Part shown: positions 1 to 64,000 of the stretch, one piece after another | Layout of the letters: every line of letters starts with the position of its first letter | Numbering within the stretch: position 1 is the stretch's first letter | Virus record (IMG/VR): IMGVR_UViG_3300003937_000081 | Coordinates: 1 to 64,000 of that record | DNA from: a virus | Length of the DNA: 64,000 bases | Strand: one strand, 5' to 3' | The notes under the pieces: generated by a model | Databases searched by the model: none | What the model was told of the DNA's origin: nothing | What the model saw: only the letters and a program-made list of their open reading frames with translations | Made by a program: the position numbers and the translations under genes

Positions 1-188
1 TATGAACCGTCTTTAACTAATTCCCATTGATATTCTTTTTTATAGTCAAGATCTTCTAGTTCTTCACCGATTTCTTCAAAAGAATCTGCTTTCTTTACTA
101 CCTTCTTTAAGGCCTTGAGCATTTTCGTAGTTTCTACGATTGTAGAATACTCATTTACAAATGACTCAAATGTTGGTATGCGTTTCAT
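1..188 (-). CDS. Leader-bearing putative internal head protein (3' end outside window)
   Basis: Only the first 62 codons are in the window, starting at the ATG at 186-188. The protein begins MKRIPTFESFVNE, the same leader form (MKxIxxFExF[IV]xE) as several other genes here. V-N-E at residues 11-13 is a candidate prohead-protease cut site. The following residues are charged and rich in Lys and Glu and look helical. It lies 20 bases downstream of the 209-1810 gene, so it closes the second leader-bearing gene block. Function of the mature part cannot be told. The resemblance to T4 capsid-targeting leaders is from family knowledge; packaging is inference. Confidence 0.7.
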   Translation of the reverse strand, partial: MKRIPTFESFVNEYSTIVETTKMLKALKKVVKKADSFEEIGEELEDLDYKKEYQWELVKDGS

Positions 189-208
189 TTTTATAAATGT
201 TTTTTTGA

Positions 209-1810
209 TTACCAAGCGTAATCGAAGGTTTTGATTTTATTAATTCTATCTTTGATATTCTTAGCGTAGTTTTTAGTTTCTCTTTCGTACCAACTCTCAG
301 CTGAACCATATCTTTCTTTAGATTCTTCACCTTGTCTAACATAATCACAATATCTAGAATAGTCATCTAATATATTTGACATGTGATTAGAAGCATCTCT
401 TAATTTAACAACAGATCCTCTTTTGTTTGTTCCGATCATGATTTCACCATATTTGGTTTTCTCACCTTTTTTTAATCCATTTTGAATTTGTGCAGTTAAT
501 TCGTCAATTGCATCCGAGACCATTTTATCTAGTGGTAATTTAGCTGCGTTGTTCGCTAAAATAGTTTCGTATCTTTTCTTGTTTTCAGATTTAAAATCAT
601 CATGTGATTTAAATGCTGTAGCTCCTGATTTTGCAGCGTGTCTATCATTTCTTTTGTTTACAGTTGAATACTTTTGTTGTAATAAATCAACATTAATGAC
701 AATAGCTCTATCCGCAACTTCTGCAATTCTCTTTACGTTATAAAGTCCAGTTGCATCCCATCCTTTGTATTTTTTACCAATACCTATTGAATCTGTTGGG
801 TTATTATCTACTTGTTTAAGATTTCTATCCCTGTTTTTTGAGCGGCCATATCTACTAGATGAAGACCAAACTTGATCATAGAATTTATTACCACCAGAAG
901 TAACAGCTAATAAATAACCTCCACCTGGAATAACTTTATTGCCTTGATATGCATCATAAGGTGCATGTGGATTTTCTTTTTCATTGTCTGAAATATAGAA
1001 AATAATAGAATTTGATTGTTTTGCTTTATATGCGGTTTGTGGATCAGTAGTAATAAGATCTTCATCTTGTACTTTATCTAATGCTACTTTAGTAGAACCA
1101 TAAAATGCGCTTGCTAAGTGTTTGTCTAATTTACCAGATTTTCCTCTAAATAGCTCAGCAAGTCTTTGTGAACCAAATGCTTCAGTAACTAATTCGTTAG
1201 ATAATGAATTTACGAATTCACTAAAGCTTTCATAAATAAATATTGTTTTGTTTTTTGGTGTTTCCATTTTTATATTTGATGTATTTTCTTTTACTAATTT
1301 TGGATTTTTATTCAAAAGCTCTTCCATGTCTATTTCAGTTAATGACATAAAACTATTTTCTCCATACTTTTTAGATAATTTATCTGCTTTTTTAATATCT
1401 ATCACTCTAGTTAAATCATCGTAATCTAAAGTTGCTACTCCAAATTCTCCAAACATTTCTTCTGCCATTGCATTTGCAATTTTAAAAGGAGTTGCCTTTT
1501 CATTAAGTGTAACTTCTGTTGATGGAGTAATTGATTTTAAGATTCTCATACCTGTTTTAGAAAGAGAGATACCATCTTCGCTTACATTAAAATATGGTGT
1601 GTTTCTTCTTAACCATCTTGTAGAATCAGTTGTCATTTCCTTAACAATACTTTTAAATTCTTCTTGGGAAATTTTACCATCTTTAATAGCTTCTAATACT
1701 TTATTTCTAATTTTAGCTGCTTTACCAACAGTTTTTGCAGGATGGTTTTCAGTATATTTTCTCTTAACTGTGATGTTTCTTTCTTCTAATGGTTCTTCGT
1801 TAATATCCAT
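209..1810 (-). CDS. Two-part protein with an internal capsid-targeting-like leader
   Basis: A 533-residue protein I do not recognise. Residues 1-180 form a charged, mainly helical part with a segment RWLRRNTPYFNVSEDG near 65-80. Residues 188-210 read KTIFIYESFSEFVNS and then end in ELVTE before Ala, which looks like the leader and cut site of the neighbouring genes but placed mid-protein. Residues 211-533 form a second part rich in Lys, Asn and Tyr. Met182, just before the leader, could be an internal start that would give a normal leader-first protein; otherwise cutting after Glu210 would release the 323-residue C-terminal part. A late-promoter-like box lies 20 bases upstream of the ATG. T4 packages an ADP-ribosyltransferase (Alt) this way, but I see no clear ART motif here. 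Confidence 0.75.
   Translation of the reverse strand: MDINEEPLEERNITVKRKYTENHPAKTVGKAAKIRNKVLEAIKDGKISQEEFKSIVKEMTTDSTRWLRRNTPYFNVSEDGISLSKTGMRILKSITPSTEVTLNEKATPFKIANAMAEEMFGEFGVATLDYDDLTRVIDIKKADKLSKKYGENSFMSLTEIDMEELLNKNPKLVKENTSNIKMETPKNKTIFIYESFSEFVNSLSNELVTEAFGSQRLAELFRGKSGKLDKHLASAFYGSTKVALDKVQDEDLITTDPQTAYKAKQSNSIIFYISDNEKENPHAPYDAYQGNKVIPGGGYLLAVTSGGNKFYDQVWSSSSRYGRSKNRDRNLKQVDNNPTDSIGIGKKYKGWDATGLYNVKRIAEVADRAIVINVDLLQQKYSTVNKRNDRHAAKSGATAFKSHDDFKSENKKRYETILANNAAKLPLDKMVSDAIDELTAQIQNGLKKGEKTKYGEIMIGTNKRGSVVKLRDASNHMSNILDDYSRYCDYVRQGEESKERYGSAESWYERETKNYAKNIKDRINKIKTFDYAW
1179..1195 (-). repeat. Copy of the cut-site DNA tag inside the 209-1810 gene
   Basis: Plus-strand gcttcagtaactaattc encodes ELVTEA on the minus strand. 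It shares its first 12 bases with the tags in the two polyprotein-like genes at 4975-7272 and 58579-61539. Confidence 0.6.
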
Positions 1811-1830
1811 GTGATAATATTATTGTTTTT

Positions 1831-1842
1831 TATTATATATTC
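1831..1842 (-). promoter_or_regulatory. Late-promoter-like box upstream of 209-1810
   Basis: The coding strand carries a match to GATATATAATA (here with an extra A after the G), ending 20 bases before the ATG at 1810. It overlaps the stop codon of the upstream gene. The box recurs in front of many genes in this window. Confidence 0.5.
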
Positions 1843-3680
1843 TTGATAAATTGATCGAATGTTAATGTTGCTATTTCAGCCTCTTCTAAAACCCCCATAG
1901 AATCTTCCAGTTTAGATTTTAATTCATTATACATATCATGTACTGGCTTAGGTGTTAGCTTCTTAAATAGCTTCTCATCGCCATCTAACATTGCGTTTCT
2001 TACTTGTGTTGCTGATATATTCTTACCAGTTCTTGGTATTTCATAAAGTCCAAAATCAGTTCTAACACCAAGATCTTCTCTATATTCTGGTTTATCTACT
2101 TGAAATCCATAAGTTTTCATTCTATCGCTTCCGGTTCCCCATAATACTGGTTCATATTTTGGCCTCATTGCATTAAACATAGTGTCAATACCACCTGTTG
2201 GAATTACGAAAACTTCTTCAATTGGATATTTAGATTTTAATCTATTGATCATTTCAACTTGAGTTTCCTCATCATAAGGTCTCTTAAATGCATCTTCTTT
2301 TTTCTTGTTCTTGGCTTTTACTAATAAGATTACAACTGGGTGGCCATTTTGCTTATGAATAGTTTCAACTACTTTAGCATGACCCAATGTAAAGGGCTGG
2401 AATCTACCAACAAACATATTTACTAATTTCTTACCATGTTCTGGATAATCTACCTTTAACGCTTCTAAAACAGGAGATTCATTATATTGTAATTTTTGAT
2501 TTAACAAATATGATTTAAAGTTAAGAACATCATTTTCATTTGTTTTTGCCATTACTATTGCATCTATACTATCAACTATTTCATTGATCTGTGACATTAA
2601 ATCTTTATTAATAATATCTGTTTCTTTGTTTCTCTTTTTTCTAAAACTACCTAAAGCTATTTTATACAATTCTGATAAAACTTTATTTTGTATTAATGAT
2701 AGTGTTTTTTCATTTGTGATAAAGGCTGGGTTTAATTTAAAACCTTTGTTTTCTGAAAAATCTGCAGAATTAAAGCTAGCTCCTACATATTTAGAAGCAT
2801 TCTTTTCAATGTATGCATTGAAGATGTGTGAAATTAATTCAATATACCTTTCTGCTGAATCTTCTGATTCTAAAGAAATTTCTTCAAGATTAAACTCTGT
2901 AATATACTCTACTAAATCTAATATAGCGATCTGATACATGTCAGATGGCTCTCTTTTTTGAATATCCTTTCTGTCAAATCTTTCAAGTTTAAAACTTTTT
3001 GGATTTTTACCTTCATAGAAGTTTACTATTAAACCGTCTATGTCATTATCTAAATTAGAATTTAAAGTTGGATTATTAAGACCTATGTTGAATATATTAA
3101 ATATGGCTCTTGTAAAAGATTGATCTTTGAATTTGATTTTAAAATCAGAATCAGAAAGTTCTAGTAATCTAATTAAGTCATCTTTTTGATTTGATTGTAA
3201 AACTCCTTGAAATATAACAGGTGGTTTTTGTACCCCTAATAATTCTGCCCACTTATTTAAGATCTGTGGATCTCTAATAACTTTTTTAATTTGTGTAGGG
3301 TTTTTAGGATTTAATATTTGTATGTGTGTTAGTATTAGATGGTTTTTAGGAAGACTTTCGTATTCGATATCTACTGTTTTGTTGTCTATCATGTAGTCAA
3401 ATCCGAATTTCCAATCATGTGGCATATCTTCTTTTACATCTTTAGGAATAGCCTTAAAGTAATTAATACCATTTTCATAGTATCTTACCATAGTTCTATC
3501 TACTTTATCCATTTTATGTTTAGAACCGCTTTTAAAATATTCATAACCGGTACTAGTACTTTTAACATGAAACGAAGATGCTTGTATTTTTTCCGATACA
3601 ACACATGTTAATTTCAACATTGAATTAAAGTCATTAATGTTAGTTGATTGAAAATATGTTCTTAAATTTTGTAATGCCAT
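1833..3680 (-). CDS. Ligase-like nucleotidyltransferase fused to NMNAT/cytidylyltransferase-type domain
   Basis: A 615-residue two-domain enzyme. Residues 30-37 (EKIQASSF, Lys31) look like the adenylated-lysine motif I of RNA/DNA ligases, and IDGLIVNFYEG with a following FKL near 213-232 looks like motifs IV and V. Residues about 420-600 are a clear HIGH-superfamily nucleotidyltransferase: GRFQPFTLGHA (substrate loop) and ISATQVRNAM (ISxTxxR motif), as in nicotinamide-nucleotide adenylyltransferases. Its ATG overlaps the stop of the upstream ligase-like gene (TAATG), so the two are probably translationally coupled and act together, perhaps in RNA or NAD metabolism. The last residues, ATLTFDQFIKNI, resemble the packaging leader but lie at the C terminus. 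NMN versus cytidylyl specificity cannot be decided here. Confidence 0.8.
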   Translation of the reverse strand: MALQNLRTYFQSTNINDFNSMLKLTCVVSEKIQASSFHVKSTSTGYEYFKSGSKHKMDKVDRTMVRYYENGINYFKAIPKDVKEDMPHDWKFGFDYMIDNKTVDIEYESLPKNHLILTHIQILNPKNPTQIKKVIRDPQILNKWAELLGVQKPPVIFQGVLQSNQKDDLIRLLELSDSDFKIKFKDQSFTRAIFNIFNIGLNNPTLNSNLDNDIDGLIVNFYEGKNPKSFKLERFDRKDIQKREPSDMYQIAILDLVEYITEFNLEEISLESEDSAERYIELISHIFNAYIEKNASKYVGASFNSADFSENKGFKLNPAFITNEKTLSLIQNKVLSELYKIALGSFRKKRNKETDIINKDLMSQINEIVDSIDAIVMAKTNENDVLNFKSYLLNQKLQYNESPVLEALKVDYPEHGKKLVNMFVGRFQPFTLGHAKVVETIHKQNGHPVVILLVKAKNKKKEDAFKRPYDEETQVEMINRLKSKYPIEEVFVIPTGGIDTMFNAMRPKYEPVLWGTGSDRMKTYGFQVDKPEYREDLGVRTDFGLYEIPRTGKNISATQVRNAMLDGDEKLFKKLTPKPVHDMYNELKSKLEDSMGVLEEAEIATLTFDQFIKNI

Positions 3681-4954
3681 TATCTTCCGTATTTTATGAT
3701 ACCCATTAATTGATTAATGGCTGCAAACGTACCTGTTAATTTCATTGTTTTTCCTTTGTACACAAAAACTATTCCTTCAGTTGGTATAATAGATTCTATT
3801 CCTCCAATTCTATCTAATCTGGCAAGTTCAGCTTCTACTCTTGCAATTTGAGATTCACCTCCGGTTTTTTTAATAGCTTCAGCTTCTGTTCTTATTTGAT
3901 TATGTAATCTTTGCATTTCCTTGTCTGGATTTGCTGCTACAAAATTAGAAGCATTTTTAAGAATTATAGATCCTAGTTCTAAGAATAAATCTTCAAACGG
4001 TCTAATGTTTTCTTTATATTTCTTTTTAACATCTTCTTTGTCAAATTTCTTAATAAGAGATGCTTTATCTTTACCTAACGATTTGTCTAAAGATCTCATG
4101 TTTAAAGTCTTCTTATCACCATAAGCCCATCTTAATAATAAACCTTCTTTATAATCTTGTTCTGTATCTGGAAAGTTTCTATCTATAGTTTCTCTCCACC
4201 ACATTTCGTGATATCTTGAAACTGAATCAGTATCTAATAAACCATAACGATCTCTTAGTGCTTCAATCTTTTTGATGAATTTAGATTGATTTTTTTCGAA
4301 ATCAATATCTTTTCCTAATTTTAATATTTGAGGGGGAATTATTGTAAATGTTTTTTGAACATCAGCATCAACTTCTTTTAATGCGGAAACCAGCTCTCCT
4401 GCTATTTTTTGCTCTCCAATAATATTTCCATTTCCATCAGTTTCCTTAATATCATGGAATTGTAAAACATCTCTTTCATAATAAATAACATTAGGATTCT
4501 TAGAGTAAATTAATTCCATATTAATAAAGTTCTTACCTTCATTAAATATAGACTGATCCTTCATCTTTGGAAGAGCTTCATTTAGGTCTTTAGCAGCAAA
4601 CACGTATGTTTCTCTTACTAAGGGAACTTCATGCTGTTCAAACATTTTTATAATACCGGCTAAATCGACTGGGCTAATTAATTGGCCTTTATTTCTAGAA
4701 AATAGAGTAACTCCGTTTCTTACGGTGGCAAATAAATTTTGGCCGTCTGTTTTTTCTGTTGCAACCTCTTCAAAGTTTAATTCTCCTTGAAGACCAGCTT
4801 CAACAATTTTTTTAAAGTCACCGAATGTTAAATCTTTTTCATCAAATGGATGTGACATATGGCCCGCTGCTCCACCTTCTAAAATAAGGGACTCAGTTGT
4901 ACTAGTACGTACACTCTCAGTTATAAATTCATTGAAATTAGTAAAGATCTTCAT
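3680..4954 (-). CDS. Leader-bearing RNA/DNA-ligase-like nucleotidyltransferase
   Basis: A 424-residue protein with leader MKIFTNFNEFITES and two candidate cut sites: I-T-E13 before Ser, and I-L-E26 before Gly-Gly. The mature part has EKTDGQN (Lys68), which fits the KxDG motif I of covalent nucleotidyltransferases, followed by a basic strand ending in FSRNKGQL. The C terminus has PTEGIVFVYKG and KLTG (about 391-407), fitting motifs IV and V. It is larger than minimal ligases and has a helical middle (about 280-370). If the leader works as in T4, this enzyme is packaged in the capsid and enters the cell with the DNA. It is coupled to the NMNAT-fusion gene downstream. Ligase versus capping or other NMP transfer is not resolvable by eye. 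Confidence 0.75.
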   Translation of the reverse strand: MKIFTNFNEFITESVRTSTTESLILEGGAAGHMSHPFDEKDLTFGDFKKIVEAGLQGELNFEEVATEKTDGQNLFATVRNGVTLFSRNKGQLISPVDLAGIIKMFEQHEVPLVRETYVFAAKDLNEALPKMKDQSIFNEGKNFINMELIYSKNPNVIYYERDVLQFHDIKETDGNGNIIGEQKIAGELVSALKEVDADVQKTFTIIPPQILKLGKDIDFEKNQSKFIKKIEALRDRYGLLDTDSVSRYHEMWWRETIDRNFPDTEQDYKEGLLLRWAYGDKKTLNMRSLDKSLGKDKASLIKKFDKEDVKKKYKENIRPFEDLFLELGSIILKNASNFVAANPDKEMQRLHNQIRTEAEAIKKTGGESQIARVEAELARLDRIGGIESIIPTEGIVFVYKGKTMKLTGTFAAINQLMGIIKYGR

Positions 4955-4974
4955 AAGGTATTTATCTTATTTTA

Positions 4975-7272
4975 TTATTGTCCTAACGAGCTAGTTAGCA
5001 TACCAACTGCAGTACCATAATCTCCATCTGCTTTAGATAAAATACCGTCTATAACTTTTTTAGATTTAGCTTCGTCAAAATCTTCTCCAAATGCTTTTTG
5101 TAAAACAGTTACCGCATATTCTTCAAATTCTTCATCTGAATTAACTTCAGCTTCAGTAACTACTGATTCTGCAACGTTGCTTTCCCACCATGATTCAAGT
5201 TTTTCAAATTCTGAAGTGCCCATATTAGATCTCATAAAATCTTCCACATCATCATAATCATCTTTTTCATCTTGATAATAACCAGGAGTATCGATATAAT
5301 CTTTACCCATTATCTTTTTAATTTGAGCTTCTCCCATTCCATCAATTTCTATTAAGAATTTTTCGAAATCTGTTGTGTTTTTAAAGCCTTTAGCTTCAGT
5401 AACTACTGATTCATTATATAAGTGAACATAGTTACTGTTTTTTTCAGAATAAATTGACTTGATTTCAAATTCTTTTTGTCCTTTGGTATAATATGCTTTA
5501 AAGAATAAATTTTCATCAAACTCTCCAAAGAAATGATCTGATTTGCCAATAAAGAATTCTGCGTTTGGATAAATTTCAAGAACCTCTTCTTGTGTAGTTG
5601 CTTTTAAAACAGCCTCGTCAAACTCTTTAACAAATTTAGCTTCAGTAACCTCTGATTCACTTAATGAATTTCTTAAACCACAATATTCACATTCTACAGT
5701 TCCGTCTTTGTCAATTTCTTTGTATGCATGTCCTTTTTTATTTGAACATTTTGGGTGTGATTCAGTAACTACTGATTCTTCAATATATTCTTCTAGACCA
5801 GCGTCGTCCCAACCATCTTCAGATGCTAAAACTGCTTGCAGATCTTCTCTTGAACCTGTCATTTCAACCTCTGGCCAACCACTTGGTCCACTAGGATCTA
5901 AAACTTTCATTTTAACGTTATGTTTCTTTAAAAGTTTTTTAAGTATCTTTGATTTAGGATCCATTGCATCCATTACTACAGTAGCTTCATTATAACTTAC
6001 AATGTCAGAATATTTAATCTCATGTTCTTCTCCGTCTTGATCTAATCCAAAGATTGTTTTATCTCCCCACATATCATCATTGTTATCGTTGCCATTACCA
6101 TATGCATAAATAACATACTCTTGTCCATTTCCTAATTGAATCATGCCATCATCTGCTTTCATAGCTTTCATTAAAGACTTTTTATCATATGATTTCTCAT
6201 TGATAGCATCTCCTTCGTCATACGCAAATGACTCAAACATGTTAAACGCATTTAATAGAGCTTGACCTGAAGCTTCTTCTTTAATACTCTCTAAATAAAG
6301 AGCAGTACCTTCAACAATTCCGATTCCTGACCAACCAGCTGCATTTGCAAGGTCACTATAATGTTTATCTAAAATTCTTTTTGTAGTAGTAGCACCTATT
6401 GTTAAAAAGTGATTACCTAAACCTGCTACTTTTAATTCAAATGAACCTATTCTACCTTTAATATTCTTAGATATAACTTTCTCTCTGTGGAAATTAGCAT
6501 CTGTCATCGCTTCTTCAAAAAGATACTTAATACAACCTAATGTACCTACTTTGTCCATTGCACCAAAATCTGTTAGTTTCTTAGTAAATAAATTTTTATA
6601 AACTGTTAAAACTTTTTTTGCGTCTCTTTTATATTGAACTGAAATAGCTTCATTTACTGAAGTAGTTAAAGATTCAAACGCTGGGTAAACATCATCATAT
6701 CCTTTACCGTAAATGTCTGCCATTAACCATTCTTTGTTGGCTTCATCCCATAAGTATACGAATTCAGCACCGCCGCCATCAGCAACATCCCTTAGATATT
6801 TAGATATATTAGCAACTTTACCCTTAGACGCTGTAAAGTTCCCGTAGAAATTAATCTTCTTAACATCTTTATCTAAACCCGAACTGTCTCCATTCTTAAG
6901 AATAAAATCTACATTTTTACCATCTTTAAAAGTTGAAGTTATAATAGGTAATATGTTTTCAGGATATGAATCATAATGCATATATACAGAAGTGATATTT
7001 CCTTTTTTATCGATTTTACCAATTTGTCCTCTAGTTCCTTCTTCAATTAAAACAGTTGCTTCGTTAATCTCAGCGCCTCTTAACTTAGTAAAAAATTCGA
7101 TTCTTTGCTCTTCAGTTAATTCTTTGATAGAAGTAACTTTAAATTCACCAAGTAAATTTTTATATGTTTCTGCTTCAGTACTTCTTTTAGTAGAGTTTTC
7201 TTCTTCTACTTGTCTAGATCTATTGATTTGTGATTCAGTAGAAAACTGATCAAAAGATTTTAATTTATACAT
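4975..7272 (-). CDS. Polyprotein-like internal head protein with four VTE cut-site tags
   Basis: A 765-residue protein with leader MYKLKSFDQFSTES (S-T-E13 before Ser). Four near-identical motifs follow: ESVVTES (Glu504), SEVTEA (Glu544), ESVVTEA (Glu626) and ESVVTEA (Glu707). Further plausible sites are I-N-E71 before Ala and V-N-E208 before Ala. Cutting would give segments of about 57, 137, 296, 40, 82, 81 and 58 residues. Segment 505-544 has Cys509, His515, Cys528 and Cys531, a small zinc finger. The last two segments are very acidic. The segment from 209 has an alpha/beta-looking core with Gly-rich turns but no motif I know. Processing by a T4 gp21-type protease is inferred from the site rule and is not shown. 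The gene starts 33 bases after uvsW and has its own late-promoter-like box. Confidence 0.8.
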   Translation of the reverse strand: MYKLKSFDQFSTESQINRSRQVEEENSTKRSTEAETYKNLLGEFKVTSIKELTEEQRIEFFTKLRGAEINEATVLIEEGTRGQIGKIDKKGNITSVYMHYDSYPENILPIITSTFKDGKNVDFILKNGDSSGLDKDVKKINFYGNFTASKGKVANISKYLRDVADGGGAEFVYLWDEANKEWLMADIYGKGYDDVYPAFESLTTSVNEAISVQYKRDAKKVLTVYKNLFTKKLTDFGAMDKVGTLGCIKYLFEEAMTDANFHREKVISKNIKGRIGSFELKVAGLGNHFLTIGATTTKRILDKHYSDLANAAGWSGIGIVEGTALYLESIKEEASGQALLNAFNMFESFAYDEGDAINEKSYDKKSLMKAMKADDGMIQLGNGQEYVIYAYGNGNDNNDDMWGDKTIFGLDQDGEEHEIKYSDIVSYNEATVVMDAMDPKSKILKKLLKKHNVKMKVLDPSGPSGWPEVEMTGSREDLQAVLASEDGWDDAGLEEYIEESVVTESHPKCSNKKGHAYKEIDKDGTVECEYCGLRNSLSESEVTEAKFVKEFDEAVLKATTQEEVLEIYPNAEFFIGKSDHFFGEFDENLFFKAYYTKGQKEFEIKSIYSEKNSNYVHLYNESVVTEAKGFKNTTDFEKFLIEIDGMGEAQIKKIMGKDYIDTPGYYQDEKDDYDDVEDFMRSNMGTSEFEKLESWWESNVAESVVTEAEVNSDEEFEEYAVTVLQKAFGEDFDEAKSKKVIDGILSKADGDYGTAVGMLTSSLGQ
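5150..5778 (-). repeat. Four dispersed cut-site DNA tags (cluster 1)
   Basis: Plus-strand copies of gcttcagtaactactgattc lie at 5150-5169 and 5393-5412 (exact), 5639-5658 (one change) and 5759-5778 (first bases differ). Each encodes the ESVVTEA or ESEVTEA site between segments of the 4975-7272 protein. The segments between the tags show no such DNA identity. Confidence 0.85.
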
Positions 7273-7303
7273 AGTGTTGTTATTTTTTTGTATGTTATTA
7301 TTT

Positions 7304-7314
7304 TATTATATATC
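7304..7314 (-). promoter_or_regulatory. Late-promoter-like box upstream of 4975-7272
   Basis: Exact GATATATAATA on the coding strand, 31 bases before the ATG and overlapping the uvsW stop codon. This is the clearest copy with a normal leader length, and it fits a T4-like late promoter for the leader-bearing block. Confidence 0.6.
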
Positions 7315-8814
7315 TCCTTCAAAATCTACATTTTTTATATCATACTTAAACTTCTGTTCCTTGTAGATCCTTTGTCTTTCTTTGGAGTGTCTTATTAGAT
7401 AGTTGTCCCAATCAGGAGAACTTAAATCATCTACAAAATCTATAATATTGACCGAGTCTTTAGAGCTATGTTGCCTTAAACCTCTACCGATAGATTGTCT
7501 AATAATTACTTCCGATTTAAATGATTCTGTGAAGAATATGTTGTGGATTTTCTTGATGGATATACCAGTTGAGAATGTACCATATGAAGCGACAATGACG
7601 ACTTGGTTTCCAGCTTCCATTTTCTTTTTGTGTTCTTCCCTAATATCTTTATCAATTCCACCATCAACATAATAAACAGATTTATCACTCTCTTGTCTGA
7701 GTTTTTCATATATTTTTTTACCATGTTCAATTCTATGAAAAAGAACTAAACTATTACCCTTAACCCTGGAGATAATACTTGTTATAAAATTAAGTCTTCC
7801 AGGTGAATTGATCACATAGTTTTGCTCAAATTTAAAAACGTCTTTACTTTCATATCTATTCTGGGACATTTCTCTAAATGCGTCTTTTGTAGATTGAGGT
7901 GCATAGTCCATTTTAATTACCTTTACTTTACAACCTGCTATATGCCCTTCGTTTTGTAAATAATGTGCACTTATTTCTGTAATTAATGGACCAGTATATG
8001 CCATTAGAGTTAATCTATCTAATGTGCCTTCTTTTGGAATAGTTCCAGATAAACCATATTTATAATCTGCATTAATACACTTTTGTAAAATAGTTTTAAT
8101 AGAGGCTGATTTTGCTTTGTGTGTTTCATCAACAATTACTGCATCAAATTCTGCAAAATATGCTTTATCTTTTTTAACAAGTGATTGATATGTTCCAATA
8201 ATAACATTCCTACCTGGCCTTAATTTTTGACCACTGTATATTTGCTGTACCTTAATATCTATTGCATTTCTATAATTATAGTCTAGAAAATCTTCACTCG
8301 CTTGTACAACTAATGATACATTGGGTACAATAAATAAAATCTTTTTTGCTTTTTGTTGTTCTAGTAAATATGATACTGTTAAGAATGATATCAGTGTTTT
8401 ACCCGCAGAAGTTGCAAGCTCACTTAAGCATCTTCTAAATTTTAGTATATTAAATGCTGCCTCTATTTGATAATCTCTTGGAGTTATCTCTGACTTTTCG
8501 AAAAAGTCTAAAGCCCATTTTGTAAATTTTTCTTGATTAATATTGGTATCAAACATGTCAGTAATACCATTGAGTTTAAACTCAAATTTATATTCTTTAC
8601 ATATCTGCATGACTTCTCTCCATAATCCTGAAGGAATCCATTTATCATCTTTTATATATGAAACATATCCATCCCATAAACCCTTTTTAACCAAAGGATT
8701 AAATCGCCATGAATCAATTCTTCTATTTAAAGAAATATTGAGTTGTTCCAGTTCTAATTCAGTTGCTTCATCAATACGTAGCAACTGTTTATTTTCAGTT
8801 AAACTAAGCTCCAC
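7306..8814 (-). CDS. uvsW: UvsW-like recombination DNA helicase
   Basis: A 502-residue superfamily 2 helicase, nearly the same length as T4 UvsW (503). The Walker A motif is ATSAGKT (134-140) and the Walker B box is VIVDETH (Asp229-His232). Motif III is SGTIPKEG. The C-terminal RecA lobe has the motif VI form RQSIGRGLRQH. The N-terminal 110 residues match the DNA-binding head of UvsW. In T4 it unwinds branched recombination and fork intermediates and drives the late switch to recombination-dependent replication. It lies directly downstream of UvsY, as in T4, after a 25-base gap. Confidence 0.93.
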   Translation of the reverse strand: MELSLTENKQLLRIDEATELELEQLNISLNRRIDSWRFNPLVKKGLWDGYVSYIKDDKWIPSGLWREVMQICKEYKFEFKLNGITDMFDTNINQEKFTKWALDFFEKSEITPRDYQIEAAFNILKFRRCLSELATSAGKTLISFLTVSYLLEQQKAKKILFIVPNVSLVVQASEDFLDYNYRNAIDIKVQQIYSGQKLRPGRNVIIGTYQSLVKKDKAYFAEFDAVIVDETHKAKSASIKTILQKCINADYKYGLSGTIPKEGTLDRLTLMAYTGPLITEISAHYLQNEGHIAGCKVKVIKMDYAPQSTKDAFREMSQNRYESKDVFKFEQNYVINSPGRLNFITSIISRVKGNSLVLFHRIEHGKKIYEKLRQESDKSVYYVDGGIDKDIREEHKKKMEAGNQVVIVASYGTFSTGISIKKIHNIFFTESFKSEVIIRQSIGRGLRQHSSKDSVNIIDFVDDLSSPDWDNYLIRHSKERQRIYKEQKFKYDIKNVDFEGDI

Positions 8815-8839
8815 ATTGTTAGAGCATTTTTATTTTTCG

Positions 8840-9262
8840 TTATAGATCTTTTAATGCTAGTCTATTACGAATGGCAAATCCCATATTATCTAGGGTTTTT
8901 ACCGAATCTTTAAAAAACTCAACTTGATTTTCTAGATGAGACAATATCATGTTTTCGTCTGCTAAGTCTGTCTCTATAAATCTTTCTTTTTGTTTTTCTC
9001 CGAGTTTATAATCATATTCATAGTATCTAATATAGGCTTCTCTATATCTAATAGCTACTTTTGCTTTTTGTTCTTTTACTTTCATATTTAAATACGACAT
9101 TTGTTCTACTAGAGATTGACGCGAAGATAAAACTTCAGCAATTGTTTCTTCCATTAAATTTAAGTTTCTCAAACTCTGTGCCAACTTTTTTATATTGTTT
9201 GTCCACTCAGTTCTTTGTCTACTTAATTTTCCGTCTAATGCTAGTATGTTTTCTTTAGTCAT
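8840..9262 (-). CDS. uvsY: UvsY-like recombination mediator
   Basis: A 140-residue helical, charged protein (T4 UvsY is 137). Sequence identity is low, but order, size and ending fit. The central segment AIRYREAYIRYYEYDY resembles the UvsY region around its ALKARLDYYSG, and the C-terminal GFAIRNRLALKDL resembles its GFAIKHIQDMRAFE ending. In T4, UvsY helps load the recombinase UvsX onto gp32-coated single strands. Its place between gp32/gp61 and uvsW supports this. It ends 25 bases before uvsW and starts just after a small unknown gene. The call rests partly on gene order. Confidence 0.72.
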   Translation of the reverse strand: MTKENILALDGKLSRQRTEWTNNIKKLAQSLRNLNLMEETIAEVLSSRQSLVEQMSYLNMKVKEQKAKVAIRYREAYIRYYEYDYKLGEKQKERFIETDLADENMILSHLENQVEFFKDSVKTLDNMGFAIRNRLALKDL

Positions 9263-9263
9263 A

Positions 9264-9485
9264 TTAAAATAATGATTTCTTGTTAGGATTTGGTTTAATA
9301 AATTTTGATGTTATTTGCCTCTTCTTAAATTTAGGTTTTGGCATTTCCATTTCTGGAGAATTGACGCTAAGATCTAATGGCTTGAAATCTATCAAAAGTT
9401 TCATACCCTTAAATCTATCACTGTCTTTTTGGAACTCATCAAAGTTATCCTCAACCATGTTGTTAATCGTTTCTATACATACCAT
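9264..9485 (-). CDS. Small unknown protein between primase and UvsY
   Basis: A 73-residue protein with no domain I recognise. The N-terminal half is acidic and helical (MVCIETINNMVEDNFDEF). The C-terminal half is basic and Pro/Lys-rich (PKPKFKKRQITSKFIKPNP) and probably unstructured. Its start overlaps the end of the primase gene by 13 bases, suggesting translational coupling, and its stop is one base from the uvsY ATG. It may be a replication or recombination accessory, but that is from position only. Confidence 0.6.
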   Translation of the reverse strand: MVCIETINNMVEDNFDEFQKDSDRFKGMKLLIDFKPLDLSVNSPEMEMPKPKFKKRQITSKFIKPNPNKKSLF

Positions 9486-10555
9486 AAATCTAATTGATTA
9501 GAAGTGAAATAATTATCGATCTTTTTGTGAGCATCGATTTTAAGCTCAAAACACTTCAATATTAAATCATTTAGATCCTTAATATTATATGTATCTAGTT
9601 TATTTTCGCTAAGAAATTTAGTCCACATAAAAACGGGACGTCCTTTCTTTAACTTTTCTGCCATTTTCTTTTTACCCGTTGCGTCATTATCAAACATATA
9701 CCTAACAGTTGGTATCTCATCAAAATCATCAGTTGATCTACCTGCAGTTGCTAAGGCCAACGAGTTATTCATGAATTTAGCATCTAAAGGACCTTCGAAC
9801 ATTGTTATTGGTCTTTGGAAATTTAATTGCATAATTCCAAAAAGTGTTGATATCTTTGTAAGTGTGTTTAGTTCCTCATTGCTCATTTCTAATGGCTTAC
9901 CCATTTCTTCATATAATTTTGGCAAATCATAAGTTAAATATCTCTGTCCATACCCTTTCATTCTACGTGTCTGTGCACCTATAATTTTGCCATCTGTACT
10001 ATAATTAAGAATCCACAAACGAAACTCTTTATCTGAATATAGAAATTCTTCAGATCGATTATGTAATAACCTATCTTTTAATTGAAACCAAATCCAATCA
10101 CCTGGTTCTATTACTTTAGCTTTAAAATGTTTCTTGAATTCTTCAACATCAATTGCTAGATTATGTATCTTTTCTAGCGCCTGGTGTTTCAATACAGACT
10201 CTGGGTTTACCTGTATTTTATTTTGTTTGATGTAATCGATAACCATAAAAGAGTCATTAGATGTGTCCATCTTAACATCATGATCCTTTAAAAAAGAATA
10301 TAGATTAGTATGATAACTACAATTATAACAATGATACTGTAGTGTATCCCAAAATATATTACCTCTTTTCTTGGTATCGTCCGAGTGAGAATCGCCACAA
10401 TAGGGACATGCACAGGTTATTCGCCCATGCATGTCCTTTAGTAGCTTCTTATTAGGAGTAGAATGTATTTGAGATACTACTTGCTTAAGTGCATATCTTA
10501 TTTTATCCTTTAACTCTTCAGTAAGTTCTATATTGTTATTAGATGTCGAGGTCAT
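9473..10555 (-). CDS. 61: DNA primase, gp61-like
   Basis: A 360-residue primase (T4 gp61 is 342). Residues 48-79 hold a zinc-ribbon, CACPYCGDSH followed by HCYNC (Cys50, Cys53, Cys76, Cys79). The TOPRIM core follows, with the acidic strand ITMFEGPLDAKFMNNSLALA and the metal site YMFDNDATGKKK. In T4-type phages it makes RNA primers for Okazaki fragments with the gp41 helicase. Its start overlaps the end of the gp32 gene by 17 bases, and a small gene overlaps its end, placing it in a gp32-primase-UvsY-UvsW replication and recombination operon. Confidence 0.92.
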   Translation of the reverse strand: MTSTSNNNIELTEELKDKIRYALKQVVSQIHSTPNKKLLKDMHGRITCACPYCGDSHSDDTKKRGNIFWDTLQYHCYNCSYHTNLYSFLKDHDVKMDTSNDSFMVIDYIKQNKIQVNPESVLKHQALEKIHNLAIDVEEFKKHFKAKVIEPGDWIWFQLKDRLLHNRSEEFLYSDKEFRLWILNYSTDGKIIGAQTRRMKGYGQRYLTYDLPKLYEEMGKPLEMSNEELNTLTKISTLFGIMQLNFQRPITMFEGPLDAKFMNNSLALATAGRSTDDFDEIPTVRYMFDNDATGKKKMAEKLKKGRPVFMWTKFLSENKLDTYNIKDLNDLILKCFELKIDAHKKIDNYFTSNQLDLWYV

Positions 10556-11459
10556 TCAAGAAAGAATCTAGATCATCATCTGTTGATACACTTGAAGTTG
10601 ATTCCGACGTTGAAGTCACTGGTGCTGCCGCTGGTTTTTCTTTTACTGCTGTTGCAGTTTTAGTTGCTGCCTTTGGAGCACTTGATGTCATCGATGCAAT
10701 TGAATCACCCGGATTAAGATACATTCTTAATACATCATTTACAAATGATCTTGTATCTTCGTCCCATGCTTGATAATCATATCCTTTTAATGAAGGAGCT
10801 GCTTCTAACTCTTCTTTGATAGTAGTCATAGTTTCTTTACTACGTTCTGCCGGGGCATCGCCCATAATAATAGCTGACTTACTAGAAGAAAATTTAGATG
10901 TATCGTAGTTATTATATTCACCTTGTCTAGTGATAACTAACTCAAAGTTTTTACCTTCGAATAAATCGAATACTTGTGTTGGCTCACCAAAGTTTGGTTT
11001 TAATTCTGCGTCTATCTTTTCTTTAATTTTATATCCAAATTTAAATACTTTGTAAGTACCTTCTAGTTCTGGATTTTGTGGATCTTTTACGATCTTTACT
11101 AAAGAATAGTATTGTTGGCGTCTTTTTAGTTTATCTGAAGATTTTCTATCTACAGCTGAATCTGATTTACGCAACTTCCAAAATACATCTGCGATAGGGC
11201 ATTTTTCTCCGATTGTTGCTGGAGAATCAACTAATTTACCATCGCCACTAGAGTTTGTTAACCAGTGTACATATTTTTGGATTAGGGAATTACGAGGGTT
11301 TTCTGGATTTGGCACAAAACGTATTAATGCTTTGTAAGTTCCGTCTTTACCATCGTCTGCTGTTGGTTTGTAGATCTCGTTAGTAGAACTACTTGCTTGT
11401 ACTTGGTGCGTTTCTACGTCTTCCACGCCCAAGTTAAAAATGTCAAATGAATCACTCAT
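10539..11459 (-). CDS. 32: Single-stranded DNA-binding protein, gp32-like
   Basis: A 306-residue protein (T4 gp32 is 301) with the gp32 layout: a short N-terminal arm, an OB-type core (about 30-215, including KALIRFVPNP and YYSLVKIVKDPQNPELEGTYK), a low-complexity Ala/Thr/Ser linker and an acidic tail ending DDDLDSFLNDLDI. The acidic tail normally recruits replication partners. T4 gp32 holds a zinc through His and three Cys. Here the matching region (EKCPIADVFWKL) keeps one Cys and lacks the pair, so the zinc site appears lost. The leader is A-rich with AAAGG just before the ATG, one of the few Shine-Dalgarno-like sites in the window. Confidence 0.92.
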   Translation of the reverse strand: MSDSFDIFNLGVEDVETHQVQASSSTNEIYKPTADDGKDGTYKALIRFVPNPENPRNSLIQKYVHWLTNSSGDGKLVDSPATIGEKCPIADVFWKLRKSDSAVDRKSSDKLKRRQQYYSLVKIVKDPQNPELEGTYKVFKFGYKIKEKIDAELKPNFGEPTQVFDLFEGKNFELVITRQGEYNNYDTSKFSSSKSAIIMGDAPAERSKETMTTIKEELEAAPSLKGYDYQAWDEDTRSFVNDVLRMYLNPGDSIASMTSSAPKAATKTATAVKEKPAAAPVTSTSESTSSVSTDDDLDSFLNDLDI

Positions 11460-11557
11460 ACCTTTAAATTGTTTAGTTTGTTAAAATTGTTAATTGTTTA
11501 CCTTGAAATTACTTTAATGTTCTTTCGTTTCCTTATATTGTATAATAATAAATAGTT
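11460..11557 (-). promoter_or_regulatory. A-rich leader of the gp32 gene
   Basis: About 100 bases precede gp32 and hold mostly runs of A, AAC and TTTAA on the coding strand, with AAAGG before the ATG. T4 gp32 represses its own translation by binding an unstructured A/U-rich leader next to a pseudoknot. The composition here fits such an operator, but I could not identify a pseudoknot. Confidence 0.35.
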
Positions 11558-11728
11558 TCAATTAATTGTTAAGATTGCTCCAGAAGGTTCCTTCCATTTA
11601 TTCTCCTTTAACTTAATCAGTCCTGATTTGTGAAGTAACTCTGACGCTTGCTTTTCAGTAAGCTGGTTCGCTATCACCATTTTTTGTAGGATGCTTAATA
11701 AACGAAGGTAATCTGTTGTAACTAACAT
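11558..11728 (-). CDS. Small ORF between RuvC-like nuclease and gp32
   Basis: A 56-residue ORF starting MLVTTDYLRLLSILQKM, with a helical, Leu- and Lys-rich content that reads like a real protein (EKQASELLHKSGLIKLKE). It fills the only gap longer than 300 bases in the window (11460-11874). A late-promoter-like box ends 26 bases before its ATG. No Shine-Dalgarno is seen, as is usual here. The helix-turn-helix-like middle could be a small DNA-binding domain, but that is a guess. Confidence 0.55.
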   Translation of the reverse strand: MLVTTDYLRLLSILQKMVIANQLTEKQASELLHKSGLIKLKENKWKEPSGAILTIN

Positions 11729-11754
11729 GTAATTAATACTTTTGTTATTATACT

Positions 11755-11765
11755 TATTATATATC
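11755..11765 (-). promoter_or_regulatory. Late-promoter-like box upstream of the small ORF and gp32
   Basis: Exact GATATATAATA on the coding strand, 26 bases before the ATG of the 56-residue ORF. The rest of 11766-11874 holds no ORF. It has a weak inverted pair GTTTCA/TGAAAC around an A/T-rich stretch, without a convincing terminator. Confidence 0.55.
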
Positions 11766-11874
11766 TAACCTTTAATTTGTTTCACCTGGGATTAATTTTA
11801 ATTTTTTTTAAAATAAAATGAAACAGTTTTTCGGCAAGTGCATATAACAAATGTTAGTTAAGCCAGAAGTTAGA

Positions 11875-12525
11875 TTAGGCTTGGAGGTTTGAAACGTATG
11901 CTGCGAGAAAATAAGCGTCAACTAAGTCATCCAAAGGCTTCGGGATCTTCTTCCCAATTTCTAGGTCTTTAACTATTTTCCACAAAGGGCTTTTAGCCAA
12001 GATTTGGTCTTCGTTCACATTTTTTTGGTAAGCTTCAAATAATTGTAGTTTATTCATATTACCTTTACCTGCAAACTTCTTAATTGTGGTAGGAGCAACA
12101 GTAAGTAAATCTTCTGGATTTAAGGTCTTTAAAAGTTTAAGCTTTAAGATTGCGGCTCCTGCTGCCATGTCAATCATATTATTAGTTCCCATCTTAGAAC
12201 CATAAGAAGTACCTTCAAATGCTATAGTGAAACCATCACCTTCAAAAGAATTTTGTAATATTAGGTTGATTAAATCATCAGCCATTTTATCATATCTCTT
12301 TACCTTTAAGAGTTCGGCACTTGAGAAAGATTCATTGTTTGTAAAATCAGGTTGATTAACTAAAGTAACATCTTCTAATAAAGAAATCTCTTCTTGAAGT
12401 CTTTGTTCTGCTTTAGTTCCTGTTTTTGGTTTTATGTAACTAATAAAATGATAACTCTTTTTTTTATCATTATATATGGCTAAACCTGGAGAATTTAAAG
12501 AAAAATCTACTGCTAAGTAATTCAT
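11875..12525 (-). CDS. RuvC-like / RNase H-fold Holliday junction nuclease
   Basis: A 216-residue protein with an RNase H-fold active site. It has a first-strand Asp in MNYLAVDFSLNSPG (Asp7), a Glu in IAFEGTSYGSKMG (Glu104) and a C-terminal acidic pair in KPLDDLVDAYFLAAY (Asp200, Asp203). This is the D-E-D/D layout of RuvC-type resolvases. A KKFAGKGNMNK segment may contact DNA. T4 uses endonuclease VII (gp49) for this job, so a RuvC-like enzyme could replace it in debranching DNA before packaging. It directly follows the leader-bearing glycine-zipper gene (the two are adjacent with no gap). Confidence 0.78.
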   Translation of the reverse strand: MNYLAVDFSLNSPGLAIYNDKKKSYHFISYIKPKTGTKAEQRLQEEISLLEDVTLVNQPDFTNNESFSSAELLKVKRYDKMADDLINLILQNSFEGDGFTIAFEGTSYGSKMGTNNMIDMAAGAAILKLKLLKTLNPEDLLTVAPTTIKKFAGKGNMNKLQLFEAYQKNVNEDQILAKSPLWKIVKDLEIGKKIPKPLDDLVDAYFLAAYVSNLQA

Positions 12526-12894
12526 TTACAGTTTTTTACCTAGAGCTGCACCTAATGCGGCACCTACAAGTCTAGAAGTTAATAAATCGTAAAACACACC
12601 TTTTTGAATACCAAGAACTTTTGCTAGCATTTTACCAATAGATTTCCCTAAAGCAAAACCGGTAAGTCCACCAATAATTGATCCAAAGAAACCTTCATTA
12701 GTCATCTCTTCATTAAGTCTCTCAATATCATAAGAACCATCTTCATTTTGATATTCTGAAGCAAAAGATTCTAATGCTGCATCTATTTTCTCTTCTAACT
12801 CCGGAGTCCAAGTTTCTTGAAGACCTTCATTAATAAGTTCCAAATCCTGTTCGTTAACAGCGTTTTCAATTAAATATGTATTAAATGTTTTCAT
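12526..12894 (-). CDS. Leader-bearing glycine-zipper protein
   Basis: A 122-residue protein with leader MKTFNTYLIE and candidate cut sites V-N-E15 and I-N-E23 before Gly. Residues 30-67 are acidic and helical. Residues 68-122 are a glycine-zipper: GFFGSIIGGLTGFALGKSIG, then a further stretch with GAALGAALGKKL at the end. Such Gly-x3-Gly repeats are typical of helices that pack inside membranes. If packaged and processed, it could insert into or cross a membrane during DNA entry; this is inference. A late-promoter-like box lies one base before its ATG. It is separated from the other leader-bearing blocks by structural and replication genes. Confidence 0.72.
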   Translation of the reverse strand: MKTFNTYLIENAVNEQDLELINEGLQETWTPELEEKIDAALESFASEYQNEDGSYDIERLNEEMTNEGFFGSIIGGLTGFALGKSIGKMLAKVLGIQKGVFYDLLTSRLVGAALGAALGKKL

Positions 12895-12895
12895 G

Positions 12896-12906
12896 TATTA
12901 TATATC
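12896..12906 (-). promoter_or_regulatory. Late-promoter-like box abutting the ATG of 12526-12894
   Basis: Exact GATATATAATA, one base (C) before the ATG. A T4-type late promoter here would start transcription at or just after the ATG, so the message would be leaderless, or the box has another role. Confidence 0.5.
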
Positions 12907-12911
12907 TTATT

Positions 12912-13466
12912 TTATTCTAATTCTAATCTAAGGTTTAATCTATTATAAAAGAACGTAACTTCAAATGTTTGAAAAGATGCAACGTTTTCTGCAAAATTTA
13001 AATTTAATTCATTAATAGAGTTCATGATACAATCTGTGAATTCCATATATGCTACTGATGCTCCTTCTGCATCTAATATTCTTAAAGTTAATGGAGATTC
13101 TATATGAGATTGCTTAGTAGATCTAGCGTAATACCATAAAAGTGTATCCATCATAATCCAATAATTAATAAACCCATCTAGTAATTGCATACTAACTGTA
13201 AATTCTCTATTAATTGTGTTTTGTATTGGAATAGCACCCCTGTGATATCTTATAGAACCGTCATTATCTTCTTGTGTTAACGGATTAAAAGAAACACCAG
13301 GTATATTAATACCTTGAATGCTATAATTTATAAAATCTACAGGTTCAGATAATAAACCACCTGGCACATTATTAATATATTTTTTATATTTATCAGCAAC
13401 TTCTTTAGGTACAAATCCTCTAGGAAACCTAAAGTCGAATGAATTATTTCTACTATTTAAGATCAT
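12912..13466 (-). CDS. Tail-tube-like virion protein (gp19-type fold candidate)
   Basis: A 184-residue protein. The pattern is a Pro/Gly-rich N terminus, then alternating strands with REFTVSMQLLDGFINYWIMM, a short helix, then AEGASVAYMEFTDCIMNSIN and a final strand TFEVTFFYNRLNLRLE. That is the layout of contractile-phage tail-tube proteins, where long beta-hairpins flank a helix and a Tyr/Trp-rich turn. T4 gp19 is 163 residues. Here it lies at the end of the fibre genes rather than beside a sheath gene, so it could instead be a baseplate or tail-terminator protein of the same fold. No sheath gene is in the window. Confidence 0.45.
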   Translation of the reverse strand: MILNSRNNSFDFRFPRGFVPKEVADKYKKYINNVPGGLLSEPVDFINYSIQGINIPGVSFNPLTQEDNDGSIRYHRGAIPIQNTINREFTVSMQLLDGFINYWIMMDTLLWYYARSTKQSHIESPLTLRILDAEGASVAYMEFTDCIMNSINELNLNFAENVASFQTFEVTFFYNRLNLRLELE

Positions 13467-13475
13467 TGTTTTTTA

Positions 13476-15539
13476 TTATTTCTTAAATTTACCAGACATG
13501 ATCATATTCTCGTCAATGCCATTATTAACACTAATATAAAACTTATTGTTTTTCATACCTCTAATAGTATTAGCATTAGCTTCACTTATTTTAAACAAAA
13601 CTTCACCTTCACCCATATCAATATCCTTGTTTGATATATGATTAAATTTTAATTTTTGTTTTCCATCACCGAATGTTAATATTACATTTTCTGCATTTGT
13701 AAAAGAAATAAATTCTACATCATCACCTTTTCTTTTAGCAATCACAAATTTATAATATGAAGTAAATGGAGGTATATCAATATTTAGTTTAGTTTCATTC
13801 ACAAACTCAGAAGTATCTACCTCAGTAATACTCTGTGTCATTATATTTTCATTAGAAGAATCAAACACTATTTTTGATTTTGATGCAATAACATTGTGTC
13901 TTTCTATAAATGTAGGAACATATTTTATACTTTTGGGCAAGTTGTCTGTGAATATTCCTTCTATAATTTTATTAGAAGATAATTCAGGTAAAACATTATA
14001 AACTTCAGTTAACTGATTTGGGGAATTAATTTTTAACTTGTTTAATCTTTTACCATACTTTGCAGCCTGTGTTAAAGTTAAACTAGCTCTTTTTACTATT
14101 TGTGTATTATCAGTTTGATTCCAAATTCTCATAGTTACATCTACTGAAAAACTAGAAGCAGTATTACTATTAATAATCACTGGTCTAAAAACAATAGGTG
14201 TATTGAAATCTTCATATTGTGTATACGATGTTTGGAATGTTTTAATATCAACACTTCCTATAGTTTCGAAAACATCAACATCAAACATTACAACTATATC
14301 ATCTGAAGTCTTAGTTATTTGATTTAGTATGTACGCTTCAAAGGCTCCTATAGAATTATCTTTTTCTCCGTATATCTTAAAGTAATCACCATCAGTAGCA
14401 TCTTCTACTACCACAGTAAAATCTTGAAATTCATCTTCTCTAGAAATAGTAAAACTATTCTCTTCACCTGTAAGGAAATAATCAAATCCATTAATAGTTT
14501 GTAATGTATCTATTAATTTAAATGTCATTTCATAATTAGAAGTTGGATCTAAATCACTAGAACCTACACTTCCATCTCCATAAAATAAATCATTAAACTC
14601 TTCATTCTGTTCTACAAGAGTAGGAATTTTAATATCAATAAATTTACTATATAATGTCTCACCTAAAATAAAAGGTTTAGGATTAGCGTATTCATAGTTA
14701 CTAGTATTTAAGTATACTAATTGTGTTAAATTGTTCCTGACACCTGAATTTCTTTTAGTTGCTATTTCGAATAAAAACCCTTCATATCCTCTGGCAGCAA
14801 AACTATACCCACTTCTAAGATGTAACCTAATACTATCGTATTTGATATAATTAATATTTGCAGTTGCATTAGTTTGGTTGTTTAAAAGATCAGTTTCATT
14901 TCCACCGGCCCACTCAACGTTATTATTAACGTAATTAAACATTTCATAATCTCCTGTCGAATCATAGCCTAGTAGTGCATATTTAGTACCAGTATTACCA
15001 GATTTTATAGCGTGATATCTTCCAATAGTTTGATTAATATCGTTTCCTGTATTTTCATCTGGATTTGCAAATAATGGATTTGCTCTTGTGTCTACTATTA
15101 TTTTACCTCCAATTAAACCTTCGTAAGAATATTCAATTATCCCATTTTGATTAGGTGTAAATTGAGCAATCTTAGTTACATCAGAATAAGAGTATATCCC
15201 TAAAGCTCCACTGATTTGAAATAAACTAGGATCTGTTAATAAACTTAAATTAAATTTATAAGTTTTTCCGTTTTGTAAAAGTAAAGTTCTTGATGCAAAG
15301 TTTTCAACTGATAAATATCCTGAAGTTTCTGTTACATCAAAGTTTACAACAGCACTACCTAATTCATTAATTAAGTGTCTTTTTTCTGAAGTAATTCCTT
15401 TTACTGTGTCTAAGAATTTTACCTCACTACCATTATCGTCAACTTCTATTTGATATTTAGAAGGATTTCCTTGGTCATGATAAATAAATTCTAATAAAAT
15501 ATCAGAATCTAAGTAAAAATATCTGCTTGATTGAGCCAT
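13476..15539 (-). CDS. Large beta-rich virion structural protein
   Basis: A 687-residue protein with no signal peptide and no membrane segment. It is dominated by short alternating hydrophobic strands rich in Ser, Thr, Asn and Asp, as in phage tail and fibre proteins. No enzyme motif is visible. It sits between the tail-tube-like gene and a membrane-anchored coiled-coil gene, ten bases or less from each, in the fibre block. I infer a tail or fibre-associated role from composition and place. A receptor-binding or fibre-connector protein is equally possible. Confidence 0.55.
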   Translation of the reverse strand: MAQSSRYFYLDSDILLEFIYHDQGNPSKYQIEVDDNGSEVKFLDTVKGITSEKRHLINELGSAVVNFDVTETSGYLSVENFASRTLLLQNGKTYKFNLSLLTDPSLFQISGALGIYSYSDVTKIAQFTPNQNGIIEYSYEGLIGGKIIVDTRANPLFANPDENTGNDINQTIGRYHAIKSGNTGTKYALLGYDSTGDYEMFNYVNNNVEWAGGNETDLLNNQTNATANINYIKYDSIRLHLRSGYSFAARGYEGFLFEIATKRNSGVRNNLTQLVYLNTSNYEYANPKPFILGETLYSKFIDIKIPTLVEQNEEFNDLFYGDGSVGSSDLDPTSNYEMTFKLIDTLQTINGFDYFLTGEENSFTISREDEFQDFTVVVEDATDGDYFKIYGEKDNSIGAFEAYILNQITKTSDDIVVMFDVDVFETIGSVDIKTFQTSYTQYEDFNTPIVFRPVIINSNTASSFSVDVTMRIWNQTDNTQIVKRASLTLTQAAKYGKRLNKLKINSPNQLTEVYNVLPELSSNKIIEGIFTDNLPKSIKYVPTFIERHNVIASKSKIVFDSSNENIMTQSITEVDTSEFVNETKLNIDIPPFTSYYKFVIAKRKGDDVEFISFTNAENVILTFGDGKQKLKFNHISNKDIDMGEGEVLFKISEANANTIRGMKNNKFYISVNNGIDENMIMSGKFKK

Positions 15540-15542
15540 GTT

Positions 15543-16346
15543 TTAAAATTGTAAAAATTTAGGTGACCAATAAAGTCCTACACCAATAGATGGTCCAGTA
15601 CTAATCACTTGGTTATTGTTTAAATTAATTCCATATCCAACACCAAAACCAACTAGCCATCTAGATTTCTTTTGGTCTTTTCTATTTAATCTGCTATTAA
15701 CTAAGTTTATATTTTCAATATCTTTAATCTCTAATCCAGGATAGCTTGTCGATAACTTTAATCTATCGGCTCCATTTACGTTCTCAATTGCAGCCATTAA
15801 ACTTAAAGTTTGTGTCAATTCAAACTTAGTTTCCAATACTTTAAATTTTTCAAATTCATATTTAAAGGTAGAAAACCCTGTTAGTTTTCTAGAGTTACCA
15901 TTACCAAAATCTTCTGATGATGCAAACGTAACTTTAGTAGTTGTTGTGTCAATGGTCTCAGTTGTAGTAGTTACATCTAAACTATCTGTAATTTCTAGGT
16001 TAGCCGAAATTAATGAGTTAACTTCTTTTAAGTCATCATTAAGTGCTAGCACTTTCTTATATTTTTTAGTCAACTTAGTTTGGCTAGATTCCATATTTGA
16101 TAAATCAAATTCATAAGATCTAATCTGAGCAAGCTGATCACCATTATCATTTCTTAATATAGTAACAGAATCTTGAGCCGCTTTAAAATTATTAAGCTGT
16201 CTACCAGCATCTTCTTGTGCTAATTTAACGTCTTGTTTCAAAGAAGATATACTGTCACATTGTTTTAAAAACATTAAAACAAAAAGAGCACCCAACACAA
16301 AAGTGAGGGTGTTCTTATTACTAATAATTTTATTTATAATACTCAT
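15543..16346 (-). CDS. Membrane-anchored coiled-coil protein with beta-barrel-like C terminus
   Basis: A 267-residue protein. One hydrophobic segment, TLTFVLGALFVLMFLK (about 13-28), would anchor it in the inner membrane. Residues 33-120 are a coiled coil (SSLKQDVKLAQEDAGRQL and on), then a Thr-rich stretch, then Gly- and aromatic-rich strands ending GPSIGVGLYWSPKFLQF, a typical outer-membrane strand end with a terminal Phe. An inner-membrane anchor, a periplasmic coiled coil and an outer-membrane-like end would suit a single-protein spanin for lysis, but no holin or endolysin is next to it. Its position among fibre genes leaves a virion role open. Confidence 0.5.
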   Translation of the reverse strand: MSIINKIISNKNTLTFVLGALFVLMFLKQCDSISSLKQDVKLAQEDAGRQLNNFKAAQDSVTILRNDNGDQLAQIRSYEFDLSNMESSQTKLTKKYKKVLALNDDLKEVNSLISANLEITDSLDVTTTTETIDTTTTKVTFASSEDFGNGNSRKLTGFSTFKYEFEKFKVLETKFELTQTLSLMAAIENVNGADRLKLSTSYPGLEIKDIENINLVNSRLNRKDQKKSRWLVGFGVGYGINLNNNQVISTGPSIGVGLYWSPKFLQF

Positions 16347-17711
16347 TTATTGCATAAATTGTTTTTCGCGATCCTCTTCAAGATCCTCAACATTGTGTAC
16401 TATTATACCATTTGCAAAATAAACATCAGCTTCTTCTACGTTAAAGGAATATGTTGTAAATCTCTCAGGTACCGCTATCAATTCTATAGATGTAATATCT
16501 ACCCATTCATTGTCTTCATTTAAGAGCCAATCAGAATTAACAATATCTCTTACTTGTTTGAAGTAAATATCTCCTACAGTATCTTTTACTAGGACAGGAT
16601 GTTCTTCTGTGATTTTTAATAATCCATTATTGAAGTCATAATATTTATCGAATTCTAAAACAGTAACATTAGTAACAGTCGTGTTTGTATACACAGATCC
16701 AAGAGTTTCTTCTCTTCTTTTCCATGATTTCCACTCTCCATCTAAACTAAATCCATCAAAATTAACAGATAATAAGTTATCTCCTACAACTACATCTTCT
16801 ACTAATTTAGTTTCACCATTAGCTAACGTAAGTAATTCTCCAGCTACGTGACATCCGCCTCCGCCGCCTCCGCCACTATACGATGGCGTTGAAGATGGAA
16901 CTGGTGTTGCAGTTGGATTAGGAATTGGTGTTGCAGTTGGTCCCGAACCTGAACCAGAGCCTGAACTATTAGTTGGACTTGGCGTAGCTGTATTTTTAGG
17001 ACCTGAATCTGCTTCAAGCGTACAATACCAAGTATCTGATGTGCCATATGGTGCACTTACTGTACAGTTAACATTCAGATCAGCAATTGGTGAAAAAGTT
17101 TTTGTAAACCTATAAGTTCCAGTAAATACGTTCGAATTGTTTGTTACAGTTGGTCCAGTTTGATTTGAACCACTAACACCATTGGTACTAAAATTACTTG
17201 GCGCAGCTGGACTAGTGTTACCATCTGCTACGATTGTATATGATACATCAGTATTAAGACTACTAGGTGCAAATATAAATCTATTACCAGACGTTGTATT
17301 AGTTGCAAATGTAAACGTTGGGTTTGGACCAGGTGTTGGTTGAACAGTTGGAACTGGCGTTGCAGTTGGTGGAACTGGCGTTGCAGTTGGTGGAACTGGC
17401 GTTGGATTTGGTACGTTCGTCGGAGCTGGCGTTGCAGTCGGAACCGAAGTCGGAACTGGCGTTGCAGTTGGATCAGGCACACCTACACCCTCAGCTTGAT
17501 TCACAGTTATAGTGTCAACCGTTGTTGAATTAGCATGTCTAACAGTAAGTGTCGCACTACGTGCATCACCTGTGTTTTCTTGAAGTGTAATTGTCCAGTC
17601 ATCGGAGTTAACAGAAACTCTTGTTATAGTAATCCAATTAGGAGTAGCATCCCATGAATAGGATGTACTTACCGGTGTAATTGAGACAGTTCTTGTATAA
17701 TCGTAGCTCAT
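16347..17711 (-). CDS. BACON-domain tail protein with C-terminal Hint (intein-like) domain
   Basis: A 454-residue mosaic. Residues 1-76 match a BACON domain (WDATPNWITIT, GDARSATLTVRHA, TITVNQAEG), a Bacteroidota Ig-like fold often linked to carbohydrate or mucin binding. A Pro/Thr linker of PTATPVP repeats (about 80-130), a beta domain (about 131-245) and a second Pro/Thr and Gly linker follow. Residues 287-440 are a Hint domain: Cys287 after seven glycines (CHVAGELLTLANGETKLVED), the His of TEEHPVL and the terminal NGIIVHN. After the final Asn is Val rather than Cys, Ser or Thr, so full splicing is unlikely and N-terminal cleavage or ester transfer is more likely. It is in the fibre block and is probably an adhesin. 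Confidence 0.75.
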   Translation of the reverse strand: MSYDYTRTVSITPVSTSYSWDATPNWITITRVSVNSDDWTITLQENTGDARSATLTVRHANSTTVDTITVNQAEGVGVPDPTATPVPTSVPTATPAPTNVPNPTPVPPTATPVPPTATPVPTVQPTPGPNPTFTFATNTTSGNRFIFAPSSLNTDVSYTIVADGNTSPAAPSNFSTNGVSGSNQTGPTVTNNSNVFTGTYRFTKTFSPIADLNVNCTVSAPYGTSDTWYCTLEADSGPKNTATPSPTNSSGSGSGSGPTATPIPNPTATPVPSSTPSYSGGGGGGGCHVAGELLTLANGETKLVEDVVVGDNLLSVNFDGFSLDGEWKSWKRREETLGSVYTNTTVTNVTVLEFDKYYDFNNGLLKITEEHPVLVKDTVGDIYFKQVRDIVNSDWLLNEDNEWVDITSIELIAVPERFTTYSFNVEEADVYFANGIIVHNVEDLEEDREKQFMQ

Positions 17712-17749
17712 TTTATTATTTATGTTTTTATATTTATCTTGTTTTTATT

Positions 17750-19090
17750 TTAATAACTATTAGTTCCCGAACCTGTTCCAGAGCTAGTTCCTCCGCTTCC
17801 AGTTCCCGAACTAGTTCCTCCTCCGCCTAAGCTTTCACCATCATCTTCGATAATTTCGTTATCACCACCTGAACCTGTTCCTGATCCTGTTCCTGAACCA
17901 CCACCACTAGTTGGCGTTGCAGTTGGATTTGGCCCTGATCCACTGCCTGATCCACTAGTTGGCGTTGCAGTTGGATTTGGCCCTGATCCACTGCCTGATC
18001 CACTAGTTGGCGTTGCAGTTGGATTTGGTCCCGAACCACTACCCGATCCACTAGTTGGGGCTGGGGTTGGTTGTGCCGTTGGATTTGGTGTTGCAGTCGG
18101 ATTAGGCACACTTGAACTTGGTGACCCGTCACTATTTGCATTAATGTTTCCACCTCCAATAGAAATAGTGTCAGTTACTACTGGACTTCCATCAGCATAT
18201 GCATCAATGTTTCCACCTATAATTCCAATACTATCTGCTACTCCGCTACCACAATCTGTACACAATTCTCTCCACTCTGGTGAACCACCGTTGTAATAAT
18301 AAGCTTCAGCGATATCTAAATCACTATTAAATCTTATCATACCTACTTGTGGATTTAATGGTCTTTGTCCAGTTCCACCATAAGGCAACCTTACGTAACC
18401 TTTAAATTCAGCATTTATATCTACATCCAATATACCATTACCAGAAGTTTCTAAACTAAGGTTATTTGATCCAGTTGTTTTAATTGTTACGCCTTCACCT
18501 TGAAAATAAGCATTAGAACTTGTAGCAACTAAAGATATCTTATTAGTAGTTGCGCCGAACTCTATGTTACTGCTACCAAAATTATTTTTAAAAGCAAATC
18601 TTTTATAAGCTCCACTTTCTTCACTAGTTAATACTAAACCATGAACAGAGTCATGAAATAATTTTAGATAATTTGCAAAAACACCATCGGTTGCTATTGT
18701 TAATCTTGCATTTGTTGAAATATCACCGTCATTAGAATCTTCTTCAAATGTAGAATCCCCTAACCAAATTATAGGAAGTTGTAAATCAGTTCCTCTTTTT
18801 GGTTTTAGAATAGTAACCTCATTTTGGCCATCTGAATTAGCATCTAATTCAACTTTATACCATGGACTATCAGTTGCCCCTGAATCTCCTTTTAAACCAG
18901 TATTACCAATCTCACCTTTTTCTCCTTTTTGTCCAGTAGAACCAACTTGACCTTGATCTCCTTTTTGTCCCTTGGGACCGACAGGTCCACCTCCATTTGC
19001 CAATATTTGGTCAAAGTTATAGTTGATTTTTTCAAACTTAATAGAGTTCGAATCACTCGGGTGTAGTATCTCTTGAATGTTAATTGCCAT
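17750..19090 (-). CDS. Collagen-like fibre protein with Gly/Ser-Pro/Thr tail
   Basis: A 446-residue fibre candidate. The N terminus (ILHPSDSNSIKFEKINYNFDQIL) resembles the attachment end of the 32922-33488 protein. Residues 35-72 are an uninterrupted Gly-x-y collagen-like run (GPKGQKGDQGQVGSTGQKGE). A beta-rich body (about 75-270) contains the peptide GGTGQRPLNPQVGMIRFNSD, common just before the end of phage fibre bodies. The C-terminal third is low-complexity, with 16-residue repeats of the NPTATPTSGSGSGSGP type and then Gly/Ser/Thr runs. Such a tail is probably a flexible tether. A promoter-like box lies 54 bases upstream, inside the preceding gene. Confidence 0.72.
   Translation of the reverse strand: MAINIQEILHPSDSNSIKFEKINYNFDQILANGGGPVGPKGQKGDQGQVGSTGQKGEKGEIGNTGLKGDSGATDSPWYKVELDANSDGQNEVTILKPKRGTDLQLPIIWLGDSTFEEDSNDGDISTNARLTIATDGVFANYLKLFHDSVHGLVLTSEESGAYKRFAFKNNFGSSNIEFGATTNKISLVATSSNAYFQGEGVTIKTTGSNNLSLETSGNGILDVDINAEFKGYVRLPYGGTGQRPLNPQVGMIRFNSDLDIAEAYYYNGGSPEWRELCTDCGSGVADSIGIIGGNIDAYADGSPVVTDTISIGGGNINANSDGSPSSSVPNPTATPNPTAQPTPAPTSGSGSGSGPNPTATPTSGSGSGSGPNPTATPTSGSGSGSGPNPTATPTSGGGSGTGSGTGSGGDNEIIEDDGESLGGGGTSSGTGSGGTSSGTGSGTNSY
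17904..18047 (-). repeat. Three tandem 48-bp repeats coding for a 16-residue linker
   Basis: Three head-to-tail units starting ccactagttggcgttgcagt at 17904, 17952 and 18000, with a partial fourth at 18048. Units 1 and 2 appear identical; unit 3 differs at several third-codon positions. They encode the Pro/Thr-Gly/Ser linker of the fibre gene and would allow copy-number change by slippage. Confidence 0.9.
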
Positions 19091-19091
19091 T

Positions 19092-22000
19092 TTATGACTT
19101 TATTTTTATCATAGGTTTAATGTCGTAAGAATATCCTAATCTTTTATTATATATCAATCTAAAATTCATAGGCTTTTGTTTATGAGATTTAAATCTAAAA
19201 TTGTTGTCTGGTGTAAACCCACCAGCACGAATATCTTCACCTATATTTATTATTGATGAAGGTCTTCCTTTAAAGTCTCTAGTATATAACGATATAGAAT
19301 CTACTACAAATTTTTCAATAATATTATTATTAATATAGAAATTTGCGTCATCGATCAAAGTTGTTTTATCCCCAGCTGAATCTTCAGCATTCACATACTT
19401 ATTTATTACATCAAACACTCCGTCATTTCTTAGTAATCTAGTAGCAGCATCAGTAATATAAAAATCTGCAACTATTTGTTTTTCATCCTCAAATACAGTT
19501 ACTTCAGCCTTATTTATACCATTCTTTAAAATAAAATCTAAATCTTCTTGACTATCTACATTTTCATATGTAAAAGAAGTAACATCATACTCGTTTTTAA
19601 TCTTCATCGTAGTAGATCCAAGATAAGATTTTTCCTCTGTATTATCTAATGTACCTGGTATATCTTCAGATTTTCCACCTGATAATGCTCTAGTATAATA
19701 ATTTGCATCCCATGAAGATCTAAATACGTTTACATCTTTTTTAGAAATAGCGATTTCATTAATACGAGGGTACAATGGTAATTTATCAGAAGATTCTGAG
19801 AGTTTGGTAATACCGTTTGGATTTATTTCATTTACTTTATGATAAAAATGATTTTTTATAATGCCCCAATTAGAATCATGTATATCATTATCTATAATAA
19901 GACCTACATTGAACGTAGTACCACATCTATTATATCTATTATAATATGATTTGGCAGTTTTTAATTCATATGAGTTATTCATGGCATGTTTGTATAAAAA
20001 TGACTCAAATACAGACTCTCTGTTATCTACAGTGGCTTGTACTCTATTAGATTTAAAATGAGCATACATGTCAGTAAATGTAACAACTGGTTTAAATCCT
20101 ACAGTATATGATCCACTGTGTCTTATTAAGAATGGATAATATTCAGCCTCACTTGATTTAATTAAATTATAACCAATAATACCTTTAAACAATTTAAAAC
20201 TTTTCGGTTTATCATTATCTTCTTCTACAGAAAGTGTTGCATATTTTACAATTTCATTTCCATCTTCAAAATTAATAGTAAATCTATTTGCATTTATTTC
20301 TCCATTTTCTTCTACCGTAGTATACTTAACACTATCATCATTTAAGTTTATCATTTCAGCAACACTGTTAATAGATAACTTTTCTAGAAGAGCTTTGTGT
20401 ATGTTTGTACCTCCGTCCTTATAGTAATACTTTATTTTACTTTGTAAATAGTTAGGTAAAAACTCAACATCTAAAACATCATATGGATCATTTACGTTTA
20501 CAGGTTTCCCTTGTACTTTAATTGAATTATCATCTTCTACTGTATAAATTGAAAACTTATAAATTGTATTTCCAGGTGTTTCAGGATATAAATCCATTAA
20601 AACCTCACCATATAACCCATTCTCTCCCAATAAAATTTGATCATCAAACTTAGGTGTACTTCCATCAATATGTGTAATGCCATCTATTGTATATGGTAAA
20701 TCCCCTGAAAAATCAGCTTGATTCCAATTCAATGCACCGTCAAATGACGTATTAGCATAAATATAATCTTCATTAGTATGATCATATACTATTTTATGAT
20801 TTAGTTCATATAACAATTTTCTATTCATATTTCCTTTTACCCAATAATCACTAAGATTCATTGTGATAAAAAATATTACAAATTTAAACTTCTTATTTTG
20901 AATAACCTCAAACTCTATATCATTGGTTTCAGTATCTGTATTTGTCTTTAATAAAACACTAAATTTATAACCATTAAACTCACTACTTTTAACAAAATCA
21001 AGTGCAGTTTTATTGGCAAATTCCTTTCTATTTTTTAATACAACCTTTAAACCCTTAAATATAGTGTTAGCAAAAGCATTTGTATCGCCGCCATCTATCA
21101 ACGTATATTTCTTCTTTAATTCTGTTTTAAAGAATGTATTATTAATATCATCAGGATTTAAGTATCCCTCCGTGTACTCTCCGAATTTTTGAAATATAGA
21201 ATCGAGATCTTCTTTATTTAGATTTTTTTCAAATCCTTCAGAAATCATAAATTTATCAAAGTAATTGTTTTTAGTACTTTTAAATAAATCAGATGTTAAT
21301 TCAAAATCTTCAATGAAGTTTACATATGAAAATCCTTGGTTTAATTCATCATATCTTAAATACTTTGGATTTTTATCCATATAAAACCATTCATGTGTCA
21401 TATCGTTTTTACTACGACCGACCGCACTTAAATCAGGGGAGAAATTAGTTCTACCAAAGGCCTCATTAATATTCAAATAATATGGCTGTTCTTTAATATT
21501 TAATGAATCTTTTAAAACCCATTTGTTAATATTAGGAACTACTCTAGATTTAGTAGCAAATTCTTTTAACTCGTTTTCTTTTAGTCTATCAAATTCACTT
21601 GTAATATTTTCAGATAACTCTTCATCTATAGTTTCTTCAGATAATATTCCGGATAAATTAGAAAAATAATCAATCGGCTCTAATGCATAATTATCATCAA
21701 ATATGTCACTCGCAGCTAATACTGAATTAAACTCAGAAGTAATTGGATCTATGTTTAATATAGCATTTTCATATGGTTCGTAATTTATATTCTCTCTAGT
21801 TTCTAAAGATAACTCTTTTAGATCAGAATTTGAAGTGTCATAAAAATCAAAATCCATATCATATAGATTATATGCTGAGAATAAACCAACATGTACTATA
21901 TTATTATTAAAAACTCTTGTTTCTCCATCATTAATATCTGAATCTAAAGATAATATTATTTTAGATTTAGTAGAATCAATAGAATCAATATCTTCAACAA

Positions 22001-25000
22001 TATCTAATACCTTATTGTAAATACCCTCATAATTGGTTTCTAAATAATCTCCAGTAGATATTTCACTTAAAGTAGTATTATCAACAAACACCGATCTGTT
22101 ACGTGTGTTACCACCACTTAAATAATGAGATCTCCAATTTTCTTTTATAGAATTACTACTTTCTTTAAGATTTAGTATATTATTTAAATCTTCATTTTCT
22201 ACTTTGATAAAATCAGTAACGTTCTCTTTGTTAACCAATATAACATGTTGATTTAATCTATAACCAGGTATCTTTGTTTTTACAAAAATGTCTGAACCTA
22301 CGTTATACGAATCTAATTCACTATCATCATCATGTATTGCGGATGCCAACGCGGATGCTATATCACCTGTAGTCCCTTGATTAGAAAACTGCTGTCCTTT
22401 ATAAGTACCCTTTGGTAATGTGTAATTAGAAACATATGTTCTGTCTTGTAAATTAACATTAGACTGAAGTTGATCAACCCTAACAATAGAACTAATAGCA
22501 CCCGTGATTCTCATGTTAAGATCACCTAAATTTGTTTTGATTTCGGTTATAATTACAGATTTAGTATTATAATCAAATGTAATATTTAAGTTTGCATCTT
22601 TTGGTGTAGTTATAATGTTAGCTGCAGTAGTCTCAAAATCAACACCTAATTGTACATCATTATTAAACAAATTAGATATCACACCATTGTCTTCTATTTC
22701 AATATTAATTAGTTCTCCAGGTGTGTGTTTAACAAACGTAAACTTGTATGATTCTTCTCTTGATTCTAATACCGCTATTTTATCAGCACCATCAGGTGTT
22801 CCTATTATTGTCATTTTAACAAAATCAAAACCTTGATCTTCATTTCTGGTTAAATTGACAGATCTACCAACATGTGAAATACCTATAGTATTTGATATAA
22901 TTTCATTATCACCGTCTACTTTAACCTCTAACTTAAATGGATCATAAAGACCAGTGTTTGATATCTTATAGAAAATATCATTTATCTTCACGTAACCTAA
23001 AGTTGGTGATGTAGACATTTGTTTATAACTAGGGATTGCCGTAACTGGATTTGTACTATCAACTAATGAATCAATTTTACCAAAAGTAATTACATTGTTA
23101 TTATTAATAGAACTAATCTCACCTACACCCGAATCTATTGTGTCAACATATAATCCAAAATATCTACTAACACTATAATCTGCTCCACTATCATCATCGA
23201 ATAAGAATTCTAAATTCAATAAATTGGCACATAACATGTCGTTTCTTTTAAAACCATCAGTTATAAAATCATTAGCCTCAATAAGAGGTTTGTCAGTTTC
23301 TACAAAATCCTTGTAAATATATTCGCCCTTACTTGTTAATTCACCCGATTTTAAATCTATACCGTTGTAATTAGTATTTTCATTTTTATTAAACGAAACA
23401 GTTAAAGGTGCTTTAGGGAAAGTTTCCTGTTGTACATGAGTTCTGATATATTTTCCTAAATCTGATTCTTTTGATAAATCAAATGATTTAATTATCTCAG
23501 CATTTTTCAACATACTGGAAATTCTTTCAGCATTACTACTATTTGTATGAGTAGAATCCAATAGACTAGGATCTTTTACTTTAAATATTACAAAATTATT
23601 TGGCATATTGTTATCTGCCCATATAGGTGCAAACATTTTATAGCCTTCATCATAATTTTTAGAATAATTATAAGTTGTTCCATATTGATATTCCTCTTCT
23701 ACTTGTTTATTATAAGAATCATGAACCGTTAAATCAGAATTAGCCCTTTTAGTTAAATAAATTAAATCAGATGGAGTTCCAGTGGCTCTAAAAAAAGAAG
23801 CCACATCTTTAGCGTAATTTCCATTTGGATTAATAGGATGTTTTTTGTACTTTATTCCTGCTAGTTTTTCACTTGCATTTATACTCTCTAAATATACTGT
23901 ACCGCTAGAATCTGTAACTATTTTTATATTTCCAGATAATTTAGGATTAGTTCTTAATAAAGGCTTGGCGACATTATCTAACTTGTAATTAGTTTCTGTG
24001 TTAAAATTTGGACCTGCTTTAACAGAATCATAATCACTAACAAACGGGAACGTGTATGTACTAATAATTTCAGCTTCATTACCGAGAACACATTTAGTAG
24101 CTTCGGAATCTTCATAAACCTTAATAACCTCTTCACTAGCAAAACCTAGTTGAATTCCACTAGAAACAACTGGCCTTTGCCTAGAATCTAATAAATTATT
24201 TTTTAGTAATAATACAGCATCATCTATGTCTTCGGCTACAATATTAGAAACATATGCCAAACATTCTCCAGTGTTATTAGATGTAACTACATTTCCTATC
24301 GTTAAATTATCTATAAAATCTTTTATATAACTACCAGTGTCTCCTGAACTAATCGTATGTAGACCATCTATTACATATATTGGCCAAAATATATCTTCTG
24401 AATCATTTTGATCACTACCTTCGGGTCCTTCTATTTCAGGCATATAAGAGTAGAATGCGTAAAACATATTTACATCATTATTACCACTTGTTATATCATT
24501 TAGACCATTAATCTCAGGTCTATCATTATATGTTGAACACGAGCCCCAACTTACAATATCAGTTCCAACAACTAGCCTATTATTAATATCATATCCATAC
24601 CAATTTAAATTTTTACCATCACCAAGATTATCCCACGCTAAATGTCCGTCACCACCTTGTGCAAATATGTTAGATTCAAATAAATCTAAAGGATCTTGTG
24701 ATTGTGCACCTAATTGAGATTTGTATATGGCAATATTTGACTGTGCTAATTCTAACAAGTTACTAATTGCTGACGCACCTAAATCTCTACTAAACCATAG
24801 AGTAACATTTGTGAGTTCATTATCAATTTGACCCGCACAAAATTCATTTAAATTTGGATCCTCAAAGTTTGGTAAATACTGAACAGTTATTGGAAACGTT
24901 TCCTGTGGCACTTCTTCCTCACACTCAAAATCAAACCCACCTGAGTTTGCCTCATTGTTTTCTCCCCATGTATTAATAGATGATCTTTTATAAAATTTAT

Positions 25001-27167
25001 TCAAAGTAATATCTACATCTCCATAAACTCCGCTTTCTATAGAACTCTGTACTGTATTAGTAACAGTAAATAAATCTGAGTCATATTCGTTAGAAAATAC
25101 ATTTACAAAACCGTTTACTAATTCAAGTAAAGTTTTTGAACCACTTCCATCATCATTATACCAAAGATTTGTGATTTGTACATCATTATCACAGAATGCG
25201 TTTTCACTACTTGCATATCTAACTGGTGTAAATACAGAATTAGCATTACTTTCACATTCTTTAATACTTGTAATTGCTCCATTGGCATTAATACCTAATA
25301 CCCTGGTTTTACTAGAATCAGAAACCTTTATGTATATTGCAGTATTACTAGGTCTTGTAACTTTATTAGTTAAATTTTGATCATAATAAACCGTATCACC
25401 TATTGATAATTCACTAACATTATTTGCGTATGTTGTTCCACCGTAAACATTTGTAGTTTTAGGTGCAATACACATGGCATCTGGATCACTACCAAATGAT
25501 GAAGCATCCATTTCAAAATACGGAACGGCCTCAATAGCAAAGTTAATAGTTAGTGGAATTGATTGCTCTGATTTACTATCCTCACCTATGATGACCCATG
25601 TGTCTCCACCAAAATGACCAAGATTAGGTGTATATGTTACCTCTAAGTTGCTAGACGTTTGTATAAGTTGAATTGTACCATTTGAAACAGCAGTATCTTC
25701 AATAATTGTTATTGCGTCGCCATCAGCATCCTGTATACCAACATTAAATACAACGCTTGAATTTTGTTGTAATTGTATTGATCCAGGATCTGTTAAAACA
25801 GGTGCACTGTTTATTGGATTTATTGTTATTGTGCCAGGAAGAGAAACGTTCCCTTCTGAATCAGTCGCTGTAAAAGTAAAAGAATCTTGTCCGTATACTG
25901 TTGCAGTGTGAGTATATGTAAAGAGATCACCTCCATCTGCATTTAATTGTCCCTTAGTTGGCTGATCTACTATAGTATATGTTAAACTACCAGAAGAATC
26001 TACGTTATCTGAAGCTTCTAATATAATAGCGAGCGTTGCATTCCAAGCCACATCATATGTCTCGTTTTCTGGAATTGGAGCTGAAGTGTCGTTTACATTA
26101 ACAACGCGAATTACCTCTACTGCATTATTATTACTTGAATCAGTTACATTATATGTTATATTATATTGACCAACTGTTGAGTTATCCACAGTATCACCTC
26201 CTACAACTACAGCACCAGTAAGAGTTGCATTGTCGTCATAATTATCAGTTGCGGCGAAACCAGGTTCACTATATGCAGCACCAATATTAATGTTTAAAGG
26301 ATTATCCCCTTGAAGTACAATTACAGGTATTGTAGTATCTACAACTTGAATTTCTCTAGTAACTTCAACTGCGGGATTTCCTGCGGTATCACTAACATTA
26401 TATGTAATCGTGTAAACGCCAACGTTAGTTGGATCTACATTATTTAAATTTCCAATTACTATGAGCGATGAAATGTCATTATCTACATCATCCAATGCCG
26501 TAGCACCATCTTCAATATATGGACCTGTAAAAGATGGATCTACCTCGATAGTTATTATAGCATTTCCAGTAAGCGATATTACCGGAGGCGTTGTATCTGG
26601 CACGGGTGTTGGCACAGGCGTTGCTGTTGGTGGAACTGGTGTCGGAGCTGGAACCACATTTACAGTTCTAATTTTATCTACTGCGTTAGGATATGTATAT
26701 GTTATAGTATAATTTCCAACTGTCATGCCATCGGGTACACCTGTTACCGTTATACTACCACCAGATGGGCACTCTTCCTCTAAAGTAGCACCTTGGTCAG
26801 TATATACTGTACCTTCTAAGTGATCATCAATAAGATTAGGACCTGTTACAGTAATTACAGGAGTACACACTGGCACACCTGTACCCGTGTCATTTGAAAA
26901 TAACTCCATTACTTCACCGGCACTGGATATTCTTAATATATTACAACCTAACTCATCAATGTACAATTTATTCTGTCCATCCCATGGAGTGGGGTTAGCA
27001 CTATCGGTATTTAATATTGTTCCTGTGGCTGAACTTCCACCATTTGCAGTTAATGTACCAGTGTAATATAAATCTAATATACCATCTAGGCCACTAAAAC
27101 ATAAACTATTAGCTCCATTGGCTGGATCTGCTCCCGTATTAGAATTTCTTAATGTAATTTGTGACAT
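19092..27167 (-). CDS. Giant tail adhesin with Ig-like and cadherin-like domains
   Basis: A 2691-residue protein, the largest in the window. After an N-terminal module (1-100) come three DUF5011/HYR-type Ig repeats, at about 104-172, 190-276 and 277-358 (for example GVYTITYNVSDTAGNPAVEV and GQYNITYNVTDSSNNNAVEV). A PTPVPPTATPVPTPVP linker at 173-190 separates the first two. Two cadherin-like domains (about 365-450 and 452-545) follow. Short Cys-containing modules of a similar form recur around 555-790. The remaining 1900 residues are Asn/Asp-rich and beta-rich, with no domain I know. There is no signal peptide. Size, place and folds point to a long tail fibre or fibrous adhesin that contacts the host surface. 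Confidence 0.72.
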   Translation of the reverse strand: MSQITLRNSNTGADPANGANSLCFSGLDGILDLYYTGTLTANGGSSATGTILNTDSANPTPWDGQNKLYIDELGCNILRISSAGEVMELFSNDTGTGVPVCTPVITVTGPNLIDDHLEGTVYTDQGATLEEECPSGGSITVTGVPDGMTVGNYTITYTYPNAVDKIRTVNVVPAPTPVPPTATPVPTPVPDTTPPVISLTGNAIITIEVDPSFTGPYIEDGATALDDVDNDISSLIVIGNLNNVDPTNVGVYTITYNVSDTAGNPAVEVTREIQVVDTTIPVIVLQGDNPLNINIGAAYSEPGFAATDNYDDNATLTGAVVVGGDTVDNSTVGQYNITYNVTDSSNNNAVEVIRVVNVNDTSAPIPENETYDVAWNATLAIILEASDNVDSSGSLTYTIVDQPTKGQLNADGGDLFTYTHTATVYGQDSFTFTATDSEGNVSLPGTITINPINSAPVLTDPGSIQLQQNSSVVFNVGIQDADGDAITIIEDTAVSNGTIQLIQTSSNLEVTYTPNLGHFGGDTWVIIGEDSKSEQSIPLTINFAIEAVPYFEMDASSFGSDPDAMCIAPKTTNVYGGTTYANNVSELSIGDTVYYDQNLTNKVTRPSNTAIYIKVSDSSKTRVLGINANGAITSIKECESNANSVFTPVRYASSENAFCDNDVQITNLWYNDDGSGSKTLLELVNGFVNVFSNEYDSDLFTVTNTVQSSIESGVYGDVDITLNKFYKRSSINTWGENNEANSGGFDFECEEEVPQETFPITVQYLPNFEDPNLNEFCAGQIDNELTNVTLWFSRDLGASAISNLLELAQSNIAIYKSQLGAQSQDPLDLFESNIFAQGGDGHLAWDNLGDGKNLNWYGYDINNRLVVGTDIVSWGSCSTYNDRPEINGLNDITSGNNDVNMFYAFYSYMPEIEGPEGSDQNDSEDIFWPIYVIDGLHTISSGDTGSYIKDFIDNLTIGNVVTSNNTGECLAYVSNIVAEDIDDAVLLLKNNLLDSRQRPVVSSGIQLGFASEEVIKVYEDSEATKCVLGNEAEIISTYTFPFVSDYDSVKAGPNFNTETNYKLDNVAKPLLRTNPKLSGNIKIVTDSSGTVYLESINASEKLAGIKYKKHPINPNGNYAKDVASFFRATGTPSDLIYLTKRANSDLTVHDSYNKQVEEEYQYGTTYNYSKNYDEGYKMFAPIWADNNMPNNFVIFKVKDPSLLDSTHTNSSNAERISSMLKNAEIIKSFDLSKESDLGKYIRTHVQQETFPKAPLTVSFNKNENTNYNGIDLKSGELTSKGEYIYKDFVETDKPLIEANDFITDGFKRNDMLCANLLNLEFLFDDDSGADYSVSRYFGLYVDTIDSGVGEISSINNNNVITFGKIDSLVDSTNPVTAIPSYKQMSTSPTLGYVKINDIFYKISNTGLYDPFKLEVKVDGDNEIISNTIGISHVGRSVNLTRNEDQGFDFVKMTIIGTPDGADKIAVLESREESYKFTFVKHTPGELINIEIEDNGVISNLFNNDVQLGVDFETTAANIITTPKDANLNITFDYNTKSVIITEIKTNLGDLNMRITGAISSIVRVDQLQSNVNLQDRTYVSNYTLPKGTYKGQQFSNQGTTGDIASALASAIHDDDSELDSYNVGSDIFVKTKIPGYRLNQHVILVNKENVTDFIKVENEDLNNILNLKESSNSIKENWRSHYLSGGNTRNRSVFVDNTTLSEISTGDYLETNYEGIYNKVLDIVEDIDSIDSTKSKIILSLDSDINDGETRVFNNNIVHVGLFSAYNLYDMDFDFYDTSNSDLKELSLETRENINYEPYENAILNIDPITSEFNSVLAASDIFDDNYALEPIDYFSNLSGILSEETIDEELSENITSEFDRLKENELKEFATKSRVVPNINKWVLKDSLNIKEQPYYLNINEAFGRTNFSPDLSAVGRSKNDMTHEWFYMDKNPKYLRYDELNQGFSYVNFIEDFELTSDLFKSTKNNYFDKFMISEGFEKNLNKEDLDSIFQKFGEYTEGYLNPDDINNTFFKTELKKKYTLIDGGDTNAFANTIFKGLKVVLKNRKEFANKTALDFVKSSEFNGYKFSVLLKTNTDTETNDIEFEVIQNKKFKFVIFFITMNLSDYWVKGNMNRKLLYELNHKIVYDHTNEDYIYANTSFDGALNWNQADFSGDLPYTIDGITHIDGSTPKFDDQILLGENGLYGEVLMDLYPETPGNTIYKFSIYTVEDDNSIKVQGKPVNVNDPYDVLDVEFLPNYLQSKIKYYYKDGGTNIHKALLEKLSINSVAEMINLNDDSVKYTTVEENGEINANRFTINFEDGNEIVKYATLSVEEDNDKPKSFKLFKGIIGYNLIKSSEAEYYPFLIRHSGSYTVGFKPVVTFTDMYAHFKSNRVQATVDNRESVFESFLYKHAMNNSYELKTAKSYYNRYNRCGTTFNVGLIIDNDIHDSNWGIIKNHFYHKVNEINPNGITKLSESSDKLPLYPRINEIAISKKDVNVFRSSWDANYYTRALSGGKSEDIPGTLDNTEEKSYLGSTTMKIKNEYDVTSFTYENVDSQEDLDFILKNGINKAEVTVFEDEKQIVADFYITDAATRLLRNDGVFDVINKYVNAEDSAGDKTTLIDDANFYINNNIIEKFVVDSISLYTRDFKGRPSSIINIGEDIRAGGFTPDNNFRFKSHKQKPMNFRLIYNKRLGYSYDIKPMIKIKS
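19145..19155 (-). promoter_or_regulatory. Late-promoter-like box inside the 3' end of 19092-27167
   Basis: Exact GATATATAATA on the coding strand, 54 bases before the ATG of the collagen-like fibre gene. It may be an internal promoter, but chance inside A/T-rich coding DNA is possible. Confidence 0.35.
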
Positions 27168-27204
27168 CTATTAAAATCTTTTTTGCATACAATACTTTTG
27201 TCTG

Positions 27205-27215
27205 TATTATATATC
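27205..27215 (-). promoter_or_regulatory. Late-promoter-like box upstream of the giant adhesin
   Basis: Exact GATATATAATA in the 80-base gap before 19092-27167, 37 bases from the ATG. This is one of the largest gaps inside the structural block, as expected for a transcription start. Confidence 0.6.
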
Positions 27216-27247
27216 CAGATTTATTATAGACTATCGTATGTTGTGGT

Positions 27248-30200
27248 TTATCTAGCGAATCTAGTTAGCTTCGCAGCTCTAATAGAATTTAAGTTTTTAC
27301 CTTTAGCTCTATATTTAGCAAACACTTCTAAATCAAATGAGAATTGTTGATCATATTTGTCAAAAATATCTAATCCTATTTTCTTAGTGTATGTAAGATT
27401 TGGGAATCTTAATTTAGCTTGACCACCTACTCTACCGATATCAGAATCAGGATCGTTACCAAAATAATCAGTCATTCTATATTGGAATATAATATCAACT
27501 GAAAGAGCGCTAGAACTGTCTAAAGTACCGACTTTCTTTTTAATACTTTTTCTACTTTGTTTAGCATCACCTTCAACTTTTAAAGTATCTAAATTAATAG
27601 GCGATAAAAATAAGAATGCACCACATGAGCGTCCACCTAAAAGAAATTGGTCATTTGCATCAAATGACATTTTAAATGTTCTGTCGCCCGATTTGATGAA
27701 ATTATTATCAGTTTTTTGAAACGCTAATTGTTTTGTAGCTTTAACTGCATCCACCAGTGGAGATGAAAAGCTATTTCCTATTAATGGATTGTTATAAACA
27801 AACGTTGTTCCAGTTGCATATGTAGAAGGAATCGGCATTGTATAAAGTGCATTATCTACAACATCTTGTAAATTATCTTTTTGATCCGCGTCTGAAACAC
27901 TACTTGAATTAGGCACAGCTTCAACATATGATGAATATATGTTCTCTAAATCAGGATGATCCTTGTGAAGATATAAACCATTATTATAATTCGCAGCACC
28001 TATAGTTCCAACACTACATACATCTATTTTGTCAGATTGAAAACCTCCACTTAAGTCTGCATTTGTAGAATTACCATGTGTACCGAACGTTCCAGTCCAT
28101 ATGAAATCTACCGAATCACCGTTACCTGTTGATGCTTTAATGTTAATTGCACTTGAATCACCTTCAAAAATAGCATACCCTAAACCATATTCATAACTAT
28201 TAAAATCTACCGACCCACTACCAAGTAATGATTCAGTAACATATAGCGGATTTTGATTTGAAACATCCATAAATCTAGAATAAACAAATTGACCACGTCT
28301 TTGTGCTGATTGATACGGTGCTTCAGCTAATAAATCATAAGAATTAATAGAAGATGTACTTATATTTTGAAACTGAATAGGAACTAAATCGTATTTACCT
28401 TCAGATGTGTAATAATTGTCTGACGAAATTTTATTATCAGTGTCAGCAACTCCTAAATCATTTAATTTTACACCAAACCCATTATCAGCAATACTAGTAC
28501 CTGATGCACTAGATCTGTATGCTGGTAAGTTTCTATCTCCAACTAATCTTGAAACTAATTCAAGTTTAGTAGCTTTTGTGTTTTCTAATAGAAGTTTAAA
28601 CGTCTTTGTAACAATGTGACCTTTTTTAACAGTAAGACTTGCAACCTCATCTGTATAATAACCAGCAAATATTTGGTTTTTGGTGTCATTGTTAATAACG
28701 GTAATTGTACCGTCCTCATCCATTATTTTAACAACTAATTCACCTATTTCAACTTCTACCGTACCCTTAAGCTCTGAAATTTGTAATTCTAACTCAGCAA
28801 TTTTATCATATACTGAGATTGGTTTTTGTTCAGCTGATAAGAATCCTGATGCAATTGATGTTGCGTTATGTGCATAATATTTTTCGTTAGCACTAAATGA
28901 ATCATCAATATGTGTAAACACACCTTTAGAGGTAAGTTCTTGTGATATTTTAACGGATGCTGTTTCAGCCGCATTTGACATTAACAATGCGTCAACATTA
29001 GTAGTATCGATTTCTGTAATAGGAAAATCAATTGTAATTGATTCTGACCAATCAGAATATATTGGGTTTGCAGGATATCCAGCTTCAGATACTGATTTAA
29101 CTCTAATTTCAACTAATTCACCTTCGTTAATTGCAAGATCTAGTTGGTTAAAGTTTACCTCTTGTGCATCCTCTACTAAACTATCTTTCCACTCAAATTT
29201 TCTAGTGATCGAGTTTCTATATCTAGATCTAACTTTAGTTTCCATTTCATTCCAGTTAGAAAAGACTGCTGTTTTTTCTCTTGTTCCATCAGTAAACGGT
29301 AGTTGAGTAACTTCACTTGCTTTTCCGCTAGTTGACAAGTATCTATATTGTACAACAAATCTAACAATGTTTTGATCTAATGTATCAGCAACTTTCTTTG
29401 CCACTGGAATTTCCCAGAATCCTCTAACCCTATACTTAGGGGCAATTTTTGGTGCATTGCTTCCAGAAGCTAATGATTGAATTTGATTTACAATACTATT
29501 GTATAAACTAGTTTCACTTGTTCTCTCTGTAATAAGTGAGTTTAATTCATTTTTATCTTTATCTTGTTGTATCGAAGATTCATATTTTTTAGTAGAAATT
29601 TCAGAACGTTTTTTAACTATAGTTTCATCTAATTTCTTAATCTTCTCTTCTACATTAATTTTATCAGCAGATAGCTTCTTAATTTTATCAGCAGTATCGT
29701 TAGCCGTCAAATGAGAATTAATTTGAACTACTTTAAAGTTGTTATTGTTTAAAGAAGGAGCATCGGGTGTAATACCTTGTGCTGCTGGAGGGATAGCATC
29801 TTCTTTAAGTGCTGTAATATATTTCCCAAAATCAGCAACTTCTGCTTTGTAATAATCATCTAATCTAATTGATGACCCATCAGCTTGGATTAATGTTAAT
29901 TCGTTTGAATAAAATCCAATACCAGGTGACCAATTTTCTGCCAATATTTTAGAATCTGAATCTATAGCTTTAACAAAAACTAATGCTCTTTCATTAAATC
30001 CTACATTAATATCTATGCTTAAGTTAGCCTCATCGTTTTTATATATGCCCAGTTGATTGGCTCCGATCTTAATAGATTCATATCCTTCTACTATTAATAA
30101 TTCAACCTGATTAGCCGAACCATCGATTCTAGTTATTTTATATCTAGTATTTCTAGCACCGCTTTGAACCATTAATTCATCTCCAACCTTAAGTGCTTCA

Positions 30201-30964
30201 GTATCTTTTAGATCTTTATTAGAATCAGAATATGTTAAAGAATCTATAGTGTATAATTTTATAGCTTTCTTTTTAGTAACGCCATCGACTAAAACTTCTC
30301 TTTTAGAATTACTAATTTTTAATACATCAAATTTACCAGTAAATTGTGCAGTTCTATATGGAAGATCACGAGTATCTTCATCTAGTATGTATGTTAAACT
30401 ATTATTTGCAATATCTCTAATTACAGTATTATAATCTAGGTTTTCTTTGTTTTTAAAATTAGTGTTAAAATATTCAACAGTGACTGCACTTGTAGAATCA
30501 AATAAAATTCGTTTTACTAAAACTCTTTCAGTTTCATTTGGAATTTGTCCACTAACATTAATACTAGTTGTAAGTAAAGGATTTAAAAAGTCTTCAAAGA
30601 AATAGTTAGGTTTTGTACCAAAATTAACTGGTCTAACAAAACTAGTTATGTCATTTGCAGGAGTTTTTAATCGTGTTGTAATAATACTTTGGTAAGTACC
30701 GTCTGGTAATTTAATCCTAGTATTTCCTTTTCCTAAACCTGCTAAAGATTTTAAATTAACATCTAATCTTTCTAATTCTCTTTTCATGTAACCAAAGGAA
30801 GGCACATAAACAGTTTTAGTTCCGTCTTCAGTTAGCAATTCAAGAGGTACATCCTTTTGATCTGTAGTTATCGCCTCATTGATTCTTTCAAATGTCTTTA
30901 AAGAATTTGAATTAATTTCAAGTAGTTTCTTGAGCGAATTAGAAATAGAGTTATTAGTATTCAT
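27248..30964 (-). CDS. Large fibre or baseplate-peripheral structural protein
   Basis: A 1238-residue protein. The N terminus is helical (SISNSLKKLLEINSNSLKTFERINEA) and may dock on the baseplate. The body is beta-rich, with a strong coiled coil at about 425-495 (KLSADKINVEEKIKKLDETI) that would favour a trimer. A fibronectin-like stretch follows (RVRGFWEIPVAKKV; VRFVVQYRYLSTSGKA). A second short coiled coil (VYDKIAELELQISELKGTVE) comes near 730. The C terminus ends in basic strands. It lies between a gp10-region protein and the giant adhesin. I infer a fibre or a gp10/gp12-region connector; no exact T4 counterpart is recognised. Confidence 0.6.
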   Translation of the reverse strand: MNTNNSISNSLKKLLEINSNSLKTFERINEAITTDQKDVPLELLTEDGTKTVYVPSFGYMKRELERLDVNLKSLAGLGKGNTRIKLPDGTYQSIITTRLKTPANDITSFVRPVNFGTKPNYFFEDFLNPLLTTSINVSGQIPNETERVLVKRILFDSTSAVTVEYFNTNFKNKENLDYNTVIRDIANNSLTYILDEDTRDLPYRTAQFTGKFDVLKISNSKREVLVDGVTKKKAIKLYTIDSLTYSDSNKDLKDTEALKVGDELMVQSGARNTRYKITRIDGSANQVELLIVEGYESIKIGANQLGIYKNDEANLSIDINVGFNERALVFVKAIDSDSKILAENWSPGIGFYSNELTLIQADGSSIRLDDYYKAEVADFGKYITALKEDAIPPAAQGITPDAPSLNNNNFKVVQINSHLTANDTADKIKKLSADKINVEEKIKKLDETIVKKRSEISTKKYESSIQQDKDKNELNSLITERTSETSLYNSIVNQIQSLASGSNAPKIAPKYRVRGFWEIPVAKKVADTLDQNIVRFVVQYRYLSTSGKASEVTQLPFTDGTREKTAVFSNWNEMETKVRSRYRNSITRKFEWKDSLVEDAQEVNFNQLDLAINEGELVEIRVKSVSEAGYPANPIYSDWSESITIDFPITEIDTTNVDALLMSNAAETASVKISQELTSKGVFTHIDDSFSANEKYYAHNATSIASGFLSAEQKPISVYDKIAELELQISELKGTVEVEIGELVVKIMDEDGTITVINNDTKNQIFAGYYTDEVASLTVKKGHIVTKTFKLLLENTKATKLELVSRLVGDRNLPAYRSSASGTSIADNGFGVKLNDLGVADTDNKISSDNYYTSEGKYDLVPIQFQNISTSSINSYDLLAEAPYQSAQRRGQFVYSRFMDVSNQNPLYVTESLLGSGSVDFNSYEYGLGYAIFEGDSSAINIKASTGNGDSVDFIWTGTFGTHGNSTNADLSGGFQSDKIDVCSVGTIGAANYNNGLYLHKDHPDLENIYSSYVEAVPNSSSVSDADQKDNLQDVVDNALYTMPIPSTYATGTTFVYNNPLIGNSFSSPLVDAVKATKQLAFQKTDNNFIKSGDRTFKMSFDANDQFLLGGRSCGAFLFLSPINLDTLKVEGDAKQSRKSIKKKVGTLDSSSALSVDIIFQYRMTDYFGNDPDSDIGRVGGQAKLRFPNLTYTKKIGLDIFDKYDQQFSFDLEVFAKYRAKGKNLNSIRAAKLTRFAR

Positions 30965-30965
30965 A

Positions 30966-32903
30966 TTATCTTAAAATATCGGCTTCAAATTGATAGTTAG
31001 TGTAATCAATACACACTAATTCAATATATGGTTTATTTGTTATTAATTGAGTTGAGTCAACATTAAATATTAATTGATCAAAACCTCCAACTGAGTTTGT
31101 CCAAAATTTAATATTATTTCCTGACATATTTATTTCATCAAATGTAATTTTGAAAGTTTGTCCGTTTTTCCACGAAACTAAACTATCGTCAATGTATATA
31201 TTAAGGTCACTTTCGGGCTCAGATGAGAATAATCCTTTTAAACTTAATCTGTTTGAAAATTCTTCAAGTCTAGACCAAATTGCAAACTTAGAAGATCCAT
31301 TCCCTGCTACACCTGCATCAAATTGCTCTGTTGTAGATAATTTAGTAGCGATTGTTCTTGCTGCTATATTCCACAAGTATGGGCTATTTAATGTATAACC
31401 GTCAACTGTACTGTCAATTTTAATTTTATTAGGAATAGTTTTATCAACTTCTGTACCCTTTCCAGCAAATATAATATCTGTATTGTATTGTAATTCTACT
31501 GGAATAGTTCCATCAATTAAAGAATTAATTTTAGTATGTGCCTTTGTTATTAATTCTAAAAGAGAATTTGAATCCGCTAATTGAAGAGAACTACTTTGAA
31601 AATCATCTTCTAATACTTGAACCTTTTGCGATAAAGCAGTTGTGTCTTCAGTAGAAGAAACAATATTTTCTATAGAATCTAATCTTTCTACAATAGCAGC
31701 ATATCTATTATTAGCTTGTATTAACAATTCAGTTGCATTTTCAAGAGCAGTTGTTGTGTCCATGAATAAATCCATAGAGAAAGTTGTAAAATCATTTACA
31801 CTTGTTTCTACACCAACATTATCTAATGAAGAATTAAATTTAAGATTTAATTTTAAAGAAAATGCATTACCATTTAAACCTGTAACCTCGTTCGGTTTAA
31901 ATTTAATTTGTTCGTTAATTTTAGAACCAGGTCCATAAGCGTCCTGTATATCATCTAAAATTAATATTCCATATAAGTTAGTTGCTCTATTTGCAGAAAT
32001 AGATTCGCTATAAATATCATAGTATACAAGAATGGCATTAAATGTAAACCTTTGTCCCTTTTTAGCAAAATCTAATAGTGATTCTACTTCAACGTCATTA
32101 TTAATTTCTTCATATGCAGTTGCATCGAAATTAATTCCAACGCTGTTAGTAGCATTAGTTTGAATATTATAATAAGCTCCACTACTTGACGTATATTCGT
32201 CAACAACAGTATTCATGTTTATGTTTGGATCAGGGTGTAATTGTGCCTCTCTGCCCTCTACATAATCACTTGCATATAATTTTGTTGCAGTCGTATTATA
32301 ATTTGTTGGTTTAAATAAAACAGTCGGAGTATAACCTACTGAAGTAGGTACATTAATATAGACTTCATGATACGTGTTACCTTGATATGCAACATCGTTT
32401 TCAGCATCTATTGTTCCTAAATATTTAACAACTCTATCGTAGTTATCACTAGCAAACGTACCATTAACTTTTTCGGTATAATTACCAACAAGTGTCTGGT
32501 TAGAATCAGCTGCAATAAAATCTACTGCACCCAAAGAACTTAACCATTTAAAAAATATCTTTTCAGAATCTGATTGTAATATTATTGGATCATAATCATC
32601 GTCTTTTAATAACAGCTCTTCTAAGTTAAGCGCATAATTTTGGAATGTTTGTGCAAAATCCACATTAGGCATTCCAGCAACATATGCATCACCTGAAGGT
32701 TGTTTAAGATTTAATTCAAAATCTATTGTGTTAGAGCCATTAACAGAATCAGTAAAATCTGGAAGATCTAATAAAGCGTATTTACTAAACTCAAAATTTA
32801 AATCTGAACTATTAAAAGCCCTAGTCATGTCTCTCGCAGAAGATGCGAAAGCATACATTGTGCCGCCCATTGGCTGCGGTATTCTAACTAGAGGAGTTGC
32901 CAT
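30966..32903 (-). CDS. Baseplate-associated structural protein
   Basis: A 645-residue protein. The first 270 residues are strand-rich (LVRIPQPMGGTMYAFASSAR). A helical and coiled-coil region at about 385-470 (ENATELLIQANNRYAAIVER; LDSIENIVSS) follows, and then a second beta part. It directly follows a gp10-like gene and the gp7-like wedge gene, so it probably belongs to the baseplate periphery, where T4 has gp8 to gp11. I do not see residues that fix which of these it replaces. Confidence 0.5.
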   Translation of the reverse strand: MATPLVRIPQPMGGTMYAFASSARDMTRAFNSSDLNFEFSKYALLDLPDFTDSVNGSNTIDFELNLKQPSGDAYVAGMPNVDFAQTFQNYALNLEELLLKDDDYDPIILQSDSEKIFFKWLSSLGAVDFIAADSNQTLVGNYTEKVNGTFASDNYDRVVKYLGTIDAENDVAYQGNTYHEVYINVPTSVGYTPTVLFKPTNYNTTATKLYASDYVEGREAQLHPDPNINMNTVVDEYTSSSGAYYNIQTNATNSVGINFDATAYEEINNDVEVESLLDFAKKGQRFTFNAILVYYDIYSESISANRATNLYGILILDDIQDAYGPGSKINEQIKFKPNEVTGLNGNAFSLKLNLKFNSSLDNVGVETSVNDFTTFSMDLFMDTTTALENATELLIQANNRYAAIVERLDSIENIVSSTEDTTALSQKVQVLEDDFQSSSLQLADSNSLLELITKAHTKINSLIDGTIPVELQYNTDIIFAGKGTEVDKTIPNKIKIDSTVDGYTLNSPYLWNIAARTIATKLSTTEQFDAGVAGNGSSKFAIWSRLEEFSNRLSLKGLFSSEPESDLNIYIDDSLVSWKNGQTFKITFDEINMSGNNIKFWTNSVGGFDQLIFNVDSTQLITNKPYIELVCIDYTNYQFEADILR

Positions 32904-32921
32904 CTATTCTTTAAGTTTTGT

Positions 32922-33488
32922 TTATACTATTGTTGTGTTGTGCGATGAGATAATATACCATTTATTATCAAAACATCTTAATGTAACTGTTGAGTTTAAT
33001 CCTTCGAGTGTAATAGATGTAGCACCTAAAGTAGCTCCTGTACCTGATAACACAGATTTAGAACTACCGTCAACATTAATAATTGTTACCTCTTGTCCAT
33101 CTACCGCTTCTGGTAATGTAAAGTGACTATCAATAAAGTAAGTAACCGCAGTTATTGAAACTGGTGTAACTTGTGTTGTTGGTGTAGCAGCAGTTCCTAA
33201 GACTCCGCTTTTTACTAAATCTCCATCTAATTTTACAGATGAATTAAAAATTGCAGCAGTGTTAAACGCGGCACCTAAATTATTTACTAATAATAAGTTA
33301 GCACCGTTCTGTGTAACAGTTAACGATGAAGTAGATACGCTAGCGACTCCACTTAAAATTAAGGTAGTTGGGTTTAACAAGGCCGTAACAGATGCTAACT
33401 CATCATTTAACAACTCAAAGTTGCTATTGATGATCGGTCTCGATGAAGAAACTGAATCAGTTCCTAAAATTTCAGTAATGTTTGCCAT
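32922..33488 (-). CDS. Small gp10/gp9-type baseplate-fibre connector
   Basis: A 188-residue protein. The N terminus (ITEILGTDSVSSSRPIINSNFELLNDELASV) has the pattern of T4 gp10, gp9 and gp12 attachment ends, where an Asn-x-Asn-Phe-x-x-Leu helix packs on the baseplate. The C terminus, with TLPEAVDGQEVTIINVDGSS and ending CFDNKWYIISS, resembles a small beta domain repeated in T4 gp10 and in many phage fibres. It is only about a third of T4 gp10 length. It follows the gp7-like gene, in the same order as in T4 (6-7-8-9-10), which supports a connector role. Confidence 0.55.
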   Translation of the reverse strand: MANITEILGTDSVSSSRPIINSNFELLNDELASVTALLNPTTLILSGVASVSTSSLTVTQNGANLLLVNNLGAAFNTAAIFNSSVKLDGDLVKSGVLGTAATPTTQVTPVSITAVTYFIDSHFTLPEAVDGQEVTIINVDGSSKSVLSGTGATLGATSITLEGLNSTVTLRCFDNKWYIISSHNTTIV

Positions 33489-33502
33489 TTTTATTGTTTT
33501 TA

Positions 33503-36247
33503 TTATTTTACTTTTAACATGTTCCTATTTACAAGGTTTTTATTTCCATTTGTATCTTCAGTTTCTAGCTGAATATTGTAGTACCCAGGTTCTTTAAAGA
33601 TATATGTAAGCCACATATTATTATAGTATATATCAGTGATTTTTGGGTTAGTTATATTTGTGATAGTCCATTTAGCATTTTTACTTCCAGGGAATCTAGA
33701 AATATCTGTTGAAAATGTAACATGTGTAGATCTTTCAACCTCTGCATAATCATTAAATACTCTGGTGTCGTCCCATGTTGGATTGTAATGTTGTACGTGA
33801 ATTTCACCGCTAATATTAGCGTTTGATGAATTATTAATTTTTATTATCGAAGCGTCTTCAAAATCATAAGTTTTTGAGTATTCTTTTCCTACAACCAATA
33901 TGAATTTAAAAACATCACTTACATCATTATCGTCAGAATCTTCAAATATTGCGTTATAATTAAATTTACTAATAACATAGTCTTCACTTTGTTGTAATTC
34001 ATTCATTATTTGAGTCCAACCATTTACATCATTAAACGTGGTTGGTGTAGCATTAACTATTTGATGAGATCCTGTGCTTATTTCTCCAGTTTTTGGATCT
34101 TTATGTGTTATTACTAAGGTATCACCTTGTTGTATATCATTTATTTTGAAACTTGAAGTTAAATCAGGTCCAACTCTCATGAAATGCCACGCTAAATGCT
34201 CAGTGTCTTTCCAATCAAACGTTGATTCGTCCCATGTATATGGTCCAGTAGTTTCACTATATGCAGTTTCAGAATAAATATCTAAATACCTACTAACAGT
34301 TGAAAATCTAACTCCTTGATCTTCTTCAAAGTGAATGTAATTTGCTCTATCTAATGTTAAATAAAGAGTAGCAATATCATCATCGATAGTTGTTACATTA
34401 TCTTGAGGTTGATTCCAATAACCACCTGATTTTTGCCACGGTAGATTTTTATTATCCCATGAATCATCTTCTAACCACTTATAAATACCGTATAATTCTA
34501 GATTTTTAAGTTTTACATCTATTAGATCTTTCATTCTATAATGAGATCTGTGCCCAAAGAGATCATATGTTCTCATCTCGACAGTATATATGTCATCATG
34601 TGGTAATATCAATGGAAGAATCAAATAATCATCTATCGCACCCCTATAAGTCTGATCATACCCTTTATTTTTACTTGTAATAATCCATTCTATTTCATAA
34701 ACCCATGCTTTCCACCAATCGTTCCATGTAATTAACAAAGTATCGTTTGGATTGTGAGCATCTTCCCAAGTAAATTTAGCTTCATCCCAAATATCATCAA
34801 ATGATTCTGTACCGTCTAATAATACAGGACATCCAATTGGAATGTTAGGGTTATAAGAATATAATTCTTGATTATGATATGTTTCATAAAACTCTCTAAA
34901 TATACTCTTTAATTCTGTTCTATTATTTGGGGTTAATGTATGTTCTTGTCCGCTTTTAGTATTTAAGAATAAATTATAGTTATTAGAATCATCATCTTGA
35001 TTAAGCGATGGTTTTAAAACCATTGACATATCTTCTATAAATAACTGTCTATCGTTAGGAAATACATTAAACTTAATATCATGTCCTTCACTAAAGAAAT
35101 CAATGCCATTTTGAATATTCCATACATTTATATTTCTTTGAGAGAAGTAATCTCCTTCGGCAGTAATATCTATAATTTTTGCTTGAAGCGGTAAATAATC
35201 TTTTTGTAACTTTGCCTTTAAACCATATAGTTTAATAAGTACTTCTTCTGGTGTATAATCAAAAACCTCATCAACATTAGGAATATCCCAATGATCAAAT
35301 GTTCCATTCGGCTCGTTTAATCTATATACAAGACTAAACTTACTAGTTTTTTTCATTGTACTAGAAGGCAGTTTAAACGCTAATTTCTTTCTAGTGTTTT
35401 CACCCCTAACAGAAGAGTTAGGAACTGGAACTGCAAATAATTTACCAAAGTTCTTAACAGAATTATTAACATTTAACCAATATTCCTTAAGTGTTATTTT
35501 GTCATAACCAAAGAAATCTATTGCATTCAATATTGCTTTATATGTACCAACAAATGGTTTTATGTTGTGTAATTCTAAAAGTAATTCCTTTCTTTTCTTA
35601 TTCAGTAATTTATAATCAGGTGACATTTCACTAATGTCATGATCTTTAAATAACATAAAATCAGATTCATCTAATGTAGCTCCAAAGTTTTGAAGAAGAA
35701 TTTTGGTTCTTTCATCTTCAGCAACTACTTCACCATAAACTTCAATATCTGCTATAAGTGTTTTTACACCCGCTGCGCTATGATAAATGTGCAAGTTTCT
35801 AACATGTGGTCCAGCTTTTAATGAATTTAACGCTATATTAATTTGAATAGCGGTACTATCTTGTTCCCACAACGCCTTAGTACCATCATTAAATACCGCA
35901 ACTTTACTAAAATCTATTAGATCAATAGTTTGAGATTTTAATTCTTTAATTACTGGAAGATTTCCAGAATGATCTATATTATATAGTGTAATATCTTTAC
36001 TACCAAATCTAGTATCTTCACTCCATTCAAATATAAATTTATCGTTATCTGGTGTTTCAGATACTGGGAAATTTATAATAGGGTCTCCGAATAATTCACA
36101 CTCTTCTAATATAAATAAATTAATAGTTTCATATAAACCAGCAGAAACCTCAGATAAATGCACAGTTCCCTGATAAACATCAGAGTTATCCTTTACGAAG
36201 TTTAAATCATATTCTAATCCTTTAAAAAATCTTAAATTATCGTACAT
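33503..36247 (-). CDS. 7: Baseplate wedge protein, gp7-like
   Basis: A 914-residue protein (T4 gp7 is 1032). Residues about 205-250 (YKLLNKKRKELLLELHNIKP; YKAILNAIDFFGYDKITLKE) resemble the P2 gpI-type core helices found in gp7-like wedge proteins, which pack against gp6 and gp25. The C-terminal 450 residues contain Ig- or PKD-like repeats, seen in KWTITNITNP and a terminal strand YNIQLETEDTNGNKNLVNRN. Gene order gp25, gp6, small gene, this gene matches the T4 wedge cluster. The gp7 call rests on order plus the gpI-like helices. Confidence 0.6.
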   Translation of the reverse strand: MYDNLRFFKGLEYDLNFVKDNSDVYQGTVHLSEVSAGLYETINLFILEECELFGDPIINFPVSETPDNDKFIFEWSEDTRFGSKDITLYNIDHSGNLPVIKELKSQTIDLIDFSKVAVFNDGTKALWEQDSTAIQINIALNSLKAGPHVRNLHIYHSAAGVKTLIADIEVYGEVVAEDERTKILLQNFGATLDESDFMLFKDHDISEMSPDYKLLNKKRKELLLELHNIKPFVGTYKAILNAIDFFGYDKITLKEYWLNVNNSVKNFGKLFAVPVPNSSVRGENTRKKLAFKLPSSTMKKTSKFSLVYRLNEPNGTFDHWDIPNVDEVFDYTPEEVLIKLYGLKAKLQKDYLPLQAKIIDITAEGDYFSQRNINVWNIQNGIDFFSEGHDIKFNVFPNDRQLFIEDMSMVLKPSLNQDDDSNNYNLFLNTKSGQEHTLTPNNRTELKSIFREFYETYHNQELYSYNPNIPIGCPVLLDGTESFDDIWDEAKFTWEDAHNPNDTLLITWNDWWKAWVYEIEWIITSKNKGYDQTYRGAIDDYLILPLILPHDDIYTVEMRTYDLFGHRSHYRMKDLIDVKLKNLELYGIYKWLEDDSWDNKNLPWQKSGGYWNQPQDNVTTIDDDIATLYLTLDRANYIHFEEDQGVRFSTVSRYLDIYSETAYSETTGPYTWDESTFDWKDTEHLAWHFMRVGPDLTSSFKINDIQQGDTLVITHKDPKTGEISTGSHQIVNATPTTFNDVNGWTQIMNELQQSEDYVISKFNYNAIFEDSDDNDVSDVFKFILVVGKEYSKTYDFEDASIIKINNSSNANISGEIHVQHYNPTWDDTRVFNDYAEVERSTHVTFSTDISRFPGSKNAKWTITNITNPKITDIYYNNMWLTYIFKEPGYYNIQLETEDTNGNKNLVNRNMLKVK

Positions 36248-36531
36248 TATTTAGTTTTCTTTGTGTTTTCGTCAACGGTGTAATTTTTAAAATTATTTAA
36301 ATATCTTGCACCCTTTAATAAATTCTTTAATGCGTCATCTAAGAATATTAAAAAATGTTGCATAGTTTGATTTCTTTGAATGTGACCAGACAAAGACTTA
36401 CTAATAAATTCTCCTGGAGCCAACTCATCATCGTAGTTAAATCCCGTGTGTAATCTATCATCCTTTCTAGATTTAGCAGAATCATATCTTCTACGTTGTC
36501 TATAGTTAAATAAATTTGTAAATAAACCCAT
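36247..36531 (-). CDS. Small protein between gp6-like and gp7-like genes
   Basis: A 94-residue basic protein. The N-terminal 25 residues are rich in Arg and Lys (NYRQRRRYDSAKSRKDDRL). The C-terminal half is a helix (MQHFLIFLDDALKNLLKGAR). Single-base overlaps (TAATG) link it to the genes on both sides, so it is probably translated with gp6 and gp7. It may be a wedge assembly factor or a small structural component; I do not recognise it. Confidence 0.65.
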   Translation of the reverse strand: MGLFTNLFNYRQRRRYDSAKSRKDDRLHTGFNYDDELAPGEFISKSLSGHIQRNQTMQHFLIFLDDALKNLLKGARYLNNFKNYTVDENTKKTK

Positions 36532-38360
36532 TATTTAAGTGCCTTTCTATTTCCAGCTTGTACTCTAGTGTATATTGTTCTAGGCACAGGATCTGCTTCA
36601 AAGTTTATACTTACCGCAGCTTCAGCGTTAATTAACACATCATCTTCCATAACGTCACCATCTCTATCTAACCATCCGCCTCTAAAAACAGCAACTTCTT
36701 CTTTTTCCATTATAATATCACCCCACTGATCTAATCCTTTTACCTTAGGAGGAATAACAGTATTTTCATCAACTGGAACCACCTTTACATCCTCTATTTT
36801 CTTAAAGAAAACATATTTTTGTTTTCCATTTCCTACAGTTTCCAGTGTTACTGGTTCTTGTGGAACCACGGTAGTAGTAATTGATTCATAATAACCAAGT
36901 CTTCTTGCTGTTTCTTCTGTCTCTGAAATGAACCTAACATTTACAGCGTCAATACCTGCTACTTCTTCTAAGATATAAATAATATCAGACTTAGGCAGTT
37001 TATCTCTTCTTGTTATATTTAATAAGTATGTTGACATTCTCTCTCTTACAGCTGTGTAAATTTCATCCTTAGTATAACCTTCAAAGAATCTAATATTAAT
37101 ATCAATACTATATTTTCTTATCTGTGGCTTAACAAAAACAACTTCAGTTGTTACCATTTGTTGGCCGCTATCTTCTAAAACCTTATGCATTGCATCATAC
37201 TCACCTTGATCAAAGAACATTTCTTCTTGTGGTACAGTAAAGTAATCTTGATTTTTAGCTAATTTTTTATTAACATCTGGCACCGCAAAAATATAAATAA
37301 CATTATCATCATCTAAATATTGATCGTCAGTAGTGTTATATGCATCTATGTAAGAAAACATATTATATCTTGACAAAAAGTATTCATAGTTATCAGGTGT
37401 AGCTAATACAAATGATTTACTTGCAAGTGGTGTCATTATTTTTGTAAATTGAGTATTCTCTCTATCACTACCCATTTTTGGAGATGAAGTAACAGTTACA
37501 TCTAAGAATTCATTTAAATCATGTTCTGTTCCATTAGAATCATAACCAGTTGCATCCCACTTAATAGTTAGATCAGGTGAATCATCTAAATTACCAGCAA
37601 TTCCAGAATGTTTTACATATTCCACTTTAATACTAGCACCATTTGGTGGCACCATTCCAAAACTTCCATTTCCAAAATAAAGATCTAAACCTCCACTAAT
37701 ACCAGTTTTAATTAAATATGCTTTCTCATCAGATAATAGATCATAAAGAGATTCATGCTTTGTCCATTGCTCACCATTAACACTTACAGTAACTTTACTA
37801 TGATCAGTGATTCCACCAGTATTAATGTTAAATGATTGTAATTTTTCACCATTAGAAGTCACAGTTTGTGATTCAAATTTACCTTGAATTATTGCACTTT
37901 TAAATGCATTATAATTTGTTTTTTCTAATTTAAATAATTCAACAGAATTTAATAAAGTATACGTCATTCCGTTAGCATCAAATTTAATTTCTGATCTACC
38001 ATTAATATTTAATAAACTTCCTGCTATTTTTGCCATATCAGCACCAGGTTTCCATCTAAATATAATTTCACCAGTAGAAGCAAATCCTCTTGTCGCATCA
38101 TGACCTGTCAATCTTGACATACCATATATTGATTCTGGTTGCTGTGCAGTATATATGTTTTGTTCTACTACAGAATCCTCAATATAATACATAATAAGAT
38201 CCATCATTTCTGATAGTACAGCTATTATTTGTGCAAACGGTGAAGCTAAAGTAAACAAAGTGTTAGCTCTATTGTATACCCTAGAAATATAAGTTCTAGC
38301 ATCAGCCTTAATAGACTCTGCTCCCGTTCTAATTGTACTTAAAAATTTTAATTCTGCCAT
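36531..38360 (-). CDS. 6: Baseplate wedge protein, gp6-like (gpJ family)
   Basis: A 609-residue protein (T4 gp6 is 660). The helical N terminus has SPFAQIIAVLSEMMDLIMYY and YGMSRLTGHDATRGFAS, the typical gp6/gpJ opening. The beta-rich core has YFGNGSFGMVPPNGASIKVEY, the conserved GdG-x-x-P-x-x-G strand-turn. An alpha/beta domain follows (VFVKPQIRKYSIDINIRFFE; RDKLPKSDIIYILEEVAGID). In T4, two gp6 molecules clamp gp7 in each wedge and form the inner ring that changes shape at contraction. The adjacent gp25-like gene supports the call. Confidence 0.9.
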   Translation of the reverse strand: MAELKFLSTIRTGAESIKADARTYISRVYNRANTLFTLASPFAQIIAVLSEMMDLIMYYIEDSVVEQNIYTAQQPESIYGMSRLTGHDATRGFASTGEIIFRWKPGADMAKIAGSLLNINGRSEIKFDANGMTYTLLNSVELFKLEKTNYNAFKSAIIQGKFESQTVTSNGEKLQSFNINTGGITDHSKVTVSVNGEQWTKHESLYDLLSDEKAYLIKTGISGGLDLYFGNGSFGMVPPNGASIKVEYVKHSGIAGNLDDSPDLTIKWDATGYDSNGTEHDLNEFLDVTVTSSPKMGSDRENTQFTKIMTPLASKSFVLATPDNYEYFLSRYNMFSYIDAYNTTDDQYLDDDNVIYIFAVPDVNKKLAKNQDYFTVPQEEMFFDQGEYDAMHKVLEDSGQQMVTTEVVFVKPQIRKYSIDINIRFFEGYTKDEIYTAVRERMSTYLLNITRRDKLPKSDIIYILEEVAGIDAVNVRFISETEETARRLGYYESITTTVVPQEPVTLETVGNGKQKYVFFKKIEDVKVVPVDENTVIPPKVKGLDQWGDIIMEKEEVAVFRGGWLDRDGDVMEDDVLINAEAAVSINFEADPVPRTIYTRVQAGNRKALK

Positions 38361-38377
38361 TATTTATGTATACTTTT

Positions 38378-38734
38378 TTATAGCATGCTTATTTTTATAG
38401 CATATCTACTATCTATCGTAATATCTATGAACGCAATATCTCTAACTTCACCTCGAACAAAGTCAATGTTCACTTGAACATTGTATTTTGATGCTAATGG
38501 GCAATATGCATTAATCTGATCTACTATCACTGATTTAATATTATGTTCACTAGAATTGAAATCATATATAAGTGTTTCTAAATCACATCCAAACTTATGA
38601 TCCCCCATAACTTCACCACTATTAGTGAATAAAATTGTTTGAATCTGTGTGATCAACATTTCTATTTCACCATTAGTCTGAACTTGATCTTCGTCGTAAT
38701 TAGGATCGCTAGGATATTTTATATATAATTCCAT
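38378..38734 (-). CDS. 25: Baseplate wedge protein, gp25-like
   Basis: A 118-residue protein (T4 gp25 is 132) with the gp25/gpW-type fold. The opening (ELYIKYPSDPNYDEDQVQTN) is followed by helix EIEMLITQIQTILFTNSGEV, then MGDHKFGCDLETLIYDFN, the conserved G-x-x-x-F-G-x-x-L signature, and two strands (VNIDFVRGEVRDIAFIDITI). In T4 it is the wedge protein that starts sheath assembly. It is directly upstream of gp6, as in many contractile systems. Confidence 0.92.
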   Translation of the reverse strand: MELYIKYPSDPNYDEDQVQTNGEIEMLITQIQTILFTNSGEVMGDHKFGCDLETLIYDFNSSEHNIKSVIVDQINAYCPLASKYNVQVNIDFVRGEVRDIAFIDITIDSRYAIKISML

Positions 38735-38756
38735 TTATTTATTTATCTTCTTTTAT

Positions 38757-39599
38757 TTATGAATGCATCATCCAATCAACACCTTCGTCTCCTTGAATCT
38801 CTTCGTTAATCTCTGATAGCTCATCATCACCCATACTTTTAATGGCATCATAATCAAAATCAACATTACCAGGAAGGGCAAATTTAAAAATTGCTAATTT
38901 AGAACCAATAGATTGTTTTATTTTTGCACTCACATATCTAAAGAATATTTCATCTGAATATAATGCACAATCAGGGATAGTTTCATATATCTCTAAAATA
39001 ACATCACCCTTTGGTGTATCACCCATAAATTTTAATTCTCCAGTTAAACTAGAATAATGAAATGAAATAGGGTTTTCAAGTATTTGTCTAGACAAATCTG
39101 CCATAGAAGCGTTCAATACATAATACTGTAGTTCTTCTGCGGCTTCAGCCATACCAGAACCTTCATACATTCCTCTAAATAACATTCGCTCCATTGAAAA
39201 GTCAGAACCACCTTGGAATCTCACATCCATTCCGCCTCCGCCTCCATTCCAACCTGAAGCTAAGTCATATAAACCATATACTGAATATACACCTCCACCT
39301 CCGTCTGCACTTGGCCCAGGCAACGTAAGTGCTCTGTGGCTTTTAAAGTGTGATGTACTAAATACACTATTTGGAATATGGTATAAATTTTCTTTTACAG
39401 AATATTCATATTTTTTATAAAACCATTTTTTGGCTCTTTTAATTATATTAACAATCTCTTTTTGTGGCAAATTAATAGGTACCATACATGCCCCAGTAAT
39501 ATCATCACCTATTTCTTCTAAAAAAGTATTTAGACAATTTGGATCGAAATTTCTACCAGAAGTTAAATCTTGGTTTGAACCGCTTCTAATTTCACTCAT
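38757..39599 (-). CDS. Virion protein next to gp25, unassigned
   Basis: A 280-residue protein. It starts with a helix (INLPQKEIVNIIKRAKKWFY), has a Gly-rich loop (GGGGVYSVYGLYDLASGWNG), and a C terminus with SKLAIFKFALPGNVDFDYDA and an acidic end. I have the impression that the LPGNVxxxxxxIxxxG form recurs in T4-like marine phages beside baseplate genes, but I cannot name it. Its position between the amidoligase and gp25 suggests baseplate or neck assembly. No enzyme motif is seen. Confidence 0.5.
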   Translation of the reverse strand: MSEIRSGSNQDLTSGRNFDPNCLNTFLEEIGDDITGACMVPINLPQKEIVNIIKRAKKWFYKKYEYSVKENLYHIPNSVFSTSHFKSHRALTLPGPSADGGGGVYSVYGLYDLASGWNGGGGGMDVRFQGGSDFSMERMLFRGMYEGSGMAEAAEELQYYVLNASMADLSRQILENPISFHYSSLTGELKFMGDTPKGDVILEIYETIPDCALYSDEIFFRYVSAKIKQSIGSKLAIFKFALPGNVDFDYDAIKSMGDDELSEINEEIQGDEGVDWMMHS

Positions 39600-39600
39600 T

Positions 39601-40911
39601 TTATTCTCTTATTTTTTTACTTACAACAATCTCAGTATCTTCAAATCTGGCATCTTTTGTTTTGAAACCCTCTCTGAATATACCTCCAATCATTTTACCT
39701 TTAAACATAGTATCTCTACCTGCAACATAACAGTTTATTAATTCACAACTACCATGTGTATAACTAGATTCTACTTTTGATTCTTTTACCTTAGTGCCTT
39801 TGTATAAACTACCATACATGATAGCAGACCCAGTTATTTCACACCCATAAAAACTAGAATTAGTTACATTCCCAGCTATTTCACAATCTATAAATTCAAA
39901 ATCTTCTAATTGATAAACAGTTGGAAACTTTCCATCTTTTATTTGTGTGGCTCCATAATTAGAATCATAATTAATTAAGCCGGCAGTCATAGATCCATTT
40001 ACTATAAGATCTACTACTCTATTCTTAAACCTTTCCCATTGCAATTTAATAATGACTGGGTTATCTACTAAATCTACCAATATAGTTATGTCGGGATAAT
40101 GTTCAGATACCTTAGAGTAGTCCTTTAGTATATCTGAGATAGGTTTATTTTTATTTAAAATTCTCTGTAATTCTATTTTATTCTCATCATTAAACCTGGA
40201 GTCATTACACGAATTCCACATTTGCATTAAAAATCTTTCAGTTAAATAAAGAATATCATCTGATTTTTTCTCATAATCAGCTCCACCAATATACCTAAAT
40301 TCTAAGTAATTCTTTTCTTTTTTGGAAAAATTAATTCCATAATATTTTGTGTCAGCAAATTTAAAATTGTTTGACGCTATATGATTACCATCAAAATGAA
40401 ATGCTTCAATTTTTGGCATTACCCATTTTACACTCTTTGCATATGTAGAATTTTCACGTTCAGGGAAAAACTTATAGATTTGTTTTTCATCAAATTCTAA
40501 AATAAATTTAAGAACATTCATTTTAGAAACAAGATCTTTATCTTCGAGATACTTTTTATCGAAAGATAAATTTATATGAATTGATGCTCTGTCATTAGTA
40601 TATCCATTTTCAGATATCCATTTTAACATCTTAATAACCACTAATCTGGCATTTCTATAAGAGATAGGTCCCGTAACCAACTCTGCTAATCCTTTACCAC
40701 CAGACATATCTGGCTCAATTTTAAATTCTTCAGCAGATGGTACAAAATCAGAATGGGCTTTATCTTCTAATCTAATCTTTCGATCTAGAAGTTTTTCCAG
40801 AGCTTTTCTGGTTACTTCTAGATCGAGGTTAGAATAGAACTCAAACTCAACACCCATGAGTGCTGCGTTTAGGATTGATTCTCTCGGAGAATCTATAGTT
40901 AATTTTTGCAT
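39601..40911 (-). CDS. Amidoligase-like (GCS-fold) enzyme with beta-helix C terminus
   Basis: A 436-residue protein. Residues 20-27 (GVEFEFYS), then FKIEPDMSGG and GLAELVTGPISY (about 63-84), SIHINLSF (about 110-117) and NYLEFRYIGG (about 196) match the conserved blocks of the amidoligase / glutamate-cysteine ligase-like ATP-dependent COOH-NH2 ligase family. Residues about 330-425 are short repeats like FEFIDCEIAGNVTNSSFYGC, a pentapeptide- or beta-helix-type domain. Amidoligases in phages are predicted to modify peptides or cell-wall compounds. Here it sits inside the baseplate operon with its own promoter-like box, so modification of a virion protein is also possible. The catalytic role is family inference. 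Confidence 0.75.
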   Translation of the reverse strand: MQKLTIDSPRESILNAALMGVEFEFYSNLDLEVTRKALEKLLDRKIRLEDKAHSDFVPSAEEFKIEPDMSGGKGLAELVTGPISYRNARLVVIKMLKWISENGYTNDRASIHINLSFDKKYLEDKDLVSKMNVLKFILEFDEKQIYKFFPERENSTYAKSVKWVMPKIEAFHFDGNHIASNNFKFADTKYYGINFSKKEKNYLEFRYIGGADYEKKSDDILYLTERFLMQMWNSCNDSRFNDENKIELQRILNKNKPISDILKDYSKVSEHYPDITILVDLVDNPVIIKLQWERFKNRVVDLIVNGSMTAGLINYDSNYGATQIKDGKFPTVYQLEDFEFIDCEIAGNVTNSSFYGCEITGSAIMYGSLYKGTKVKESKVESSYTHGSCELINCYVAGRDTMFKGKMIGGIFREGFKTKDARFEDTEIVVSKKIRE

Positions 40912-40936
40912 ACTAAGATTATGATATTACCGTTTG

Positions 40937-40946
40937 ATTATATATC
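40937..40946 (-). promoter_or_regulatory. Late-promoter-like box upstream of the amidoligase-like gene
   Basis: GATATATAAT on the coding strand (last A missing), 25 bases before the ATG at 40911. Confidence 0.45.
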
Positions 40947-40964
40947 ACACTCTCGTTGCAATAG

Positions 40965-42251
40965 TTATTGCGGCATCTTTAAAAAGACTTTCATCGAATC
41001 AACATCGATTCTTGTAATCTGTACCGTGATAGGGTCACCAGCTTTAAATACGCTCATTACTTCTTCACTTAATTCGCTAACATGTAGCAAACCAGTCACT
41101 CCATCTTCTATTGTGATAAATAATCCGTAATCCTTTTTAGTTTTAACAGTAGCTTGTACCACAGAAGGAATTTGATATCTAGAAATAATATCTACCCATG
41201 GATTAACAACTATATTTGCCTTTTGAGTTAATGTTATTTTAGTATTACTTATAATATCTTTAACCATAAATGAAATTTCATCACCTGGTTTAATTTCTCT
41301 GGCTCTAAACTTGGCTAATGTATCTTCATCTAAATCATTATTATGAATCATACCAGTTAAACACTTATTAAATTCTACAAATACTCCGTATTTTGCAGTA
41401 CCCGTAACATTTCCAGTCACTGTTTCACCTTGTGTTTGTTTTAAGTTTTCAATTTCTCCAGGTATTAAAGCTTGTAAATATTTTCTATGAGAAACTACTA
41501 ACGTACCTCTATCCGGTGAGAAACTAACAGGAACTACATACATTTCCGTTCCAATAATAGAACTAAAGTCATGTAGTTTATTAATTCCAGCTAAAGATCC
41601 TGGCATAAAACATTCTATGCCTTGTACCATTACCATATAACCTCCATTTTCAATCATATTTGTAACTGTACCGACCCACGCTGTGTTTCCTTCTTCAACT
41701 GCAGCTCTAAGATCCATAAACACTTTGTGTTTAACACCACCATTAATACTACCAACAATATGTGAGTTTTTACCCAATTGTGTAATTAGTACAGCGGTGT
41801 CATCACCTGGTTTTAGCGATTGAATTTCAGCAGGTTCTTTATCATACTTGACGTAGATCAATTCCCTGTAACCAATATCAACGCTAATAAACTCAGAATT
41901 AATTGCATAAATTTTACCTTCATGAATTTCACCAGGATTAATTACAGTCAGTAATTGTCCAATACTAGCATCATGTGCAGTAAGCATGTCATACATTTCT
42001 TGGGCATAAGATTCCCTAGAGTAGACTTTATCGCCGTCTTTGGTTTTAATGTGTGGATTTGGTTTTCTTGTTCTTGACGGGCAAGTAGACTCATATGCAT
42101 CCCACATGAATTCCCCGTTCTCATCATAAAATGCTTGATTAGCATCTTCTTCAATTTCTGTGTTTTCGATTTTTACATCTAGTTCTTCAACTACGGTCTC
42201 TTTTGGTGTCTTTTCCCCAATTCTGATCCTTTTGTTTTTTTCGTTGTTCAT
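40965..42251 (-). CDS. Four-S1-domain RNA-binding protein
   Basis: A 428-residue protein. After an acidic, unstructured N terminus (1-100) come four S1 OB-type domains at about 105-170, 188-256, 275-343 and 361-427. The last two are canonical (VTGNVTGTAKYGVFVEFNKC; VQATVKTKKDYGLFITIEDG followed by GLLHVSEL). This is the layout of a shortened ribosomal protein S1 (usually six domains). It could favour phage mRNA, which here lacks Shine-Dalgarno sites, by acting at the ribosome, or act as a late mRNA-binding factor. It lies unexpectedly within the baseplate genes. The function is inferred from the domain alone. Confidence 0.85.
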   Translation of the reverse strand: MNNEKNKRIRIGEKTPKETVVEELDVKIENTEIEEDANQAFYDENGEFMWDAYESTCPSRTRKPNPHIKTKDGDKVYSRESYAQEMYDMLTAHDASIGQLLTVINPGEIHEGKIYAINSEFISVDIGYRELIYVKYDKEPAEIQSLKPGDDTAVLITQLGKNSHIVGSINGGVKHKVFMDLRAAVEEGNTAWVGTVTNMIENGGYMVMVQGIECFMPGSLAGINKLHDFSSIIGTEMYVVPVSFSPDRGTLVVSHRKYLQALIPGEIENLKQTQGETVTGNVTGTAKYGVFVEFNKCLTGMIHNNDLDEDTLAKFRAREIKPGDEISFMVKDIISNTKITLTQKANIVVNPWVDIISRYQIPSVVQATVKTKKDYGLFITIEDGVTGLLHVSELSEEVMSVFKAGDPITVQITRIDVDSMKVFLKMPQ

Positions 42252-42276
42252 TTATTTTTATATTAAAGGTGTAACA

Positions 42277-42288
42277 TAATATATATCC
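42277..42288 (-). promoter_or_regulatory. Divergent late-promoter-like box upstream of the S1 gene
   Basis: GGATATATATTA on the coding strand, about 25 bases before the ATG at 42251. It is a weaker match to GATATATAATA. Confidence 0.3.
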
Positions 42289-42297
42289 TATTATTTT

Positions 42298-44094
42298 TTA
42301 GAATACTACAGGAACAATTCCAACCATTGGCACTGGTCCAGCAGGTGTAGGAATTCCACCAAGATATAATAATTTAAATTCTAATAAGTGTAACATATAC
42401 GCAGCCGCAACAGCTGTTGAAACTGCTAATGCAGGTGGCATTGGAGCAGGAATAACTGAAAATGTTTTCCCGGTATTCCATGCTCTTCTTAAATTCTTAG
42501 CCAATCTTTTTTTACCACCATAATAAATTGGAATATAAATTCCAGTAAGTGGAGGAGGAATCAATGCTGGCAAAGCAGATGGAGATGGTGTAAATGGTTT
42601 CACTAAACATGCATACCAATATGCAATAGTTATTTCTGCCATTTCTTCATAAGGATCACCACCTGGCCAAGTATAATCTATATTACTATCTTCTTCTGCA
42701 GCATCACATTCTTCTGCAGCGGCCTTAGCGTCGATCACTTGTTGTCTTTGAAATTTAAATATAGTTCCACCTGATGTTGGGTTTATATCAATCACATGTT
42801 CAGGTGTTCTAGCGTTGCTCATTGCATTTGGAATTTTGCGCCAACCATTTTTTAATTCTTGATCTCTATACTTTGATTTAACCCAATTATTATTTTTTGT
42901 AAATTTAGGAGCATTAGTAACAATACCTTCTGCATTTGCACTAAACGATCCGCTTCTTACACCAGGATACCAACTAAATGTCGCAATAACATGTGATGTT
43001 AAAATTTTAGGTCTTTTACTATCAGTTTCGTAATCATATGCAACCTGTATTTTATACCTATTTAGTGGACATTCTAATTCTATAGGCAAAACAATTTCAT
43101 TAGTGGCATCTTTTTGAATTCTCTGTCTTAGTGCGTTTGTGTTAAAAAATGCACTTTCAGATTCTTCACCTGGATGTGCATCATGAATTGCTTCAACACA
43201 TATGCTACTTACATTATTAGCAAGCTGTGTCCAACTATAACCTGCATCTTCAATATCACTTCTAGTTTCGTTACTAATATTAGGATATGGTAAACCCGAC
43301 CAGTTTCCTCCAAATCCACTCGAATTACTATAGTTTTCTGAACCAAGACATGCTAACCAAATATAGAATTCCCATTTAGTGTTTACGTTTGTAATACCGC
43401 TAAATTGTTGTAATAATCTAGAAGCAAAAAGTTTTTCTAAATCCTCTTGCGATTCATCTCCAGTTAAACATGGAAATTCAAAAAATCTAAACTTTTTTAA
43501 ATCCATAGCAGAATCATTCTTATACTCGTCTATAAACTTACTAAATTTCTTATCTAATTTCTTTTGTTCCTCAATTGGATCTGGTTCCTCAACTGGATCT
43601 GGACAAAAATCAGCATAATCAGGATGTGACTCTTTACCCATTTCAGTTAAATTACCATCTTCATCATATTGATCTTGCAATGGAATATCACCCTCTTTTA
43701 ATAATCGTTCAAATACTAAGCCATAACCTTGTTTTAAAAGAAATTCAGCAGCAGGATTATTAGTATGCGTTGCACCAAACGGTGTCATTGCTAAACCTTT
43801 TACAGCTTCTAAATATCTTTCAGCAACTCTTACACCAAAATCATATCTTCCACTTAGAGGTGCAAGATTAATAGCATTTATCATTGCAGTAGGATCTGTT
43901 GTTAATGATACGTTTAGTGGATTTCCAGGTTTAATAGATTTTATTAGATCTAAAGATGGAGGAAAAATAGGAACTTGATTAACACCAACCTTTGGAAGAG
44001 CATATGAAACTATAGCACCACCTGGTTTTGTAAATTCTCGCCCAGCAATATCAGCTGCTAAATTTGGTATGAATGTTGGCCACAGTGCAGGCAT
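42298..44094 (-). CDS. Virion structural protein with hydrophobic C terminus
   Basis: A 598-residue protein. The N terminus is Pro-rich (MPALWPTFIPNLAADIAGRE). The middle has acidic and helical parts. The C terminus (about 515-598) has Pro- and Ala-rich hydrophobic stretches (ALPALIPPPLTGIYIPIYYG; ALAVSTAVAAAYMLHLLEFK) that could be one or two membrane-inserting helices. It follows the gp5-like spike gene, so a hub or tape-measure-associated protein that reaches the membrane is possible. I do not recognise the family. Confidence 0.5.
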   Translation of the reverse strand: MPALWPTFIPNLAADIAGREFTKPGGAIVSYALPKVGVNQVPIFPPSLDLIKSIKPGNPLNVSLTTDPTAMINAINLAPLSGRYDFGVRVAERYLEAVKGLAMTPFGATHTNNPAAEFLLKQGYGLVFERLLKEGDIPLQDQYDEDGNLTEMGKESHPDYADFCPDPVEEPDPIEEQKKLDKKFSKFIDEYKNDSAMDLKKFRFFEFPCLTGDESQEDLEKLFASRLLQQFSGITNVNTKWEFYIWLACLGSENYSNSSGFGGNWSGLPYPNISNETRSDIEDAGYSWTQLANNVSSICVEAIHDAHPGEESESAFFNTNALRQRIQKDATNEIVLPIELECPLNRYKIQVAYDYETDSKRPKILTSHVIATFSWYPGVRSGSFSANAEGIVTNAPKFTKNNNWVKSKYRDQELKNGWRKIPNAMSNARTPEHVIDINPTSGGTIFKFQRQQVIDAKAAAEECDAAEEDSNIDYTWPGGDPYEEMAEITIAYWYACLVKPFTPSPSALPALIPPPLTGIYIPIYYGGKKRLAKNLRRAWNTGKTFSVIPAPMPPALAVSTAVAAAYMLHLLEFKLLYLGGIPTPAGPVPMVGIVPVVF

Positions 44095-44096
44095 AA

Positions 44097-44813
44097 CTAC
44101 TTATTCTTTTGTTGATACTTAATATGAGAACTTGATAATTTACCTACGGTTGCTGGTGTAGGTGGCATGGGAGGACCAGATGGTCCAACTCCAGTTGGGT
44201 GAATATGTGCATTATAATCATCTAACCATGTTTGTAACCAATCTTGTAAAGATTGACCTCTCACTGCTGGCTCTGTTTCATCAGCACCTGGTTCACCTTC
44301 ATTTGAAACGAATATATCACCGCAGTCTAAGAACATCTTCGCATCTGTGCTTATTTTAATGAATCCTTCTTCGTCTATCTGTATCATCGGTCTTTCCTTG
44401 GCTCCACTCCCTCGAGTAATAACTAAGCCATCTTCAGGTGAATGATATATTCTAACATTTCTTTCTGCATCATATACTAAACTAATTACGTCATGTGGTG
44501 CATCAGATGCTTCCAATATATCTGTCTTTAAATCTGGATTTTGATCAATCTGAAACCAATATTCTGGGTGGTATATGTTTCCGTTATCAAATCTAACTGC
44601 AACAATATCGCCAACTCTTGGAACAGCATGTGATCCAATTTGATCTCTATTCATAGGAGTTGCCCATGGAATAGCATCATCTGTCAGTTTATCAAATTTA
44701 CCATAAACTTTTACGCGACATCTACCATTAAGTAAAGGATCTTCGTTTACTACAACTTCTCCTAACCAATGAGTTTCTCTTAGATTATCTTCAACTAATT
44801 CTTTATCATTCAT
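44097..44813 (-). CDS. 5: Baseplate central spike, gp5-like OB-fold protein without lysozyme
   Basis: A 238-residue protein. It opens with WLGEVVVNEDPLLNGRCRVK and VYGKFDKLTDDAIPWATPMN, and has VGDIVAVRFDNGNIYHPEYW, which are the conserved features of the gp5/gpV OB-fold. A short beta part follows (VRIYHSPEDGLVITRGSGAK; MIQIDEEGFIKISTDAKM). The tail end has NAHIHPTGVGPSGPP, typical of spike ends with a His cluster. T4 gp5 is 575 residues with a lysozyme domain; that domain is absent here. It follows the tube-like 475-residue protein. Confidence 0.78.
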   Translation of the reverse strand: MNDKELVEDNLRETHWLGEVVVNEDPLLNGRCRVKVYGKFDKLTDDAIPWATPMNRDQIGSHAVPRVGDIVAVRFDNGNIYHPEYWFQIDQNPDLKTDILEASDAPHDVISLVYDAERNVRIYHSPEDGLVITRGSGAKERPMIQIDEEGFIKISTDAKMFLDCGDIFVSNEGEPGADETEPAVRGQSLQDWLQTWLDDYNAHIHPTGVGPSGPPMPPTPATVGKLSSSHIKYQQKNK

Positions 44814-44815
44814 GC

Positions 44816-46243
44816 TTATGAGTGTACGTTCTCGTTAATGTTATCATCTGGACTACTATCAACACCAGGTTCATGAATTCTTCCAGGTGTAATGTTTTGA
44901 CTTTCTGGTTCTTGTGCAACAGGATCATATACCTTTTGATTAATTGGAAAATCAGGGGAACTATCTATTCCTGGATCATATACACCAACCGGTGTAATAT
45001 TCCCATTACTTGGAACATTAGTATTATTTGGATTTAATTGTCCAGCTAAATTTAAAATAGCATTTACACTTCCTGCTTCTAGCGCACTATTAATATCACT
45101 TAAACTTCCTAAGAAACCTGTACTTCCATGTACGTTATCTAATAACAATCCTTTTACAGCATCCATGCCTCTATTTGCTAAAGAGGCTGCAGCTCCTGTT
45201 AAACCTTCTGGATAAACTCTACCTAAAGGATTATTACCAAATCCTGGTAAACCATTTTTTAAATTATTAAATCTATTTACTAAACCACCTGCAAGTCCAT
45301 TAACTTTATCGCTTATTGCATTTTGTGCAATCGCTAATGGATTAAAAGGCTGATTAGGATATAAACCATCATCTGGTTTTGCATCCGGAAATAATGGACT
45401 TTTTTCTTCTTCTGATATGTTTTCTCCAAACTTAGAACCTGACATAAAGCCAGTATTCCAAGTAAATGATACTTTTGGTTTTTTCTTTTCAGGGTTTTTA
45501 GATTGATCTGCAAATATGCCAGCAATTGTGTCTATTTGCCATTCACAAAAACCTAATTCAAACATAATATGTGGTTTGGCATCAGCAGTATATTGTTTAA
45601 CTAATGGAGCATCAAACTTACCAGCATTTCTACCAGCTGCAGTTTCATAACCCTTAGCTCTAGGAATAAGATTAACAGAAGTACCTGCTTCATTACCTGG
45701 CATTTCAGCGCCATATAAGTTCAAATCCCTAGCGACCGTACTTTGTTGAAATGTCCTAACTTCTGAAAGTACAGTCCAAACTCTAAAGTGTCTTAAATTT
45801 TTAGGTAAGATTTCTACATATCTTCTAAAATCATAACATGCATTCTTATATAGTGTCATCAATGCAACTGCAGTTAACTCTACGTTTTCTTCTAAACATT
45901 CTATTTCTATCTTAGGAGTTTCTTGTCCTCTAAATGGCTCATCCATTTTACCATAAGTCTCAACTAACTCTAAACCTGTAACACTTTGCCAAAACCATGG
46001 CATTTCTTTATTGATTTTAAAAAGAACCTTTCTAAAATTAGCTAATTTTTTGGCATACGTTGTACCCATATTAGCATCTACCATTTTTTCTAGATACTCT
46101 TCTGCTGGACCTGCCAATAAAGGAGAATGTTCCCTATCTACACCATCAAACATAAAGAAAAAACTGAGATAAGTTGGATCTTCACTGATCTTACTTAAAA
46201 CAGAACCTTTTCTAAACTCGTTAATATGTTTAAAGTCTGACAT
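44816..46243 (-). CDS. Tube-like baseplate protein (gp48/gp54-type candidate)
   Basis: A 475-residue protein. Residues 15-190 (DPTYLSFFFMFDGVDREHSP; GLELVETYGKMDEPFRGQET; YVEILPKNLRHFRVWTVLSE) and HIMFELGFCEWQID near 245 have the strand-helix order of tail-tube-fold proteins, as in the T4 tube initiators gp48 and gp54. The C terminus (about 300-475) is Gly/Asn/Pro-rich, with repeated GVYDPGIDSSPD and RIHEPGVDSSPD forms, and probably flexible. It lies between the hub gene and the gp5-like gene. Confidence 0.45.
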   Translation of the reverse strand: MSDFKHINEFRKGSVLSKISEDPTYLSFFFMFDGVDREHSPLLAGPAEEYLEKMVDANMGTTYAKKLANFRKVLFKINKEMPWFWQSVTGLELVETYGKMDEPFRGQETPKIEIECLEENVELTAVALMTLYKNACYDFRRYVEILPKNLRHFRVWTVLSEVRTFQQSTVARDLNLYGAEMPGNEAGTSVNLIPRAKGYETAAGRNAGKFDAPLVKQYTADAKPHIMFELGFCEWQIDTIAGIFADQSKNPEKKKPKVSFTWNTGFMSGSKFGENISEEEKSPLFPDAKPDDGLYPNQPFNPLAIAQNAISDKVNGLAGGLVNRFNNLKNGLPGFGNNPLGRVYPEGLTGAAASLANRGMDAVKGLLLDNVHGSTGFLGSLSDINSALEAGSVNAILNLAGQLNPNNTNVPSNGNITPVGVYDPGIDSSPDFPINQKVYDPVAQEPESQNITPGRIHEPGVDSSPDDNINENVHS

Positions 46244-46256
46244 ATATTATTTATCT

Positions 46257-48164
46257 TTATTTTTTTTGCATATTTTGGACGTTAGGGTCTTGTTTCGATG
46301 GATCTAAAAATGCTTTAGCTTCATTTACAACTCCGCCCTCATCTAATATTGTATTTGTTCTAATTCTAGGGTCACCTCTATATACTTCAGCACCACTTGC
46401 ATCAAATACAACTATTCTCAACATATTACCAGTTATTAATATTTCATATACATGTGGCGTTGACTCTGGTGTAGGTTCCGGTGTAGGCTCTGGTGTAGGC
46501 TCTGGTGTAGGCTCTGGTGTTGGTTCTGGGGTTGGTTCTGGTGTTGGTTCTGGAGTTGGTTCAGGTGCTGGTTCCGGGCTATTTTCAGCCACATTATCTG
46601 CTTTTTCTTCATCAGTAGCATCTTCAAGTCCAGGTGGATTAATTAGATTTTCTGTTCTTGTTGGCCATTCTCTTCTAAGAAGTATCATTGTTTGTTTTGT
46701 GACATCTTCTTCTACTTCATATATAATACTTTCAATTATATAATAACCTGACAAAAATGAATCTAAAGATTGACTTGGACTATTTTTACCAACATCTGCT
46801 AAATCTTCACTAGCTTCTTCCAATCCAAAAGGCTCATCTTTATCCATGCCTAATTCTTTTTTATCACCTTTAATTCTTTCGTTTTGTTGTATGGCTTTAG
46901 GGTTAGTAATATACATTAAAACAGGAATCTTTTGATATTTATATAAAGATGGATTAAATGAATTTAAAGTAACTTCTAATTTCATTTTTTGTGTTTCAGC
47001 CTCATTTTGTGCATTGTGCAATTGTGAAAATGCAGCATTGGGGTGTACGTTACCCAATCCATCATCACCGGCCTCTTGTCTTCCAATATACTTATATTTG
47101 ATTTGATCAATATGTCTTTTATCATTTCTATTACCCTTTAGTGGCTCTTCTAATTCTTTTAAATCATTTCCACCTAAAGACTCTATTCTAAATTCTTGTT
47201 TTCTCTCACCAGCATCACCGTTGTTATTATAAATAGTTACTTCTCTGGCATATCCGTTTTTTGCACTAACATTTGCAGAATTATTTAATATATTAGATTT
47301 CTCTATAAATGAACTATTTCCCATAAAAGCAACATGATTTGTCAATAGTAATGGTACCTCAATGTCGTTTCCTGTTTTAGCATTTTTTTCAGCATCAGTT
47401 GTAGCCACCATTGATTCAGCAGCTGAAGCCAATGATTCAGCAAATTCTTCTATCGGTGGATTAGGTGAATTAAACAATGCATTTACATCTACGTAATTCA
47501 TATAGTAGTATGGATCGATCCAAAACTTTTGAAAAGATTCTTCACCTATATAACTTTCTTTGATTATCTTTTTTATAAAACTAAGATATGGTTCAAACGC
47601 CATAATTCTAGACTGTGCATCGTCAGCCGCATCAATATTAGTTGCTAAACCCAATTCTAAGTCTCGGGCTACTTCTTCCATATGAGTTAAAGAATCTGCA
47701 CTTTCAAAATTTCTACAATCTTCGGCCTGCATTCTAGGAATTTTACAAACTCCAAATATTTCAAATACAGCAGTTCCAACATTTCCATCTTTTGGGGATT
47801 CACAGCTTATAATATCAAAATCCATATGAATAGATTTAAATGTTTCTTGATTTTTAGAATTTATAAGTATTGTGAAGAAATCACCATCTCTTGGATAACT
47901 ACCAACTGCAAATTTTCCAGCTTCGTCGCTCAATTCAATTTCACATTCTGGTAAATCACCCATTAAATTTAACTCAAAACGTATAACGTCAGTCGGTGCA
48001 AATTGATAACCATTAATAAGTATAAATGGTTTAAGAGTTGCAACCATAGTAGATTGCTTGTACTCTGCCTCGTCTTTCTTTTCTTCAGCAAGTGCATCCA
48101 TCTTGATCTCAGTTGGCCTAATCGCTGGTTCTACAACTGCTAATATATTGTTAGATAATTCCAT
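46257..48164 (-). CDS. 27: Baseplate hub protein, gp27-like, with PEPT-repeat linker
   Basis: A 635-residue protein. Residues 40-140 (LKPFILINGYQFAPTDVIRF; CEIELSDEAGKFAVGSYPRD) match the first barrel of gp27/gpD-type hub proteins, and FLSGYYIIESIIYEVEEDVT followed by MILLRREWP near 490-515 fits their last barrel. Then comes an acidic Pro linker of about ten PEPT units (about 530-570) and an added C-terminal beta domain (HVYEILITGNMLRIVVFDAS). T4 gp27 is 391 residues, so the repeat and the extra domain are additions. A trimer of this protein would join the tube to the spike. Confidence 0.6.
   Translation of the reverse strand: MELSNNILAVVEPAIRPTEIKMDALAEEKKDEAEYKQSTMVATLKPFILINGYQFAPTDVIRFELNLMGDLPECEIELSDEAGKFAVGSYPRDGDFFTILINSKNQETFKSIHMDFDIISCESPKDGNVGTAVFEIFGVCKIPRMQAEDCRNFESADSLTHMEEVARDLELGLATNIDAADDAQSRIMAFEPYLSFIKKIIKESYIGEESFQKFWIDPYYYMNYVDVNALFNSPNPPIEEFAESLASAAESMVATTDAEKNAKTGNDIEVPLLLTNHVAFMGNSSFIEKSNILNNSANVSAKNGYAREVTIYNNNGDAGERKQEFRIESLGGNDLKELEEPLKGNRNDKRHIDQIKYKYIGRQEAGDDGLGNVHPNAAFSQLHNAQNEAETQKMKLEVTLNSFNPSLYKYQKIPVLMYITNPKAIQQNERIKGDKKELGMDKDEPFGLEEASEDLADVGKNSPSQSLDSFLSGYYIIESIIYEVEEDVTKQTMILLRREWPTRTENLINPPGLEDATDEEKADNVAENSPEPAPEPTPEPTPEPTPEPTPEPTPEPTPEPTPEPTPESTPHVYEILITGNMLRIVVFDASGAEVYRGDPRIRTNTILDEGGVVNEAKAFLDPSKQDPNVQNMQKK
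46457..46576 (-). repeat. 12-bp tandem repeats coding for (PEPT)n
   Basis: About ten head-to-tail 12-base units of the form ggtgtaggctct or ggtgttggttct on the plus strand. They encode the Pro-Glu-Pro-Thr linker in the hub-like gene. Confidence 0.9.
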
Positions 48165-48172
48165 ATAGTATG

Positions 48173-49063
48173 TTATTTAGAGCAAGGTGCGTCTGGGTTA
48201 TTTGTTGGATTGTTGTCAGCATTTCCAGGTGCAGTTCCATCGGGTTCATCTCCACCTACATTATCAGCAGTGTCTGTTCTTCCACTTCCGCCTCCGTTTC
48301 CACTACCTGTTCCATTAGCTGTTCCACTACCCGTTCCACTACCACGTTCAGTTTGAACTACTCCACTATTTTCAGATAAAAGATCTTCATATAATTTTCC
48401 ACTTCCGCCTCCGTTTCCACTTCCGCTTCCGTTTCCACTACTGTTTGTTAATTGTGAATTGTCATTTGCATCTATTATAAGCTCAGCTACAGTTGCTTCT
48501 TCATCTGAAGAATTATCAAATTTATCTTGATTTCTAATATCAGATAATATAGAATCAACTACGGCATCCGTTTGTGGTCCCATACCAAATCTAATGTTAG
48601 AACCATCAAACTCGTAATTTTTTCTACCAACTGGAATAACATTAGGTGGCAATAAGTTTTCTTTGTTATATTTCTTTTTAAGTGCCTTTAATCTTCTTTG
48701 ATCAGTTTTACTTAATCGTTTAGTTTTTATAAACTGATTCTTAATAGGATTATCCTCATACATTTGTGGAGATTCTAATCTAAAATAAGGAATAGTGTCC
48801 ATAGGAATCCAAAGTTCTTCACCTACGTTAATAGAAAAAGGATCAGAAATACCATTGAATTTTAATATAATGTCTAATCCTGAAGTAGTACCATAGTGTT
48901 CAGTAGCAATTCTATCAGGTCTTACTAAATCATCATCTTTAACGATATGTTTAGCAACCATTACATAATCTTCGGGATTTAAACTTCCGAACAGCATAGT
49001 AGGTTGAGCTAAAAATAATTTACCGTCTCCTATTTTTTTATTTACAAATATTTTAAATTCCAT
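48173..49063 (-). CDS. 53: gp53-like baseplate wedge protein with LysM-like segment
   Basis: A 296-residue protein. Residues 42-95 (LVRPDRIATEHYGTTSGLDI; LKFNGISDPFSINVGEELWI) have the LysM-like pattern, with a Tyr-Gly, the N-G-I-S-D-P-F turn and the G-E-x-L-x-I-P end seen in T4 gp53 and tail protein X. T4 gp53 is 196 residues; the excess here is a C-terminal Gly/Ser/Asn low-complexity tail (about 205-296), which includes a second short conserved piece (KLYEDLLSENSGVVQTERG). The tail resembles the Gly/Ser linkers of the fibre genes. In T4, gp53 joins wedges around the hub. Confidence 0.65.
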   Translation of the reverse strand: MEFKIFVNKKIGDGKLFLAQPTMLFGSLNPEDYVMVAKHIVKDDDLVRPDRIATEHYGTTSGLDIILKFNGISDPFSINVGEELWIPMDTIPYFRLESPQMYEDNPIKNQFIKTKRLSKTDQRRLKALKKKYNKENLLPPNVIPVGRKNYEFDGSNIRFGMGPQTDAVVDSILSDIRNQDKFDNSSDEEATVAELIIDANDNSQLTNSSGNGSGSGNGGGSGKLYEDLLSENSGVVQTERGSGTGSGTANGTGSGNGGGSGRTDTADNVGGDEPDGTAPGNADNNPTNNPDAPCSK

Positions 49064-49077
49064 CCTATTAGTTTATT

Positions 49078-50922
49078 TTAACCAGCAGACATATCAGATA
49101 ATCTACTCATATATGGTTTATTAGCAAGATTTCCTTTTCCAGATTTATCTCCATATGCATCCACATTTAACATTGCATCTATGTCTATTCCTTCACCTTC
49201 ACCCCATTCTGGTTGTAAATACATTCTACCTCGACCAGCATTAAACATAGATTCAATATCTGTTTTATCTCTTGGTCTTCCAGGTTTTAAAGTAGTTTCA
49301 ACTTTCAGTTTAGTAGGAAATCCTTCAAAACCGAGTGGTCCTTCAAATGAAAAATTAGTATCTTCTAAACATAAGTTTCCGCATACCATTATAGGATTCA
49401 TTGGATTACCTATAGTCACATGCCAGTTTCCAGTAGGATCACCTGTTAAAAAAGCTTTAATTACATCACCACCACTAGGTCCTCCCATCATTTTCATTAA
49501 ACCTCCACCTACGATATTTTCAAGAATAGAAGAATCACCTAGAATTTTATTAATACCTTCACCGTTTTTAATATTACTTGCAGTTTTCTTAAGTTGATCC
49601 ATAAAATTACCACCCATACCTGCAAGAGTGTCAGCAATAGAACCTAAATAACCAGCATAATCACCTTTCTCTAATAAAGCCGTATCACCGAATGGCTTTC
49701 CAGTTGCACCAGATCCAGAAAATCTAGTAGCTCCTCCCCAAAATGGTGCGTTACTATATGTAAGTGCCAATACGTTGGCTAGTGTATCCATAAATGCAAC
49801 CTTTGGACTAGTACCTGGATATGCCTTTAAGTCATAATGAAATGATAATTTAAATTCTTGTTCAAATTTAAGTCCTTTTTCTCTAGCTAGAACTTTATCT
49901 ATAATATTAAGAGGTCCAAATACTTTATTTGGGTAAGTTTCTTTAGTGTGATCTACGTTACCTGCATTTCTAAGTTTTTTAGCTTGAACCGATGTAAAAC
50001 CATTTAATCCTGATTCAATCGCAGCTCCATATTTACTATTATCAATTGCGGCTCCAGCTGCACCTCTATCAGATTGTCTTGATTGTGCATCTTGTATTTC
50101 TGATTTAGCTTCTTTCCATTGATATCCTGTTGTGAATTTTAATATTTCTTTTAAATCATTACCTAAACCTGGAGATAACCACGTCACTGCTCTTGCCAAA
50201 TCAGGTGCAGAAGAATCTACCTTTTTACCTTTGGTTCCTGCAGTTTTAGGACTTAATAAGTCATCACCTACAGGATATGCAAATCTTCTAAGTGTAACTA
50301 AATAATCATTAGATATTTGACCATAGTGTTCCATTTGAATAAAATCACTATAACTATAAGAGAAGCATGCACCTCCAACAGACTGTGAATACTCTACAAT
50401 ATTTCTTGCTGTTGGATTTTTTTGTAAGTTTTGTGCTAATGCAGCAGTTACTGGTTTATTATATGTTTTACCATTGTATTCTGTACCAGAGTCTTCTGAA
50501 ACTGTACCTACCCTGTTTTGATATCTATGTAATGTCCAATTATTAAATAAACTTCGAGGAGCTTTTCCAAAAGTAACTGTTTCACCTTTGTCTTCATATG
50601 TGTCTCCTTTTTCACCGCTCACTACGGATTTTATAGGATATGCTCTGGAATCTACACCTTTTTCAGGATACAACGAACTTCCGCTTTGTGCTTCTCCAAA
50701 AACACTTTCTTGACTTAAAGTTGTTTTTCCAGTTCCTTTCTGGTCTGCTGCCGATGGTTTAGGAGAATCAAGAGCACCGGATTTTGGTGTTCTAGTTATA
50801 ACTTCTCTTCCATTTACAGTATCATCATAAAAATATTCAGATACTTCTAAACCTGTGGTTTTATCAACAACGTTTAAAACCTTCTTAAAAATAAAATTTG
50901 CATCATTACCAATTCCAGACAT
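49078..50922 (-). CDS. Tube-associated baseplate protein (gp48/gp54-like candidate)
   Basis: A 614-residue protein. Near residue 192, DFIQMEHYGQISNDYLVTLR, and near 355, FEQEFKLSFHYDLKAYPGTS, are tube-fold-like strands. Residues about 510-580 (NWHVTIGNPMNPIMVCGNLC; EGPLGFEGFPTKLKVETTLK) are a strongly conserved-looking block, ending with a DIESMFNAGRGRMYL helix. It precedes the gp53- and gp27-like genes. A tail-tube initiator or tube-baseplate junction role is inferred; it is longer than either T4 gp48 (364) or gp54 (320). Confidence 0.45.
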   Translation of the reverse strand: MSGIGNDANFIFKKVLNVVDKTTGLEVSEYFYDDTVNGREVITRTPKSGALDSPKPSAADQKGTGKTTLSQESVFGEAQSGSSLYPEKGVDSRAYPIKSVVSGEKGDTYEDKGETVTFGKAPRSLFNNWTLHRYQNRVGTVSEDSGTEYNGKTYNKPVTAALAQNLQKNPTARNIVEYSQSVGGACFSYSYSDFIQMEHYGQISNDYLVTLRRFAYPVGDDLLSPKTAGTKGKKVDSSAPDLARAVTWLSPGLGNDLKEILKFTTGYQWKEAKSEIQDAQSRQSDRGAAGAAIDNSKYGAAIESGLNGFTSVQAKKLRNAGNVDHTKETYPNKVFGPLNIIDKVLAREKGLKFEQEFKLSFHYDLKAYPGTSPKVAFMDTLANVLALTYSNAPFWGGATRFSGSGATGKPFGDTALLEKGDYAGYLGSIADTLAGMGGNFMDQLKKTASNIKNGEGINKILGDSSILENIVGGGLMKMMGGPSGGDVIKAFLTGDPTGNWHVTIGNPMNPIMVCGNLCLEDTNFSFEGPLGFEGFPTKLKVETTLKPGRPRDKTDIESMFNAGRGRMYLQPEWGEGEGIDIDAMLNVDAYGDKSGKGNLANKPYMSRLSDMSAG

Positions 50923-50941
50923 AAATATGAATTTCTTTTTT

Positions 50942-50951
50942 TATATATATC
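50942..50951 (-). promoter_or_regulatory. Late-promoter-like box upstream of 49078-50922
   Basis: GATATATATA on the coding strand, about 19 bases before the ATG, in a 54-base gap. It is a variant of the common box and may start the baseplate operon. Confidence 0.4.
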
Positions 50952-50976
50952 TACGTATTATAGTAGGATAATATAT

Positions 50977-51576
50977 TTATACCCATTCAACGTTGTCCAT
51001 CTCATCGGTATCAGGTCTATATAGTAGATTATCAGACCATTTGTCATCTTTAGGATATTTATCTCCTAAAAATTTTTGTAAAGATTTTACGTATTCACCC
51101 TTTGTGTGCCAATAAAATTCACCGTTTCTATATGAAGATCTATTTACTAGCTCATATAACTCTTTCAGTTTCATCTCAACATGGAAGGTTTGTATTCTAT
51201 TAAAAAGATTTTCTTGTTCAACCCGAGTTCTCGTACAGAACACAGAGTCTACTACAATCATATATTGTTTCCATTTGGCACCATTGAATATATTGTTCTC
51301 AATATCTGCAACTGTAGAATATAAACCTCTTTTTAAATTTATTTTAGTGTCCTTTCCCTCAAAGTTTTTAATAAATCGTCCACCAAAAAGATTCTTTTTT
51401 AAGAAATATACTGGATCATAGAACTTTTTAATTCTAAGTTGATATTGAGGATTTACGTCATCAAACTTAACATCATAAATTGTAGCCCTAACAGGAATTA
51501 ATAAGTTAGGTTGCTGTGTAGTAGAAATAAGGGCATGAATCTGATCACCCTTAGAAAAGAGTTTGTGTTTAATCAT
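50977..51576 (-). CDS. Unknown protein upstream of baseplate operon
   Basis: A 199-residue basic protein. It begins MIKHKLFSKGDQIHALISTT and has beta-like strands (VRATIYDVKFDDVNPQYQLR), a loop with KNLFGGRF, and a C terminus of aromatic and charged residues (YPKDDKWSDNLLYRPDTDEM). Its start overlaps the preceding gene's end by 8 bases. I do not recognise it; as the last of a set of small genes before the tail operon it may be a tail or head assembly factor. Confidence 0.6.
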   Translation of the reverse strand: MIKHKLFSKGDQIHALISTTQQPNLLIPVRATIYDVKFDDVNPQYQLRIKKFYDPVYFLKKNLFGGRFIKNFEGKDTKINLKRGLYSTVADIENNIFNGAKWKQYMIVVDSVFCTRTRVEQENLFNRIQTFHVEMKLKELYELVNRSSYRNGEFYWHTKGEYVKSLQKFLGDKYPKDDKWSDNLLYRPDTDEMDNVEWV

Positions 51577-51982
51577 TGTTATCTATGAATCGAACATTGT
51601 CAAATTTACTTAAGACGCCTGTTTTTGGAAAGTCGCATCTATTAACCACAAGTAAATCTAATTCACAATCTTCTTCAACCATAGAGTTAATAAAGTCTCT
51701 GAAACCATTAACGGTATCTGCACTTAAGGATTTAAACATGTAAAGAATTTTAACATCATCGCGTTCTTCTTTTTCATCTAAATCCCATAAAACCTTTTGA
51801 ATACTTTTTCTAATGTATATAGAAATAATAATATTAGAAGGCTCGGCATTATTAGGATCACTTTTAATCAAACGATTAAATATATCATAATAAGACACTG
51901 ACAAATCATAGTCACCTTTTTTAGACAACTTATCAAACTCTGTCCTTGTTTTACACCAAACTCCTTCTATTTTTACATTCAT
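51569..51982 (-). CDS. Unknown small protein
   Basis: A 137-residue protein of mixed alpha/beta look (NIIISIYIRKSIQKVLWDLD; CELDLLVVNRCDFPKTGVLS). It shares one base with the gene before it and 8 with the one after, so it is translated as part of a tight run. No motif is recognised. It contains no signal or membrane segment and is probably a cytoplasmic assembly or regulatory protein. Confidence 0.6.
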   Translation of the reverse strand: MNVKIEGVWCKTRTEFDKLSKKGDYDLSVSYYDIFNRLIKSDPNNAEPSNIIISIYIRKSIQKVLWDLDEKEERDDVKILYMFKSLSADTVNGFRDFINSMVEEDCELDLLVVNRCDFPKTGVLSKFDNVRFIDNND

Positions 51983-52305
51983 TATTTTAACATGGATCCA
52001 AGTCTTTTGATTTCTTTCTCTAAGATTTGGATTTTATTTTTAATTTCGTTGTCAGACGTACTTATGTGTTGTGCACCCCATCCGACATATATCTGAAGAA
52101 GATCATTGTCTAATTCAGTTCCTACGTCCATTCCTAAATCAAATATTAAATCTTTTAAAAACTTAACTTGATTTGATCTTTTCATTGGCCCTTCAAATTC
52201 ATAAACTTGACGAGCCTCAAAGTCTTCTCCACCTCCATTGATGTTATCATCTACTAGTGTTTTTATTACACCATTATCTGCGGGCTCAATACCAATACTT
52301 AACAT
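51982..52305 (-). CDS. Unknown small protein with C-terminal coiled coil
   Basis: A 107-residue acidic protein. The first 80 residues have strands and helices (RQVYEFEGPMKRSNQVKFLK). The last 25 (NEIKNKIQILEKEIKRLGSM) form a clear heptad coiled coil, suggesting an oligomer or a partner-binding tail. It overlaps the next gene by one base. Function is unknown. Confidence 0.6.
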   Translation of the reverse strand: MLSIGIEPADNGVIKTLVDDNINGGGEDFEARQVYEFEGPMKRSNQVKFLKDLIFDLGMDVGTELDNDLLQIYVGWGAQHISTSDNEIKNKIQILEKEIKRLGSMLK

Positions 52306-52308
52306 ATA

Positions 52309-52722
52309 TTATTGTTTTCTAGATGCTAAAGAATCTTTAGCTTTTTTTCTTAATTCTTTTGCTTCTTTTTTATCATCTTTCCAAGTAGATTTATCTTTTG
52401 CAAAGTGAATAGCTGCAGCCTCTTCTAATAATTCAATTTCTTTAGAGTTATATCCAATTTCATACCATGTTTCTTTCATGCTTTCTAATTTAATCATGAA
52501 GTCAGCTTCTAGTTGTTTATCTATAGCTTCCCTTCTTATAGATTGAATCTTTTCTCCAGTTTTCATATTTTCAGCTCTGAAGTTTGCACGAATAGGATCT
52601 AAGAAATTCTTTTTACTAAGATATTTTAATACACCTTGTTGTTTTAATCTGTATCTACGCTCTCTACGATTAGGAATCGCTTGCGTCTCTGTCTTTTGTG
52701 CTTGTGTTGTTTGTTCTTCCAT
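52309..52722 (-). CDS. Unknown basic helical protein
   Basis: A 137-residue helical, strongly charged protein. Near residues 18-30 it has NRRERRYRLKQQG, an Arg-rich helix that could bind nucleic acid, and it ends in Lys/Glu-rich helix (KDDKKEAKELRKKAKDSLAS). Its first 53 bases overlap the end of the preceding gene in another frame, a longer overlap than is usual here. A baseplate or head-assembly chaperone is possible from the context only. Confidence 0.6.
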   Translation of the reverse strand: MEEQTTQAQKTETQAIPNRRERRYRLKQQGVLKYLSKKNFLDPIRANFRAENMKTGEKIQSIRREAIDKQLEADFMIKLESMKETWYEIGYNSKEIELLEEAAAIHFAKDKSTWKDDKKEAKELRKKAKDSLASRKQ

Positions 52723-53269
52723 TATAATAATTATTAATAAATGATTCGATTTGTTCTTTTAACTGCTCTCTTAGGTTATCTATCTGATCTTCTACGAGCG
52801 CTCCAATTTGGCCATTCAAGTCTTTTTTAGTGATGTCCATCTGATCTTTAAGCAATGCATATATTTCTTTAGAAGGAATATTAATTTTAACAGGCATAGA
52901 AGCTTTGTTTTTTGCACTCATTTTTTTGAGCATCTCTTGCATTACATTAACCTCAGCTGCTGGTTCTGCATCTCTTTTTGGTCTTACTGGTCTTGCAGCT
53001 TCGGGTTCTGCATCTCTTTTTGGTCTTACTGGTCTTGCAGATTCTGTGTTTTCAGATACAATTCCACCAAAATCTTTTGCTATTTGATGCGCTTGATCTA
53101 TATCAGAAGCCGGGAGTAGAAATTCTGTAACAACATTTATGTTACATCTAGTACCATCTGTAAATTCTAACCACTGTTTATCTGTTTGAATTTCAGATAT
53201 CTCTACAACTTCACCTGATCTTTCTGATTTAACCCAAACATAAAATTGATTCGTCTCTTTTTTACTCAT
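52670..53269 (-). CDS. Unknown protein with tandem RPVRPKRD repeat
   Basis: I start this gene at the ATG at 53267-53269 (MSKKETNQFYVWVKSERSGE), giving 199 residues. An ATG 33 bases upstream would place its first codons inside the previous gene. Residues 1-70 are a small beta/alpha domain. Residues 78-106 are two copies of ARPVRPKRDAEPEA, basic and Pro-rich. The C-terminal part (about 110-185) is helical with a coiled coil (QIGALVEDQIDNLREQLKEQ). Probably an oligomeric DNA- or protein-binding factor; not recognised. Confidence 0.6.
   Translation of the reverse strand: MSKKETNQFYVWVKSERSGEVVEISEIQTDKQWLEFTDGTRCNINVVTEFLLPASDIDQAHQIAKDFGGIVSENTESARPVRPKRDAEPEAARPVRPKRDAEPAAEVNVMQEMLKKMSAKNKASMPVKINIPSKEIYALLKDQMDITKKDLNGQIGALVEDQIDNLREQLKEQIESFINNYYNGRTNNTSTKDRDASDS
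52962..53040 (-). repeat. Two 37-bp direct repeats (42-bp period)
   Basis: Identical 37-base copies at 52962-52998 and 53004-53040 (starting ggttctgcatctctttttgg) encode the repeated RPVRPKRDAEP segment. Their identity at the DNA level implies a recent duplication. Confidence 0.9.
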
Positions 53270-53273
53270 GATT

Positions 53274-53504
53274 TTATTTATTAATATCTGTATCCATTTC
53301 ATTTTTTACAAATATTTGTTTGTATTCATTATATGCGAAATCTGTAAAAGGTTTAATAAATATATGTGATTCGTTTGATCCAATAGTGGCATCAGACTTT
53401 TGAAATCGTCTCAGCCAATGTTTACCAAATTCTATTTCACCTAATTTTTCTAGTTGTTCTTGTAGGCTTTCTACTTCAGGAAGCCATAATTTGTTAAATC
53501 CCAT
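53274..53504 (-). CDS. Unknown small protein
   Basis: A 76-residue protein. The first half is helical (SLQEQLEKLGEIEFGKHWLR) and the second half has aromatic residues (SHIFIKPFTDFAYNEYKQIF). It begins right after the lipoprotein gene's end (10-base gap) and ends 4 bases before the ATG of the next gene. No family is recognised. The codon use and tight spacing support a real gene. Confidence 0.6.
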   Translation of the reverse strand: MGFNKLWLPEVESLQEQLEKLGEIEFGKHWLRRFQKSDATIGSNESHIFIKPFTDFAYNEYKQIFVKNEMDTDINK

Positions 53505-53514
53505 TTATTTTATT

Positions 53515-54078
53515 TTAGTTACCTCTTCTAGTATTAGATCCACTTTTTCTAGTTGTCGTAGTTGGTCTAGAATTATTCGTGGGTCTTGTGTTATTGTTAT
53601 ATGTAGGTCTTGTGTTATTGTTTCTAATTACTGGCCTTGTATTATTCCTAGGTCTTGTATTATTGTTTCTAATAACTGGTACTCTCGGCTTCTCTCTAAT
53701 AACCCTAGGTTTTGTATTGTTATTAACTGGTGTGTTTTGATTTAGATATACTCTAGGTTTTGTATTAGTCCTAGTATTAGTGTTAGTATTGACTCTGGTA
53801 TTAGTTCTAACTCTTCTATTATTAACTACTTCATTACTAATTGAACCTCTTCGACCATTAACACGTACCGTATTTGATCTATTTCTATAGTATGGCACGT
53901 TAGTACCTCTATATCTACTATAGAACCCATTGTTCCAGCCCCAGTTATTATAGTAACCATTTCCATAATAAACATTGCCCATCCAGTTGTTATATCCCCA
54001 ACCGTGATTATTCCAACCATAGTAGACTCCATAGCCCCATCTATCATATCCAAATGGTGACCATCTATGAAACTCCAA
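53515..54078 (-). CDS. C-terminal part of a frame-shifted lipoprotein (Asn/Arg/Pro-rich)
   Basis: An open frame from about 54085 that lacks its own convincing start (first candidate TTG at 54078; a stop lies just upstream). The protein starts with a Gly/Tyr/Trp/Asn-rich part (FHRWSPFGYDRWGYGVYYGW), followed by a long Asn/Arg/Thr/Pro tail with repeated NNNTRP units. It continues the lipoprotein of 53826-54368 in the -1 frame: the aromatic composition matches across the junction (RWNNYYW then EFHRWSPFGYDRW). Either one base was lost, the assembly has an error, or a -1 frameshift joins them. No classic slippery heptamer is visible. Confidence 0.6.
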   Translation of the reverse strand: MEFHRWSPFGYDRWGYGVYYGWNNHGWGYNNWMGNVYYGNGYYNNWGWNNGFYSRYRGTNVPYYRNRSNTVRVNGRRGSISNEVVNNRRVRTNTRVNTNTNTRTNTKPRVYLNQNTPVNNNTKPRVIREKPRVPVIRNNNTRPRNNTRPVIRNNNTRPTYNNNTRPTNNSRPTTTTRKSGSNTRRGN

Positions 54079-54368
54079 TAATAGTTATTCCATCTAGAAT
54101 CATATCGCCTTCCTAGTAATCTATTATTCCAATCAAACGATCTCGGTTGACTCAAAGCATATCGTGCAAAGTCCAATCTAAAACCTATATCTGTTCTTAA
54201 TTTATTTCTAAACTGAAATTCACTTAATGTGTCTATCTTAACATCATCTGAAACCACTATATAATTTTCGTCTTCATATATTGGATCATGGTTAAGCGTA
54301 GACAATTGCCAACTGGCTCCGCATGATGATAACATAATTAACGAGATAATTGCAAGTAGTTTTTTCAT
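53826..54368 (-). CDS. Lipoprotein N-terminal part (frame-shifted gene)
   Basis: The ATG at 54368 begins MKKLLAIISLIMLSSCGASW, a clear type II signal peptide with lipobox LSSC (Cys16). The next 75 residues look like a normal secreted domain, ending RYDSRWNNYYW at about residue 98. After that, this frame turns into an unlikely Met/Ile/Gly-rich sequence to its stop, while the -1 frame carries a Tyr/Trp/Asn-rich continuation. I therefore believe only the first 98 residues are real in this frame. A phage lipoprotein could be an outer spanin, a superinfection-exclusion factor or a surface-altering protein. No partner fixes which. Confidence 0.65.
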   Translation of the reverse strand: MKKLLAIISLIMLSSCGASWQLSTLNHDPIYEDENYIVVSDDVKIDTLSEFQFRNKLRTDIGFRLDFARYALSQPRSFDWNNRLLGRRYDSRWNNYYWSFIDGHHLDMIDGAMESTMVGIITVGDITTGWAMFIMEMVTIITGAGTMGSIVDIEVLTCHTIEIDQIRYVLMVEEVQLVMK

Positions 54369-54379
54369 AATAATAGATT

Positions 54380-56110
54380 TTATTTTATAGTCTTAACCCT
54401 CTCTGTGAAACTTGGAGGGAAGAATCCTGGTTTATATATCAAACTTCTGAAGCATGCATCTAAAACATAAGTCACTGCCCAATCATTTTCATTTCTTACA
54501 GATCTTCCAACACCTTGCATAATGCTAATTCCAGTTTTCCAATCGTACCACTCATTTGACGTTTGCATTTTAGCTTTAATTAAAGGATCACCTAATGATG
54601 GGTATGGAACTTTAAAGAATATTTGAAATCTACTTATATCATCCTTTAAATCTAAACCTTCTAATAACGAAGGTCCCATCAATACAGCACCTTCTTTCTT
54701 TTTAAACAAATCTAACATTACCGATTTCTCTTTGGAGTTTTCATAATCCATAAGTCTAAATGTATGTTTAGAATTTTGTTTTATAAAATTAGTAAATGCA
54801 TAAGATCCAGTATGTATAACACCACGCTGACCTTTATGTTTAGATATAATCTGATCTAAGATTTCTACAACTTTAGGTAAACTTTTTTCTCTTTCTCTAA
54901 ACGAAAGCTTATGTCTATTAACAAATACAATAGGAGATTTATCATAATTAAACACATTGTCCATTCTGATAAACTTAGCGTTCTTAATTCCCATTATCTT
55001 AACAAATGCCTTAGGATCTCCAATAGTTGCACTCATAAAAACTTTAAAGTCAGCCTTCTCATGTAGATATTTATTAATCATTAAACTTTCTTCTACACAC
55101 ATGAATTTTGCTTCATGTTCGTTTTGATCTAAAACCATTTTATCAATTCCAACTTCTTTGATCAAACTTAAATAATCTTCAACTTTACAATGAACGTCCT
55201 TAAGTCTATCAAAATGTCCAAATGAAGTTTGCCAATCTTTTGGTACTCCAGTATTTCCGTATCTTCTTTTAGCTAATTTATTAGCAATCTTTCTGACTTT
55301 ACCAAAACCGTGCAATATTCTTTCAAATTCACTCATAGCCGAAAACACATCATGTTTGTCACCTGACATCATTTCATTTACAAGATGTTGTATTTTATTT
55401 TTTGTATATGTGGCTTCTTGAAATCCTTGCTTACTTGCAAATCTATTTAAAGTTACCATTTTGTCTACAATAGTTTGATCTATTCTAGGGCTAAAATGAC
55501 TTTGAACTATATCGTCAACTCTATGTGCTTCGTCAAAGAAAACAAAATCACGTTGTTCAAATGGCACTGTTCTTTCTTCTTGTTCCATTTTGGCCTCAAC
55601 ATAATTTCTTTGAATTAACCAAAAAGAATAATTTAATAAAGAGATAGGTTGATCTATCGCTCTTCGTCTATTTTGAAGATATTCACATGATCCATAACAT
55701 GATAAAGATTCTGCTTGTTCATATCCCATTCCTTTTAGTTTACAATCTCCGAGGGAAAATGGCAGACCATTAACAGAACATTCATAATTATCAACTCCCT
55801 TAATTGATGGCCATCGTAATCCATATTTATAAAAGTCAGACTCATATTGATCCTGGAGACTCAGGTCACTAGTTACCATATAGCCTCTATTACCAAGTTC
55901 TTTTAATACATGTGCTGACCACATAGCTATAAGTGATTTACCAGCACCAGTGGGTGCATCAATGACTAATGTTGATTTTGGATCCTCTAAATATGTTTCA
56001 CATATCTTAGTAACAATTTCTCTTTGTCCTTTTCTAAATGTAAAAGATTCTCCAAATACATTTTCGTCTAATGTTTTTTGAATAATTTGATCTATAGATC
56101 GTTCCAACAT
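54380..56110 (-). CDS. DinG/XPD-like helicase with Fe-S cysteines
   Basis: A 576-residue superfamily 2 helicase. It has Walker A IDAPTGAGKSL (50-60), then four cysteines at 111, 123, 138 and 142 that fit the Fe-S cluster insert of DinG/XPD proteins, then FVFFDEAHRVDD (DEAH at 193-196). The last part has LLEGLDLKDDISRFQI and GISIMQGVGRSVRNENDWAV, the motif V and VI regions. Such enzymes unwind 5'-to-3' and can clear R-loops or other structures. It lies between dCMP deaminase, which it overlaps by 19 bases, and the lipoprotein. T4 has no close equivalent, though other phages carry this family. Confidence 0.9.
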   Translation of the reverse strand: MLERSIDQIIQKTLDENVFGESFTFRKGQREIVTKICETYLEDPKSTLVIDAPTGAGKSLIAMWSAHVLKELGNRGYMVTSDLSLQDQYESDFYKYGLRWPSIKGVDNYECSVNGLPFSLGDCKLKGMGYEQAESLSCYGSCEYLQNRRRAIDQPISLLNYSFWLIQRNYVEAKMEQEERTVPFEQRDFVFFDEAHRVDDIVQSHFSPRIDQTIVDKMVTLNRFASKQGFQEATYTKNKIQHLVNEMMSGDKHDVFSAMSEFERILHGFGKVRKIANKLAKRRYGNTGVPKDWQTSFGHFDRLKDVHCKVEDYLSLIKEVGIDKMVLDQNEHEAKFMCVEESLMINKYLHEKADFKVFMSATIGDPKAFVKIMGIKNAKFIRMDNVFNYDKSPIVFVNRHKLSFREREKSLPKVVEILDQIISKHKGQRGVIHTGSYAFTNFIKQNSKHTFRLMDYENSKEKSVMLDLFKKKEGAVLMGPSLLEGLDLKDDISRFQIFFKVPYPSLGDPLIKAKMQTSNEWYDWKTGISIMQGVGRSVRNENDWAVTYVLDACFRSLIYKPGFFPPSFTERVKTIK

Positions 56111-56625
56111 ATAACTTCATTTACTTCGATACCAGCTTTCTTTAATAATTCTACTCCGCCCATATCTCTATAGTCTTCTGAATAAAATACTCGCTTAATA
56201 CCTGATTGAATAATTAATTTTGCGCAGTCAAAGCATGGACATGTGGTCACGTACATATCTGCACCCTCAGAAGAAAGTGTAGATTTACTGATTTTTGCCA
56301 ACGCATTTGATTCTGCATGCAATACTTCTCGTTTAGTTACCTCTTTAGAACAACAAACACCTTCACATTCATATCCCTTCTCTATTAGAATTTGCATATG
56401 ATCAGGATTGTCTACATATCTGATTTGTTCCTCTTCACAGTCATTATCAAAGTCATATGGCGTACCATTGTAACCCGTTGATATAATCTGAGTATCTTTT
56501 ACAATAATACATCCAACGCGTCTACGTTTAGCGTAAGATAATTTGGCTATTTGGTAAGCCATTTGCATGTATATTAATTCTACTGGAATTCTAGGCATAT
56601 TGTCTCTTAAATAAAAAGGGTCCAT
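56092..56625 (-). CDS. cd: dCMP deaminase
   Basis: A 177-residue deaminase (T4 gpcd is 193). The zinc site is HAE (103-105) plus PCFDC (130-134). GYNGTPYDFDNDC and extra cysteines near 87-92 fit the second structural zinc of T4-like dCMP deaminases. It converts dCMP to dUMP for dTTP synthesis. The first ATG gives MDPFYLRDN, but it lies in a 31-base hairpin. An ATG nine codons later (MPRIPVELIYM, at 56598) is an alternative start and would make the hairpin purely upstream. Confidence 0.92.
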   Translation of the reverse strand: MDPFYLRDNMPRIPVELIYMQMAYQIAKLSYAKRRRVGCIIVKDTQIISTGYNGTPYDFDNDCEEEQIRYVDNPDHMQILIEKGYECEGVCCSKEVTKREVLHAESNALAKISKSTLSSEGADMYVTTCPCFDCAKLIIQSGIKRVFYSEDYRDMGGVELLKKAGIEVNEVICWNDL

Positions 56626-56645
56626 GTATTATACATGAACCCTTT
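56615..56645 (-). terminator. Hairpin at the start of the dCMP deaminase gene
   Basis: A 14-position stem (one C-A mismatch) with a TTA loop; on the coding strand it is followed by TTTTTATTT. It looks like a terminator for the leader-bearing block above. It includes the first ATG (56625) of the deaminase, so it may also control its translation. Confidence 0.55.
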
Positions 56646-56672
56646 AAAAAGTTTAATCCGATGATACTTGGA

Positions 56673-57365
56673 TTATTTTGCTTCGTACATTTCTTTAAGC
56701 TCATCAATCTTTTTATTATAAGCTTCTTTAATACCGTTTAGACATGCTTCGTACATTTCTTTAGTAAGTCCTTCTCCATGTATCTCAGCGTTCGCATCTT
56801 CTGCTGATTGAGCAACTAATGTTGCAGCTAATGTTGCGTTTTCTTTAAGGTATGATTCTACAGTGTGGTCAGGATAGTCATCTTTGTCATATTCACATGC
56901 TTCTTTGACGGCAGATTCATATGCCTCTGTCATCATTTCTGAAACCGCTTTTGCAACCTCTTCAGTTTCTTCTGCTTCATTAGTTGATTCCGAAACTGCA
57001 CTTAATATACGCTTAATTTTTTTTCTATAACTTCCTAGTGCTTTATCTAATTGGGCATCTACTGTATAGAATGATTTTAACTGAGGTGTGTCTTCTAATG
57101 TCATTTCAATTTCTGTACGAACATCATCCACAGAATCCATTGCCGAATTGAATTTTTTTTCAAAATCTTCATCAACCTCTTCAGCCTCTTCAACTTCTTC
57201 AGTTTCTTCAGTTTCCGCTTCTTTTTCGTCTTCGTCTTCTTTTTCTACTTCGATTTCATACTCTCCGTCTACTTTGATTTCGATTTCGTCTTCAGCCAAT
57301 TTGTCAGTATTTGCTAGATTTTTATTAGCAGCATACTCTTCGAATGATAATATTTTTTTGTCCAT
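56673..57365 (-). CDS. Very acidic helical protein with leader-like start
   Basis: A 230-residue protein starting MDKKILSFEEYAANK, which is close to the leader form (hydrophobic, Phe-Glu-x-Phe/Tyr). No clear I-x-E cut follows near residue 13. Residues 25-70 are an extreme Glu/Asp run (EDEDEKEAETEETEEVEEAE). The rest is helical with repeated SVDDVRTEIEMTL-type coils. T4 core proteins such as gp22 and gp67/gp68 are acidic and helical and are destroyed or trimmed by the prohead protease, so a minor scaffold or internal protein is possible. A strong late-promoter-like box lies 17 bases upstream. Confidence 0.65.
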   Translation of the reverse strand: MDKKILSFEEYAANKNLANTDKLAEDEIEIKVDGEYEIEVEKEDEDEKEAETEETEEVEEAEEVDEDFEKKFNSAMDSVDDVRTEIEMTLEDTPQLKSFYTVDAQLDKALGSYRKKIKRILSAVSESTNEAEETEEVAKAVSEMMTEAYESAVKEACEYDKDDYPDHTVESYLKENATLAATLVAQSAEDANAEIHGEGLTKEMYEACLNGIKEAYNKKIDELKEMYEAK

Positions 57366-57382
57366 GTTGTGTTGTTGATTTT

Positions 57383-57393
57383 TATTATATATC
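57383..57393 (-). promoter_or_regulatory. Late-promoter-like box upstream of 56673-57365
   Basis: Exact GATATATAATA on the coding strand, 17 bases before the ATG at 57365. Confidence 0.6.
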
Positions 57394-57401
57394 TTAATAT
57401 A

Positions 57402-57884
57402 TTATAACGTTTCTATTTTGTTGTTTTTCATCCATGCATCTAGTTCTCTTTCTGCTCTGTCGAAAAGTTTATTTCTGTTAATATTTAATCCAAATGAATT
57501 AAAATAATTTTTCATTAGATAGTAAGCAGGTTCTACTGATTCTTCATTAGCAACCATATCACTAACATGCTTCGAAACTTCATATGCATAATAGGCTGAT
57601 TTTTCTGCCATAGGGTTTGTCATAGCATTATAGAATTCTCCACCATAAAATTTACCTACTATATCTCCAAACTTTTGCTTCATTTCTATCCATGAAATTC
57701 CTTCTAATCCAATCCATAATTTAGCTTGAACCGCCTTAGTATCTTTTCTAATAAAACCTTCCTTTGCCATATCCTTAGATATCTCTATGATCTTCTTGGG
57801 AATCGGTAGTTTACCGTTATCTTTTTCCCAGTCCTTGATCTCTTTATCATTTACAAATGATTCAAATAATTTAATATATTTCAT
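57402..57884 (-). CDS. Leader-bearing protein, unknown cargo
   Basis: A 160-residue protein beginning MKYIKLFESFVNDKE. The leader matches its neighbours, but position 13 is Asp where others have Glu, so the cut may be lost or shifted. The body is helical and basic (IPKKIIEISKDMAKEGFIRK; NMNAT or other motifs are absent), with a Gly/Phe-rich turn near 78-82 (GKFYGGEF) and a Tyr-rich helix (SAYYAYEVSKHVSDMVANEE). It stops 36 bases before the next gene's ATG and starts 4 bases after the gene above. Cargo function is unknown. Confidence 0.7.
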   Translation of the reverse strand: MKYIKLFESFVNDKEIKDWEKDNGKLPIPKKIIEISKDMAKEGFIRKDTKAVQAKLWIGLEGISWIEMKQKFGDIVGKFYGGEFYNAMTNPMAEKSAYYAYEVSKHVSDMVANEESVEPAYYLMKNYFNSFGLNINRNKLFDRAERELDAWMKNNKIETL

Positions 57885-57888
57885 ATTA

Positions 57889-58575
57889 TTATGCCTTTGA
57901 TCTTTTTTTAATCGTCTTTAGCTTTGCTTTCAAAGCTAATTGGTTTTTTTGAACAGCTATTTTCATGCCATCAACAGAAGTTTGTTGCATTTGTGATTTT
58001 AACAATGCCGTTTCTATTTTATCAGCTGGTTCTTTTGATTTATCTTTAGACATCTTATTTATTTTCTCAATAAAATCTTTGTTTTTCTTAGATAAACTCT
58101 TTTGTTTTTTAGAAAGATCTTTTATTTTTTCTTTATCTGTTTTTGGTTTACTTTTCTTTTTCTCTAGAATAAATTGATCTAAAGATAAAACACTAACCAT
58201 TTCTTCAACTTTACTCATCTTTTTAGATAGTTCCATTGCCCAATCAACTCCTTCATCTCCACCCCATATTAACCAAGAAACATAACCTTTATCTTTCCAT
58301 GGAGTTTCTTTTAATTCAGGTTTAATAGATGAATTTTTTCTATGTCTATTAAATGAAGCCATACGTTTTACTGTATCTCCAGATATGTTTTCACCTTTAG
58401 CTAATTGATGTGCTCTTGCCCAACCAACTGCAGTTCCAGCGTCCACTTCTTCGCGACCATACTTTTCTTTCCAATCGATTGCCATTTGAGCATTTTTCTT
58501 TGCCGCTTCTGGATAATCGCTGTAAGTATCGTCATCTCTGACTTCAGATTCTAAAAACAATTTAATATACTTCAT
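57889..58575 (-). CDS. Leader-bearing protein with internal second leader and basic tail
   Basis: A 228-residue protein beginning MKYIKLFLESEVRDD. Residues 20-112 are a compact domain (DAGTAVGWARAHQLAKGENI; VKRMASFNRHRK; YVSWLIWGGDEGVDWA) that I know as a recurrent small domain in phage proteins, but whose name I cannot recall. Residues 129-138 read VLSLDQFILE before Lys, like a second leader plus an I-L-E cut. The C-terminal 90 residues are a Lys-rich coiled coil (KKSKPKTDKEKIKDLSKKQK) that could bind DNA after release. A late-promoter-like box overlaps the previous stop and lies one base from the ATG. Confidence 0.72.
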   Translation of the reverse strand: MKYIKLFLESEVRDDDTYSDYPEAAKKNAQMAIDWKEKYGREEVDAGTAVGWARAHQLAKGENISGDTVKRMASFNRHRKNSSIKPELKETPWKDKGYVSWLIWGGDEGVDWAMELSKKMSKVEEMVSVLSLDQFILEKKKSKPKTDKEKIKDLSKKQKSLSKKNKDFIEKINKMSKDKSKEPADKIETALLKSQMQQTSVDGMKIAVQKNQLALKAKLKTIKKRSKA

Positions 58576-58576
58576 G

Positions 58577-58587
58577 TATTATATATT
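58577..58587 (-). promoter_or_regulatory. Late-promoter-like box abutting the ATG of 57889-58575
   Basis: AATATATAATA (one mismatch to the box), one base before the ATG, overlapping the TAA stop of the polyprotein gene. See the leaderless-mRNA finding. Confidence 0.4.
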
Positions 58588-61539
58588 TTGTTTTCTGTGT
58601 GATTGATCAAAGTAATTCTGTTCCTTTAACCCGTCATCATGACCTTCATCTCTAACTTCTTTAGCGACATCTTTATCAGCATCTCCCCAAGTTCCTTTAC
58701 CTTTTGTTAAAAATGCATTTACTCGAGCATATCCCCATTGTTGTTCAGTTGCACCAGGTCTATGACCAGTTTTCCATGCTGCCATTCCTCTTCTCATAAT
58801 AATTCTAATGATACCAATTGGCACACCAGTTTCTTCTGATTTTGTCTTAAGTGCTTTTTCAATTTTAGGATCACTGATTGGACCTCTATCGCCTTCAGCC
58901 TTTTCTAGAATAACACATTCTGCCAATTCTTCCTGAGCAAATGTATTATATTCTTTTGACCATGCCTTCCATTTAGATGGTCTAGCATAATCAGATAAAA
59001 TCATATCAATGGCATCTGGTTGAGAAATCTGAGAATTAATATCGTTCCATACTTTATCTGCTAACCATCTACCAGCTTTTGCGTTTAGATAATATAGCGC
59101 TCCAGCATCTGAGAACTTCCAACCCCTTGTCAATATTCCCCATACATCGTTCCATATTTCTTCAATTTCATAAGTGTCCATATGAACATCTAGAGTTCCC
59201 CAAAAACCATACATTTGATTAATATCATCAGCGTCATATTGTTTTTTCATACCGAATTTAAAATTAGGCACTTTACTTTCTGTAATTAAATCTTCGTTTA
59301 ACTTTACTAATAAAGAATTAAAAAATCTGGGTGATAAAGATTCTACGAATCCTCTTTCTTCAGCATCATTCTCTATCCACTCTCTGTCTTTAGAAGAAAG
59401 TTTTTTATAATCTTTATCAAATCTGTGATGTGCTATTAAATCATAAATATCTTCTAAGTTATAATTACCTTCATTAGCCATTTTCATATCGATCCAAACT
59501 CTAATAATATCTGCATAATCTTTAGCAGTTAATTTTGTTTTATTACCCCAAGTTGTTCTATCATTAAGATCAAACATCTGTTTAGCAAACTTATCAATAT
59601 TACCAGATTTAAAATATATTGTAGCTCTTTGTCTTCCATTATCTAATAATTCCCAAGTTTCTTCTCTATCATCATGTGGATCTAATCTCCAACCAGCTGA
59701 ATGATTTACTCTAATATCACACATACTTGAATTACTATCAACTTGTACAGTCCAATGACCAGAAGATTGATATGTTTTTCCTTTAGCATATTTAATCTTT
59801 TCTTCATTAACTACTGATTCTTCAAGAGTTGAAACAAAGTCAAATAATATTTTACCTTCTTCTCTACCTCTTAAATCAATTAAAAGTTCTTCAGAAGCTG
59901 GACCCATGTTTTCCCAACGTTTATCAGTTTTTTGAATTCTTCCTAATTTAGGTTCTTCTTGAAAAACATAAATCATTTGTAATTTATCTCCTAATCTAAC
60001 GCCGACGGCATCACCTTCTCTTTTTGAAAAGTAAATATCACCATCATTACCTGGTTTAGAAAAATCAGTTGATGTGTGTTTAGCTCTTTCGTTAACTACT
60101 GATTCATATACTGAATATCCATTGGATCTAGCAAAAACACTAGACTCATCGTTCCATTGTTCTTTAGTACTACTTATTGAAACTTGCATATAATTCTTTG
60201 CACCTAAATCTGGCTGTATAAGAAAAACTAAATCATCACTACCAACATAAAGATCCCAATTTCTACCTGATTTTTGAGTTAGTAATAATTGAAAATTAGA
60301 ATCTAATTCATTTTTAAGTTGTCTTGTATTTGGAAAGCTTCCACGACCTGTAGAAAAACCATCTCTGTATTCTAGTTCATCTCCAAAAGAAAGTTGATCT
60401 ACAAATTTTTGTAATCTTTCTTCTTCATCTTTCTCAAAATAAAACTCATTAACTTGAGATTCAGTAAGACCTAATGATTTATTAACTAGATCTACAATCA
60501 CACTAGAGTAATCGTCCTTCAAAGCCCATTTAATTGTTTGACCCTGACTTCTTGCTTTTTTGTTTATCCATTTAAGATGCGTTGCATCAGTAAGAAACTC
60601 GGAAGCTTCTTTTGCAATTCTCTTTGGATCCTTTTTCCATTCTTCAATAGTAGTGCCAAAGTTATTACCGTATGTAGAACCATTAGTTCTTTTAAGGTTA
60701 TTGATTCCACCAATCTTAATGTATATGTCATTATTAATAGGCATTGCTTCAAAGAAAACTACGTCTCTTTCACTTGCATCATTTTCTCCAGATACTTGAT
60801 CAATAGCATAAGTACTATGAACTCTCCATGTAGGTTCGCCCTTTACGTTGTACGGTGCTGAGTGTGTATCTCCACCGAATTCAGAAGCTTTTAACTTATA
60901 TGCTTTAGCTTCAGTAACTACTGATTCTAATATCTTTGAATTTTTATCTATTGAAAAGATAGTTTCCTCTTTTCTTATAATAGAAATTCCCTTAAATGTT
61001 GGTTTGTTAAAATATTTGTTGTTTCCGTTCTCGTATCTTTTTAATGAAGGGTGATCTGCAAACACACCGCCCGGAATGTTGTATATAATAGTTCCCTTTG
61101 GTAACACTATATTTGTATAATTACCAATTTGAACACCTTCAATATCTTTTTTTAATTTATATTTTCTATTATCTAAAGTATATGTACCTCCACTCATAGT
61201 ACCTGAGTTTGGTCTAAATGTTGCTTCATCCACTGACTCATCTTTTTTATCACCATATAATTCATGATATTTCTTTACATGCTTAGATGTTTTAACTTCA
61301 CCTTTTTCTCTAGCTTCTTTATCACCTGGCATTTCTTTATATGCACTAGAATCATCGTCATCCATGTCTGATTGTTTTTTTATCTGATCTTTTTTATCTT
61401 CAATCTCATCGTCATCTAATCCTCTGTGATATGGTTTTGGACCAGGTTTTGCTTCTGACAAATAGTATGCAGTATACTCTTCTCTTGTCATGTTTAGTTT
61501 TGCGGCTTGCATTCCTAGGAAATCGTTAAAATTGCTCAT
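58579..61539 (-). CDS. 986-residue polyprotein-like internal head protein with eight cut sites
   Basis: I start at the ATG at 61537-61539 (MSNFNDFLGMQAAKLNMTRE), 986 residues; a longer frame would run into the previous gene. Candidate cuts follow L-S-E29, V-D-E105, V-T-E210, V-N-E365, V-N-E484, V-N-E579, I-T-E754 and I-L-E879, with next residues A, A, A, F, R, E, S and K. Segments would be 76, 105, 155, 119, 95, 175, 125 and 107 residues. Segment 30-105 has the charged GDKEAREKGEVKTSKHVKKY form. The last segment has GVPIGIIRIIMRRGMAAWKT and RPGATEQQWGYARVNAF, a domain I know from phage and giant-virus proteins. Three sites (VTE210, VNE484, VNE579) share DNA tags with 4975-7272. Cutting is inferred, not shown. 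Confidence 0.8.
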   Translation of the reverse strand: MSNFNDFLGMQAAKLNMTREEYTAYYLSEAKPGPKPYHRGLDDDEIEDKKDQIKKQSDMDDDDSSAYKEMPGDKEAREKGEVKTSKHVKKYHELYGDKKDESVDEATFRPNSGTMSGGTYTLDNRKYKLKKDIEGVQIGNYTNIVLPKGTIIYNIPGGVFADHPSLKRYENGNNKYFNKPTFKGISIIRKEETIFSIDKNSKILESVVTEAKAYKLKASEFGGDTHSAPYNVKGEPTWRVHSTYAIDQVSGENDASERDVVFFEAMPINNDIYIKIGGINNLKRTNGSTYGNNFGTTIEEWKKDPKRIAKEASEFLTDATHLKWINKKARSQGQTIKWALKDDYSSVIVDLVNKSLGLTESQVNEFYFEKDEEERLQKFVDQLSFGDELEYRDGFSTGRGSFPNTRQLKNELDSNFQLLLTQKSGRNWDLYVGSDDLVFLIQPDLGAKNYMQVSISSTKEQWNDESSVFARSNGYSVYESVVNERAKHTSTDFSKPGNDGDIYFSKREGDAVGVRLGDKLQMIYVFQEEPKLGRIQKTDKRWENMGPASEELLIDLRGREEGKILFDFVSTLEESVVNEEKIKYAKGKTYQSSGHWTVQVDSNSSMCDIRVNHSAGWRLDPHDDREETWELLDNGRQRATIYFKSGNIDKFAKQMFDLNDRTTWGNKTKLTAKDYADIIRVWIDMKMANEGNYNLEDIYDLIAHHRFDKDYKKLSSKDREWIENDAEERGFVESLSPRFFNSLLVKLNEDLITESKVPNFKFGMKKQYDADDINQMYGFWGTLDVHMDTYEIEEIWNDVWGILTRGWKFSDAGALYYLNAKAGRWLADKVWNDINSQISQPDAIDMILSDYARPSKWKAWSKEYNTFAQEELAECVILEKAEGDRGPISDPKIEKALKTKSEETGVPIGIIRIIMRRGMAAWKTGHRPGATEQQWGYARVNAFLTKGKGTWGDADKDVAKEVRDEGHDDGLKEQNYFDQSHRKQNI
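59805..60927 (-). repeat. Three dispersed cut-site DNA tags (cluster 2)
   Basis: Plus-strand tags at 59805-59820 and 60090-60105 (ending ttaactactgattc) and an exact gcttcagtaactactgattc at 60908-60927. They encode ESVVNE, ESVVNE and ESVVTEA. The third is identical to two tags in the gene at 4975-7272, more than 55 kb away. Confidence 0.85.
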
Positions 61540-61549
61540 GTTGTTTTTA

Positions 61550-62005
61550 TTATTTTGGTAATCTAACCATAGTATCTTTAGTTTGGCTTTTATCTGTATT
61601 CTTGACAAAATCAAAGTTTTTATAAAACTTATTTAATCTAGAAATAGAAGTTGCACCAAAATCTTTAGAAGGTGTTAGATATATTTTTAAATTTTGTGTG
61701 TCGGCATAGTCAGTAATTCTTGACATAACCTTAGAACCGATTCCTTTATTTCGGTCCTCTTTTTGTATTTTTATTTTACTAAGTTGTAAGTATTTACCGT
61801 TATCATATAAATCTAATTCTATATTGAATTGATCTTCTAATTCCTGTAAGATAAATTGTTCTCCTAAAATAGGTGTATTATCATGATTACATTTATGACA
61901 AATAAACACATCGTGTCCACCGTCTTCTATTTCCCAAGACCAACCACAGTTATCACAAGATACCTTGTTTGCTGTAAACTCTTCGAATAGTTTTATGTAT
62001 TTCAT
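61550..62005 (-). CDS. Leader-bearing zinc-ribbon GNAT acetyltransferase
   Basis: A 151-residue protein beginning MKYIKLFEEFTANK. Next is a zinc ribbon with Cys17, Cys20, Cys36 and Cys39 (CDNCGWSWEIEDGGHDVFIC). The rest is a small GNAT fold, with the acetyl-CoA loop QKEDRNKGIGSKVM (81-94) and a C-terminal NKFYKNFDFVKN strand-helix end. Known GNAT enzymes transfer acetyl groups to proteins or small molecules; the substrate here is unknown. The leader suggests it is packaged, which would deliver an acetyltransferase at the start of infection, comparable in idea to T4 Alt. No I-x-E is seen exactly at position 13, so processing is less certain. It starts one base after the metalloprotease gene ends. 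Confidence 0.82.
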   Translation of the reverse strand: MKYIKLFEEFTANKVSCDNCGWSWEIEDGGHDVFICHKCNHDNTPILGEQFILQELEDQFNIELDLYDNGKYLQLSKIKIQKEDRNKGIGSKVMSRITDYADTQNLKIYLTPSKDFGATSISRLNKFYKNFDFVKNTDKSQTKDTMVRLPK

Positions 62006-62006
62006 A

Positions 62007-62705
62007 TTAAAATTTAGGTATACCTCCTATTTTTGCTGCTCTTCGTCTCCAAAGATCTAATACTTGTTCTCTTTCTTCGTCGTTAATAACACCCTGTTCC
62101 TGTTGCGTATCTAAATATCTACGAACAGTATCACTCATGTTTTCTTTTCTCTTCTTAGCCTCATATCTTAATCCTTGTAAATTAGCATCTACCTCTTTAG
62201 GTAACATTAGATATTGAGATTTTGGTAAAAGTCCCATTTTTATATAGGCTCTTAGTTCACTATCGTCTTCATTAGGTTTGCCGTTTCTGTAATTTCCAGT
62301 GTCAATCCCATCTTGTGTAATATGTTCCATTTCATGGCGAACAACATCCGCTAAATGAAAATATACTGTTGACCATTCTCCTGGAATCCACTCAGGATTT
62401 AAAGCAAAGTCTATAATAATATAAGGTGTTTGAAAGTCACCGTGATCATCATCGTCTCTGCCATCGGCACCTGTTGAATCTAATACTTGAAATCCTTCAT
62501 ATTTTTTATCAATATCAATAGTAGCTTCAATATCAAACTCTAAACCTCTCTCTTCAATTTGGTCTCCATAATTTATTGTAGCGTTCCCGCCTTTATATGA
62601 TTTAACCCATTTATTGAATATAGCTTTAGTTAATTTAGAAGCTAATCCGTCATATGCAGATCTTCCTTCACCAATAAAACTTTCATATGTTCTAATATGT
62701 TTCAT
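62007..62705 (-). CDS. Leader-bearing zinc metallopeptidase
   Basis: A 232-residue protein beginning MKHIRTYESFIGEG, with I-G-E13 before Gly as the candidate cut. Residues 123-129 are RHEMEHI, a HExxH zincin site (His124, Glu125, His128). LPKEVDANLQGLRYEA after it has the PxExDA form that often supplies a third ligand in phage minimal zincins. Before it is an Asp-rich patch (DGRDDDDHGDF). The C terminus is helical (MSDTVRRYLDTQQEQGVIND). A target is unknown: host protein, cell wall-linked peptide or cargo are all possible. The message must start in the 45 bases after a terminator, where a late-promoter-like box lies one base before the ATG. Confidence 0.8.
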   Translation of the reverse strand: MKHIRTYESFIGEGRSAYDGLASKLTKAIFNKWVKSYKGGNATINYGDQIEERGLEFDIEATIDIDKKYEGFQVLDSTGADGRDDDDHGDFQTPYIIIDFALNPEWIPGEWSTVYFHLADVVRHEMEHITQDGIDTGNYRNGKPNEDDSELRAYIKMGLLPKSQYLMLPKEVDANLQGLRYEAKKRKENMSDTVRRYLDTQQEQGVINDEEREQVLDLWRRRAAKIGGIPKF

Positions 62706-62706
62706 G

Positions 62707-62717
62707 TATTATATATC
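62707..62717 (-). promoter_or_regulatory. Late-promoter-like box abutting the ATG of 62007-62705
   Basis: Exact GATATATAATA, one base before the ATG, and only about 30 bases downstream of a strong terminator. This gene must have its own promoter here. Confidence 0.6.
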
Positions 62718-62742
62718 ATTTAAATTTAACTGCACTTTAAAG

Positions 62743-62773
62743 CAAAAAAAATGAGGTTCGTTAGAACCTCATT
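62743..62773 (-). terminator. Rho-independent terminator after the 62796-63041 gene
   Basis: Arms tgaggttc (62752-62759) and gaacctca (62764-62771) with loop gtta form an 8-bp stem, extended by an A-T pair. On the coding strand it is followed by TTTTTTTT. It separates the uvsE/small-protein unit from the leader-bearing block. Confidence 0.9.
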
Positions 62774-62795
62774 TTCATGGTTAGTTGAGACTTTG

Positions 62796-63041
62796 TTAAC
62801 CGTTTACTTGACCGGTTTTGCCTACTTGTGTACCTTCATCGCTATCAACGAAAATTTGATCTAGAACTTCTATATACCCATTTGCATCGGCTACTGTTCT
62901 TACTAATTTATCCATTTCTTCAATGACTTGTGGGTGTTCACCAATTCCCACTGCATTTTTAGAATACACTTCTAATGTTGCAATTGCCTCTAATCTCATA
63001 GCGACATACTTAGCTCTAAGAGCGTCTACTTTTAAACTCAT
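62796..63041 (-). CDS. Small helical protein
   Basis: An 81-residue protein of mainly helix (LRAKYVAMRLEAIATLEVYS; PQVIEEMDKLVRTVADANGY). The end is acidic and Gly-rich (VDSDEGTQVGKTGQVNG). Its ATG overlaps the stop of the upstream membrane protein by 4 bases (ATGA), so they are coupled. It precedes the terminator. Function is unknown. Confidence 0.65.
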   Translation of the reverse strand: MSLKVDALRAKYVAMRLEAIATLEVYSKNAVGIGEHPQVIEEMDKLVRTVADANGYIEVLDQIFVDSDEGTQVGKTGQVNG

Positions 63042-63244
63042 AATTTGTTGTTATTTAATTCTTTTAATTGATCAATGATTGTCTGTAATGCACTAAATAC
63101 GATTGATGCTATCATAAACATCCAAAATCTAGTAGATTCTTGGCCCGCAATTAATGATACAATGGCAAATACCAAGAATAATGTTCCTTGTACACCAACT
63201 GCTCTGTTAGACAATTTTCTCAATACATTTTTAATTTTTTTCAT
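63038..63244 (-). CDS. Small two-helix membrane protein
   Basis: A 68-residue protein. A basic start (MKKIKNVLRKLSNRAVGVQG) is followed by two hydrophobic segments, TLFLVFAIVSLIAG (about 21-34) and FWMFMIASIVFSALQTII (about 40-57), and a charged end. It could be a holin-like or membrane-modifying protein, or a superinfection-exclusion factor. No lysis gene is next to it. Confidence 0.65.
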   Translation of the reverse strand: MKKIKNVLRKLSNRAVGVQGTLFLVFAIVSLIAGQESTRFWMFMIASIVFSALQTIIDQLKELNNNKL

Positions 63245-63263
63245 ATACTAATTTTTATAATGG

Positions 63264-64000
63264 TTATACTAACTCTAATTGATATTGTTTCAAATATTTT
63301 TGTAGAGCCAATTCTTTTGCTTTTACTTCTAACTCAATATCCAGATACAGGCCATATGTTTCTATATACTCATAAATATAATCTGCATGCGCACGCTTAT
63401 TCGTTTGAGTCTCGTCTTCATGTAATTGTTGACATGAAGAATAATGCACTAATTGTTTGATACCTTTTGGCCATGATTTAGCTGCAAGTTTAAGTGCTTC
63501 TTCTTGCGATAATACACCTGGATGGCACCAATGGTGATGATAATCAAATGTGATAGGAACACCAACTTTACTGAATACGCCTTCGTATAGATCTTCAGTC
63601 GTGTACTGACTTTCTTTGTCATCGTTTTCTACAACTAATCGAGTACGTACAGAATCGTCAAGTAATTTGAAATTATCCACAAATCTTTGCATTGCTTCTT
63701 CTTTACCACCTTGTGTGGTATTGACATGTATATTGATTGGTGCAGAGTGATCTCTTGGTAAACCAAGTAAATCCATAATTTCACCATGTTTGTTGAGATC
63801 AATAATACATTTGTCAACTACTCGTTGTGTAAGCGATGCCAATACATCGAATGGGCCAGGGTGGAATGTCAAACGTTGGCCATTATCCATTGCAATTTTA
63901 CCAGCACCTTTAAGAACATTCACAATTTTATTGTAATCTGGTAAATCAGACAATTCATACTCGCTCATCCATGGAAACATGTCAGAACTAATACGAAAGA
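63264..64000 (-). CDS. uvsE: UV-damage endonuclease, UvdE/UvsE-like (5' end outside window)
   Basis: The C-terminal 244 residues of a TIM-barrel endonuclease. The frame remains open to the window edge and reads FRISSDMFPWMSEYELSDLP, the signature opening of UVDE proteins. Further marks are LTFHPGPFDVLAS (metal-binding His), INIHVNTTQGGKEEAM, RLVVENDDKESQYT, PITFDYHHHWCHPG and QLVHYSSCQQ, all in the expected order. It nicks DNA 5' to UV photoproducts. T4 uses denV instead. A marine, sunlit habitat would fit. The true start lies beyond 64000. Confidence 0.93.
   Translation of the reverse strand, partial: FRISSDMFPWMSEYELSDLPDYNKIVNVLKGAGKIAMDNGQRLTFHPGPFDVLASLTQRVVDKCIIDLNKHGEIMDLLGLPRDHSAPINIHVNTTQGGKEEAMQRFVDNFKLLDDSVRTRLVVENDDKESQYTTEDLYEGVFSKVGVPITFDYHHHWCHPGVLSQEEALKLAAKSWPKGIKQLVHYSSCQQLHEDETQTNKRAHADYIYEYIETYGLYLDIELEVKAKELALQKYLKQYQLELV

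Follow-up and report, generated by a model that had tools for sequence, protein, structure and literature searches.

The stretch analysed here (the window) comprises bases 1-64000 of an 88,073-base IMG/VR virus record, from a marine T4-like phage. On its minus strand, at 58579-61539, lies a gene for a mosaic, putative polyprotein of 986 residues, whose modules we name N-F-C-R-G-D-S-x-H (our own naming) from the open reading frame, the module map and relatives. The original prediction had described this reading frame with eight (I/L/V)-x-E sites, and both are present, with the site glutamates (hereafter hinges) at E29, E105, E210, E365, E484, E579, E754 and E879. A 29-residue leader is thus followed by segments of 76, 105, 155, 119, 95, 175, 125 and 107 residues. 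The predicted division into eight segments of 76-175 residues agrees with these sites and lengths, but the count is only approximate; residues 580-754 make up more than one module. The leader, MSNFNDFLGMQAAKLNMTREEYTAYYLSE|A (61453-61539), ends in L-S-E|A, in keeping with the (I/L)-x-E end of capsid-targeting leaders such as that of T4 IPIII, but it is 29 residues long and divergent in form.

All segments are encoded on the minus strand. Module N (residues 30-105; 61225-61452) ends in SVDE and has relatives in other proteins by hmmsearch. Module F (106-210; 60910-61224), ending in ESVVTE, is supported by a profile search of relatives and by the structure model, in which residues about 121-208 form a confidently modelled beta domain. 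Relatives also delimit module C (211-365; 60445-60909), which starts E|AKAYKLKA and ends in ESQVNE, and module R (366-484; 60088-60444), which ends in ESVVNE and is retained next to a replaced neighbour in locus L004. Module G (485-579; 59803-60087) likewise ends in ESVVNE; it is cleanly deleted in L004 and follows MKYIKPLNE in L075. Segment 580-754 is composite: relatives and the module map place a border at residue 690, separating module D (580-690; 59470-59802) from module S plus tail (691-754; 59278-59469, ending in EDLITE). The hinge that follows module D in relatives (MANESMVTE, MANESIVNE) is degenerate in the window protein, where it is reduced to MANEG. Residues 755-879 (58903-59277), delimited by relatives, end in CVILE.

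The last segment, module H (880-986; 58582-58902), had been said to hold a domain known as a free-standing unit, and this proved correct: it carries DUF5824 (PF19141, E = 3.2e-14, residues 898-957), which occurs free-standing or fused elsewhere. No other Pfam domain above cut-off was found in the window protein, including any known polyvalent enzymatic or peptidase domain, and the related proteins of L010 and L011 have no Pfam match above cut-off. In Pelagibacter phage HTVC008M and Methylophilales phage Melnitz, the relative of DUF5824 belongs to a fusion with a nucleotidyltransferase-like part.

The polyprotein gene stands within a row of leader-bearing genes. Two minus-strand genes, defined by relatives and the module map, carry single modules: module I behind leader MKYIKLFLESEVRD (57889-58575) and module M behind leader MKYIKLFESFVNDK (57402-57884), both without a clean [ILV]-x-E directly ahead of the module. 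Module I also occurs within polyproteins of L011, L013, L052, L060, L063 and others, and module M is the terminal module in those of L011, L013, L052, L063, L064, L074 and others. In L052 and L060, where the neighbouring genes are similar, a single ORF joins these two modules with N and H; in the window they are separate genes. Relatives of module I are also found inside genes annotated as prohead protease, portal or major capsid protein in unrelated phages (haloarchaeal, Roseobacter and Synechococcus). One such gene, annotated as prohead protease and encoding 889 residues, lies at 2136-4802 of Halogranum tailed virus 1 (L123), a haloarchaeal virus, and possibly encodes a further head polyprotein.

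On the other side of the polyprotein gene, also on the minus strand, a gene at 61550-62005 encodes the leader MKYIKLFEEF, a Cys-rich N-terminal part (SCDNCGWSWEIEDGG...CHKCNHDN) and a GNAT-like part whose Pfam match is below cut-off; its product is possibly an internal enzyme cargo. Next to it, at 62007-62705 on the minus strand, lies a gene with the leader MKHIRTYESFIGE|G. A second mosaic polyprotein, of 765 residues, is encoded at 4975-7272 on the minus strand, with the leader MYKLKSFDQF and hinges ending at residues 359, 504, 544, 626 and 707; three hinges are exactly ESVVTE, and 43 related IMG/VR loci differ in their tail modules. Within 209-4954 of the window, a cytidyltransferase-like gene (1833-3680, PHROG 3041) adjoins a leader gene (3680-4954, leader MKIFTNFNEFITE). 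The gene at 1-188, truncated by the record end, has the leader MKRIPTFESFVNE|Y and is likely another head-cargo gene.

The shared extended context of several hinges had been claimed to be beyond chance, and this holds; the bare motif is not enriched. The bare [ILV]-x-E motif occurs 17 times in the 986-residue protein against 13.5 in shuffled sequences, with 349 of 2000 shuffles reaching 17, so that the choice of eight sites was post hoc; we dropped this count as evidence. The hexamer E-S/D/N-[VILQ]-[VIL]-[TNS]-E, which covers the ESVVTE and ESVVNE contexts, is present five times where 0.01 is expected, a number reached in none of 2000 shuffles. Among 1019 distinct ORFs of the phage group, 155 instances of ES[VIL][VIL][TN]E were counted, compared with 0.35 in shuffles, and low-complexity sequence apart no hexamer is commoner than ESVVTE (42 distinct contexts).

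Structure prediction was of limited use. The model of the 986-residue chain has a mean pLDDT of 39 and is fairly confident only for residues about 121-208 and the DUF5824 region; its hinges lie in coil, as does much else of the chain, so that it decides little. In the model of the 765-residue protein (mean pLDDT 61.7), all six hinge glutamates have a pLDDT below 50, as do 27% of residues overall, and lie in low-confidence linkers between better folded stretches. A Foldseek search of the models of both polyproteins against the PDB gave no match at E <= 0.001.

Relatives were collected by an IMG/VR scan and share only single segments with the window protein at high identity. These segments are 85-98% identical beside unrelated neighbours, and the hinge glutamate marks their borders to the residue. 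Seven other protein contexts, with the near-identical copy L002 left out of the count, contain segment 211-365 at 88-94% identity, each time beginning with E|AKAYKLKA. Compared with the window protein, L004 has an unrelated segment in place of 211-365 and lacks 485-579 without a scar, with flanks alike, and L003 has two other segments in place of 366-579 with flanks nearly unchanged. The protein of L010 packs about 14 hinge-bordered segments into 1315 residues. Across 56 non-redundant proteins, 22.8% of the breakpoints of homology lie within five residues of a strict hinge, against 4.8% of random positions and at most 7.6% in 200 random sets; for any [ILV]xE the shares are 59.6% and 21.9%. Profile searches defined twenty module families, whose order varies between genomes. 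Modules are under purifying selection (pN/pS 0.09-0.49).

Because modules stand behind differing upstream partners, nature has in effect carried out a mutagenesis experiment at the junction. Distinct upstream octamers define 72 junctions, four chance matches of a short anchor having been set aside, and 70 of these carry (I/L/V)-x-E at P3-P1, in about 38 different tetramers that range from the leader FIAE to PLHE, KVDE, HIHE and VVTE. Module B alone is preceded by FIAE, GVTE, VLHE, SVNE, KVDE, PIGE or PLHE. The P3 residue is V in 46 cases, I in 13 and L in 12. It is the (I/L/V)-x-E peptide motif itself that is retained at junctions of different DNA ancestry.

Among 50,697 phage records, tblastn gave no match in named phages to the L010 protein or the 765-residue protein, and only DUF5824 and module I were found in named phages. 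A scan of bacterial genomes for host or prophage copies returned none, and naming of modules by PHROGs, Pfam and PADLOC left almost none named.

The hinge is also alike at the DNA level. The 18-nt hinge GAATCAGTAGTTACTGAA (for example, the window codons of residues 205-210) holds a 6-bp inverted repeat around GT, and the hinge DNA TCAGTAGTTACTGA is a near-palindrome, TCAGTA-GT-TACTGA. Its codons are frozen in a position-specific manner: the first Val is GTA in 71 of 81 cases (background 38%), the second GTT in 69 of 72 (57%) and the Ser TCA in 77 of 97 (35%). Conservation stops sharply at the 18 nt of the hinge, and the flanks are not conserved. Of 78 hinge DNA sites, 76 are in frame as an ESVVTE-like peptide, and the remaining two are palindromic copies read on the opposite strand; for want of any out-of-frame copy, the idea of a free DNA recombination site was rejected. 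Codon identity between unrelated hinges (0.77) resembles that between orthologous modules (0.66-0.79), so recent exchange of hinge DNA by recombination, or its shared recent descent, is enough to account for it, and a dedicated DNA site is not needed, though not excluded. At leader sites the codons are free and the peptide motif is retained.

Modules also occur as separate genes with their own leaders. At the starts of separate genes of the phage group we found 44 distinct leaders of the form MKHIKLFEQFINE|A, a form that matches the start of T4 IPIII, MKTYQEFIAE|A. In the T4 IPIII leader, residues 4 and 7 bear on targeting, and residues 8 and 10 on cutting (PMC9026906). In L043, a gene at 3950-4471 reading ...KLELNE|GIFDSIADP is 97% identical over 149 residues to the L010 segment that follows SESVVTE|GIFDSIADP.

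No capsid or protease gene was found in the 88-kb source record, a fragment that lacks head genes, and relatives were therefore used to examine the connection with the head. A gp21-family protease gene (E 3e-15 to 5e-12) is present in three related genomes (G003, G004 and G006), as is a gp23-family capsid gene (E about 1e-44). The residues H85 and S140 of T4 gp21, which we take to be catalytic, are conserved in the relatives' proteases. Directly after the portal gene, the place occupied by genes 67 and 68 in T4, a mosaic gene built of these modules is found in L009, L010, L050 and L053. The gp21 protease gene comes next in L009 and L050, and the contigs of L010 and L053 end before its position. 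The mosaics of L009 and L050 finish with an acidic module homologous to a stand-alone gene at the same place in G006 and G003. The L053 post-portal gene has window segment 106-210 as its first module, behind the leader MKKIKLFEEFIAE, and segment 211-365 occurs in the post-portal genes of L009 and L010. The window copy of the polyprotein gene lies away from any head cluster. The claim that the hinges mark borders of independent units is well supported by the exact replacement and deletion of cassettes at hinges, the free-standing versions with leaders and the mosaic genes after the portal gene.

Further observations were made around these head genes. In L026 (4337-6184) and L033 (7796-9844) the gp21-family protease forms the N-terminal part of an ORF of 615-682 residues with a long, acidic and repetitive C-terminal part, which may represent a fusion of protease and scaffold (gp21-gp22 like). 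In G006 (L026, 9066-10814), the gene two places after the capsid gene encodes a long GTSGKDK repeat preceded by three ESVV(T/N)E hinges. A cut site in the capsid protein could not be assigned by alignment with T4 gp23, as the local KLYE|DA did not align unambiguously with LTE|A, and a scan for late promoters (TATAAATA) was uninformative.

The hinges, the cassette exchange and the free-standing leader versions are established, as are, in relatives, the head-cluster location and the presence of protease and capsid genes. With no protease or capsid gene in the 88-kb record, the protease and the polyprotein have not been shown together within that genome. We consider it probable that the gene product is a capsid-targeted polyprotein of internal head (ejection) proteins, cut at its hinges by a gp21-family protease and exchanging modules there; cutting, packaging in the mature virion, ejection, equal stoichiometry and functions are inferences from sequence data. 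In the mechanism we propose, the N-terminal leader would bring the chain into the prohead core, where a gp21-family (peptidase S77) prohead protease would cut after (I/L/V)-x-E at each hinge and release, in series, several small proteins unrelated to each other. As with the T4 internal proteins, their expected fate is packaging together with the DNA and, probably, ejection into the host. Besides being the cut site, the hinge would act as a recombination joint through which loci and phages exchange, lose or acquire cassettes. The fuller version of this idea, an effector polyprotein in which one chain cut by the head protease yields many ejected proteins, and in which the 18-nt hinge is both protease site and joint for integron-like cassette swapping between loci and genomes, we hold at even chances. 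Anti-defence or host-takeover roles of the modules are inferred.

The position of the relatives' mosaic genes at the gp67/68 place, some with an acidic, core-like end module, would also fit an expendable prohead core, that is, a scaffold or core filler whose cut pieces mostly exit the head and are not delivered cargo. In T4, cutting of gp22, gp67 and a third core protein indeed yields many fragments, most of which are lost from the head (PMC9026906). Filler would have no need of varied conserved folds, however, and the modules have defined borders and purifying selection, separate leader genes and a DUF5824 domain, while the window copy lies outside a head cluster among leader-bearing genes. 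We regard this core reading as unlikely.

Two other explanations leave the hinge uncut or make it mainly a matter of DNA. Phage proteins of the polyvalent type, with 2-15 shuffled domains, have been described, some of them transferred uncut (PMC5512222), and the window protein could be of that kind, its whole chain acting as one protein in the virion or the infected cell and its hinges serving as flexible linkers and recombination joints, of which likeness at the DNA level would be expected. A plain linker would not, however, need a motif that also ends short leaders before single modules, nor one retained at junctions of different DNA ancestry, and we think an uncut chain quite improbable. 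Alternatively, a recombinase or nuclease acting at TCAGTA-GT-TACTGA could shuffle the cassettes, with the peptide motif as a by-product. Position-specific codon freezing and its sharp confinement to 18 nt speak for such an element; yet it has no copy out of frame, shared recent descent suffices for the codon identity, and leader sites keep the peptide despite free codons. Very little credence is left for it. The preferred reading remains that of a capsid-targeted polyprotein cut by the head protease.

If cutting is confirmed, the arrangement would be a ready means of delivering numerous different proteins at equal copy number along with the phage genome, and it would explain the turnover of injected proteins in marine T4-like phages. 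It would also supply small modules with natural borders, for the most part unannotated, as candidates for anti-defence proteins, T4 IP1-3 being anti-restriction proteins (PMC12373910). To list the cassettes, it is enough to split the chains at the hinge.

Polyproteins are a standard trick of many RNA viruses. Among phages and conjugative elements, the polyvalent proteins are likewise shuffled multidomain proteins delivered with DNA, and their authors likened them to viral polyproteins (PMC5512222); they differ in having an embedded peptidase and enzymatic domains, whereas no peptidase domain was found here and the expected cutter is the head protease. In phiKZ and SPN3US, a gp21-like protease also acts on numerous head and ejection proteins, cutting each propeptide at several sites (PMC10052503, PMC9026906), but nearly all of these cuts remove N-terminal propeptides and no serial release of multiple cargoes is described there. 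The T4 core proteins gp22, gp67 and gp68 resemble the present case in the post-portal gene place (in relatives), the acidic terminal module and, as inferred here and known for gp21 in T4, cutting into several pieces. Unlike it, their fragments are mostly expelled and they are not shuffled cassettes of separately existing genes. T4 IPI, IPII, IPIII and Alt, which have a capsid-targeting sequence and a gp21 cut, are alike in a short N-terminal leader ending in (I/L/V)-x-E|A, small unrelated cargoes that share only the leader, and a gp21-family protease (here in relatives). Mature T4 IPI* has 76 residues, the size of the modules here (PMC3012670). The T4 gp21 rule has been described as L/I-x-E (PMC9026906), whereas the hinge P3 here is mostly V. 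Each T4 internal protein has its own gene and one leader, whereas here one leader precedes up to about 14 modules per chain, with internal hinges. A search of the literature, which did not cover most subscription journals, found no described tailed-phage head-cargo polyprotein of this kind. Within that literature, what is new relative to the T4 internal-protein system is the serial arrangement of cargoes in one chain and the exchange of cassettes at the cut sites.
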